The notes beneath the pieces were generated by a model. That model made no database searches. It saw nothing but the letters and a program-made list of their open reading frames with translations, and was not told where the DNA came from. The position numbers and the translations under genes are program-made. This document shows positions 1 to 39,891 of a stretch of DNA of 39,891 nucleotides, piece after piece; position 1 is the first letter of the stretch; the number at the start of each line of letters is the position of its first letter. Source of the stretch: Terriglobia bacterium (lineage in GTDB: Bacteria; Acidobacteriota; Terriglobia; Bryobacterales; Bryobacteraceae); contig JAIQFN010000055.1 of assembly GCA_020073265.1 (NCBI GenBank), forward strand, positions 1 through 39,891, in the 5' to 3' direction.

Positions 1-2007
1 GATGCCTGTCTGCTCTTCCTGTTGGGCGCCGCTCTGGTGTTTCCGCTCTTCGGATTGAAGTACCCGAAGCAATGGGAGTCTATCGAATCCACTTTCATCG
101 CCGACGCCCGCATGCAACTGGAGAACTGGGGCCATCACCTCTGGCAGCCGCTGTGGTACTCGGGCACGCGAACAGACTACATCTACCCGCCGGCGTTGCG
201 CTATGGCGTCGCCATCGTGTCGGGTGTGTTTCACGCAAGCCCGGCGCGCTCCTATCACTTCCTCATCGGGATCTTCTATGCGTTCGGCATCGCGTCTGTC
301 TATCTTTGGACGCGAACCGCATCGGGATCACGCGTCGCAGGTTGGCTGGCCGCAATCGGCGCTGCGCTCTTGTCGCCCTGTTTCCTGGTCTTGCCGGACA
401 TACGCAGCGACAGCTATTTCCTGGCCCCCATGCGGCTGCATGTGCTCATGCGCTACGGCGAGGGGCCGCACATCTCCGCGCTTTCGATTCTCCCCATCGC
501 TTGGCTAGGGGCTTGGCGGCGGTTCGAAGGTGGGGGAGTGCGCTGGTTACTTCTGTGCGCCAGTGCGGCGGCGCTGGTGGTCACTTTCAACTTCTACGGC
601 GCGGTGACGTTGGCAATCACATTTCCGCTGCTTGCCTGGGCGTTTTTTCTTGAGCGACACGACTGGCGCGTTCTTCGCGACACGGCATTCATAGCGGCGC
701 TGGCCTATGGCCTCACCGCCTGGTGGCTGGCGCCCTCCTATTTCCGAATTACCGTGCGCAATCTGCGTTTCGTTTCTCCGGGGAGCGACCAGCGGTCTTT
801 GACCATCGCAGCGATTCTGGCGCTCGCTTACCTGGCCCTGAGTTTTGGGCTTGTGCGAAGGCTTCGCTTTTCGCCCTACAGCTGGTTCATCTGGAGCGGA
901 CTCTGGCTGCTCAGCGTCTACATTCTGGGATCTCGTTGGTTCGGGCTGCAAATAACCGGCGTACCGCAGCGGCTCCTTCCCGAGCTGGATCTGTTTGCCA
1001 TCCTGTGCGGCGTGCAGATTGTTCGCGGCATCTGGACGTGGCGGCCGGCAAGTCCGGTGCGCAGCGTGCTGCGCCCCGCCGCAGCGTTGCTGTTACTGCT
1101 GTGTTTCTGGCCGAGCTGGAGCTACCTTAGACACGTCTTCGTCGAGTTTCCGCGCGACCGGCAATGGCAGAATCGCATCGAGTATCGAACCGCGGCCTGG
1201 CTGGAGAAGAATGCTCCGAACCAGCGCGTCTTTCTGCGGGGATCTATTCGACTTTGGTACAACGTCTGGCAGAATGGCCAGCAGGCCGACGGCGGATCCG
1301 AGCAAGGGCTGCTCAATCCGCGATTTCCCAACGTGCGCTGGCGCGCGGAGTACGATCCCGATCCGGTGTTTGTCCGTCACTGGCTCCAGGCCGTGGGCGT
1401 CGACGTTCTAGTCGCGTCCGGCCCGGCATCTCAGGAACCTAATAAGGACTTCGCGCAGCAGATGCCGATGTTCGACGCGCATCTTCCCTTGCTGCGGGAC
1501 GATGGCGAGGGAAATCGCTTTTATCGGGTCCCCCGCCGTGCAACGGGCATCGCTCGCCTGGTTGACCGCTCGCGCGTCGAAACGTTGCCCACCGTTCCGA
1601 CTGAGTACGAGCAGGCGCCTCTGGCCGCCTACGTTGACGCGGTAGAAGCCAGTCCCCCGGGCGGTGATTCGCCCGATCGAGCGCGCGCGCGATGGCTGAG
1701 CAGCGATGCGCTGGACGTCGACATCGACGCGCAAGCCGGTGAGGCGCTGCTAGTGCAAGAGAACTACGATCCGTATTGGCGCGCCTATGTTGATGGGCGA
1801 CGCCTCGCGATCAAGCCCGACGCGATAGGCTACATGCTGGTGGACGCGCCGCCGGGGAAGCATACGGTGCGATTGGTGTTTGAAACGCCTCTGGAATTGA
1901 TCGCAGGGCGAGCGCTCACGCTGGCTACGTTGGCGCTGGTGGTGTTCCTTGCATTACGGTATCGGCGCGGGAATCCCGGGAACTTTCCGCAATCCGGCGT
2001 GGTCTAA
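1..2007 (+). CDS. Large integral membrane protein, YfhO/PTPS-related GT-C-like (5' end outside window)
   Basis: The reading frame is open to base 1, so the true start lies upstream; the first possible internal start is a TTG at 22. Most of the first 380 residues form hydrophobic segments, followed by a soluble stretch and a last membrane segment near the C-terminus (ELIAGRALTLATLALVVFLA). Just before it lies a pattern with YDPYWRAYVDG and DAPPGKHTVRLVFE, which is seen in YfhO-like membrane proteins and proteins with the 6-pyruvoyl-tetrahydropterin-synthase-related membrane domain. These resemble GT-C glycosyltransferases that use lipid-linked sugars; a role in cell-surface glycan work is inference. 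The next gene starts 7 bp downstream on the same strand. Confidence 0.75.
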   Translation, partial: DACLLFLLGAALVFPLFGLKYPKQWESIESTFIADARMQLENWGHHLWQPLWYSGTRTDYIYPPALRYGVAIVSGVFHASPARSYHFLIGIFYAFGIASVYLWTRTASGSRVAGWLAAIGAALLSPCFLVLPDIRSDSYFLAPMRLHVLMRYGEGPHISALSILPIAWLGAWRRFEGGGVRWLLLCASAAALVVTFNFYGAVTLAITFPLLAWAFFLERHDWRVLRDTAFIAALAYGLTAWWLAPSYFRITVRNLRFVSPGSDQRSLTIAAILALAYLALSFGLVRRLRFSPYSWFIWSGLWLLSVYILGSRWFGLQITGVPQRLLPELDLFAILCGVQIVRGIWTWRPASPVRSVLRPAAALLLLLCFWPSWSYLRHVFVEFPRDRQWQNRIEYRTAAWLEKNAPNQRVFLRGSIRLWYNVWQNGQQADGGSEQGLLNPRFPNVRWRAEYDPDPVFVRHWLQAVGVDVLVASGPASQEPNKDFAQQMPMFDAHLPLLRDDGEGNRFYRVPRRATGIARLVDRSRVETLPTVPTEYEQAPLAAYVDAVEASPPGGDSPDRARARWLSSDALDVDIDAQAGEALLVQENYDPYWRAYVDGRRLAIKPDAIGYMLVDAPPGKHTVRLVFETPLELIAGRALTLATLALVVFLALRYRRGNPGNFPQSGVV

Positions 2008-2014
2008 TCAGTCA

Positions 2015-3136
2015 ATGGCGATGCGTCTGGTAATTGCCTTAGCTCTCGCGACATCCTGGATGCTCGCCCAGGATGCCTCGACGCCGCAGGCTTGGCAAGG
2101 CTGGCTCAATCAGGGGGTCCAGGCTTACAAGAGTTCGAAATTCTCCGAAGCCGTCGCCGCGTTTCAGAAGGCCGTCGAATTAAATCCGAACGGACTGAAT
2201 CCGCGCCTGTACCTCGCTACTGCCTGGATGTCGCAATTTGTTCCCGGCGCCAACACGCCGGAGAATCTCGAAATGGCGCGGCGGGCGGAAGCCGAGTTCA
2301 TGGAAGTGCTGCGGCTGGACCCGAACAACAAGACCGCGATCGCCTCGCTGGCGTCGTTGAAATATCAGCAAGCGCAGGGCACGCCCGACTTCAACGAGAA
2401 GCTCGCCAAATTGGATGAAGCCAGTTCCTGGTACCTGAAACTAATAGAGGTCGATCCGCAGGACAAAGAAGCTTATTATTCGCTCGGCGTGATCGACTGG
2501 GCGCGCTGGTACCCGGCTTGGCTGCGCGCGCGCGCGGATCAGGGGATGAAACCGTCGGACCCCGGGCCGATGGCCATTACTGCGCTCAGGCAGCAACTGA
2601 AGGAGCAGTATTCGCAGGTGATCGAGCGCGGCATCTCTTATCTCGAACGGGCGCTCGCCATCGACCCTCAATACGACGACGCGATGGCCTACTTAAATCT
2701 GTTCATTCGCGAGCGCGCGGACCTGGATGAGACCAGGGAAGACTACAACCGCGATGTCGCGCTGGCCGATCAGTGGGTCCAAAAGGCGCTCGACACCAAG
2801 AAGTCCAAAGCTCACGCCGAAGTCGATGCTGCCGCCTCGGGACCTCGGCGCATCCGCGTCGGCGGCAATGTCCAGCAGGCCAACCTTGCGCGTAAGGTCA
2901 ATCCCGTTTATCCGCCGGAAGCGAAGCAGGCCCGCATTCAGGGCACGGTTCGTATGTCGGTGATCATCGACAAGAGCGGGACCGTCCAGGAAGTTCGGTT
3001 GTTGAGCGGCCATCCTCTGCTGGTGGGAGCAGCGATGGGCGCCGTCCGGCAATGGGTTTACAAGCCGACGCTGCTCAACGGACAACCGGTCGAAGTCGAG
3101 ACGGTAGTGGACGTCAACTTCACGTTCGGGCCTTAA
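2015..3136 (+). CDS. Exported TPR protein with TonB-like C-terminal domain
   Basis: I chose the ATG at 2015 because it begins a classic signal peptide (MAMRLVIALALATSWMLAQ); ATG 2021 would also serve. Mature residues up to about 240 contain TPR-type helices (QGVQAYKSSKFSEAVAAFQK; further repeats around residues 150-240). The last 80 residues form a TonB C-terminal domain: NPVYPPEAKQARIQGTVRM, then GTVQEVRLLSGHP and a final beta strand. There is no N-terminal anchor of the usual TonB type, so it is probably a periplasmic protein that borrowed the fold. The 3' end overlaps the convergent yqgE-like gene by 4 bp. Confidence 0.85.
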   Translation: MAMRLVIALALATSWMLAQDASTPQAWQGWLNQGVQAYKSSKFSEAVAAFQKAVELNPNGLNPRLYLATAWMSQFVPGANTPENLEMARRAEAEFMEVLRLDPNNKTAIASLASLKYQQAQGTPDFNEKLAKLDEASSWYLKLIEVDPQDKEAYYSLGVIDWARWYPAWLRARADQGMKPSDPGPMAITALRQQLKEQYSQVIERGISYLERALAIDPQYDDAMAYLNLFIRERADLDETREDYNRDVALADQWVQKALDTKKSKAHAEVDAAASGPRRIRVGGNVQQANLARKVNPVYPPEAKQARIQGTVRMSVIIDKSGTVQEVRLLSGHPLLVGAAMGAVRQWVYKPTLLNGQPVEVETVVDVNFTFGP

Positions 3137-3684
3137 CGGGCGTTGAGACGCGACCAGAGCGTCGCCGGATGCGGATCGAACACTGCTCGAGCGTCCGCCG
3201 GCACGACACGCCACAGGCCGCGCGATATTTCGCTCTTCAGTTGCTCGACCGACCAGCCCGTCGAGCCGCCGTACACGCGGAAAGCGTCCGATGGCGTATT
3301 GGCCGCCAGCATTCCTTCCAGTGTCTTGACGCTGGAGATCGCGTACACGCCGGCCAGCACAGGATCGGCCTGCTCCGGCTTGCTCGGGGAGCGCAACAGT
3401 CCCCGGACGCCCAGCGCGATTGGGCCGCCTTGCCACAGTTTCGCTTTCGACTGCGTCAGCTCCGGGAACAGCCTGGTGACCGGGACGTCCCACGGGCGAT
3501 TGATCATCAAGCCGATGGCGCCCTGCCGGCTGTAGTGGATCAGCAGGATGACCGATTGCGCAAAGTCCGGATCGCGCGACTGGCGCGTGGCCACCAGCAG
3601 TTTCCCGGCGGCCGGTTCCTGGGAGAACGCTGGGAAAGCCGCAGCCGTGAACGCCAGGCACTCGCGCCGCGACAGCCGCATCAT
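3133..3684 (-). CDS. YqgE/AlgH (UPF0301) family protein with export signal
   Basis: This 183-residue protein carries the AlgH/YqgE core from about residue 28: GKLLVATRQSRDPDFAQSV, then GAIGLMINRP and a late VYGGSTGWSVEQL. The family is normally cytoplasmic and starts at that core. Here it is preceded by some 23 residues that look like a Tat-type signal (SRRECLAFTAAAFPAFSQ, twin arginine at residues 6-7). Its ATG overlaps the stop of the response regulator (ATGA), so it is the last gene of a kinase, regulator and yqgE operon. The biochemical function of the family is unknown. Export is inferred from the sequence alone. Confidence 0.85.
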   Translation of the reverse strand: MMRLSRRECLAFTAAAFPAFSQEPAAGKLLVATRQSRDPDFAQSVILLIHYSRQGAIGLMINRPWDVPVTRLFPELTQSKAKLWQGGPIALGVRGLLRSPSKPEQADPVLAGVYAISSVKTLEGMLAANTPSDAFRVYGGSTGWSVEQLKSEISRGLWRVVPADARAVFDPHPATLWSRLNAR

Positions 3685-4424
3685 GAAGGCGACGCCACGA
3701 ACCGGTAGCCCACGCCGCGGACCGTCAGCAGGTGGCGCGGCTTGGTTGGATCATCTTCGATGTAGCGGCGCAGGCGCACGATGAAGTTGTCGATCGCGCG
3801 CGTGTCGGTGTCCTCGTGCAGCCCCCACACTTCAGCCAGCATGGCCTTGCGCGAAACGTGCTTGCCCTCGTGGCGGATCAGGTAGCGCAAAACGTTAGCC
3901 TCCATGAGGGTCAGCGGGAACACCTGGTTGCGCACATGCAGTTCCAGGCGATCGAAATCGACATACTTCCCGTCGAACCGGAAGGTGTCGCTGGAGGCAG
4001 GCTGCGGAACGGCAGTCGCGCTGGGCTGCTCGGCCGGCGCCGAAGCACGCAGCCATTCCTTGCGCCGCAGCAGGCCGCGAAGGCGGGCGATCAGAATGGT
4101 CAGCTCGAAAGGTTTCGGGAGATAATCGTCCGCTCCCGCCGCAAAGCCGCGCAACACGTCGTCGGGATGGCCACGCGCGGTCAGCATCAGCGTAGGAATG
4201 AACTGCCCTCGCTCGCGCATTTCAGACATCACGGTGAAGCCGTCCTTGCCGGGCAGCATGACATCCAGAACCACGACGTCGAAAGCGGAAGGATCGATCC
4301 TGAGCAATTCGAGCGCGGCTTCCCCGGTGTCCACCAAGCGGACCTGATAGCCTTCGGCTTCCAGATTGAAGCGCAGCCCGTCGGCGAGATGCTGCTCGTC
4401 TTCTACCACCAGGATGCGGCTCAT
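3681..4424 (-). CDS. OmpR/PhoB-family response regulator
   Basis: The receiver domain (1-120) shows the acidic pair in VVEDEQ, the phosphoacceptor Asp near residue 54 in VVLDVMLPGKDG, the conserved Thr in LMLTARG and the Lys in LPKPFE. A Pro/Ala-rich linker of about 20 residues leads to a winged-helix DNA-binding domain (LTLMEANVLRYLIRHEG, then TRAIDNFIVRLRRYIEDD, ending VRGVGYRF). I prefer the ATG at 4424, which shares its A with the kinase stop (TGATG), over the GTG one codon upstream. Kinase and regulator are a cognate pair; targets are not visible, although yqgE in the same operon is an obvious co-expressed partner. Confidence 0.95.
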   Translation of the reverse strand: MSRILVVEDEQHLADGLRFNLEAEGYQVRLVDTGEAALELLRIDPSAFDVVVLDVMLPGKDGFTVMSEMRERGQFIPTLMLTARGHPDDVLRGFAAGADDYLPKPFELTILIARLRGLLRRKEWLRASAPAEQPSATAVPQPASSDTFRFDGKYVDFDRLELHVRNQVFPLTLMEANVLRYLIRHEGKHVSRKAMLAEVWGLHEDTDTRAIDNFIVRLRRYIEDDPTKPRHLLTVRGVGYRFVASPS

Positions 4425-5320
4425 CACTTCACAACGGGAAGCTGCAGGACGAAGGTGCTGCCGCGTCCGGGACCCTCGCTTTCGGCCCAGGCGCGTCCGC
4501 CGTGCCGCTTGGCCACGGAACGAACGATGAACAGGCCCAGGCCGGTTCCCTTGATGCGGGTGGCCAGCGGTCCAGGGACCCGGTAGAAGCGCTTGAAAAT
4601 CTGTTTCAGCTCGATCTTGGGAATCCCTACGCCCTCGTCTTTGACGCGGACGGTGACGTACCGGCCCTCCTCGGGCCGCGTCTCTACCGTCACCTTCACT
4701 TGCTTTCCCGAATACTTGACTGCGTTGTCGATCAGGTTGGAAACGGCTGCCCGAACTTCGTCGGGATCCCCCAGGATGGTGGCGGGCGCGCCGGCGTGGA
4801 ACTCGAACGATTCGCCCGGGACGCGGTGCAAGGTGCGCGCTTTAGCGACGCATTCCTCCACCACGCCGTTGAGGTCGATCCGGCTGCGATTCAGCTTGTG
4901 ATGCGCCGTGGACCCGATTCTTCCGGTGCGCAGCACCTGCTCGATGGTGGCCAGCAGCCGCTCGCTGTCTTCCACCATGATCCCGTAGAACTCCTGGCGC
5001 TTGGGCTCGTCCACGGGACGCGTCTGCAACGTTTCCAGGTACAGCCGGATGGAGGCGATGGGAGTTTTCAGCTCGTGCGTGACCGCATTGATGAAGGCGT
5101 CGTGCTGCTCGTTGCGTCGCACCTCGCGCACCAGAAACGTGGTGTTCAGCACCACGCCGGCGATGATCATCGCCACCAGCAGTATGCCGAAGAAAAGCAG
5201 AATGCCGGTGCGCCAGTTGAGCAATACCCAGCCGATATACAGCAGCAGGATGACGGCGATGAGACTGCCGCCCAGACCGATGGAGAAAGCGATGGATCTG
5301 CGGCGGCCGGCGACGACCAT
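4424..5320 (-). CDS. Sensor histidine kinase with two-TM hairpin sensor
   Basis: Two hydrophobic segments (about residues 14-36 and 39-63) are separated by only a few residues, so there is no periplasmic sensor domain. The HisKA helix follows directly with the phosphoacceptor His82 in NAVTHELKTPIAS. The ATPase domain has the N box (NLIDNAVKYSG), G1 (VKDEGVGI), F box (FKRFYR) and G2 (GTGLGLFIV). At 298 residues it is a minimal kinase. The layout resembles intramembrane-sensing kinases that respond to membrane or envelope stress, which is inference. It is the first gene of the operon, and a palindromic element lies upstream at 5353. Confidence 0.95.
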   Translation of the reverse strand: MVVAGRRRSIAFSIGLGGSLIAVILLLYIGWVLLNWRTGILLFFGILLVAMIIAGVVLNTTFLVREVRRNEQHDAFINAVTHELKTPIASIRLYLETLQTRPVDEPKRQEFYGIMVEDSERLLATIEQVLRTGRIGSTAHHKLNRSRIDLNGVVEECVAKARTLHRVPGESFEFHAGAPATILGDPDEVRAAVSNLIDNAVKYSGKQVKVTVETRPEEGRYVTVRVKDEGVGIPKIELKQIFKRFYRVPGPLATRIKGTGLGLFIVRSVAKRHGGRAWAESEGPGRGSTFVLQLPVVK

Positions 5321-5352
5321 AATTCCAGCTTAGCGGACAGCCGGCTGAAAAC

Positions 5353-5457
5353 GTGGGGCAGCCAATCGTGGCTGCAGCCGCCTTTAGGCGGCCCTTTGTC
5401 TCGCGGGCGGGGGCGCGCCGGCTGAAAGCCGGCGGCAGGCAGGATTGCCTGCCCCAC
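5353..5457. repeat. REP/BIME-like four-hairpin element, copy A
   Basis: This 105 bp element is bounded by GTGGGGC and GCCCCAC. Inside are four hairpins: GCAGCCAATCGTGGCTGC, GCCGCCTTTAGGCGGC, GCCGGCTGAAAGCCGGC and GGCAGGCAGGATTGCCTGCC. The middle spacer (GTCTCGCGGGCGGGGGCGCG) differs from the other copies at 14919 and 18751. This copy is inverted relative to those two. It lies 13 bp beyond the desaturase stop and 32 bp upstream of the histidine kinase start, so it could also act as a transcript terminator or a 3'-end protector. Confidence 0.85.
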
Positions 5458-5470
5458 AAATGGCCGGCAA

Positions 5471-6325
5471 TTAGGCGGCTTCGCGCTCGGCCTGCGGGCT
5501 GGTTACCTTGGCGACGCGGATCGCTTTGGCAATGCCCAGGAACTTGAGAACGCTGATCTGGATCCAGGAAAGATCCAACTCGTACCAGGCCAGGCCGTGG
5601 CGTGCCGAGCTGGGATGCGCGTGATGATTGTTGTGCCAGCCCTCGCCGAAACTGATCAGCGCCACCATCCAGTTGTTGCGGGAATCGTCCCGGGTATTGA
5701 AGCGGCGCCCGCCCCACATGTGCGTGGCCGAGTTGACCAGCCAGGTGGCGTGCAGACCGACGACGATCCGCAGGCAGGTGCCCCACAACATCAGCGGGAG
5801 GCCGCCTAGAGCATACAGCAGGCCGGCCAGCAGCAGCACCGAAACCCAGTGATATTCGTTCAGCAGGACATAGAAGCGGTCCCGCGCCAGGTCCGGCGCA
5901 TACTTGGCCATGAGCTTGGTGTTGCTGTGCTTCGATTCGCCGACCAGCAGCCAGCCGATGTGCGACCACCAGGCGCCGTCGCGAGGCGAATGCGGATCGC
6001 CCGGCTTGTCGGAGAACTGATGGTGGATGCGGTGCGTCGCCACCCAAAAGATCGGCCCGCCCTCCAGCGTCAAAGTGGCGCAGAAGGCCAGGAAGTATTC
6101 GAGCCAAAGGGGCAGCTTGTAGGACCGGTGCGTGTGCAGGCGGTGATACCCCATGCTGATGCCCAGCCCGGTGCCCACCCAGTAAAGGAACAGGGACGCC
6201 GCAAGAACCTTCCAACTGAACATAAACAGTGCAGCCAGGGCGCCCAGGTGCAACACCGTCAGGACGGTGATGATCGGCCAGTTGAGCTTCTTGTTGCTAT
6301 AGATGCTGATCGCTTCGCTGCTCAA
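5471..6325 (-). CDS. Acyl-CoA/acyl-lipid fatty acid desaturase (delta-9 type)
   Basis: It carries the three histidine boxes of membrane di-iron desaturases: HRLHTH (near residue 61), HRIHH (near 98) and HNNHH (near 233). Four or so membrane segments lie around them and a further His sits in NSATHMWGGR. Members introduce a cis double bond into saturated fatty acyl chains using O2, which alters membrane fluidity. I chose the TTG start at 6325 because an AGGAG sits 5 bp upstream; no ATG or GTG fits better. It is a single-gene unit with a palindromic element just past its 3' end. No electron-donor domain is fused to it. Confidence 0.92.
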   Translation of the reverse strand: MSSEAISIYSNKKLNWPIITVLTVLHLGALAALFMFSWKVLAASLFLYWVGTGLGISMGYHRLHTHRSYKLPLWLEYFLAFCATLTLEGGPIFWVATHRIHHQFSDKPGDPHSPRDGAWWSHIGWLLVGESKHSNTKLMAKYAPDLARDRFYVLLNEYHWVSVLLLAGLLYALGGLPLMLWGTCLRIVVGLHATWLVNSATHMWGGRRFNTRDDSRNNWMVALISFGEGWHNNHHAHPSSARHGLAWYELDLSWIQISVLKFLGIAKAIRVAKVTSPQAEREAA

Positions 6326-6497
6326 GCAGTCTCCTAGGAAACTGAAATTTTACGATTGCCTACCCCAACCTATCAGGGATTGGTCCAGTGCTTTGTAAGA
6401 CTTATGTAATATCGGCGGAAATGGCATCGCGCCGCATGGGGGACAGCGCCAAGTTAAGCACGCCAGTGACCAAAGGGGTTCAGACACCGGTGCCTGT

Positions 6498-6503
6498 CAT
6501 AAT
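6498..6503 (+). promoter_or_regulatory. Candidate -10 box (CATAAT) for a nearly leaderless DinB-like gene
   Basis: CATAAT matches TATAAT at five of six positions and ends 6 bp before the ATG at 6510, so transcription would begin at about the start codon. No Shine-Dalgarno sequence is present. The palindromic core CACCGGTG with flanking GACA/TGTC (6483-6498) directly precedes the box and may be an operator. No good -35 is seen. Confidence 0.4.
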
Positions 6504-6509
6504 TTGAAT

Positions 6510-7034
6510 ATGGCAGTCTCCGCGGACGCCCTTCGTGCGCATGTCGACTACACGGCCTGGGCCAGCCAGCGGCTGCTGGATGCCGCCTCCCAGCTCACGC
6601 CGGAAGAGCTGACGCGCGACTTCAAAACCTCGGACAAGAACGTTCTCGACACCCTGGTGCACACCTTCGCCGCCGACCGGATCTGGTTGCGGCGCATCGA
6701 GGGCGACCCGAGCAACATATTCATCGATCCCGAGGACCGCGACTTGGCCCGGCTGCGCCAAGCCTGGCCGGCCTTGCACCGGCAGTGGCGGGCTTGGGCG
6801 GCGCGGCTCACCGACCAACAGGCGGTGGCCGAGATTTCGTATCGCGACCGGGCCGCCAACGCCTACCGGCAGCCGCTCTGGCAGATCGTGCTGCACGTGG
6901 TGAATCACGGCACCCACCATCGCGGCATGGTCTCCGGGTTCATTCGAGCCATGGGACACACGCCGCCGGGGTTGGACCTGATCGCGTTTTACCGGACCAG
7001 CGCGGCCTCGGGAGCTTCCGAGCCGCGCGCGTAA
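6510..7034 (+). CDS. DinB-family (DinB/YfiT-like four-helix) protein
   Basis: I chose the ATG at 6510 over an in-frame TTG two codons upstream. The protein has the DinB four-helix layout: an N-terminal helix with HVDYTAWASQRLLDA, the first metal-site His in DTLVHTFAADRIWLRR and the terminal helix with HVVNHGTHHRGMVSGFI supplying the remaining His ligands. The family binds a divalent metal; many members are thiol-dependent transferases (bacillithiol or mycothiol type) or of unknown role. It ends in the SEPRA tail and is followed by the convergent MBOAT gene. A second, more diverged member lies at 26259. Confidence 0.88.
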   Translation: MAVSADALRAHVDYTAWASQRLLDAASQLTPEELTRDFKTSDKNVLDTLVHTFAADRIWLRRIEGDPSNIFIDPEDRDLARLRQAWPALHRQWRAWAARLTDQQAVAEISYRDRAANAYRQPLWQIVLHVVNHGTHHRGMVSGFIRAMGHTPPGLDLIAFYRTSAASGASEPRA

Positions 7035-7056
7035 GCAAGCGGTTTTGCAGCGAGGC

Positions 7057-8430
7057 CTAGAACTGGAAATAGATGAACGGAATCCGCTGGTCGGTGACGC
7101 CGAAGAGCTCCAGCGCCAGGAACACCGCGGCCAGCGTCGCCGCCTGTATCCAAGCGGGCGCGCGCGGGAATCGTTCAAAAATTCCCAACCGTTCTTCGGC
7201 CACGGCCAGCAGCAGGGAGATCGCGGCCAGCGTCCAGTGTCCGACGCCGAGCAGCGATCGGCCGGCGGCGCCCCGGAACATTTCTGAGTAAATCGTCAGC
7301 GCGGCCGGCCAGCTGGGCGCACGAAACAGCACCCAACCCAGCAGCACCAGCACGAAGGTCAATGCGATTCGAACCGGATTGCGCCCGGCCTCGCGCTGCC
7401 CCGTGGCGCGCTCGAGCGACAACAGCGCTCCGTGCCATCCGCCCCACGCCAGAAAGTTCCAGCTTGCTCCGTGCCACAGTCCGCCCAGCAGCATGGTGAT
7501 CATCAGGTTGCGGTAGGTCTTCCAGCCGCCCTGCCGATTGCCGCCCAGCGGGATGTACAGATAGTCGCGCAGCCAGCGCGAGAGCGAAATGTGCCAGCGC
7601 CGCCAGAACTCGGTGACGCTCGCCGAAAGGTAGGGACGCGCGAAGTTCCGCGGGAAGTGAAAGCCCAGCAGGCCGGCGCTTCCGATGGCGATGTCGGTGT
7701 AGCCGGAGAAATCGAAGAATATCTGGAGAGCGAACGCGAACGTCGCGCTCCAGGCGGTCAGGGATCCCGGGAAAGCGGCGGGGTTTCGAAAGTAGGGATC
7801 CGCCACTTTCGCGAACTGGTCGGCGAAGATCATCTTCTTCGCCAGACCGGTCAGGATTGCGAGGGCCGAACGCTGGACGGCGGCCGCGTCCGGAGGATTC
7901 CAATGATACAGGTCGCCGAAGAACTCGTGCGCGCGAACGATGGGCCCGGCCACCAACTGCGGGAAGAACGCGATGAACAGGGCATAGTCCAGCAGGTTTC
8001 GGACGGGCTTCTGCTCGCCGCGGTACACGTCGATCACGTAAGACATGCTCTGAAAGGTGTGGAAGCTGATGCCGAGCGGAAGAATGATTTCAAGAAAGAA
8101 AGAATTCGACGGGCGCTCGAGCAATCCGGCCAGCGTGGCGCCCAGGAAGTTGTAGTACTTGAAGAAGCCCAGAAAACCGAGGTTCGCGCACAAGCTGACG
8201 ATGAGAATCAATTTGCGGTGGCTTCGGGCTTCGCGAGCCAGCAGCAGGCCGGCGGTATAGTCGATCAGCGTCAGAGTCCAGATCAGCGGCAGGAACTTCA
8301 CGCTCCACCAGGCGTAGAAGAAATAGCTGGCCAAAAGCAGCAGCGGCTTCCGGGCCTTGCTCGGCAGTGTGTAGAACAGGATCAGGACAACCGGCAGGAA
8401 CGCGAAGAACGCAACGGTGTTGAAGGCCAC
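7057..8430 (-). CDS. MBOAT-family O-acyltransferase (AlgI-like)
   Basis: At 457 residues and about 11 membrane segments, it matches AlgI/DltB-type MBOAT enzymes. Marks are LGISFHTFQSMSYVIDVYRG near residue 115, FFPQLVAGPI, and SVTEFWRRWHISLSRWLRDY followed by GGLWHGASWNFLAWGGWHG with the active-site His. These enzymes move acyl (usually acetyl) groups across the membrane to extracytoplasmic polysaccharides. The GTG start lies 3 bp past the stop of the SGNH gene, so the two are co-translated. The pairing with an SGNH protein resembles AlgI with AlgJ/AlgX, but the target polymer cannot be read from the window. Confidence 0.93.
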   Translation of the reverse strand: MAFNTVAFFAFLPVVLILFYTLPSKARKPLLLLASYFFYAWWSVKFLPLIWTLTLIDYTAGLLLAREARSHRKLILIVSLCANLGFLGFFKYYNFLGATLAGLLERPSNSFFLEIILPLGISFHTFQSMSYVIDVYRGEQKPVRNLLDYALFIAFFPQLVAGPIVRAHEFFGDLYHWNPPDAAAVQRSALAILTGLAKKMIFADQFAKVADPYFRNPAAFPGSLTAWSATFAFALQIFFDFSGYTDIAIGSAGLLGFHFPRNFARPYLSASVTEFWRRWHISLSRWLRDYLYIPLGGNRQGGWKTYRNLMITMLLGGLWHGASWNFLAWGGWHGALLSLERATGQREAGRNPVRIALTFVLVLLGWVLFRAPSWPAALTIYSEMFRGAAGRSLLGVGHWTLAAISLLLAVAEERLGIFERFPRAPAWIQAATLAAVFLALELFGVTDQRIPFIYFQF

Positions 8431-8433
8431 GAG

Positions 8434-9522
8434 CTAGGGAGCCGCCGTTTTCTGGATGAGCGCCGCGAGTTGCTGGCTGAAAGCCGCGCGGCCACTGGCG
8501 TTCAAGTGCAAGCTGTCGGCAAAGTATTCGGGCTTTTCGAGCGACGCGAAGGCATTCTCGTCCAACACGATGCTGCCCGGGCCCGACGCCGCCAGATCGC
8601 GGATGGCGCTCGGCAGGTTCGCTGGCTCGGGGCGCTGGACCGGCAGCCTAGGCACGCGCGCAAATATGATCCGTGTGCTCTTAGACCGGTAACGCTCCAG
8701 AATTCGCCCCAGCCAGTATTTCCGATAGCGAAACTTGTCGCCGTGCTGCGGGTCGGTGTCTCGCAGGATGGCGGTGGACAGCTCCCTGCGTTGCGCTTCC
8801 GTGAGGCCGGACGGAAAGTGGACGCTGCGAGTGGCCCAATCGACCGAAAGCCCGGCGAGACTCTCGGGCCGGCCCGTGTATCCATAGCGCCATTCGGCCG
8901 AGTGCTCGCGAAAAGCTGCCACCTTCTGAAAACGGGCCCGCGGGTTCGCCAGCAACGCCTGCCAGTCATCCTTGTATACAAACCCCTTCAGCAGGGCGCC
9001 GCGCAGATTGTAGAATCGATCGGCCGCCTGATGGAACGAGGCGGCGAAACTGAGGGTGTCATTCAGCCGCAGGCATGCCACCGCGATGGGGAGGTCAATG
9101 GGATAGTCGGCCCACGACCAGACTCCGTCCTCGTCGCGATAGTCGTCCACCGCGAGCACGATGGCGCGGTAGTTCGAGACGCCGGAGCCCAGCTCTCGCA
9201 GCACGTAGTACCAGGAGCGAGGCGTCGAGCCGGAGATGGCGGCATTGGCGAACGTGAGACGGTGATCCTGGACGCTTTCATTCGCGATTTTCGCCGAGAA
9301 GCCCTCGCCGATTCGCGAATCGCCCAAAACCAGGACCGTGCTCGCCGCCGAAGGAGGTTGCTGGCGTTGCGCGGCCAGCAACAAGCCCACTTGCGCCGAA
9401 TAGGACTCAGGCTCCAGCAGCGAACGGTAGAACGGAGTGCGGAAAAGCAGAAACTCGCTGGCCAGGAACAGGGCGGCGGCGGACGCATAGATCGCAATGG
9501 GCCTGGCCCAAGAATCCCGCAT
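8434..9522 (-). CDS. SGNH-hydrolase-like membrane-anchored protein (AlgX/AlgJ-like partner of MBOAT)
   Basis: An N-terminal membrane anchor (ARPIAIYASAAALFLASEFL) precedes an extracytoplasmic domain. Block I of SGNH enzymes appears as VLVLGDSRIGEGFSAK, with the nucleophile Ser in GDSR. The late D-x-x-H pair appears as FADSLHLNASGRAAFS. An Asn in FANAAISGSTPRSWYY fits the middle block. Such proteins accept or transfer the acetyl group passed by the MBOAT protein encoded immediately downstream. The assignment to polysaccharide O-acetylation is inference from the pair and from the nearby glycosyltransferase at 9736. Confidence 0.85.
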   Translation of the reverse strand: MRDSWARPIAIYASAAALFLASEFLLFRTPFYRSLLEPESYSAQVGLLLAAQRQQPPSAASTVLVLGDSRIGEGFSAKIANESVQDHRLTFANAAISGSTPRSWYYVLRELGSGVSNYRAIVLAVDDYRDEDGVWSWADYPIDLPIAVACLRLNDTLSFAASFHQAADRFYNLRGALLKGFVYKDDWQALLANPRARFQKVAAFREHSAEWRYGYTGRPESLAGLSVDWATRSVHFPSGLTEAQRRELSTAILRDTDPQHGDKFRYRKYWLGRILERYRSKSTRIIFARVPRLPVQRPEPANLPSAIRDLAASGPGSIVLDENAFASLEKPEYFADSLHLNASGRAAFSQQLAALIQKTAAP

Positions 9523-9530
9523 CGGTTCTG

Positions 9531-9536
9531 ATTATA
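9531..9536 (-). promoter_or_regulatory. Candidate -10 box (TATAAT) of the SGNH-MBOAT operon
   Basis: A perfect TATAAT on the minus strand ends 8 bp before the ATG at 9522, which suggests a leader of zero to two bases. The hexamer 17 bp upstream (TCGATC) is a poor -35. The rest of 9537-9735 shows nothing else I can interpret. Confidence 0.45.
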
Positions 9537-9735
9537 GCTGGCCGGCCGAGGCAGATCGACTGGGGCGATGGTTTGCCGCGGCTGGCTTGTCGGCATAAAC
9601 GCGAGCGCAGCGGCCCTCAGAACCAGTCGGGTTCCAAGGAGCCGGTACTATCAGTAATGGCTGTTATGGAACTAGAACGAACCATTTTGACCAGTTAGGC
9701 ACTAGATACCTCTCGAATGCCGTGGTAGGCTTGCC

Positions 9736-10953
9736 ATGACAAAGATGGAGTGGCACATTGTTACGGGCGAGTTTCCGCCCGCACTCGGAGGGGTCAGCGA
9801 CTATACCCAACAGTTGGTAGCGGCCTTAGTCGACGTCTCGGAACAGGTGCATGTGTGGGCGCCTGCCTGTTCCACCGAACCGCAAACTAACGCTGTCAGG
9901 AACTTTCATTTTCATCCGCTTCCCAGCCCCTTCCAGTGTCGATGGTTGCGCGCGCTGGATCAAGGCTTGGCTGGTCGTGACAAAGAAGCGGTGGTGCTGG
10001 TCCAGTATGTGCCGCACATGTACGGCTGGAAGGCGATGAACCTGGGCTTCTGTTGGTGGCTGTTTAAGCAAAGGCGCCGCAACCTCCTGGTCATGTTCCA
10101 CGAAGTTGCATTCCCGTTCAAGCCGGGCCAGCCATGGAAGCATCACTTGCTGGCGGCGGTCCACCGGCTGATGGCCTGGATGATGCTTCGGAGCGCAAGA
10201 CATTCATTTACGTCTATAGAATCGTATGAGGAGCTGCTGAGGAGTTTGGCGCCGGAAGCGCGGATCCGGCTTCTGCGATTGTTCAGCAACGTCCCATTCG
10301 ACACAAGTTCGAGCAGCGACGGCGACGCGGAGCAGCACGAGCGCAACGGGGACACGCTGGGAGTCTTCTCTTCGTTCAACGCCGAAATCTGCGAGTTGTT
10401 GGAACACACACTTCCCACGGTGCTGGAGAATCCCGCCGTCCATGTGTTGCTGATAGGTCCTGGTGCTGCGCTTATTGAGCGATTCTGTGCAACCTTTCCG
10501 AAGTTCCGCGATCGGCTGAGCACTTCAGGCCACGTGAACGCCCTTGAGGTAGGCCGGCATTTTAGGGCCTGCGATGTGCTCTTGCAGCTTTACCCGGACG
10601 GGGCAGCCGGGGCGCGAGGCACGCTGCTGGCGGCTCTCGCCTCCGGTGTGCCGGTGGTCACAACTGCCGGGCGCTTGACCGATCCACTGTTGAAATCGAG
10701 CAACGCGATTGTGTTCGCGGATCCCTACCCGTCAGCAATCCGGCGCGCCATTGACGATCTACTGGCCAACAAGGCCCGAGCGCGAATGCTCGGCGCATCC
10801 ACTCGCCGCTTTTATGAAACACACTACGACGTAGCGGTTGCCGTGAAAACGCTCAAGGAAGCCGCGCGAGAATCCGCGGCGGTTTGTGATCTTCCCGACC
10901 CGCGCCCTGTCTCCCGGGAAAGTCTTGCGCCTGGCAGGTCCAGAGTCGGTTGA
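9736..10953 (+). CDS. GT-B-fold glycosyltransferase (GT4-like)
   Basis: The N-terminal Rossmann half begins with the typical acceptor-side signature WHIVTGEFPPALGGVSDYTQ. The C-terminal half has VHVLLIGPGAALIERF, a GHVNALEVGRHFRACDVLL segment and RGTLLAALASGVPVVTT, where a nucleotide-sugar loop sits in GT4 enzymes. The usual E-x7-E is altered in this region, so the donor is uncertain. Start is ATG 9736; ATG 9742-9745 region (MEW) is an alternative, and neither has a good Shine-Dalgarno. There is no signal peptide, so it acts in the cytoplasm. It is convergent with the small secreted gene at 10970. Confidence 0.85.
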   Translation: MTKMEWHIVTGEFPPALGGVSDYTQQLVAALVDVSEQVHVWAPACSTEPQTNAVRNFHFHPLPSPFQCRWLRALDQGLAGRDKEAVVLVQYVPHMYGWKAMNLGFCWWLFKQRRRNLLVMFHEVAFPFKPGQPWKHHLLAAVHRLMAWMMLRSARHSFTSIESYEELLRSLAPEARIRLLRLFSNVPFDTSSSSDGDAEQHERNGDTLGVFSSFNAEICELLEHTLPTVLENPAVHVLLIGPGAALIERFCATFPKFRDRLSTSGHVNALEVGRHFRACDVLLQLYPDGAAGARGTLLAALASGVPVVTTAGRLTDPLLKSSNAIVFADPYPSAIRRAIDDLLANKARARMLGASTRRFYETHYDVAVAVKTLKEAARESAAVCDLPDPRPVSRESLAPGRSRVG

Positions 10954-10969
10954 AATCGCGGCTCCCGGG

Positions 10970-11320
10970 CTACTTTTGCTTTTCTGCCGTAAATTTTCCG
11001 CTGCCGAGCTGCCCGTATTGCACTGTCCCCGCGATCTTCCCACTGGCGTCGACGGTACCCTTATAGCTGACCTTTCCAGCGTCGCCGGCATCGAACGACC
11101 ACTCGACATCGGATCCGTTCACCGTTCCGGTGACGTTGGCGCTGCCCACTGCACCCGAGTAGGTGCCCGTGAGCTTGTTCCCGTCCTGCTTGAAGACGAA
11201 GGTGGCGGTACCGCTTCCGGCATCCAAGGTGACCGCCGCCGACCAGGTCCCGGTAAGGTCCGCACCCAATAGCGTCAAACCGAGTAAAGCCAGACCGACT
11301 AAAGCAAGAAATCTTTTCAT
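10970..11320 (-). CDS. Small secreted beta-rich protein, unknown function
   Basis: The 116-residue product has a clear signal peptide (MKRFLALVGLALLGLTLLGA), then a beta-rich mature part built from repeated turns such as LTGTWSAAV, LTGTYSGAV, VTGTVNGSDV and IAGTVQYGQ. This pattern recurs in small extracytoplasmic proteins of Acidobacteria and resembles one lipocalin-like or calycin-like sheet. I cannot name a function. A TACACT box ends 6 bp before the ATG, suggesting a leaderless mRNA. It is divergent from the gene at 11384. Confidence 0.8.
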   Translation of the reverse strand: MKRFLALVGLALLGLTLLGADLTGTWSAAVTLDAGSGTATFVFKQDGNKLTGTYSGAVGSANVTGTVNGSDVEWSFDAGDAGKVSYKGTVDASGKIAGTVQYGQLGSGKFTAEKQK

Positions 11321-11326
11321 AGCCGC

Positions 11327-11332
11327 AGTGTA
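11327..11332 (-). promoter_or_regulatory. Candidate -10 box (TACACT) of the small secreted gene
   Basis: TACACT on the minus strand lies 6 bp before the ATG at 11320, which places the transcription start at or next to the start codon. No Shine-Dalgarno sequence is present between them. No convincing -35 was found. Confidence 0.4.
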
Positions 11333-11363
11333 GCACCGCGCTGCGCAAGCCGGCTTCGTGACC

Positions 11364-11369
11364 TATACT
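11364..11369 (+). promoter_or_regulatory. Candidate -10 box (TATACT) of the gene at 11384
   Basis: TATACT lies 14 bp before the ATG at 11384 and back to back with the divergent promoter at 11327. The predicted leader is about 7 bases. No clear -35 is seen. Confidence 0.4.
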
Positions 11370-11383
11370 GAAAAAGTACCGGC

Positions 11384-12019
11384 ATGCGGTGGAAGACGGC
11401 AGGACTTGCGATCGTGCTGGCGGCTGTCGCGCTAGCTCAGGAAAATGCCCCTGCGGGTTTTCTCCACGGTGGCCTGTTGTCGTGGACCGGTACGTCACGG
11501 AGCGGCGAATTCACCTTCCAGGCCGCCCCGGATCAGGCGTACTTCTGCTCCTACGACGAGAAAACCTACATCGAGCGCGCAAACCAGCGCATCAGCATGG
11601 CGGACGCTGAAAAAGGCGACCGGCTGGAGATCGTTTCGGATGTGAAGCAGGGATCCACGCTCTGTTACGCGCGCACGGTCCACATCCTGGAGGTTCCCCG
11701 CAGAGACGCCGTTCCGGGCGTCAAGCCGCGCCCACGGCTGACTAGTTCAGCGGCGCTGTTCCAGCCTCATGCCACCCTCACCTTCAGCGGCGCGGTGTTT
11801 CGCATCACCCCGGACGTTTTGATTCTGAGATCCCGTTCCGGCGAGCACCAGACTCTGCGGCTGCGGCCCGACACGCGCTATTTCAGCGAAGGCCAGGCCG
11901 CCGATCCACGCAGTCTGCAAGTGAACACGGTGGTCTTCGTTCGCGGCGCCCGCGACCTGTACAATCAACTGGAGGCCTACCAGGTGATTTGGGGCGACAT
12001 CCTGCGGCCGGGCCAATGA
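11384..12019 (+). CDS. Secreted protein with two DUF5666-like beta repeats
   Basis: A signal peptide (MRWKTAGLAIVLAAVALAQ) leads into two similar halves of about 75 residues. Each half runs from a strand of the kind LLSWTGTSRSGEFTF or LTFSGAVFRITPDVLILRS through a T-x-Y pair (KTYIE / TRYFS) to a closing strand (KGDRLEIVSD / VNTVVFVRGA). This is the pattern of small OB-like or DUF5666-type repeats, here in tandem. I do not know its function. The next gene, encoding the large beta-propeller protein, starts 94 bp downstream on the same strand with its own -10 box. Confidence 0.8.
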   Translation: MRWKTAGLAIVLAAVALAQENAPAGFLHGGLLSWTGTSRSGEFTFQAAPDQAYFCSYDEKTYIERANQRISMADAEKGDRLEIVSDVKQGSTLCYARTVHILEVPRRDAVPGVKPRPRLTSSAALFQPHATLTFSGAVFRITPDVLILRSRSGEHQTLRLRPDTRYFSEGQAADPRSLQVNTVVFVRGARDLYNQLEAYQVIWGDILRPGQ

Positions 12020-12081
12020 AGGTCCCCTGGGCGCGCCAAGAAACTGGAAACGCGAGCGGCCTAGAATTCGTCCGAGCTTGA

Positions 12082-12087
12082 TATACT
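12082..12087 (+). promoter_or_regulatory. Candidate -10 box (TATACT) of the beta-propeller gene
   Basis: TATACT lies 26 bp upstream of the ATG at 12114, with a T-rich stretch but no good -35. It is the same hexamer as before the upstream gene. It supports ATG 12114 over an upstream in-frame TTG. Confidence 0.35.
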
Positions 12088-12113
12088 GGGTCCTTGCCCC
12101 TAAGTTCAGCATC

Positions 12114-14912
12114 ATGAAGTATCTGGCCTTTACTTTCCTGGCTTCAGTCACGGCTTTTGGCGCGGATTTCCTGACCGGCCAGGCCGCCCGGTTCACTATC
12201 GGGCAGGCCACTTTCACCGCTCAGGACACCGGGATTCCTTCGGCTTTCCAACTGGGAGCGGTGGGCGGCGTGGCTTACGCCAACAACAGCCTGTTCGTGG
12301 TGGACTCCAACCATGTCCAGGCCACGCCGGTCCAGAACCGCGTCCTGATTTACAACAATGTCTCCCAGTACCTGTACCCGCCCAGCAGCGAAATTCCGCA
12401 AGGAGTCCGCTGCCCGGTCTGCATCGGCACGCCGACCTATGGGCTGGCGAACGTAGTAGTCGGACAACAAGATTTCTCGACTATCGATATCAACCTGACT
12501 CAGACCGGCCTGCGAACGCCCACCGCGGTAGCCTCGGACGGCAAGATCCTGGTGGTGGCGGACACCGACAACAACCGGGTTCTGATCTGGAAGACGATTC
12601 CCGCCAGCAACGGCGCGCCGGCCGACGTGGTCCTGGGCCAAAAAGATTTCACCACCTTCACGGCGCCCACCCAAGTCACCGCTTCGTCGCTGCGCGGTCC
12701 GCAGGGTGTCTGGATTCAAGGCGCGCGCTTGTTTGTCGCCGATACGCAAAACGATCGGGTGCTGGTGTGGAACAACATTCCCACTTCCAATAACCAGGGG
12801 GCCGACTATGTACTGGGTGAGCCGAACCTGACTTCCGCGCCGCCCAATACGGTGGCCGATCTTCCGCCGCAGGCCAACAACCTGTTCTCTCCAGTGTCGG
12901 TCACCTCCGACGGGCTGCGCCTCTTCGTTACCGATCTGGCCCACAACCGCGTGTTGATCTGGAACTCCATTCCCACCCAGACCCAGCAGGCGGCCGACGT
13001 GGTGATCGGCCAACCCGACATGACCAGCGAACAGGACAACAACGTTCTGGGTTCGTGCGTTGCGAGCGGAACGGATAGCGCCAGCAATCCAACCTATCCG
13101 GCGGGTTGCGTTCCGGTTTGCCCATCGAACGGCACCGACTCCGCCAGCAACCCCACCTACCCGCAGCGTTGCGCGGCCACCTTGAGTTTTCCGCGATTCG
13201 CGCTCTCCGATGGGACGCGATTGTTTATCGCCGACGGCGGGAACGACCGGATTTTGGTCTACAACAGCATCCCCACCCGGAATGGCCAGCCAGCCGACGT
13301 GATCCTGGGTCAACCGAACGATCTGGTGAACCAGACCAGTGATACCGGCACGTCCACAACCAATTCCGGCATCCTGGTATCGAGTCCCGACACCATTCGC
13401 ACGCCGCTGGCGCTGGCCTGGGACGGCACCAATCTGTTTGTCACGGATCCCTACGACCGGCGGGTTCTGGTGTTCACACTGGGCGCTCCCAATATTCCGA
13501 CCAACGGCATCACCAACGCCGCCAGCCTCACGGTCTATGCGGTCGGCACGGTGGACTTCGGCGGCACCATCACGGCCGACGACACCATCACCATCACCAT
13601 TAACGGCACCGACTACAAGTACACAGTGGTCAAGGATGATAACCTGCCCACCATCGTTCAGAACATGGCGGACCTGATCAACGGCAAGAACGGCGGCACG
13701 CCGGATCCGAACGTCACTACCCGGCCGAATCCAGGCTTCAATGAGCTGATTCTGACGTCCAGGCTTCCCGGTGCGGACGGAAACAACATCACCTATTCCG
13801 TAGCGGTGGCCGCTGCTACCACTTCAGGAACCGCCACTGAGACAGTTACCGCCGGAGGTCCGGCACTCAATGGGGGCGCCAATGCCGCTGAAGTGGCCCC
13901 GGGCACGCTGGTTACGATCACGGGCACGAATCTGAGCGATACGTCCGTCACCGGAGCGCCGGATTCTCAAGGCTTTTATCCCACGAGCCTAGGCGGCGCC
14001 GAAGTGTATTTCGACGGCATCAAGGCGCCGTTGCTGTTCGTTTCGCCCGGCCAGATCAACACCCAGATTCCGTACGAGATCAGCGATGCGACCAGCAGCA
14101 GCGCGTTCGTCCGCACGGTGCATGGGGACGGCACGATAACCAGCACCTCCGCCATCGCGGTTCCGATCGTGTCGGAGAACCCGGGCATTTTCGCCGAGAC
14201 CGGAAACGATCCGCGGCCCGGCATCGTGTACCACACCAGCAGCAGTGCGATCGGGCTGGTTTCGGTGGACGGACTGGTGATCCCTAATGACAGCGCCACG
14301 GTGGGGATCGAAGATCGAAACTATATCTATACCATCCAGTCGACCGACACACTCACAACCATTCGCGACGGGCTGGTGGCGCTGATTAATTCCAATCCCG
14401 AGGAGAAGGTGATCGCGTCGGCGAGCAGCGAGTTCACACGCATCATTCTGACCGCCAAAGTCGCCGGTCCGGACGGCAACGGAATTCCGATCAGCGCCAC
14501 CAGCAACGGCTCGATCACCATGACCGCGCTGAACCCGCAGACCTGCTGTGCCAACGTGGCTGGCGCGCGCGTGACCGCCGACAATCCCGCCATCGCGGGC
14601 GAAGTGGTCACGATCTATGCCACCGGGATCGGGATCACTACGCTGGCCGATGGAACCACCCCGGTAGGTGTGACCGGCCAGGTTTACAACGGGCCGGCAT
14701 TCAATATTCCGCAAACTCCGGTGGACAACGCGCAACTGGGCACCACTACCGCCAACATCCTGGGCGCTTCACTGCTGCCGGGCACGGTGGGAATCTACCA
14801 GGTGCAGATACAGATCGGCGCCGGCCTGCCCACCAATCCGAACACGCAGCTCTTCATCGCGCAGAGCTTGTTCACGAGCAACATCGTCACCATCCCGGTG
14901 GTCGCGCCCTAG
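12114..14912 (+). CDS. Exported NHL-type beta-propeller protein with split Soli_cterm domain
   Basis: The start at 12114 gives a signal peptide (MKYLAFTFLASVTAFGA). Six propeller blades follow to about residue 460, each with a pattern like LFVADTQNDRVLVWNNIP followed by ADVVLGQ. The remainder is the C-terminal domain first described in Solibacter (VAPGTLVTITGTNLSD, then VYFDGIKAPLLFVSPGQIN and VVTIYATGIGI). Two copies of another beta domain (GTDYKYTVVKDDNLPTI type and NYIYTIQSTDTLTTI type, each ending near GADGN or GPDGN) sit inside it, at about 13527-13875 and 14245-14565. A cysteine-bearing repeat interrupts blade five. It is probably a secreted or surface protein of unknown binding role. 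Confidence 0.88.
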   Translation: MKYLAFTFLASVTAFGADFLTGQAARFTIGQATFTAQDTGIPSAFQLGAVGGVAYANNSLFVVDSNHVQATPVQNRVLIYNNVSQYLYPPSSEIPQGVRCPVCIGTPTYGLANVVVGQQDFSTIDINLTQTGLRTPTAVASDGKILVVADTDNNRVLIWKTIPASNGAPADVVLGQKDFTTFTAPTQVTASSLRGPQGVWIQGARLFVADTQNDRVLVWNNIPTSNNQGADYVLGEPNLTSAPPNTVADLPPQANNLFSPVSVTSDGLRLFVTDLAHNRVLIWNSIPTQTQQAADVVIGQPDMTSEQDNNVLGSCVASGTDSASNPTYPAGCVPVCPSNGTDSASNPTYPQRCAATLSFPRFALSDGTRLFIADGGNDRILVYNSIPTRNGQPADVILGQPNDLVNQTSDTGTSTTNSGILVSSPDTIRTPLALAWDGTNLFVTDPYDRRVLVFTLGAPNIPTNGITNAASLTVYAVGTVDFGGTITADDTITITINGTDYKYTVVKDDNLPTIVQNMADLINGKNGGTPDPNVTTRPNPGFNELILTSRLPGADGNNITYSVAVAAATTSGTATETVTAGGPALNGGANAAEVAPGTLVTITGTNLSDTSVTGAPDSQGFYPTSLGGAEVYFDGIKAPLLFVSPGQINTQIPYEISDATSSSAFVRTVHGDGTITSTSAIAVPIVSENPGIFAETGNDPRPGIVYHTSSSAIGLVSVDGLVIPNDSATVGIEDRNYIYTIQSTDTLTTIRDGLVALINSNPEEKVIASASSEFTRIILTAKVAGPDGNGIPISATSNGSITMTALNPQTCCANVAGARVTADNPAIAGEVVTIYATGIGITTLADGTTPVGVTGQVYNGPAFNIPQTPVDNAQLGTTTANILGASLLPGTVGIYQVQIQIGAGLPTNPNTQLFIAQSLFTSNIVTIPVVAP

Positions 14913-14918
14913 TAGATT

Positions 14919-15011
14919 GTGGGGCGGGCAATCCTGCCCGCAGCCGGCTTTTAGCCGGCAAATATACGAGCCGCCTGGAAAGGCGGCTGCAGCCAGGATT
15001 GGCTGCCCCAC
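14919..15011. repeat. REP/BIME-like four-hairpin element, copy B
   Basis: This 93 bp copy is bounded by GTGGGGC and GCCCCAC and holds hairpins GCGGGCAATCCTGCCCGC, GCCGGCTTTTAGCCGGC, GCCGCCTGGAAAGGCGGC and GCAGCCAGGATTGGCTGC. It fills the gap between two convergent genes (stops at 14912 and 15019). It has the same orientation as the copy at 18751 and the opposite one to that at 5353. Here it is well placed to serve as a bidirectional terminator. Confidence 0.88.
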
Positions 15012-15018
15012 AAATCCG

Positions 15019-16800
15019 TCAGCGCCCGAAGATGAATCGCGCGCGGCGCGGATCGGCTGCGCCGTTCAGCACGCCGTCGTGGACCCAGATCACGGTGGGC
15101 GCCGAGGAGTTGCTCCAGTCGCCCGCTAGCGTCACACGATGGCCCAGGGCTTCCAACGCATCGGCGGTGGATTTCGGAATCCGCCCTTCCAGGTTCAAGC
15201 GGCCGGGCACGAATTCGTGGCCCGCGAAGGAGCTGTAGAAGTGCTCGGTCTGGAAGCGCGGCGCTTCGGCGGCCTCCTGCGGCGACATGCCGAACTCGAT
15301 GATGTTCAACATCACCTGCAGCAGCGCCTGATCCTGATTGTCGCCGCCGGGCGTGGACATGATCATCTCCAGCTTTCCGCCTCTGGTGACCAGCGTCGGA
15401 CTCAGCGTCACGCGCGGACGCTTGCCGGCCTGCAACTGGTTGGGATGTCCGGGAGTCATGACGAAGGACTGCAAGCGGCTGGTCAGCGGAATGCCCGTCT
15501 CGCCCATGATGACCGAAGGCAGCCAGGCGCCGCTGGGAGTGGCCGAAAAAGCATTGCCCTGCCGGTCCACCACGTTGACGCAGGTGGTGTCGTTCACCGG
15601 AACATTGGAGGCCGTGGTGGAAGGCAGCGTGATGCGCGAGCCGAAGCTGCCCGGCCGGTGCTCGATGGAGGCGTGCGCCGGATCGATCAGCTTGCGCCGC
15701 TCGGCGGCATAATCTTTCGAAAGCAGAATCTCTTCGGGAATCTTGCTGAACTTGGGATCGCCGTAATACTGGTCGCGGTCGGCGAAGGCCAGCTTCACCG
15801 CTTCCACCACCGTGTGCAGATACTGCGGGCTGTTGTGCCCCATGGCTTTCAGGTCGAAGCCCTCCAGCAGATTCAGCGCTTCGATCATCACCGGCCCCTG
15901 GGTCCAAAAGCCGGGCTTGTAGACCTCGTAGCCGCGATAGGTTCCCACCTTGGGCTCTTCGGCGTCGGCGTGGAAATTGGCCAGATCGTTGTAGGCGATC
16001 AGGCCGCCGTTCTTGTCGCAGTATTCGGCGATCTGTTTGGCGATTGGACCTTTGTAGAAGAAGTCGCGCACGGCTTCGAGCTTCTTGTTGCGATTGCCGC
16101 GCGCTTTCTTCTCGGCCGCGGCCAGCTCGCGGAACGTTTTCGCCAGCGTGGGTTCGCGGAAAATCTCGCCGCGCGGTGTGGGCGTGCCGTCCGGATAGAA
16201 AAACTTTGTCGAAGCCGGCCACAGCGACATCACTTTCTGGTAGCTGCGCAGCATTCCGCCGAACTCTTCCGGCATTGGAAATCCCTGATCGGCGTACTCG
16301 ATGGCGGGCGCGGCCACTTCGGCGAAGGACTTGGTCCCGTACTTTTCGAGCGCCAGGATCAAGCCGTCAAAGACGCCCGGCGTGATGGCGCTCAGGATGC
16401 CTTGGCCCGGAATGGGCGGCATGTGTCCGGCATCCTCCCACGGTTCCGGCTGGCGCCGCGAGTAGAATTCCACGGTCGCCTTGGCCGGCGCGACGCCCAC
16501 GCCGCTGATCGCCACCGGAGGCTTGCCCGCCATTTTGATCAGCAGCGGCATTTCGCCGCCCAGCCCGAAACGGCTCAATTCGGTGACGCTGGCGGCCAGG
16601 ACGCTGGCCACGCCGGCATCCACGGCGTTGCCGCCCTGGGTCAGAATCCGGAATCCAGCCTCGACCTCGAAGTTGTTGGCCGCTCCGACCATCTCGTGGA
16701 TTCCGCGCACGGGCGGAAACATCGTGGTGCGATCCTGGGCGACAGCCGCGGCGCAGAAACACGCCGCAAAAAGCGACAAACGAGCAGCGAGTGACGTCAT
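15019..16800 (-). CDS. Gamma-glutamyltransferase family protein (exported)
   Basis: A signal peptide (MTSLAARLSLFAACFCAAAVA) precedes the Ntn-hydrolase. ILTQGGNAVDAGVASVLA and FGLGGEMPLLI are the conserved N-terminal segments. Autocleavage is expected before Thr405 in NDTTCVNVVDRQGNAFS, giving large and small chains. The family cleaves gamma-glutamyl bonds such as in glutathione, or transfers the group. The small chain has STPGGDNQ where classical enzymes have a GSPGGSRI-type loop, so substrate choice may differ. Its ATG overlaps the trmH-like stop (ATGA); it is the last gene of a transporter, methyltransferase and GGT operon. Length (593) fits the family. Confidence 0.92.
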   Translation of the reverse strand: MTSLAARLSLFAACFCAAAVAQDRTTMFPPVRGIHEMVGAANNFEVEAGFRILTQGGNAVDAGVASVLAASVTELSRFGLGGEMPLLIKMAGKPPVAISGVGVAPAKATVEFYSRRQPEPWEDAGHMPPIPGQGILSAITPGVFDGLILALEKYGTKSFAEVAAPAIEYADQGFPMPEEFGGMLRSYQKVMSLWPASTKFFYPDGTPTPRGEIFREPTLAKTFRELAAAEKKARGNRNKKLEAVRDFFYKGPIAKQIAEYCDKNGGLIAYNDLANFHADAEEPKVGTYRGYEVYKPGFWTQGPVMIEALNLLEGFDLKAMGHNSPQYLHTVVEAVKLAFADRDQYYGDPKFSKIPEEILLSKDYAAERRKLIDPAHASIEHRPGSFGSRITLPSTTASNVPVNDTTCVNVVDRQGNAFSATPSGAWLPSVIMGETGIPLTSRLQSFVMTPGHPNQLQAGKRPRVTLSPTLVTRGGKLEMIMSTPGGDNQDQALLQVMLNIIEFGMSPQEAAEAPRFQTEHFYSSFAGHEFVPGRLNLEGRIPKSTADALEALGHRVTLAGDWSNSSAPTVIWVHDGVLNGAADPRRARFIFGR

Positions 16801-17363
16801 CGCCTTATTGTTGCACTCTCCACCATCCGGCGGTACTTCCGCAGCAGCTCATAGACCACCACCCCGCCGGCGGTGGCGACGTTCAACGAATGCTTGCGCC
16901 CCAGCATGGGAATGCGCACGTGCGTGTCGCACAGCGCGAGCATTTCGGCTGAGAGACCGTCGGTCTCGTGACCGAACAGCAGGCAGACGGGGAAATTAGG
17001 CTGCCAGTCGTACAGATCCACGGCGCGACGGCTGGTCTCGATCGCGGCGACTTCGTGACCGCTCTCGCGCAAGTGGCGAACCAGCGCGCCGGCCTGCGCG
17101 TGATGCTCCCAGGCGACCGTCTCTTCGGCGCCCAGCGCGGTCTTCGAGATGGCGGGCTTGGGCGGACGGCCGGTGATCCCGCACAGGTACAGCTTCTCGC
17201 ATCCGGCGGCGTCGGCGGTGCGGAAGAAAGCGCCGACGTTATACATGCTGCGGACGTTGTCGAGCAGGATCGACACCGGCAGCGACTTGATTCCTTCGTA
17301 GGCTGCGCCGGTTTGAGTCGCTAGAAACGGGAGGCGGTCGGCTCCGTGCTCACCCGCGCTCAT
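16797..17363 (-). CDS. SpoU/TrmH-family RNA 2'-O-methyltransferase
   Basis: At 188 residues it is a catalytic SPOUT domain without an N-terminal substrate-binding domain. All three motifs are present: motif 1 LDNVRSMYNVGAFFRTADAA, motif 2 CLLFGHETDGLS and motif 3 IPMLGRKHSLNVATAGGVVV, forming the S-adenosylmethionine knot. The family methylates the 2'-OH of a tRNA or rRNA nucleotide; which one cannot be told. It overlaps the MFS gene upstream by 14 bp and the GGT gene downstream by 4 bp, so all three are co-transcribed. No shared pathway is evident. Confidence 0.92.
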   Translation of the reverse strand: MSAGEHGADRLPFLATQTGAAYEGIKSLPVSILLDNVRSMYNVGAFFRTADAAGCEKLYLCGITGRPPKPAISKTALGAEETVAWEHHAQAGALVRHLRESGHEVAAIETSRRAVDLYDWQPNFPVCLLFGHETDGLSAEMLALCDTHVRIPMLGRKHSLNVATAGGVVVYELLRKYRRMVESATIRR

Positions 17364-18711
17364 CGGCGATCCACAGGTTCAGCCGGTCCAGACTCCGCAA
17401 GAAGGGCTTGAGCCCGCTCCACAGCAGCGCGGCCGCCAGGATGGATGCAGTCACGGCGACAACCAGCAGCGAGTAGTTCACCGCGTTGTCGCGCCCGAAA
17501 ACGTATTGCGTGCAGAAGGCCACCGCGGTTGGACCCAAGCCGAGGCCGATGAGATTCAGGATGAAAAGATAGACTGCCGAGGCCTGGCCGCGCATGGTGG
17601 GCGGCATCATCTGCTGGATGGCGGCGGGAGCGATGCCGAACGGCGCCGCGGCGAATACGCACGCGGGAGCGAGCCACACCACTGCCCATCCGGCCGTGGG
17701 CGCGAGGAACAGCAGGAAGTGCACCGGAATCCAGGCCAGCGCGATGAACACGCCCACCAGCATGTTGGCCTGCAAGGTGCCGCGCGCGCGAACCGCGTCG
17801 GCGATGCGGCCGGCGCCCACGATTCCGAGCACTCCGAAAACCATCACCATGGAACCGTACACCAGACCGATTTTCGGGATGTCCCAGTGATAAACGCGGC
17901 GGAAGAACTCCGGCACCCAGGCCGCGCTGCCGTAGGAAACCAAAGAGAGCAGGCCGAAGCCGGCGTTGTGGCACAGGAACGTTCCCTTGTTCTTGAAAAT
18001 GTAAGCGAACGATTCCTTGGCCGACGCGACGGTATTCTTGGTGCCGAGCCGCAGCGGTTCCTTGACGGTGAAGAGCAACAGTGTCGCCAGCAGGCCGGGC
18101 AATCCCACCGCGAGAAAGATCACTTGCCAGGGCCGCACTCCGCCCACCAGCGGCAGCATCCACAGATCCTTGGTGGAGGCCAGGCGTACCACGATTCCAC
18201 CCAGCAGGAACGACAGGCCCGAGCCGATGTAGATGCCCATCGAATAGACGCTGATGGCGGTGGCCAGCTTTTCCTTCGGAAAATAATCCGTGATGATGGA
18301 GTAGGCCGCGGGCGAGAGCGCCGCTTCGCCGACCCCGACGCCCATGCGCCACACCAGCATCTGGGCGAAATTCTTGGCCAGCCCGCACATGGAGGTGAAG
18401 AAGCTCCAGGCCACCAGGCCGCCTGCAATGATGCCGCGCCGGCTGCGCTTGTCGGCCATGCGTCCCAGGGGGATTCCGCAGAAGGTGTAGAAGACCGCGA
18501 AGATGAAGCCTTGCAGCACGCTCACCTGCGTGTCGGTGATCCCGAGGTCGCGGCGCAGAGGCGCCACGATGAGCGAAAAAATCTGGCGGTCGATGAACGA
18601 GAAAACGTACATCAGCGTGAGCACGCCGACGACAAACCAGGCGTAGCCTAGCGAACGGCGGGGCGTTTCGGCCTCGGGCGGGGCGGGGGAGCGGGTCGGC
18701 TGCGTGGCCAT
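17350..18711 (-). CDS. MFS transporter (Spinster-like)
   Basis: The 453-residue protein has 12 predicted membrane segments. The loop between segments 2 and 3 reads GRMADKRSRRGIIAG, the MFS signature. The region FSFIDRQIFSLIVAPLRRDL and the pattern GVGVGEAALSPAAYSIITDYF match the Spinster-like group found in many soil bacteria. Substrate is unknown. The start is ATG 18711. It heads the operon with trmH and GGT genes; export or uptake of small peptides or organic acids would fit GGT, but that is speculation. A palindromic element sits upstream. Confidence 0.9.
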   Translation of the reverse strand: MATQPTRSPAPPEAETPRRSLGYAWFVVGVLTLMYVFSFIDRQIFSLIVAPLRRDLGITDTQVSVLQGFIFAVFYTFCGIPLGRMADKRSRRGIIAGGLVAWSFFTSMCGLAKNFAQMLVWRMGVGVGEAALSPAAYSIITDYFPKEKLATAISVYSMGIYIGSGLSFLLGGIVVRLASTKDLWMLPLVGGVRPWQVIFLAVGLPGLLATLLLFTVKEPLRLGTKNTVASAKESFAYIFKNKGTFLCHNAGFGLLSLVSYGSAAWVPEFFRRVYHWDIPKIGLVYGSMVMVFGVLGIVGAGRIADAVRARGTLQANMLVGVFIALAWIPVHFLLFLAPTAGWAVVWLAPACVFAAAPFGIAPAAIQQMMPPTMRGQASAVYLFILNLIGLGLGPTAVAFCTQYVFGRDNAVNYSLLVVAVTASILAAALLWSGLKPFLRSLDRLNLWIADERG

Positions 18712-18750
18712 AGTAGAGCAATCATATACCAGAACCGTACCGCGCGAGCT

Positions 18751-18868
18751 GTGGGGCGGGCAATCTTGCCCGCAGCCGGCTTTTAGCCGGCGCCGTCCGC
18801 GTTAATGGCAAGTTCTGTGGAGACTAGAGCCGCCTAAAGGCGGCTGCAGCCACGATTGGCCGCCCCAC
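18751..18868. repeat. REP/BIME-like four-hairpin element, copy C
   Basis: This 118 bp copy has ends GTGGGGC and GCCCCAC and hairpins GCGGGCAATCTTGCCCGC, GCCGGCTTTTAGCCGGC, GCCGCCTAAAGGCGGC and GCAGCCACGATTGGCCGC. Its central spacer is longest of the three (about 39 bases). The stems carry paired changes compared with the other copies, while loops vary, which points to selection on the fold. It lies between the stop of the gene at 18897 and the start of the MFS gene. Confidence 0.88.
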
Positions 18869-18896
18869 AGCGCAGCATATTCTTAGAAAATAGTTT

Positions 18897-19379
18897 CTAG
18901 TAGATCTCGAAGCAGAAGACGCGGTTGTCGCCGGCCGGGGTTAGGGCGTATTGGCCGTTCTCCAGCGGCTCGTCCACCTCGACGCGAAACAGGCGGTTGC
19001 CCAACGGGATCACTTGCATGTGCACCGGACGGTTCCCGCCTCGGCGCCGGCCCTGTTGGGCTAGCGACACTTCCCGATTGCCGTTCTTGACGTCCAGCCG
19101 GTACAGCTCCATCCGGTCCGGCGATACGTTGCGCGCATCGATTATGAAGATCGGCTCGGCCAGGGGCGTGCGGGCCGGCGAGGCAGCGCCGGAAACGACA
19201 AAGGTGGCTTCGTTTTTGCGATTTTCCTGGCGAGCCTGGCCGGTCTCGGTTTCCACCAGGTTGGAGGCGTGCAGCAAGTACGGCACATCCGGCTTGGGCG
19301 GCACCGGGCCGGTATACTTGTCCGCGCCCATCGTCCATCCGGCCGCGAAACTGAACAAAAGCAAAGTTCTCCAAAACAT
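18897..19379 (-). CDS. Secreted hypothetical protein
   Basis: The 160-residue product has a signal peptide (MFWRTLLLFSFAAGWTMGA), then a Pro-rich start (KYTGPVPPKPDVPYLLHA), a polar beta-rich body and a C-terminal strand RVFCFEIY. The pattern VDEPLENGQYALTPAG is typical of small extracytoplasmic proteins in Acidobacteria. I know of no function. The stretch upstream (19380-19565) holds only a short heptamer repeat. Neighbours give no clue, since the gene stands alone between a palindromic element and the kelch gene, all on the minus strand. Confidence 0.75.
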   Translation of the reverse strand: MFWRTLLLFSFAAGWTMGADKYTGPVPPKPDVPYLLHASNLVETETGQARQENRKNEATFVVSGAASPARTPLAEPIFIIDARNVSPDRMELYRLDVKNGNREVSLAQQGRRRGGNRPVHMQVIPLGNRLFRVEVDEPLENGQYALTPAGDNRVFCFEIY

Positions 19380-19398
19380 CCTAGACTCCTAGACTCTC

Positions 19399-19426
19399 GT
19401 TTCTAGTTTCTCGTTTCTGGTTTCTG
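19399..19426. repeat. Heptamer tandem repeat (GTTTCTN x4)
   Basis: Four copies of GTTTCTN in a row, preceded by the near-duplicated CTAGACTC (19381-19396). It lies 20 bp upstream of the start of the secreted hypothetical gene. Similar short-period repeats occur at 28829 (octamer) and 36338 (heptamer). Confidence 0.8.
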
Positions 19427-19565
19427 GCTGCTTGGGCCTGCCCGCAGTCTCTCTAGCGAGTGTCGCATGGGATCAGAACAAATTGGCGGGATGGCGCCGT
19501 TTCCATAGTACCCGACAAGTACGATCGGAGGTTGCATTCCATTGGTGGGACCAACGGAGTGCTCC

Positions 19566-21260
19566 CTATTGCACCGCTATCTTCACCGTATTGCTGGGCA
19601 CGCCGTTAATGATAAGCTGCAGACCCTGTGCGCCGGGCGGCGTTGCCACCGGCACTTCCGCGTTGACCTGATACAGCCCGGCATAACCGGCGGCAGCTCC
19701 CGAATAAGATACGTTCGCGCGAATGCCCGCGATGACAACCTCAGGTCTGGCCACGGTCTCGGGCGGAGGAGACGGTGCAGAAGCGCCAGAATCGATGGCG
19801 GGCTGCAATTGACCCAGCCCGGTGCTGTATATCGAAATGGACTCGCCGCGGCTGACCGGGTTGCTGTCAGTGACTAATTGGAACGTCCCGGCGTGCAGGA
19901 TCGCAGCCGCTCCGCCATTCAAGACAAAGATGCCTGGCGACACGTCCGCCACGTTGACCAATTGTGGGATTGCGGCCGTGCCGTCGCGATGAACTTCCAT
20001 GGATACTGTTCCTGTGGACACCTCGAAGGGAACCTGGGCATTGATTTGTTCGGGCAAAGCATAAAACAGTGGGGCTGCAATGCCGTTAAAGAAGACGCTG
20101 GCGCCTGCCAGTGTTGTTGGAAGGGGGAACGTTTCTGCCTGCGATCTGCCTTGTGACAGATCACTCCCGAAGATGGAGACGATAGTGCCAGGCGCAACGG
20201 CTCCGTTGGGATCTGCTGCCGCCCGGAAGCTGGCCCCGTTCACTACGCCGCCCGCGGCCACGGAAGGCCTGACGTTTAGGTCCAGCGCTTCGTTCAGGGC
20301 TACTGCTCCGCGGCCAAAAAGCAGGTCGCCACCCACGGCATAGATGATCCCACCGATCGCGCCAGCATTCAAACTGGCTCGTTGCGTGGGCACGCGCGAC
20401 GGGGTGGTCCAGTGATCGCTCGCCGGGTCGTAGGCATCTACCTGCGCCACCTCAAACCCTCCCACGGCGTACAGAATTCCACCCACTATCGCCACTCCAA
20501 AAGACGTTCGCTCCCGCGGCATTTCGGCACGGTCGGTCCAGGAATTGCTGACCGGATCGTAAGCCTCGGTGACCTTCCTGCTGCCGAACGTGCTGATATC
20601 ATCGCCTCCCACGGCGTAGAGGCGATGGCCCACTACACCCACGCCGAGATCACTCTTACCTCTTCGCATGGGAGTGCGACCGTACCAGATGCCAGCGACA
20701 GGGTCGTACGCCTCCACCGTATTCAGCCCGGCAGCCGGATTGCTGCCGCCCACCGCGTAGAGGATGCCATCGACCACACCGACGGCAAGACCTGACCTGG
20801 CGGTGGGCATAGGAGGCTTGGTGGCCCAGGTATTCGTGACTGGATCGTAGACCTCCACTGTGTTCAGTATGCGGAGGTGGTCACCCACGGAACCGGTTCC
20901 CCCGACCGCATAGACAATGCCGTTGACCACGCCGATCCCCAGGTCATAGCGTGCGGAAGGCATGGGAGTCTTCACAGTCCAGGTATCCGAAACCGGATCG
21001 TAGGCTTCGACCTTGCTCAGGACCCCATCGGGGCCGTTGACGCCACCGATTGCGTATAGCACGCCATTGACTACGGCCACCCCGAAGTCGGATCTAGGGG
21101 TAGGCATGGGAGCTTTGGTGGACCAGGTAGGCATTTGCGCCAACATTCGCCCTGCGAAGACAACCGCGATGCAGAGAAGTGTTCTTTTGTGTGGAAACGC
21201 CACGCAAATCGCGTGGCACTTTGAGGTCCACGGCTCAATCTTTCCAGGCGGCCCGAACAT
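19566..21260 (-). CDS. Exported kelch-repeat protein with Soli_cterm domain
   Basis: Six kelch repeats of about 50 residues make up the first 330 residues, each with a pattern like MPTARSGLAVGVVDGILYA followed by VGG and YDPV. The C-terminal 220 residues are an uninterrupted Soli_cterm domain (VAPGTIVSIFGSDLSQG, then VFFNGIAAPLFYALPEQINA and ISIYSTGLGQLQP). A signal peptide lies at about residues 20-42; the GTG at 21203 would start it exactly, so the ATG at 21260 may be too far upstream. Neither start has a Shine-Dalgarno. The role is probably surface recognition of an unknown partner. Confidence 0.85.
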   Translation of the reverse strand: MFGPPGKIEPWTSKCHAICVAFPHKRTLLCIAVVFAGRMLAQMPTWSTKAPMPTPRSDFGVAVVNGVLYAIGGVNGPDGVLSKVEAYDPVSDTWTVKTPMPSARYDLGIGVVNGIVYAVGGTGSVGDHLRILNTVEVYDPVTNTWATKPPMPTARSGLAVGVVDGILYAVGGSNPAAGLNTVEAYDPVAGIWYGRTPMRRGKSDLGVGVVGHRLYAVGGDDISTFGSRKVTEAYDPVSNSWTDRAEMPRERTSFGVAIVGGILYAVGGFEVAQVDAYDPASDHWTTPSRVPTQRASLNAGAIGGIIYAVGGDLLFGRGAVALNEALDLNVRPSVAAGGVVNGASFRAAADPNGAVAPGTIVSIFGSDLSQGRSQAETFPLPTTLAGASVFFNGIAAPLFYALPEQINAQVPFEVSTGTVSMEVHRDGTAAIPQLVNVADVSPGIFVLNGGAAAILHAGTFQLVTDSNPVSRGESISIYSTGLGQLQPAIDSGASAPSPPPETVARPEVVIAGIRANVSYSGAAAGYAGLYQVNAEVPVATPPGAQGLQLIINGVPSNTVKIAVQ

Positions 21261-21323
21261 CGCCGCTACGGAGCTAGAATTGAAGCAGATCCTGCTCCAA
21301 ACCTGAATCCAGGGGCATGCTTC

Positions 21324-21863
21324 CTACTTCACGACCTTGGCCGACTGAAGCCGAGATATCCACTCCTGGCGCTCCTCTGGGGCTATCTGCTTGCCTTTGG
21401 CGCAGTAACTCGCGTGGAACACTGTGTCCTTGGTGGCCAGGAATCTGCCGATTTGAGACTGATCGGGATCCGAGGCACAGTTCTCGATGCGCCATTCATA
21501 GAGGATGTCTTGATCCTTGGTCTCTATGTCGTTCCACACCAGGTTCGGACAGCGAGCAAGCAGCATCTGCTTCATGGATTTCGCCGCCTCACTGGGCGGC
21601 GGATATTTCTTTTTGCCAAATGCTTGTATTGTGATGATTTCCGTCCAATTGTCTACTGTTTGCCCTCGAGGCACAATCTCTATGATTCTGATCTTCTCTT
21701 TTTTGTCGACTTGAGTATGAATGTGATCGACGTCAAAGTGAGCCATCGAGATACCTGTTAGACCGAGAGAGTCCTGGGCGTAGCCGCAAGTAGGTACAAG
21801 CAGAGCACTGGAGAGGACAGTAAGAACTAAGGCGCGTCGTAGAGGCGTAGGGCACACAATCAT
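21324..21863 (-). CDS. Secreted hypothetical protein, codon use unlike neighbours
   Basis: A signal peptide (about residues 1-29, ending PTCGYAQ) precedes a mature domain with WTEIITIQAFGKKKYPPP, CPNLVWNDIE, ILYEWRIENC and IGRFLATKDTVFHASYCAKG. Three Cys (in LARCP, IENCAS, ASYCAK) may form a disulphide. The end is EEWISRL-like (QEWISRLQSAKVV). I do not recognise the family for certain. The DNA is richer in A and T than flanking genes, which may mean recent acquisition. It stands alone between the kelch gene and the short-chain dehydrogenase. Confidence 0.75.
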   Translation of the reverse strand: MIVCPTPLRRALVLTVLSSALLVPTCGYAQDSLGLTGISMAHFDVDHIHTQVDKKEKIRIIEIVPRGQTVDNWTEIITIQAFGKKKYPPPSEAAKSMKQMLLARCPNLVWNDIETKDQDILYEWRIENCASDPDQSQIGRFLATKDTVFHASYCAKGKQIAPEERQEWISRLQSAKVVK

Positions 21864-22045
21864 AGAATTTCCGCAGAACTAGGAGCATCCTAAGAGCCAC
21901 TCGGCTAAATGCTTGCCAACGAATTACCAGCCTTAGCGGTTGCCTCTGCCAGCCGCACTTGGGAGGACAATATTATTTCTCAAATGCCTGCGTGCTTTGG
22001 CGCTCAGTGCGGTATATGAGCCAGCTTAAGTTACTTAGCGTCGCA

Positions 22046-22828
22046 CTAAGTGATGCAGATGCCGCCGTCCACTGGGATCACCACGCCGTTGACGTAGGCG
22101 CCGGCGCGCGAGGCCAGGTAGATCGCAACTCCCGCCGGGACGCCGATGCGCCGCAGCGGGCATTGCTTTTCGAACTGATCCTGGAAATTGTCGAGCATCC
22201 ACTTGGTCATCTGGCTGGGGAACGGGCCGGGCGCGATGGCGTTCACGGTGACGTTGCGGCCGGCCAGCTTCACCGCCAGGTCGCGCGTGAGGTGATGGAT
22301 GGCGGCCTTGCTGGGACCATACGCGAAATTTTCCATGGACGATACTCGCAGGCCGTCGATCGAACCCACGTTGATCACGCGGGCCGGGTCGGCGGGGCCG
22401 GCGGCTTTTTCGAGCAGCGGAAGCAGGTCGCGCGTCAGGAAGAAGGTGGATTTCAGGTTGGTGTCGAGCACCTTGTCCCAGCCCGACTCGGGATACTCGT
22501 CGAGCGTGCCGCCCCAGGCCGCGCCGGCGTTGTTCACCAGGATGTGCAGGCGCGGCTCGCGGGCAGCTACTTCCTTGGCGAGAGCCTCGCAGCCGGCCGC
22601 GGTGGAAACATCCGCCGGAAGCGAAATGCATGGACCGACCGCGCTGAGCTCGCGCGCGGTATCGTCGCAGACCTGCTTCTTGCGCGACGAGATGTAGACC
22701 TTGGCGCCGGACTCGAGAAAGCCTCGCGCGATCATCAGCCCGATTCCCCGCGAGCCGCCTGTCACCAGAGCGGTCTTCCCGCGGATTGAAAAAAGATCCT
22801 GTACGTTGATTGCGTCTTTGGGTTCCAT
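22046..22828 (-). CDS. Short-chain dehydrogenase/reductase (classical SDR)
   Basis: The Rossmann motif TGGSRGIG near residue 24 binds NAD(P)H; ADVS, NNAGAAWGG (near 98), the active Ser in NVGSIDG and Y-x-x-x-K in YGPSKAA are all in place. The tail IPVDGGICIT is typical of FabG-like members. At 260 residues the length is normal. The family oxidises or reduces carbonyl and alcohol groups of sugars, acyl chains or secondary metabolites; the substrate is unknown. It is 20 bp downstream of the DUF1254/DUF1214 gene and probably shares its transcript. A 6 bp hairpin (ACTTAG/CTAAGT) overlaps its stop codon. Confidence 0.9.
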   Translation of the reverse strand: MEPKDAINVQDLFSIRGKTALVTGGSRGIGLMIARGFLESGAKVYISSRKKQVCDDTARELSAVGPCISLPADVSTAAGCEALAKEVAAREPRLHILVNNAGAAWGGTLDEYPESGWDKVLDTNLKSTFFLTRDLLPLLEKAAGPADPARVINVGSIDGLRVSSMENFAYGPSKAAIHHLTRDLAVKLAGRNVTVNAIAPGPFPSQMTKWMLDNFQDQFEKQCPLRRIGVPAGVAIYLASRAGAYVNGVVIPVDGGICIT

Positions 22829-22848
22829 ATTTTAAGTTCGAGCAAACG

Positions 22849-24252
22849 CTAGGGCGTCACCGGTGGCGCCGTCCAGCGGCCGTTCAGGACCTCGTCTTTG
22901 GGCCAATACAGCCGCAGGATGAGATTGAATTTCCCCGCGGGGGCCGGCAGCCAGTTGGAGGCGCGATCCGGCGAAGGCGAATCATGCTGGATATACAAAT
23001 CCAGTGAGCCATCGGGATTGAACTTGAGCGGGTCGCGATCGCCGATGGCGAATCGATGGATCGGATTCGCGGCGAAGTAGCCGTCCTCGCCGTACATGGT
23101 GAGCGACCAGAAGGCGCGGACTGGGGGAACTTGAGCCTTGGAGAAGTGCATTCGATAGGGATGCGAGCCATCCAGTGGCTTGCCGTTGGCGTCTTGCTTG
23201 CAGGTGACGTAGATGGCGTCTTCAGAAGGTAGTGCGCCCAGGCCGAACCGCGCGATGGCGGCGCGTGCGGCGTAGTTGGCGCCGTACTTGCCGACCGTCC
23301 CGCCGGTGTCCGCCCAGCCGTTCTGCATGGGGCGGCCGTTGCTCGCGCTGAGCGGATCGAGCAGGTGGGCGGAAGCTGCCTGGGCGCCCGCTTCGAGCGC
23401 TTTCAGGCCGTCGGCGCCGAGCGCTTCCGGATGAAACGGCTTTCCGGGTGCGATTCCGATTCTTGCCAATTGCCGCAGCATGGGAGCGTCGGCAGCGTGG
23501 GGAGGGTTCTTGGCCAGCAGGTCGGCGAAGGTGCGGAAGAACTCCACCGGGTTCAGGCGCTCCACCTGTACGGGAGGCGGCACCGGCTCTGCGGCCGGGC
23601 TCGCGGGCGGCCGCGGCCCGGTGGGGCGAGGACCGTCCGGGTACAGGCTGAGCGGCATCAGAACGAAGCCTTTCTGAATGGCGTGCACGTTGGCATAGTC
23701 GCTGGCGTTGTTGGTCTGTGTGCGGCCGATCAGCCAGACCATGTTGGTGGGCGAGTCGATGCGCTGCGCGCGCGCGGGCAACGTTCCGCGCCAGCCGGGG
23801 CCGACTACCGCGAACCATTCGTCGCCGGTGCCGGTGGTGCGCTTGCCGGGCACCGAGAAAGTTTCGGTCCAGGCGTCCAGGAACTGCATGAGGTAGTAGC
23901 GGCCGTGCGTGTCGGCCACGTGCAGCAGCACCGGTTCTTTCGACAAATCGAGCCAGGAAGCAGAGTACAGCGTGTCGGCGTTGGGGCGGATGACGCGCCG
24001 GAATTTGTCGTCAGGAAACGCCGCGGCGTGAGTGAACTCATTCGTGCTGGCGGCGCCGAGTTGCGACGCTTGCGCGAGCGTGCTGCGGCGCGTGTATTCC
24101 ATCAGCACCAGCGGGTACGCGAAGGTGTAGGCTTGGCTGGCGATCTCGCGGATCTCGGACGGCGACGGCGCGGGCTGCTGCGATTGGCCGGCCGCGATTT
24201 GAACCAACCCGACCGCGTAAATCGCGAGCACGCTGCCTGTGAGTCCACGCAT
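22849..24252 (-). CDS. Exported DUF1254/DUF1214 protein
   Basis: A signal peptide (residues 1-22) is followed by the DUF1254 domain (YTFAYPLVLMEYTRRST, FRRVIRPNADTLYSASWLDL, YLMQFLDAWTETFSVPG) and the C-terminal DUF1214 domain (RAFWSLTMYGEDGYFAANP, then YIQHDSPSPD and ILRLYWPKDEVLNG). A Pro-rich stretch lies between them near residue 205-225. The two domains occur together in many bacterial periplasmic proteins of unknown function. The start at 24252 has a GGAG 6 bp upstream. It leads a probable two-gene unit with the short-chain dehydrogenase. Confidence 0.9.
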   Translation of the reverse strand: MRGLTGSVLAIYAVGLVQIAAGQSQQPAPSPSEIREIASQAYTFAYPLVLMEYTRRSTLAQASQLGAASTNEFTHAAAFPDDKFRRVIRPNADTLYSASWLDLSKEPVLLHVADTHGRYYLMQFLDAWTETFSVPGKRTTGTGDEWFAVVGPGWRGTLPARAQRIDSPTNMVWLIGRTQTNNASDYANVHAIQKGFVLMPLSLYPDGPRPTGPRPPASPAAEPVPPPVQVERLNPVEFFRTFADLLAKNPPHAADAPMLRQLARIGIAPGKPFHPEALGADGLKALEAGAQAASAHLLDPLSASNGRPMQNGWADTGGTVGKYGANYAARAAIARFGLGALPSEDAIYVTCKQDANGKPLDGSHPYRMHFSKAQVPPVRAFWSLTMYGEDGYFAANPIHRFAIGDRDPLKFNPDGSLDLYIQHDSPSPDRASNWLPAPAGKFNLILRLYWPKDEVLNGRWTAPPVTP

Positions 24253-24371
24253 ACAGTCTCCGATAGCTTATCAGATCGAAGTGCAAGGCGAGCGGAACGA
24301 GGTTCAAGTACTAGACGACGTTTTGGTCTTGAATTGGTTGATTTGTTGTATTAGAGTAGATTGATCAAGAA

Positions 24372-24429
24372 AACCGCACCGGGGCGCCGGAAGGAGAGGC
24401 CTGTCGAAGCCGCCGGTTCCGGTGCGGTT
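24372..24429 (-). terminator. Terminator-like hairpin with structured loop
   Basis: AACCGCACCGG (24419-24429 read on the minus strand) pairs perfectly with CCGGTGCGGTT (24372-24382) over 11 bp. The minus strand continues TTCTT, a partial U run. The 36-base loop can pair further through GGCG/CGCC. It would end a transcript that begins within or upstream of 24430-24570. Confidence 0.45.
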
Positions 24430-24570
24430 CGCCCAAACGGGCACAGAATCCAGCGTCGGCTCGCCAGGCAATACTCGATTCGGGCGAGGCCCGCGTCCTT
24501 CTATCCTCTGCCTCGAACGCCAAGCGCAACCGATACCAGACCCCAATGCGAGGTCGATTGGTGAAGCACC

Positions 24571-24704
24571 AAAAAAAAACCCCTCTGATGCAACTTGCCG
24601 ACGAGAGGCAAGAGCGGCAAAATTTAAGACGCCGGTTCCCGCAAGCACAAACTCGTTCACCAGCCCGCTCGAGACCCCCGATCTGCCGTTGCATTCAGAG
24701 GGCA
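24571..24704 (-). ncRNA. Candidate structured RNA with 14 bp closing stem and U9 tail (possibly 6S-like)
   Basis: On the minus strand, CCCTCTGAATGCAAC (24702-24688) pairs with GTTGCATCAGAGGG (24594-24581) over 14 bp with one bulged A, directly followed by TTTTTTTTT (24579-24571). Inside are a side hairpin CTTGCC/GGCAAG on the 3' side, GAGCGG/CCGCTC and GCTGGT/ACCGGC. A closed stem, wide internal loop with a small 3'-side hairpin and a terminal stem recalls 6S RNA, but about 130 nt is short for 6S (160-200). No clear promoter is seen upstream. The strand is set by the U run; identity is open. Confidence 0.5.
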
Positions 24705-24910
24705 GGTTTCAAAGGTCACTTCATCAATTCGCTTCCTGATTTGCACGCCCGTGGCCAACGGTTTCTTCCGTATTTTTAGTAGCTTGCGTGCATTACTGAA
24801 AGGATCGCTGGGGTCGCAGGCGGCCCTGGGTGTGTCGTTGTGACACAATGGAGAGCGGTGGTTTCGCCGGTGACATCCGCTGGCGGCCATCGTCCAACGG
24901 TATTTCAAGA

Positions 24911-26278
24911 ATGTTTCGCCTGGTAAGACTACTGTGCGTAGTGTCCGGCATCCTGGCGGCTCAGCCGGGCCTGGAAGAGTACCGGGTTTACAACCAACAC
25001 CCCAGGCTGCTGCTGACCACGCAGCGTTTGCGGCTGCTCAAGCGCGAGCGCGACCGCGATTCGATGCGCTGGCGGCAGTTCTCGCTGCTGGTGCGATCCG
25101 CGGCCGAGATGCCGGAGCCCGGGTTCGCGCTGGCGCTTTACTACCAGGTGACGTCGGACGAAGTTTTCGGCAAGCGCGCGGTGGATTGGGCGCTGGGAGC
25201 GGGCGCCGATCTGCGGCAGTTGGCGCTGGTTTACGACTGGTGCCAACCGGTGCTGGCTCCGGCACAATCCAAGGCGCTCGCGGCCAAGATTCACGCGTTG
25301 ATCGAGCAACGGCCCGCGGCCACGGTGGCGGCGCGCCGGGACCGGGTGCTGGCCGTGATCGCAACCGCCGACGAGAATCAGCACGGCGAAGAGGCCGCGC
25401 TGCGAGACACGGTGGTGTCCTGGTGGAGAGCGCAGTTGGCGCCGCAGCTTAGCTCGGGCCGCACCACGATCCCGCTGCCCGATCTTTACCCGCTGGCGGA
25501 GCTGCTGCACGCGATTCGCGACAACTTGAAGATGGAGCTGCGCGACGACGCACCGGATTATTTTCGGGAGCTTCCCAAGTATCAAGTGCTGGGAAATTAT
25601 CCGGCGCCGCTGGACGCCCCGGAGAACGAGTATCGCATCCCGGTTTATACCGGCTCGGCCCAGCCCGACGTGGATCGAGCGGCGCTGGCGCGAGTGGCCG
25701 GCTTCGGCATGGTGGCGTACGACAACAATGCTCTCGAAAACCAGTTCCTGCAGGGCTGGCTGATCCAGGACCGCTTCATGCTGCAAGGCACCTTTGGCGC
25801 TCCCTACGAATTCCTGTGGGCCAACCCCTATCAGCCCGGGCTCAGTTATTTTCAACTGCCGCTGCTGTATCACAACGCGCAGTCGGGGGCGTTGTTCATA
25901 AGATCCAACTGGGAGGACGACGCGCTCTGGTTCGGCCTGTACGAAGGCGAGGCCCAGTTGTTCCAGGACGGCAAGATCACGGTGCTCAACCGGAGCGGCC
26001 AGCCCGCCTCCAACCCGGAACCAATCGCCGTTGGAGATGCCAGCGTGTTGTGGGGACGAGCGCCGGTAAAATTTTTGATGGAAGGCGGCACGATGCTGGT
26101 GGTAGGATTGAAACCACAGCACAAATATCTGCTCGAGACCGACGACGAGGAGATGTGCGAGCTCGAAACCGACCGGGTGGGTACGCTGGTGTTGACCTAT
26201 CCGGCCGGGCGCAGCGCGGGGGTTCGCATCCACGAGCCGGATGAGAATGGGGTGAATAGTGGACAAGGCGGAACGTGA
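24911..26278 (+). CDS. Exported heparinase II/III-like protein
   Basis: I chose ATG 24911 because it opens a signal peptide (MFRLVRLLCVVSGILAAQ); ATG 24848 and GTG 24830 are in frame upstream but give a polar start. The N-terminal segment NQHPRLLLTTQRLRLLKRER and the helical stretch with VYDWCQPVLAPAQSKALAAK are typical of the alpha-toroid of heparinase/alginate-lyase-like proteins. The rest is beta-rich (FIRSNWEDDALWFGLY, then LYEGEAQLFQDG), like the heparinase C-terminal sheet. Activity on an acidic polysaccharide is inferred. It overlaps the DinB gene by 20 bp. Confidence 0.8.
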   Translation: MFRLVRLLCVVSGILAAQPGLEEYRVYNQHPRLLLTTQRLRLLKRERDRDSMRWRQFSLLVRSAAEMPEPGFALALYYQVTSDEVFGKRAVDWALGAGADLRQLALVYDWCQPVLAPAQSKALAAKIHALIEQRPAATVAARRDRVLAVIATADENQHGEEAALRDTVVSWWRAQLAPQLSSGRTTIPLPDLYPLAELLHAIRDNLKMELRDDAPDYFRELPKYQVLGNYPAPLDAPENEYRIPVYTGSAQPDVDRAALARVAGFGMVAYDNNALENQFLQGWLIQDRFMLQGTFGAPYEFLWANPYQPGLSYFQLPLLYHNAQSGALFIRSNWEDDALWFGLYEGEAQLFQDGKITVLNRSGQPASNPEPIAVGDASVLWGRAPVKFLMEGGTMLVVGLKPQHKYLLETDDEEMCELETDRVGTLVLTYPAGRSAGVRIHEPDENGVNSGQGGT

Positions 26279-26816
26279 CCTGTTGCTAGTGCACCTGGCC
26301 GAGAGCCGGGAGATGCTGGTGCGCGCCGTGGACGGGTTATCGGGAGAACAGCAGCTCTTTCGTCCGGGGGAGGATCGATGGTCGGTGGCGGACTGCGTGG
26401 AGCACATCACCATCGTCGAAGACAGCACGCTCAAGGCCATTCAGAGAGTTCTGCAGGGACCGGCCCGGCCGGACCAGCAGGCCGAGACGAGCGGCAAGGA
26501 TGCCGTGATTCTGGACCGTGTGCCAGCGCGCGGAACGCGGGTGAAAGGTCCGCCGCAGGTGATGCCGAGCGGGCGCTGGCCGGACTTTGAGGAGCTGCTG
26601 CGCCAGTTCGAAGCGACGCGCGAGCGCACCCTGCGCTTCGCCGCCGTGACGCAGGCCGATCTGCGGTCGCGCGCTTTTCCGCATCCGTTTCTCGGCCCCT
26701 TGGATTGCTATCAGTGGCTGCTGTTTTCAGCGGCGCATTGCGAGCGGCACGTCCGGCAATTGGAAGAAGTGAAAGCCGACTCGGCATTCCCGCGCGGCCT
26801 AGGCGCTTCAGCTTAG
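26259..26816 (+). CDS. DinB-family protein, second copy
   Basis: It shows the DinB layout (HLAESREMLVRAVDGLSGEQ, then the signature DRWSVADCVEHITIVEDS with the first metal His, and a final helix FSAAHCERHVRQLEEVKA carrying the others). The GTG start at 26259 lies inside the end of the heparinase-like gene (20 bp overlap), so the two are likely translated together. It is more diverged than the gene at 6510; the fold of this group is more like the DinB_2 type. It is convergent with frr. Metal binding is expected, function unknown. Confidence 0.85.
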   Translation: MDKAERDLLLVHLAESREMLVRAVDGLSGEQQLFRPGEDRWSVADCVEHITIVEDSTLKAIQRVLQGPARPDQQAETSGKDAVILDRVPARGTRVKGPPQVMPSGRWPDFEELLRQFEATRERTLRFAAVTQADLRSRAFPHPFLGPLDCYQWLLFSAAHCERHVRQLEEVKADSAFPRGLGASA

Positions 26817-26844
26817 GAACGGCTGCGCGGCCGCTTCGAGCGAA

Positions 26845-27450
26845 CTACTTGATCTCCAGAATTTCCTTCTCTTTGGTTTTCACCGCCTGATCCAGTTTCT
26901 GAATCTGGCCGTCGGTGAGTTTCTGGATTTCGTCGTGCGCGCGGCGGTCGTCATCCTCGCTGATGAGCTTGTCCTTGAGCAGTTTCTTGACGTGCTCGTT
27001 GGCGTCGCGCCGGATGTTGCGCAGCGCCACGCGATGATCTTCGGCGATATGATGCAGCTTCTTCACCAGTTCCTTGCGCCGTTCTTCAGTAAGAGGCGGA
27101 ATGGGAACGCGGATCAGCTTGCCGTCGTTGGCCGGGTTCAGCCCGAGATCGGCGGCGCGAATGGCCTTCTCGATCACTCCAATTTGGGAGACGTCCCAGG
27201 GCTGCACGGTGATGAGGGTAGGCTCGGGGACGTGCAGGGTGGCCAGTTGGTTGAGCGGCGTCGCGGTTCCGTAGTAATCCGCGCGCACGTTATCCAGCAG
27301 GCTCACCGATGCGCGGCCGGTGCGCACTCCGGCCATCTCATGCTGTAAGTCCGACAGTACTTTCTCCATGCGCGTTTTGGAGTGGGTCTCGACGTCTTTG
27401 ACACTCTGGAAATTGTGGGCGGCTGGGGTTGCGTTAGGTTCGTTTTTCAT
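26845..27450 (-). CDS. frr: Ribosome recycling factor
   Basis: The protein has the RRF signature RMEKVLSDLQHEMAGVRTGR near the N-terminus and then YYGTATPLNQLATLHVPEP, NDGKLIRVPIPPLTEERR and RRDANEHVKKLLKDK of the three-helix domain. It acts with EF-G to split the ribosome after termination. It is 201 residues against about 185, because some 15 extra residues precede the conserved start; a start further in is possible but no good codon is obvious. It is the last gene of the rplM-rpsI-rpsB-tsf-pyrH-frr series, 9 bp after pyrH. Confidence 0.97.
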   Translation of the reverse strand: MKNEPNATPAAHNFQSVKDVETHSKTRMEKVLSDLQHEMAGVRTGRASVSLLDNVRADYYGTATPLNQLATLHVPEPTLITVQPWDVSQIGVIEKAIRAADLGLNPANDGKLIRVPIPPLTEERRKELVKKLHHIAEDHRVALRNIRRDANEHVKKLLKDKLISEDDDRRAHDEIQKLTDGQIQKLDQAVKTKEKEILEIK

Positions 27451-27459
27451 ATCGTCCGG

Positions 27460-28167
27460 CTAGTGGATGAGAGTTCCGATGGGCTCGCCCATCGACATAC
27501 GCATTATATTTCCGAAGACGTTCAAGTTGAAAACGCGGACGGGAAGCTGGTTGTCGCGGCACATGGCGACGGCGGAGGCATCCAGCACGCGCAGCGCCTT
27601 GGCCAGCACTTCGTTATAGGTGACTTCGTTGTAGAGCACGGCGTCGGAGTGGCGCAGCGGATCCTTGTCGTAAACGCCCTCCACGCGAGTTCCCTTGGCG
27701 ATGACATCGGCGTGGATTTCGAGCGCGCGCAGCGTGGCGGCGGTGTCGGTGGAGAAATAGGGATTCGAAGTGCCGGCAGCGAAGATCACGATGCGGCCTT
27801 TTTCCAGGTGACGGATAGCCCGGCGGCGGATGTACGGCTCGGCCACCTGGTGCATCTGGATGGCGGTCATGACGCGAGTGGGTGCGCCGGCTTTTTCCAA
27901 GGCGTCCTGCAGCGCCAGCGCGTTGATCACGGTGGCCAGCATGCCCATGTGGTCGGCGGCCACGCGGTCCATGTCCATGGCGGCGGCCTCGGCTCCGCGA
28001 AAGAAGTTGCCGCCGCCGACTACCAGGCCGATCTGGACGCCCATCTTGGCGACTTCGGCGACTTCCTCGGCCAGGCTGCGGACCCGCTCCGGATCGATGC
28101 CGAACTTGGCGCCGCCGGCCAGGACCTCGCCGCTGAGCTTGAGAACGATGCGCTGGTATCGGGACAT
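27460..28167 (-). CDS. pyrH: UMP kinase
   Basis: The amino-acid-kinase fold is clear: [14 protein letters not shown] at the start, [12 protein letters not shown] for the nucleotide, the UMP-site region [14 protein letters not shown] and ATP-site elements [15 protein letters not shown] and [10 protein letters not shown]. It phosphorylates UMP to UDP with ATP, in the pyrimidine pathway, and is a hexamer regulated by GTP and UTP in known cases. Length (235) is typical. It follows tsf by 16 bp and precedes frr, a very common order in bacteria. Confidence 0.98.
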
Positions 28168-28183
28168 GCTGGCCCGGCGCCGC

Positions 28184-28822
28184 TTATTCCTGCGGTGGCG
28201 ACTTTTCCGCCGTCTCCTCGATCAACGCCGCTTCGCCCACCTTGAAGCGCACGAAGCGCGAGACCGAAATGTTTTCGCCAACCTTGGCGATCATGCTCTT
28301 GATCAGGTCGCCGACCGTGGTGGAGTTTTCGCGAATGAAGGGCTGCTCGTACAGGCAGATCTCCTCGTAAAACTTGTTCATCCGGCCGTCCACGATCTTG
28401 TCGACCATTTTTTCCGGCTTGCCTTCCTGGAGCGCTCGGGCCCGCTGGATGTCGCGTTCCCTGTCCAACGCCTCCGGGGTGACGTCTTCCTTGCGGATGA
28501 ACTGCGGATCGGCGGCGGCCACCTGCATGGCCAGGTCCTTCACCAGTTGCTGAAAGTCGTCGGTGCGCGCCACAAAGTCCGACTCGCAGTTTACCTCCAC
28601 CAGCACGCCCAGTTGCGCGCCTGGATGGATGTAGCTTCCGATGACGCCCTGGCGGGTGCTGCGCGTGGCTTTCTTGGCCGCGGACGCAATGCCGCGCTTG
28701 CGCAAGATAATCTCGGCCTCGGGGAGGTTGCCTTTGGCTTCCACCAGAGCGCTCTTGCACTCCATCATGCCCGCGCCGGTCCGGTCGCGGAGTTCTTTCA
28801 CCAGCTTCGCACTGATCTCCAT
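28184..28822 (-). CDS. tsf: Elongation factor Ts
   Basis: The N-terminal UBA-like domain [20 protein letters not shown] is followed by the conserved [17 protein letters not shown], which enters the EF-Tu/nucleotide site. EF-Ts exchanges GDP for GTP on EF-Tu. At 212 residues it is a short form with one core subdomain, as in many bacteria, unlike the 283 residues of E. coli. An octamer repeat sits between it and rpsB. Confidence 0.97.
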
Positions 28823-28828
28823 AACCTC

Positions 28829-28876
28829 AGTTCTCTGGTTCCTTGGTTCTCTGGTTCATTGGTTCCTTGGTTTCAG
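28829..28876. repeat. Octamer tandem repeat (GGTTCNNT, about six units)
   Basis: Units read AGTTCTCT, GGTTCCTT, GGTTCTCT, GGTTCATT, GGTTCCTT and GGTTTCAG. It fills most of the spacer between rpsB and tsf. On the transcribed strand it is an A/G/C-rich repeat just before the tsf start. Confidence 0.85.
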
Positions 28877-28907
28877 GAACCGGATTCCCAGTTTGCCGGC
28901 GGCCCGG

Positions 28908-29804
28908 CTACTCAGCAGCGCCCGACGAACTAGCGCCCCCGTCCGGCTCTTCAGAGCCGGGGCTCTTGCGCGGCAGCGACATGGACGGCAGGTCTTCGTC
29001 CGACAGACCCTCCGACATAAGCTGATCCAACTGCTGCGGATCGAACTGCGTGTATTCGGGGATCTCTTCGGCCGGCGTTTCGTCGGTGATGATCTTTTCG
29101 GCCGCGAAATCCTGTTCGGTGGCCAGGGCGCGGCCCTCGATGACGGCGTCGGCGACCTTGGTGGTGAACAGGCGGATGGCGCGCAGGGCGTCGTCGTTGC
29201 CGGGGATGACGTGGTCCACTTCGTCGGGATCGCAGTTGGTGTCCACCACCGCGACCACCGGAATCCCCAGCTTGCGGGCTTCTTTCACCGCGATGGCTTC
29301 CTTGTTGGAATCCACCACGAACAGCAGGTCCGGCAGGCCGTTCATTTCCTTGATGCCGGCCAGGTTCTGCTGCAGATGTTTGCGCTCGCGCTCGAGCCGT
29401 CCGACTTCTTTCTTGGCGCGGCCCGCATAGGCGCCGTCGGCGGCCATGGCGTCGAGTTCCTTGAGCCGCTTGATGGAGCGCTGCACGGTCATCATGTTGG
29501 TGAGCAATCCGCCCAGCCAGCGCTGGTTGACATAGAACTGGCTACAGCGCGCGGCTTCCTCGGCGACCGCCTCCTGGGCCTGGCGCTTGGTTCCTACGAA
29601 CAGGACGTTCTTGCCCTGCGCGGCGGCTTCGGCCACGTAGCGCATGGCGTCCTTGAAAAGCTTCAGGGTCTTTTGCAGATCGATGATGTAGATTCCGTTG
29701 CGTTCGCCAAAGATGTATTCCTTCATCTTTGGATTCCAGCGCTTGGTCTGGTGCCCGAAATGAACGCCGGCTTCGAGCAATTCCTTCATGGAAATTGACG
29801 GCAA
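28908..29804 (-). CDS. rpsB: 30S ribosomal protein S2
   Basis: I chose the TTG start at 29804, which lies 4 bp from an AAAGGAGG and begins [19 protein letters not shown]; the next ATG (29789) is 19 bp away from that site. The S2 signature appears as [14 protein letters not shown], then [44 protein letters not shown] and [20 protein letters not shown] tail of about 50 acidic and Ser-rich residues follows the S2 core, longer than in E. coli. S2 binds the 30S body with S1. Confidence 0.97.
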
Positions 29805-29939
29805 AATGCCTCCTTTGTTTCCTGGTTGGCGATTCGCCCGGTCTGAGCGGAGCACGCGGCCCAAAGCGGAATTTGCGTGCACCGGAAAAACCGGCCGTTA
29901 ACAATGTGGCGCGTAGATTCGTGTCACGCGCGGCGTGCG

Positions 29940-30335
29940 TCAGCGCTTCGAGAACTGGAACCGCTTGCGCGCGCCTTTCTGACCATACTTCTTGCGCTCA
30001 TGCGCGCGAGGGTCGCGCGTGAGCAAGCCGAGCTGCTTAAGCTTGGGCCGCAGCTCGGAATTGAATTCGATGAGTGCGCGGGCGATGCCTAGGCGCGCCG
30101 CTCCGGCCTGTCCGTTGGGGCCGCCGCCCGAGGCCAGGATGATGATGTCGAACTTGTCGGCCATCTCGGTGGCGAGCAGCGCCTGCCGCACCATGGCCTT
30201 GGAAGATTCGTTGACGAAATACCGATCCAGGGGCCGGCCGTTGACGGTGATGGCGCCCTTGCCCGACCGCAGGAAAATCCGCGCGACCGCCGTTTTCCGG
30301 CGTCCTGTTCCGAGATACTGTACCAATCCTGCCAC
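29940..30335 (-). CDS. rpsI: 30S ribosomal protein S9
   Basis: Starts at a GTG (30335) with GAAAGG about 8 bp upstream. Signature parts are [16 protein letters not shown] at the N-terminus, GRPLDRYF, and the Lys/Arg-rich C-terminal tail [16 protein letters not shown] that reaches the P-site tRNA. The length of 131 is typical. It follows rplM by 17 bp, the conserved pair order. Confidence 0.98.
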
Positions 30336-30352
30336 TCAAATACCTTTCTCGA

Positions 30353-30784
30353 TCATGACAGCGACAGCGCCACCGGCTTCTGCGCCTGGTGGGGATGCTT
30401 GTCGCCGGCGTAAACCTTGAGCTTCCGGTACATCTGCTTGCCCAGTTTCGTTTTCGGGAGCATTCCGGCGATGGCCTGCTCGATGATTCGGGCGGGCCGG
30501 GTGGCGCGCACCTGCACCAGACCGACTTCGGAGAGCCCGCCCGGGTAGCCGCTATGGCGCCGGTAAACCTTCTGCTCTTCCTTGCGGCCGGTGAGCCGGA
30601 TCTTGGCCGCGTTGATGACGATCACGTGATCGCCGGTGTCCAGGAAAGTCGTGTAGGTGGGCTTATGCTTGCCCATGAGGATCATGGCGGCCTTGCTGGC
30701 GACCCGTCCGAGCACCTGATCAGTGGCATCTACTACGTGCCATTGACGCACGATCTCGCCCTGGGACGGAAACTGGGTTTTCAT
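30353..30784 (-). CDS. rplM: 50S ribosomal protein L13
   Basis: The ATG at 30784 gives 143 residues, like E. coli (142); a longer frame from 30820 adds an unlikely Arg-rich piece. Conserved segments are [16 protein letters not shown], the [17 protein letters not shown] region and [28 protein letters not shown] lies 13 bp upstream as ribosome binding site. Two perfect TTGACA hexamers occur further upstream (minus strand, 30853-30848 and 30820-30815), but no matching -10 is good. It starts the ribosomal operon down to frr. Confidence 0.98.
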
Positions 30785-30933
30785 AAAGACAGACCTTCTC
30801 CGTAGGAGACTTAGTGTCAATTCAGCTTAGCGAATGGGGCGGGGGAGTGTCAAACGACGTGGGGCCGTGAGCCAGCCGTTCCTGAGACCTAGTAGACTGG
30901 AGTTAAGAATCGTAACATCGAAGGGATGAGTGC

Positions 30934-31155
30934 GTGCCCCCGATCAGCGACATCATCGTTAAAGATCCCGAGATCCTCGGAGGAACACCCGTCTTCCGCG
31001 GCACCCGCGTTCCTTAACAGGCACTGCTGGACTACCTGGAAGGCGGAGAGACGTTGGATCAATTCCTGGATGATTTTCCCACCGTGACCCGCGAGGCTGC
31101 CGTCGCCGCTCTCGATCTTGGGAATAGGCCTACTTCACCTTCTCGCGCACGTTGA
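30934..31155 (+). pseudogene. DUF433 (antitoxin-like) gene broken by an in-frame stop
   Basis: From GTG 30934 the frame reads PPISDIIVKDPEILGGTPVF and RGTRVP, the N-terminal half of the DUF433 family, then TAA at 31015-31017. The same frame goes on with QALLDYLEGGETLDQFLDDF, PTVTREAAVAALDLG, the family's C-terminal half, ending TGA at 31153. Family members (about 75 residues) are winged helix-turn-helix proteins often paired with a DUF5615 PIN-like toxin gene; no such toxin follows, and the 3' end runs 26 bp into the convergent Hsp70 gene. An AAGGGATGAG precedes the GTG. A sequencing error cannot be ruled out. Confidence 0.8.
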
Positions 31156-32947
31156 ACTCCAGCTTCCAGCGGCGGCCGTCGCGGGCCACCGACCAGAGCT
31201 GCAGCATGCCGGTTTCGGTGATTACGGTTTCGAGCGTCACCGGGACGAACTCGCCGGCGTTTCCGTTGGCGGGGAGGGTGACCTCTACCGGCGACAGCTC
31301 TTCGAGATCGTCGCCGATCTCGTCCAGCAGCGTGCCGGCCGGATCGTTCTTGCGCGCGGCGGATTGAAAGAAGCGGAACTCGGCCGGCTCGCCGACCGCG
31401 AGGCCGAATTCGCGGTCCCGCAGCTCGGCCGAGGTCCCCTCCTCCATTCCGAACGGGGCCACCGCGAGCGCCTTGACCGGCACGGGCATTCCGGGCACGG
31501 CGGGCATGGCGCTTTCGATCCCGAGATAGTACGTGCGCGGAATGCCGCCGCGAATGCGGACGCCACGTCCGGCGCGAGCGAGTCCATAGTAGACGGCGCC
31601 GCGCGCCACCGCGTGCATCAGGTCTTCGCCCACTAGCGGAGCCGCGGGCGCGAGACCTTCCTGCTGCAGCCAGCCGTTCAAAACTTCAAGCAGCCGCTCG
31701 CGGACCAGGCCGGCACGCAACACGCCGCCGTTGAACAGGACGTGCGTGGGCGCAGCGAGTCCGCTGGGGGCTCGGCGCACGGAACCTTGTTCAGACTGCG
31801 CGGCTTGCTGACGCAGAAAGCGCGCCAGGTGCCGCGTGATGGCCGCATCCGCGGCGTAGGGCAGACCCAGTTCGGCGAAACCCATTTTCCGCCGCTGCGG
31901 CAGGTCTTCGCTCGACACTTTCGGTAGAAAACCTTCCGACAGGATTCGATCGATGTCCTCGCGCAGCAGCTTGGTCTTGATGGTTCCACCGACCAGGCCG
32001 GTGCCGCGCCCGAGGATGGTGACGGCCTCCTCACGCTTCTTGCTGCCCTTTTCGAGCAGGCGCTCTTTGGCCAGCCGGCATTGCTGCCAGAGTGCATGCA
32101 ACTGCATGCCGTCGAGCTTGGCGCCCTGGGCGGCGAGCTGCTGTTCGAGATGACGCGCCAGGGCGAGGTCCATGTTGTCGCCGCCCAGCAGGATGTGCTC
32201 GCCCACCGCGACGCGTTCCAGTTGCAGCTCGCCGGCCGATTCGGTGACGGCGATGAGCGTGAAGTCGGTGGTGCCGCCGCCGATGTCGACCACCAGGATC
32301 AGATCGCCGACGTGTACGCGCTCGCGCCAGTCGGCGTGCCGCTCGATCCAGGCGTAGAAAGCGGCTTGCGGTTCTTCGAGCAGGCGCAGATTCTGGTAGC
32401 CCGCGTCTTCGGCCGCCTTGAGAGTAAGCTCGCGAGCCACGGCATCGAAGGACGCCGGCACCGTGACCAGGATCTCTTGCTCGCGGAAGGGCGCATCCGG
32501 CTTGTGGAACTCCCAGGCGGCGCGCAGGTGTTCCAGGTAGCGCCGGGAGGCCTCGACGGGCGAAATTTTCGGCAAGCCCTCGGGCGCGTTCAGGGGAAGA
32601 ATCGGGGCGGTGCGATCGACGCCGGAATGGGACAGCCACGATTTCGCGGAAGCGATCAGGCGGCTGGCCACCTCAGCGCCGCGTTTCTGGGCCAGCGCTC
32701 CGGCGACAAAACCTGGGGCGTCGTCCCACGGCAGCGCGATCGACCCAGGCGGAAAATCGGCGGCGCCGGGCAGATACAGGAACGAAGGCAGCAGCGGCTC
32801 ATCGCGGACCTCGCCGGGGTTCACCAGTTGCGGGACGTTGAACAGCGTGACGGGGGCGAGCTCGCGCGGATCGCCGCCCGCGGCCGCATAGGCGAGCGCG
32901 CAATTGGTGGTTCCCAGGTCGATGCCGATGAGGTATTGCTTGGACAA
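31130..32947 (-). CDS. Hsp70-family protein (non-DnaK, non-HscA)
   Basis: The start is a TTG at 32947 giving [20 protein letters not shown], the phosphate-1 motif; no Shine-Dalgarno is seen. The ATPase also has VVDIGGGTTDFTLI and the adenosine motif VLFNGGVLRAGLVRERLLEV. At 605 residues it has a beta-type C-terminal part but lacks the helical lid of DnaK (it ends FNVREKVK). Inserted sequence is seen near 300-370. It is a divergent Hsp70 of the kind described in many environmental bacteria, with unknown client. It lies 35 bp after zapA; no J-protein or GrpE is adjacent. Confidence 0.88.
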   Translation of the reverse strand: MSKQYLIGIDLGTTNCALAYAAAGGDPRELAPVTLFNVPQLVNPGEVRDEPLLPSFLYLPGAADFPPGSIALPWDDAPGFVAGALAQKRGAEVASRLIASAKSWLSHSGVDRTAPILPLNAPEGLPKISPVEASRRYLEHLRAAWEFHKPDAPFREQEILVTVPASFDAVARELTLKAAEDAGYQNLRLLEEPQAAFYAWIERHADWRERVHVGDLILVVDIGGGTTDFTLIAVTESAGELQLERVAVGEHILLGGDNMDLALARHLEQQLAAQGAKLDGMQLHALWQQCRLAKERLLEKGSKKREEAVTILGRGTGLVGGTIKTKLLREDIDRILSEGFLPKVSSEDLPQRRKMGFAELGLPYAADAAITRHLARFLRQQAAQSEQGSVRRAPSGLAAPTHVLFNGGVLRAGLVRERLLEVLNGWLQQEGLAPAAPLVGEDLMHAVARGAVYYGLARAGRGVRIRGGIPRTYYLGIESAMPAVPGMPVPVKALAVAPFGMEEGTSAELRDREFGLAVGEPAEFRFFQSAARKNDPAGTLLDEIGDDLEELSPVEVTLPANGNAGEFVPVTLETVITETGMLQLWSVARDGRRWKLEFNVREKVK

Positions 32948-32982
32948 AGCAGCTTTGTGAACAGTGACGGACTACGCCATGC

Positions 32983-33300
32983 TCAGTGGTCGGCGGAAGC
33001 TGAAGCCGCGCCGTCCGTTCCGATGGCTTTCTCCAACAACTCGGTGAACTCGCGGGCCTTGTGGTCGACCACCTGCCTGAGCTCGGTGAACTGGTGCTCG
33101 ACTCCGTCCAGTTGATCCGCCAGGTGGAGGCAGGCCAGCACGGCCGCGCGAGTGGCGTCGATGTTGCCGGCGCGAGCGATCGACGACATCAGATCGTCCA
33201 CTCGTTGAGCCAGTTGTTCGATGCGGCCAGGCTCCTCGCTTGCCACCAGCGAATAGCTCTGGTTGAAGATGGTCACCCGGACCGGTTCCGTGTCGGGCAT
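32983..33300 (-). CDS. zapA: Cell division protein ZapA
   Basis: A 105-residue protein with the ZapA signature: VRVTIFNQSYSLVASEEPGR at the N-terminus, then RIEQLAQRVDDLMSSIA and a C-terminal coiled coil (ADQLDGVEHQFTELRQVVDH). ZapA binds FtsZ and bundles its filaments at midcell. It follows the ZapB-like gene by 17 bp and precedes the Hsp70 gene. E. coli keeps the 6S RNA gene just downstream of zapA; here that space holds only 35 bp. Confidence 0.92.
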   Translation of the reverse strand: MPDTEPVRVTIFNQSYSLVASEEPGRIEQLAQRVDDLMSSIARAGNIDATRAAVLACLHLADQLDGVEHQFTELRQVVDHKAREFTELLEKAIGTDGAASASADH

Positions 33301-33317
33301 GCTTTAGCTTGCCACTT

Positions 33318-33566
33318 CTAAGTAGTGCTCAGCAACTCCATCTGGCCGAGCAACTTCTCGATGCGGGTGCGGACCTGCTTGCGCTCGCTGCGCAGCTCGG
33401 TCAGTTCCGCGCGGACGGCGTCACGCTCGGCGATCGCGGACTCGAGCTGATCCTGGAGCGCGGCTTTCTCGGCTTTGAGGCTGCTCACCAGCTCGACGGC
33501 TCGGGTGATGCGTTCTTCCAGGTGAGCGAGCGAATCAAATTCTTTCTCTGGTTGCACGGCGTTCAT
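33318..33566 (-). CDS. Small coiled-coil protein, ZapB-like
   Basis: The ATG at 33566 gives 82 residues, almost wholly a heptad coiled coil (LAHLEERITRAVELVSSLKA, EKAALQDQLESAIAERDAVR, AELTELRSERKQVRTRIEKL). A longer frame from 33755 runs over the end of rplT and is not likely. It is 5 bp past the rplT stop and 17 bp before zapA. Position next to zapA and the all-coil form suggest a ZapB-like division protein. It might also be an unrelated coiled-coil partner. Confidence 0.8.
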   Translation of the reverse strand: MNAVQPEKEFDSLAHLEERITRAVELVSSLKAEKAALQDQLESAIAERDAVRAELTELRSERKQVRTRIEKLLGQMELLSTT

Positions 33567-33571
33567 GGCTC

Positions 33572-33934
33572 TTAAGATTGTCCCAGCGCGGCTTTGGCGG
33601 TGGCAACCAGGGAGGTGAAAGCTGCGTCGTCGCTGGCGGCCAGATCGGCCAGGATCTTGCGGTTGAGTTCGACGCCGGCCTTTTTCAGGCCGCTGATGAA
33701 CTTGCTGTAGGAGATGTCGGCGGCGCGGCAGGCCGCTCCGATGCGGACGATCCACAGCGAGCGGAAATCGCGTTTCTTGCGGCGGCGTCCGACATAGGCG
33801 TAGCGCTGCGCCTTTTCGACCGCTTCCTGCGCGGCGCGATTGAGCTTACTCTTGGTTAGGAAAAAGCCGGACGCCCGGGCGAGCGTCTTCTGGCGATAGG
33901 CCTTGCGTTTGGGTCCTCGTTTGACTCGTGGCAC
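33572..33934 (-). CDS. rplT: 50S ribosomal protein L20
   Basis: Typical start [20 protein letters not shown] and the conserved core [20 protein letters not shown] and [21 protein letters not shown]20 is needed early in 50S assembly and in known cases represses its own operon by binding a leader structure. It lies 70 bp after rpmI. The usual infC gene is not in front of this pair. Confidence 0.97.
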
Positions 33935-34004
33935 GTTTCACTCCTTGTGGTAGTTCGACCGGCGAATACGGCACGTGCGGCGCCGCTTCACACGCGGTCT
34001 CCGT

Positions 34005-34199
34005 TCAGTACGGAATCATTCTTCGCAGCTTGGCCTGGTCGGACGGATCGGCGACGACTGCGTGTTTCAACTTGCGTTTGCGCGAGCGCGCCTTGGAGGT
34101 CAGGATATGGCGGGCGAAGGAATGATGCCGGACCACTTTGCCTGTCCCGGTCTTCTTGAACCGTTTGGACGCACCCTTATGTGTCTTGAGCTTGGGCAT
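34005..34199 (-). CDS. rpmI: 50S ribosomal protein L35
   Basis: Sixty-four residues beginning [20 protein letters not shown] and ending [20 protein letters not shown], the standard L35 pattern. It lies upstream of rplT as in most bacteria, but is preceded by iscX rather than infC. Its leader (34200-34284) holds two alternative hairpins. Confidence 0.97.
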
Positions 34200-34218
34200 T
34201 GGGTTTTTCCAGGATTGA

Positions 34219-34263
34219 CTGCGAAGCTAATAGTCTAGCACAGGCGGATGGCTGCGTTCGCAG
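34219..34263 (-). promoter_or_regulatory. Candidate leader hairpins before rpmI-rplT
   Basis: On the minus strand CTGCGAA (34263-34257) can pair with TTCGCAG (34225-34219) across a 31-base loop. The first arm can instead fold on itself as CTGCGAACGCAG (34263-34252). These two folds exclude each other. L20 in other bacteria represses its operon through a folded leader; a similar role here is inference. Confidence 0.35.
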
Positions 34264-34284
34264 GAGTGCGTGCGCCACAGAGTG

Positions 34285-34496
34285 CTAATGATCGGCTTGG
34301 TACTCTTCCAGCCAGGCCATCTGGATGGCTTCCAGCTTGCCTTCGGTGGACGCCTTGGGGTCGTCGTCGAAGTCGTCCAGCTCGGTGATCCACTGGTGCA
34401 GGTCGGTGTAGCGGATATTGGTCGGGTCGAGATCCGGGAACTTCTCGTAGAGCGAGAGGGCGATGTCTTCGGTTTGGTCCCAGGTGAGTCCAGCCA

Positions 34497-34497
<1 letters not shown>
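34285..34497 (-). CDS. iscX: IscX (Fe-S cluster assembly adaptor)
   Basis: Seventy residues with the IscX signature: LTWDQTEDIALSLYEKFPDL, DPTNIRYTDLHQWITELDDF and the acidic end. IscX binds IscS and likely iron and modulates cluster formation. Its ATG shares a base with the hscA stop (TGATG). In E. coli the ferredoxin gene fdx separates hscA and iscX; here the two are directly joined. Confidence 0.95.
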
Positions 34498-36332
<1,835 letters not shown>

Positions 36333-36337
36333 GGGGC

Positions 36338-36365
36338 AGGTGTCGGGTGTCAGGTGTCAGGTGTT
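36338..36365. repeat. Heptamer tandem repeat (AGGTGTC x4) across the hscB stop
   Basis: Units read AGGTGTC, GGGTGTC, AGGTGTC, AGGTGTT. On the coding strand the repeat writes the last codons and stop of hscB (LTPDT then TGA) and continues into the spacer before hscA, whose ATG begins 6 bp further on. It takes the place where a Shine-Dalgarno for hscA would be expected. Confidence 0.85.
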
Positions 36366-36976
36366 AGTTCGGCGTGGACTTCGTCCAGCAGGTTTTGAAT
36401 GTATTTGCGCCGATTCAAGACCCCGCGAAGCTCGGACAGAGGGTCGCGGCTTGGGGAACGGTCGTATTTTTCGAACAGGCTCTCTAGCTGTCGGTCGACG
36501 TCCGTCATCATTCTGGTAAAGTTGGATTCGGCTTGCTCCAGTTGCGGGCGCGCGGAATTATCGCCGCCGCGCATTTCTTCCAGCGCCATGTTCAGCTCGA
36601 AGACCTCTTCGAGCAGTTCCGGCGGGACATCTTTCGAGCGTTGCTCGCCGACGTCGAAGCCTGCCTGCTTCAGGACGTATTGGGCGCGCTTCACCGGATC
36701 TTTCAGCGTGCGGTAGGCGTCGTTCAATATTGATGACGCATCGAGGGAATACTGGCGCTCCTCCACCGGCCGCTGCATGAAACGATCCGGGTGCAGGCGG
36801 CGGCTTAGCTCGTAGAAGCGTTGCTGAAGTGCTTGTGTGTTCAAGTTCAGTTTCCGCTCCAGGCCTAGCAGCGCGTAATAGTCATTGGGCGGCGGCTGCA
36901 GCGAGTTACAGGCCGGACAGAAGAGCTGGCCGCTGGTTGACTGGTTGCATTGCCAACAATGGCCCGCTGCGCTCAC
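36350..36976 (-). CDS. hscB: Co-chaperone HscB with N-terminal four-cysteine zinc finger
   Basis: The start is GTG 36976, overlapping the iscA stop (GTGA). Residues 7-23 carry two Cys pairs (CWQC and CPAC), as in eukaryotic HSC20 and unlike E. coli HscB. The J domain follows with [20 protein letters not shown] and HPDRF, the His-Pro-Asp triad that stimulates HscA. The C-terminal helical domain ([20 protein letters not shown] onward) binds IscU. Length is 208 against 171 in E. coli, the excess lying mostly at the N-terminus. Confidence 0.95.
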
Positions 36977-37293
36977 GCGGAAAACGACGTTCCGCAGCCA
37001 CAGTTTTTCTTGGCGTGCGGGTTATCGAATTCGAAACCGGAATGGACCAGCGAATCCTTCCAGTCCAGCGTCATGCCGTCCAGGTAGATGAGGCTCTTCG
37101 GGTCCACGAAGATCTTGACGTCGTCGAAGTCGTAGACCTGGTCGGTGGGCCGCGGCTTGACGTCGAACTTGAAAAGATAGCTCAGGCCCGAGCATCCGCC
37201 GCCCAGCACACCCAGGCGCAATCCGCCTTGAACGCCATGCTTGGCGAACTGTTCGCGGATCTTCGAGACGGCTTTGGGAGTGACGGTGATCAT
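36973..37293 (-). CDS. iscA: A-type Fe-S carrier IscA
   Basis: One hundred and six residues with the HesB/IscA fold: ITVTPKAVSKIREQFAKHG at the start and the three cluster-binding Cys, one in GGGCSGLSY and two in [10 protein letters not shown]. It delivers clusters or iron to apo-proteins. It is 34 bp after iscU and overlaps hscB by 4 bp. Confidence 0.97.
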   Translation of the reverse strand: MITVTPKAVSKIREQFAKHGVQGGLRLGVLGGGCSGLSYLFKFDVKPRPTDQVYDFDDVKIFVDPKSLIYLDGMTLDWKDSLVHSGFEFDNPHAKKNCGCGTSFSA

Positions 37294-37327
37294 GACTCGA
37301 AACCGCTTCCTAACGGTCCCGGCTCAG

Positions 37328-37738
37328 TTAACTGGATGCTACGGCTTCGCTCTTGGTCGCGGCCTTCTTCTTGTAGTCGCTGATGGCGGCCTTGATGGCG
37401 TCCTCGGCCAGCACCGAGCAGTGAATCTTCACCGGCGGAAGGCTCAGCTCGTTCACGATGTCGGTGTTCTTGATCTGCAGCGCTTCGTCCACGGTCTTGC
37501 CGTGCAGCCATTCGGTAGCGAGCGACGAACTCGCGATGGCGCTGCCGCAGCCGAAGGTCTTGAACTTGGCATCCTCGATGACACCCGTTTCAGGGTTGAC
37601 CTTAACCTGGAGTTTCATGACGTCGCCGCACTCGGGCGCGCCCACCATGCCGGTGCCCACGTTCGGATCGCTCTTGTCCAAAGAGCCGACGTTTCTCGGA
37701 TTGTTGTAGTGGTCTAGAACCTTGTTCGAATAAGCCAT
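37328..37738 (-). CDS. iscU: Fe-S scaffold IscU
   Basis: All three ligand Cys are present in GAPECGDVMKLQVKV, KTFGCGSAIASSS and KIHCSVLAEDAIKAA. The HscA contact LPPVK is intact just before the third. The scaffold builds a 2Fe-2S cluster from IscS sulphur. A strong AGGAGGAG lies 6 bp upstream of the ATG. It follows iscS by 12 bp. Confidence 0.98.
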   Translation of the reverse strand: MAYSNKVLDHYNNPRNVGSLDKSDPNVGTGMVGAPECGDVMKLQVKVNPETGVIEDAKFKTFGCGSAIASSSLATEWLHGKTVDEALQIKNTDIVNELSLPPVKIHCSVLAEDAIKAAISDYKKKAATKSEAVASS

Positions 37739-37750
37739 ATTGGTCTCCTC

Positions 37751-38965
37751 CTAGTGTGCGCTCCACTGGACCTTCGCCAGATCGATTCCTTCTTTCGCCA
37801 TTTCGTACAGCGGTGACAGCTCGCGGAGTTTCTTCACCACGTCGATGACCTTGTCGGCGACGTAGTCGACTTCTTCCTCGGTGTTGAAGCGGCCCAGGCC
37901 GAAGCGGATGGACGAGTGCGCCAGATCGTCGCCCGCGCCCAGCGCCTTTAGAACGTAACTGGGTTCGAGCGTGGCCGAAGTGCAGGCCGAGCCGCTCGAG
38001 ACCGCGATATCGTTGATGCCCATCAGCAGCGATTCGCCTTCCACGTAGGCGAAGCTGATGTTCAGATTATTCGGCAGCCGGTGCTCCATGGTGCCGTTGA
38101 TGTAGACTTCGTCGAGCTCTTTTTCGAGCTTGCCGCGCAGCTTGTCGCGCAGGTACGCCATGCGCTTGGCTTCTTCCTGCATGCCGGCGTTGCAAAGGCC
38201 GCATGCTTCTCCCAGGCCGACGATCCCAGGTACGTTGAGCGTTCCGGAACGCATGCCGCGCTCGTGCCCGCCGCCGTCCATCTGGGCGGTGATCTGCACG
38301 CGCGGGCTTTTGCGGCGCACGTACAAAGCGCCGACGCCCTTGGGGCCGTACATCTTGTGGCCGCTCAGCGACGCCAGATCGATGTTGTCCTTGATCACGT
38401 TGACCGGAACTTTGCCCACCGCCTGCGTCGCGTCGGTGTGCAGCAGCACGCCCTTGGATTTCGCGAGCTTGCCGATCTCCGCGATGGGCTGCAGTACGCC
38501 GATTTCGTTGTTGGCGTACATGATGCTGATCAGGATGGTCTTGTCGGTGATGGCGTCGGCCAGCATGTCGAGATCGATCAGGCCGTTGGTCTGCACCGGC
38601 AAATAGGTGACTCGAATGCCGTGCTTCTCCAGGCGCTTGCAGGTGTCCAGCACGGCTTTGTGCTCGGTGGCGGCGGTAATAATGTGGTTGCCCTTCTCGG
38701 CATACATCTCCGCAACGCCCTTGAGCGCCAGATTGTTCGACTCGGTGGCGCCGCTGGTGAAAACGATCTCCTTGGCGTTGGCTCCGATCAGATCGGCAGC
38801 CTGCTTGCGCGCTTTCTCCACCGCCTCCTCGGCCTGCCAGCCAAAGCTGTGATTGCGGCTGGCCGCGTTGCCGAAGATTTCGGTGAAGTACGGCTTCATC
38901 GTGTCGAACACGCGCGGATCCACCGGGGTGGTCGCGTGATTGTCCATGTAAATCGGCAGTTTCAT
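37751..38965 (-). CDS. iscS: Cysteine desulphurase IscS
   Basis: A 404-residue PLP enzyme: [17 protein letters not shown] at the start, the cofactor Lys in [16 protein letters not shown], and the catalytic Cys in [20 protein letters not shown]. It takes sulphur from cysteine for Fe-S clusters, tRNA thiolation and other uses. It is 12 bp downstream of iscR, inside the same transcript. Confidence 0.98.
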
Positions 38966-38977
38966 CTCGTCAGTTCC

Positions 38978-39448
38978 TCATACCACGGGCGTAACGTCCA
39001 GGCCGTACAGCCGGGCCGCCGGCTTGGCCGCATCCGGTTCCTTAGGCGATTCGGAAGACATGTCCCCGATCGTAATGCTGGCCAGCAGCCGCAAGATTCC
39101 TTCGTGGACCTTCTGCAGCGGATCGCGCACGATGCACTTGTCGGTGTGGCAGCAGTAGCCGTGCTCGGTGAAGCAGGCGGTCAGGAAGATCGGCCCGTCG
39201 ATAGAGCGGATCACTTCCAGCGCGGTAATGTCGCGGGCGTCGCGCGCCAGCTTGTAGCCGCCGTTGGTGCCGTGCTCGGACACCAGGAATCCGTTCTTGG
39301 CCAGCTTCTGCAGAATCTTCGACAGCAGCGGCAGCGGGATGCCGTAGGTCTCGGCAATCTCCTTGGCGCTGGAGCTTTCCGGCCCGTGCACGGCCAGATG
39401 CTTGAGGGCGATCAACCCGTAGTCGGCCTTCTTGGTCAGCTTCAGCAT
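38978..39448 (-). CDS. iscR: Rrf2-family repressor IscR with altered cluster motif
   Basis: The winged helix (LKLTKKADYGLIALKHLAVH, IPLPLLSKILQKLAKNGFLV, then GTNGGYKLARDARDIT) is typical. The cluster region is CFTEHGYCCHTDKCIVRD. E. coli IscR ligands are three Cys with spacing of six plus a His three residues after the last. Here the last Cys is six after a Cys-Cys pair, the first is one residue further off and the place of the His is Arg; another His (TEHGY) lies inside. It is first in the isc operon and very probably binds its own promoter. Length (156) is close to the family norm. Confidence 0.95.
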   Translation of the reverse strand: MLKLTKKADYGLIALKHLAVHGPESSSAKEIAETYGIPLPLLSKILQKLAKNGFLVSEHGTNGGYKLARDARDITALEVIRSIDGPIFLTACFTEHGYCCHTDKCIVRDPLQKVHEGILRLLASITIGDMSSESPKEPDAAKPAARLYGLDVTPVV

Positions 39449-39450
39449 TA

Positions 39451-39477
39451 GAACGAGGACCAGAACAGTCCTAGTTC
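39451..39477. promoter_or_regulatory. 27 bp dyad, candidate IscR operator
   Basis: The dyad is GAAC, one base, AGGAC, seven bases, GTCCT, one base, GTTC, with all nine paired positions exact. It starts one base downstream of the -10 box and covers the expected transcription start and leader of iscR. This position suits a repressor. The assignment to IscR rests on its place; it does not clearly match the E. coli type 1 site. Confidence 0.65.
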
Positions 39478-39506
39478 ATTATGGCGCATTCGGAAACCTG
39501 CGTCAA
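39478..39506 (-). promoter_or_regulatory. isc operon promoter (TTGACG - 17 bp - CATAAT)
   Basis: On the minus strand TTGACG (39506-39501) and CATAAT (39483-39478) are separated by exactly 17 bp, each with one mismatch to consensus. Transcription would begin near 39471, giving a leader of about 23 bases before iscR. It is the strongest sigma70-like promoter in the window. Confidence 0.85.
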
Positions 39507-39731
39507 CTACCAATATTTCAAGCAGTTAGGCCATGTGCGACCGGAAGTGTCCTAAATAGAAAGACTTGGCCAGCCGGATATCGAAGCAGACCTTTACGAG
39601 GTCCAGCTCAGTATGGAAGATCCGAGCAGGTTATTCGGGCTTATTGCCTGGTCGGCGAGTTTGGGGTGTCCCTTCGGTACACCGGCGCGAGGCTAGTGGG
39701 TTGTCTCTAAGTACTCTTTACTAGCCCAGGT
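39507..39731. other. Gene-free stretch between isc promoter and insertion sequence
   Basis: No protein or RNA gene could be recognised. A small frame beginning at ATG 39613 is short and unlike any family I know. The stretch probably contains the end of the IS630-type element, whose terminal inverted repeat cannot be found without the other end. Confidence 0.5.
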
Positions 39732-39753
39732 AACGTCATATGATTATGACGTT
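39732..39753. repeat. 22 bp dyad over the transposase start codon
   Basis: AACGTCATA, four bases (TGAT) and TATGACGTT form a perfect 9 bp inverted repeat. It covers the ATG at 39740 and the next ATG at 39746. It may be a transposase binding site or limit translation. Confidence 0.7.
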
Positions 39754-39891
39754 GCGTTCTCGCATTACCTTGACTCCAACTCAACGGGGCGAACTGCAAG
39801 CGCATTTGCGGCGTCGCAATCTTCCGGCCAGCGTGGCCGTCCGAATGAAGATCGTACTGATGCTGGACGAAGGCTCCAGCTACAACGACAT
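39740..39891 (+). mobile_element. IS630-type transposase, N-terminal part only (runs off window)
   Basis: The frame begins MIMTLRSRITLTPTQRGELQ and continues AHLRRRNLPASVAVRMKIVL, then MLDEGSSYND at the window end. This helix-turn-helix start with RMKIVLMLDEG in place of the usual RARIVLLAAEG is typical of IS630-family transposases, which cut DNA with a DDE domain further on and insert at TA. The catalytic part lies outside, so integrity is unknown. The start at 39740 or 39746 sits in a dyad. Confidence 0.75.

Follow-up and report, generated by a model that had tools for sequence, protein, structure and literature searches.

The window, a 39,891-nucleotide stretch of DNA from a Terriglobia bacterium of the family Bryobacteraceae, almost certainly carries on its minus strand a genuine gene for a small RNA, predicted to be transcribed as a molecule of about 160 nt. 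Comparison with relatives revealed a conserved unit with covarying helices, a promoter-type element and a positioned palindrome, and the co-occurrence of the RNA with RpoN and Hfq. Judged from sequence, it is likely that the gene encodes a regulatory RNA whose transcription would depend on sigma54 together with an enhancer-binding protein and which would act in trans with the assistance of Hfq. The RNA appears to be near-universal in one family.

Extent, structure and distribution of the RNA

The sequence-only reading had described a 14 bp stem with one bulged A, followed by nine U on the minus strand, and we found this arrangement in place. In the closing stem P1, the 5' arm (24702-24688: CCCUCUGA, the bulged A and UGCAAC) forms 14 pairs with the 3' arm (24594-24581: GUUGCA and UCAGAGGG); a G and the nine U (24579-24571) follow. 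The 134 nt of the minus strand folded with a minimum free energy (MFE) of -59.2 kcal/mol versus a mean of -44.6 (sd 3.6) for shuffled sequences (z -4.06), and none of 200 shuffles was as stable. The 5' limit of 24704 proposed by that reading had to be moved, and the leader, the sigma54-type element and the palindrome described below do not figure in it. Alignment of 19 loci found by DNA search placed the start of the conserved unit at 24730, about 26 nt 5' of the hairpin; in this alignment and in an alignment of 61 RNAs the unit spans the region from the leader to the U-run. The RNA gene has the following features:

24571 to 24730, minus strand: small RNA gene of about 160 nt, with the conserved GAATTG (24730) as predicted 5' end; one unit in the 19-locus alignment
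24718 to 24730, minus strand: 5' leader GAATTGATGAAGT, conserved and mostly unpaired
24688 to 24702, minus strand: 5' arm of P1 (sequence pairing, MFE fold and comparative model)
24581 to 24594, minus strand: 3' arm of P1 (sequence pairing, MFE fold and comparative model)
24665 to 24670, minus strand: 5' arm of helix P3, GAGCGG (six of six pairs changed on both sides)
24612 to 24617, minus strand: 3' arm of helix P3, CCGCUC (partner in the same six pairs)
24637 to 24648, minus strand: apical word GUGCUUGCGGGA, part of the P4 helix and loop (conserved columns)
24571 to 24579, minus strand: U9 tail (sequence)

In the leader, conservation per column ranged from 0.62 to 1.0 and the mean unpaired probability from 0.5 to 0.86 (61 RNAs).

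With a query of 281 bases, a match was obtained in 19 of 61 genomes, which all belong to the own family and include the own genome. The covariance model R2 matched the window at 24573-24730 with 117.3 bits. The sequence-only reading had also advised looking for the stem in relatives and testing it for covariation; with R2, the RNA was detected in 73 of the 81 sampled genomes of the family (56 of the 60 good ones), with two copies in six. A pattern scan of named genomes returned at least 120 stretches carrying the RNA, and most of 80 titles among the matches listed read Bryobacterales, Bryobacteraceae, Solibacter, Acidobacteria or Terriglobia. Three loci (L025, L042 and L061) are titled Bordetella, Arcobacter and Planctomycetota, yet carry the RNA; they are likely mislabelled metagenome bins. 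The genome bog_159 (L043 and L098) holds a second copy of the RNA, and L098 has neither a match to the palindrome nor a homologue of the divergent gene described below. Of 120 genomes sampled from the order, 91 contained the RNA, namely 90 own-family genomes and a single one of family f2; ten own-family genomes were among those listed without an RNA match, and nine further genomes without the RNA were taken as outside the family from the list order. A scan of the phylum detected the RNA in 3 of 297 genomes, all of the own family, which is a weak negative with 10 candidates scored per genome.

A single member, L013, supplied the comparative structure, in which pairs were kept if formed in at least 11 of the 19 rows of alignment A1, minus one pair. 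It describes a single interrupted hairpin of 36 pairs, with P1 (closing), P2, P3 (GAGCGG/CCGCUC) and the apical P4. Inner stems, of which three had been proposed from the sequence alone, are present in the single-sequence MFE fold. The apical part of that fold is unlike the comparatively supported P4, and the comparative model, its structure supplied from one member, replaces the three stems by one interrupted hairpin without branches.

Compensatory changes, as expected of a structured non-coding RNA, were found in the helices, and the paired positions covary, with double-change counts above those of shuffles. This was analysed in alignment A4, comprising 61 of 121 RNAs (59 representatives below the similarity limit, the RNA of the window included, plus L039 and L041). 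A4 was fitted to the structure model and so leans towards it; within it, 90.3% of cells were paired versus 41-50% with slid partners, 23 pairs were changed on both sides versus 15.9 in shuffles, and 181 cells were so changed versus 48.8. Margins were smaller when the 19 DNA-found loci were aligned with MAFFT (89.3% versus 85.4%; 14 pairs versus 7.7), an alignment on which the tested pairs had earlier been filtered. Among the 61 RNAs, double changes occurred in all six pairs of P3 and in no pair of the apical helix (109-115 with 120-127), and seven pairs of outer P1 were invariant. A free RNAalifold run recovered 22 pairs, including four of the six of P3 and none of P4. Relatives and covariation agree with the earlier proposal that the minus strand encodes a free-standing small RNA rather than a plain terminator.

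The loci, at least 120 in number, were fetched by the loop and CAGAGGG words, so that part of the conservation which A4 shows in these words follows from that choice; conservation of the upstream features and of the other helices is unaffected by this. The apical word or a near form was present in 26 of 30 loci picked by the upstream palindrome and not by the RNA. By eye, a lineage of genus g53 (L265, L266) has kept the promoter element, the palindrome and the closing stem with a different apical hairpin, a mild argument against activity residing in the apical hairpin alone. One member (L019, 1398-1527) is about 30 nt shorter and lacks part of the inner hairpin; its outer stem and promoter are kept. 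A bistable fold, in which the inner arm pairs with GCGUGCUUGC, was rejected, being the MFE of some members and not of others. On inspection by eye a leader peptide seemed unlikely, as the frame after the ATG differs between loci.

The RNA had been called undescribed, and cmscan of the whole window against 4227 Rfam families indeed gave no match at the gathering cut-off; ARAGORN found no tRNA or tmRNA in the window. A relaxed Rfam scan of 11 loci gave ten weak matches, one of them a separate 6S candidate. The likeness to 6S RNA suggested by the sequence-only reading was not supported, as the 6S model RF00013 matched nothing in the region at E<=10 and relatives carry a separate 6S-like locus. 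RF00013 matched another contig of the own genome with 25.2 bits (cut-off 46.4); this 6S-like site (L001 1501-1633; G000:C26:40795-40927, minus strand) is probably the 6S RNA. RF00013 matches were present in 23 of 46 genomes, two of them above the cut-off; since the family's 6S-like matches mostly fall short of it, Rfam may detect too few 6S RNAs here. A shortened 6S RNA binding sigma70 polymerase would share the long closing stem and a similar overall size class with our RNA. This identity has hardly any probability, given the absence of an RF00013 match in the region and the separate contigs of RNA locus and 6S match in 13 genomes with both (many of these 6S matches being below the cut-off).

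Promoter element, palindrome and regulators

The region upstream of the RNA contains the following features:

24743 to 24757, minus strand: sigma54-type -24/-12 element TGGCCACGGGCGTGC (GG-N10-GC), 12 nt from its C to the predicted start
24831 to 24847, no strand assigned: palindrome TGTGTCGTTGTGACACA, candidate enhancer (activator-binding) site, centre 95 nt upstream of the -12 G
24911 to 26278, plus strand: divergent gene for a predicted secreted protein with a polysaccharide-lyase-like fold, the upstream neighbour of the RNA

We take GG-N10-GC to be the sigma54 -24/-12 pattern; such an element, expected of sigma54-dependent sRNA genes, is present upstream of the RNA. Its conservation was analysed in 108 unique promoters among the matches listed, anchored solely on a TGC 10-17 nt 5' of the conserved end, so that TGC is 100% by construction. 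These derive from at least 120 loci, less 11 unanchored (2 too near the contig end, 9 with a wrong anchor) and one duplicate. In the 108 promoters the GG stood exactly ten bases before the GC (99% and 96%), it was preceded by T in 87%, and no base between GG and GC exceeded 56%. An expression for the whole element matched 113 of 120 loci among the matches listed. A generic promoter and terminator scan, which does not cover sigma54 and whose loop limit excludes the P1 stem, reported no sigma70 promoter and no terminator. Ending in a stem and a U-run, the RNA could be taken for part of a neighbouring transcript, as its 3' UTR or terminator. We regard this as extremely improbable in view of the conserved promoter-type element directly upstream, the divergent orientation of the upstream neighbour and the extent of the conserved unit from leader to U-run.

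The genome encodes RpoN and enhancer-binding proteins, with 17 sigma54 activator domains (PF00158 matches), as expected where sRNA genes depend on sigma54. RpoN was found in 19 of 19 own-family genomes (the own and 18 others), in 3 of 10 genomes of family f3 and in 0 of 2 of f2 (both incomplete); the corresponding counts for Hfq are 19 of 19, 2 of 10 and 2 of 2. One genome of f2 (G039, 64% complete) contains the RNA and has no RpoN match. Of the ten genomes sampled from f3 (G038-G048), seven yielded no RpoN and eight no Hfq, which suggests that both were jointly lost in that family; none of them showed the RNA among the matches listed.

The palindrome consensus TTGTGTCANNNNGACACA was found upstream, with at most 2 mismatches, in 104 of 111 loci among the matches listed, versus none of 110 control stretches even with 3 mismatches allowed. 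The 111 loci come from at least 120, of which 115 were unique, less 3 without a located promoter and 1 too short. A fairly loose expression matched 93 of 120 loci among the matches listed. Relative to the -12 G, the centre of the palindrome lies at -84 (3 loci), -94 to -97 (25), -103 to -107 (73), -109/-110 (2) or -121 (1). These spacings differ by steps of about one helical turn, with a broad maximum of periodicity near 10-12 nt; the phase test draws mainly on two clusters, and the loci are related and not independent.

The own genome contains one exact site. In the 81 family genomes we counted 44 distinct exact sites, in 42 genomes, and 0 for the reversed control pattern. Of these sites, 42 adjoin an R2 match (places joined by eye); R2 gave no RNA match at the two exceptions, G014:C3 and G088:C63. 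Conversely, 25 of 30 loci chosen by the palindrome contain the strict RNA words, and four more (L153, L171, L173 and L175) are R2 matches. The palindrome is kept in five of the seven loci without a homologue of the divergent gene (among the matches listed), so the site follows the RNA and not the divergent gene. The sequence evidence for an enhancer is good, and it is highly likely that the palindrome is the site at which the activator of the RNA would bind. In several loci it lies near the beginning of the divergent gene, which is a possible second user under shared control. Tentatively, each genome may have one enhancer-binding protein that keeps its DNA site nearly private to a single RNA gene, family-wide, with the lyase-like gene perhaps sharing it; we put this at somewhat below even chances.

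The TGC could also be read as part of a sigma70 promoter with an extended -10 (TGnTAnnnT), the palindrome then being an operator of the divergent lyase-like gene. Among the matches listed, T follows the TGC in 83% of the 108 promoters, TAnnnT fits in 31 of 108 and a full TTGACA, the sigma70 -35 sequence, stands at a fitting distance in 24 of 108; the nearness of the palindrome to the divergent start codon in several loci would also agree with this reading. It is nevertheless very unlikely, because TAnnnT fails in 77 of these 108 promoters, GG is found ten bases before GC in 96-99% of them, and the palindrome stands at set distances from the RNA promoter and is still present in five of the seven loci that lack the divergent gene. 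In view of the 24 promoters with TTGACA, some members may have overlapping sigma70/sigma54 promoters. The sequence evidence for sigma54 control is strong, and the sRNA gene is very probably sigma54-dependent, the element being the predicted binding site.

Neighbouring genes and mode of action

A homologue of the divergent gene lies upstream of the RNA, on the divergent strand, in 107 of 120 loci among the matches listed; the other 13 comprise six with less than 600 nt of upstream sequence and seven without a homologue in tblastn. The protein (24911-26278) had no match in Pfam. Its structure model (pLDDT 92.1) predicts an alpha-toroid and a beta-sandwich and resembles lyases of glycosaminoglycan, heparin and alginate, at query TM-scores of about 0.5, 11-15% identity and large rmsd. 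PMC3162934 ties sigma54 to the cell exterior, and the lyase-like neighbour would agree with this, as no more than a hint. Downstream of the RNA lies a gene for a DUF1254/DUF1214 protein (22849-24252, minus strand), and between the two is a strong, G+C-rich hairpin (24373-24428). A relaxed scan of the region gave there, on the other strand, its only match, a weak SAM-riboswitch-like one of 21.1 bits (cut-off 44.4), which is probably due to chance.

In the mechanism we propose, RNA polymerase with sigma54 would transcribe the regulatory RNA of about 160 nt from the minus strand. A bacterial enhancer-binding protein would bind the palindrome about 100 nt upstream and switch on the promoter via DNA looping. 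In the product, an open 5' leader would precede a long interrupted hairpin and the 3' end would be rich in U; this RNA would most likely act in trans on mRNAs, helped by Hfq. One signal sensed by the activator would in this way be turned into post-transcriptional control.

Hfq is present in the genome and the RNA has a U-rich 3' end (U9), as expected of an Hfq-dependent pairing sRNA; from these features, Hfq probably assists it. The conserved, mostly open leader together with the CCUG segment, the U tail and Hfq favour a regulator that acts by base pairing, and we lean slightly towards predicted target pairing over action as a decoy. GlmY acts as a decoy that binds RapZ. With the same gene and promoter, our RNA could likewise titrate an RNA-binding protein through its apical hairpin and closing stem. 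The conserved apical word (its conservation due in part to the choice of loci, yet present in 26 of 30 palindrome-chosen loci) and the seven unchanged outer P1 pairs would suit this. Nor was a pairing target found: the complement of the leader 12-mer occurs in the own genome only at the RNA itself, and pairing with the start of the divergent mRNA was not above chance (mean z -0.38 in 29 loci, mononucleotide shuffles). A decoy would leave the conserved, mostly unpaired leader unexplained, and members of genus g53 lack the apical word; we consider it unlikely.

If the activator's site is indeed nearly private to the RNA gene, the system would represent a one-target sigma54 relay, in which one signal leads to one regulatory RNA, and a lyase-like gene sharing the site would hint that the cell surface or polysaccharide use is being controlled. 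As the RNA is near-universal in the family, its promoter readable and its palindrome nearly private, the signal, the activator and the targets are directly testable. Acidobacteriota are abundant in soils, and our results suggest that this common group of soil bacteria has an RNA regulator not described before.

Comparison with known systems

The best-matching papers of the literature search named no sigma54-controlled sRNA of Acidobacteriota. The Acido-1, Acido-Lenti-1 and Solibacter-1 motifs are candidate structured RNAs of Acidobacteria according to a section of PMC2864571. The first two have Rfam accessions and are without a match in the window. Our RNA represents a real, conserved sRNA family without an Rfam entry. 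Solibacter-1 has no Rfam accession in the table of that paper and might be the same RNA. With 6S RNA (RF00013) it has the long closing stem in common; it differs in that the 6S model does not match here and the 6S-like locus of relatives is a separate one.

The GlmY/GlmZ system with GlrR of Enterobacteriaceae resembles the present one in that an sRNA gene has a sigma54 promoter (here a sigma54-type element) and, upstream of it, palindromes with TGTC/GACA half-sites that serve the activator (here a candidate site). The overlapping sigma70/sigma54 promoter reported for a glmY gene (PMC8745638) may have a counterpart in 24 of 108 members here (among the matches listed). The half-sites are separated by 5 bases here, in contrast to 10 in the GlrR (QseF) consensus TGTC(N)10GACA as given in PMC4987338. 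Further differences are the single conserved site here instead of three, the other phylum and the absence of an Rfam match to any GlmY/GlmZ family in the window.

Qrr (Vibrio, LuxO) and CrcZ (Pseudomonas, CbrB) are sigma54-dependent sRNAs. No sequence relation to them was found, and the Rfam scan was negative here; the likeness lies in the arrangement, in which, as far as the sources drawn on describe it, a small RNA is driven by sigma54 together with an enhancer-binding protein, as proposed here.
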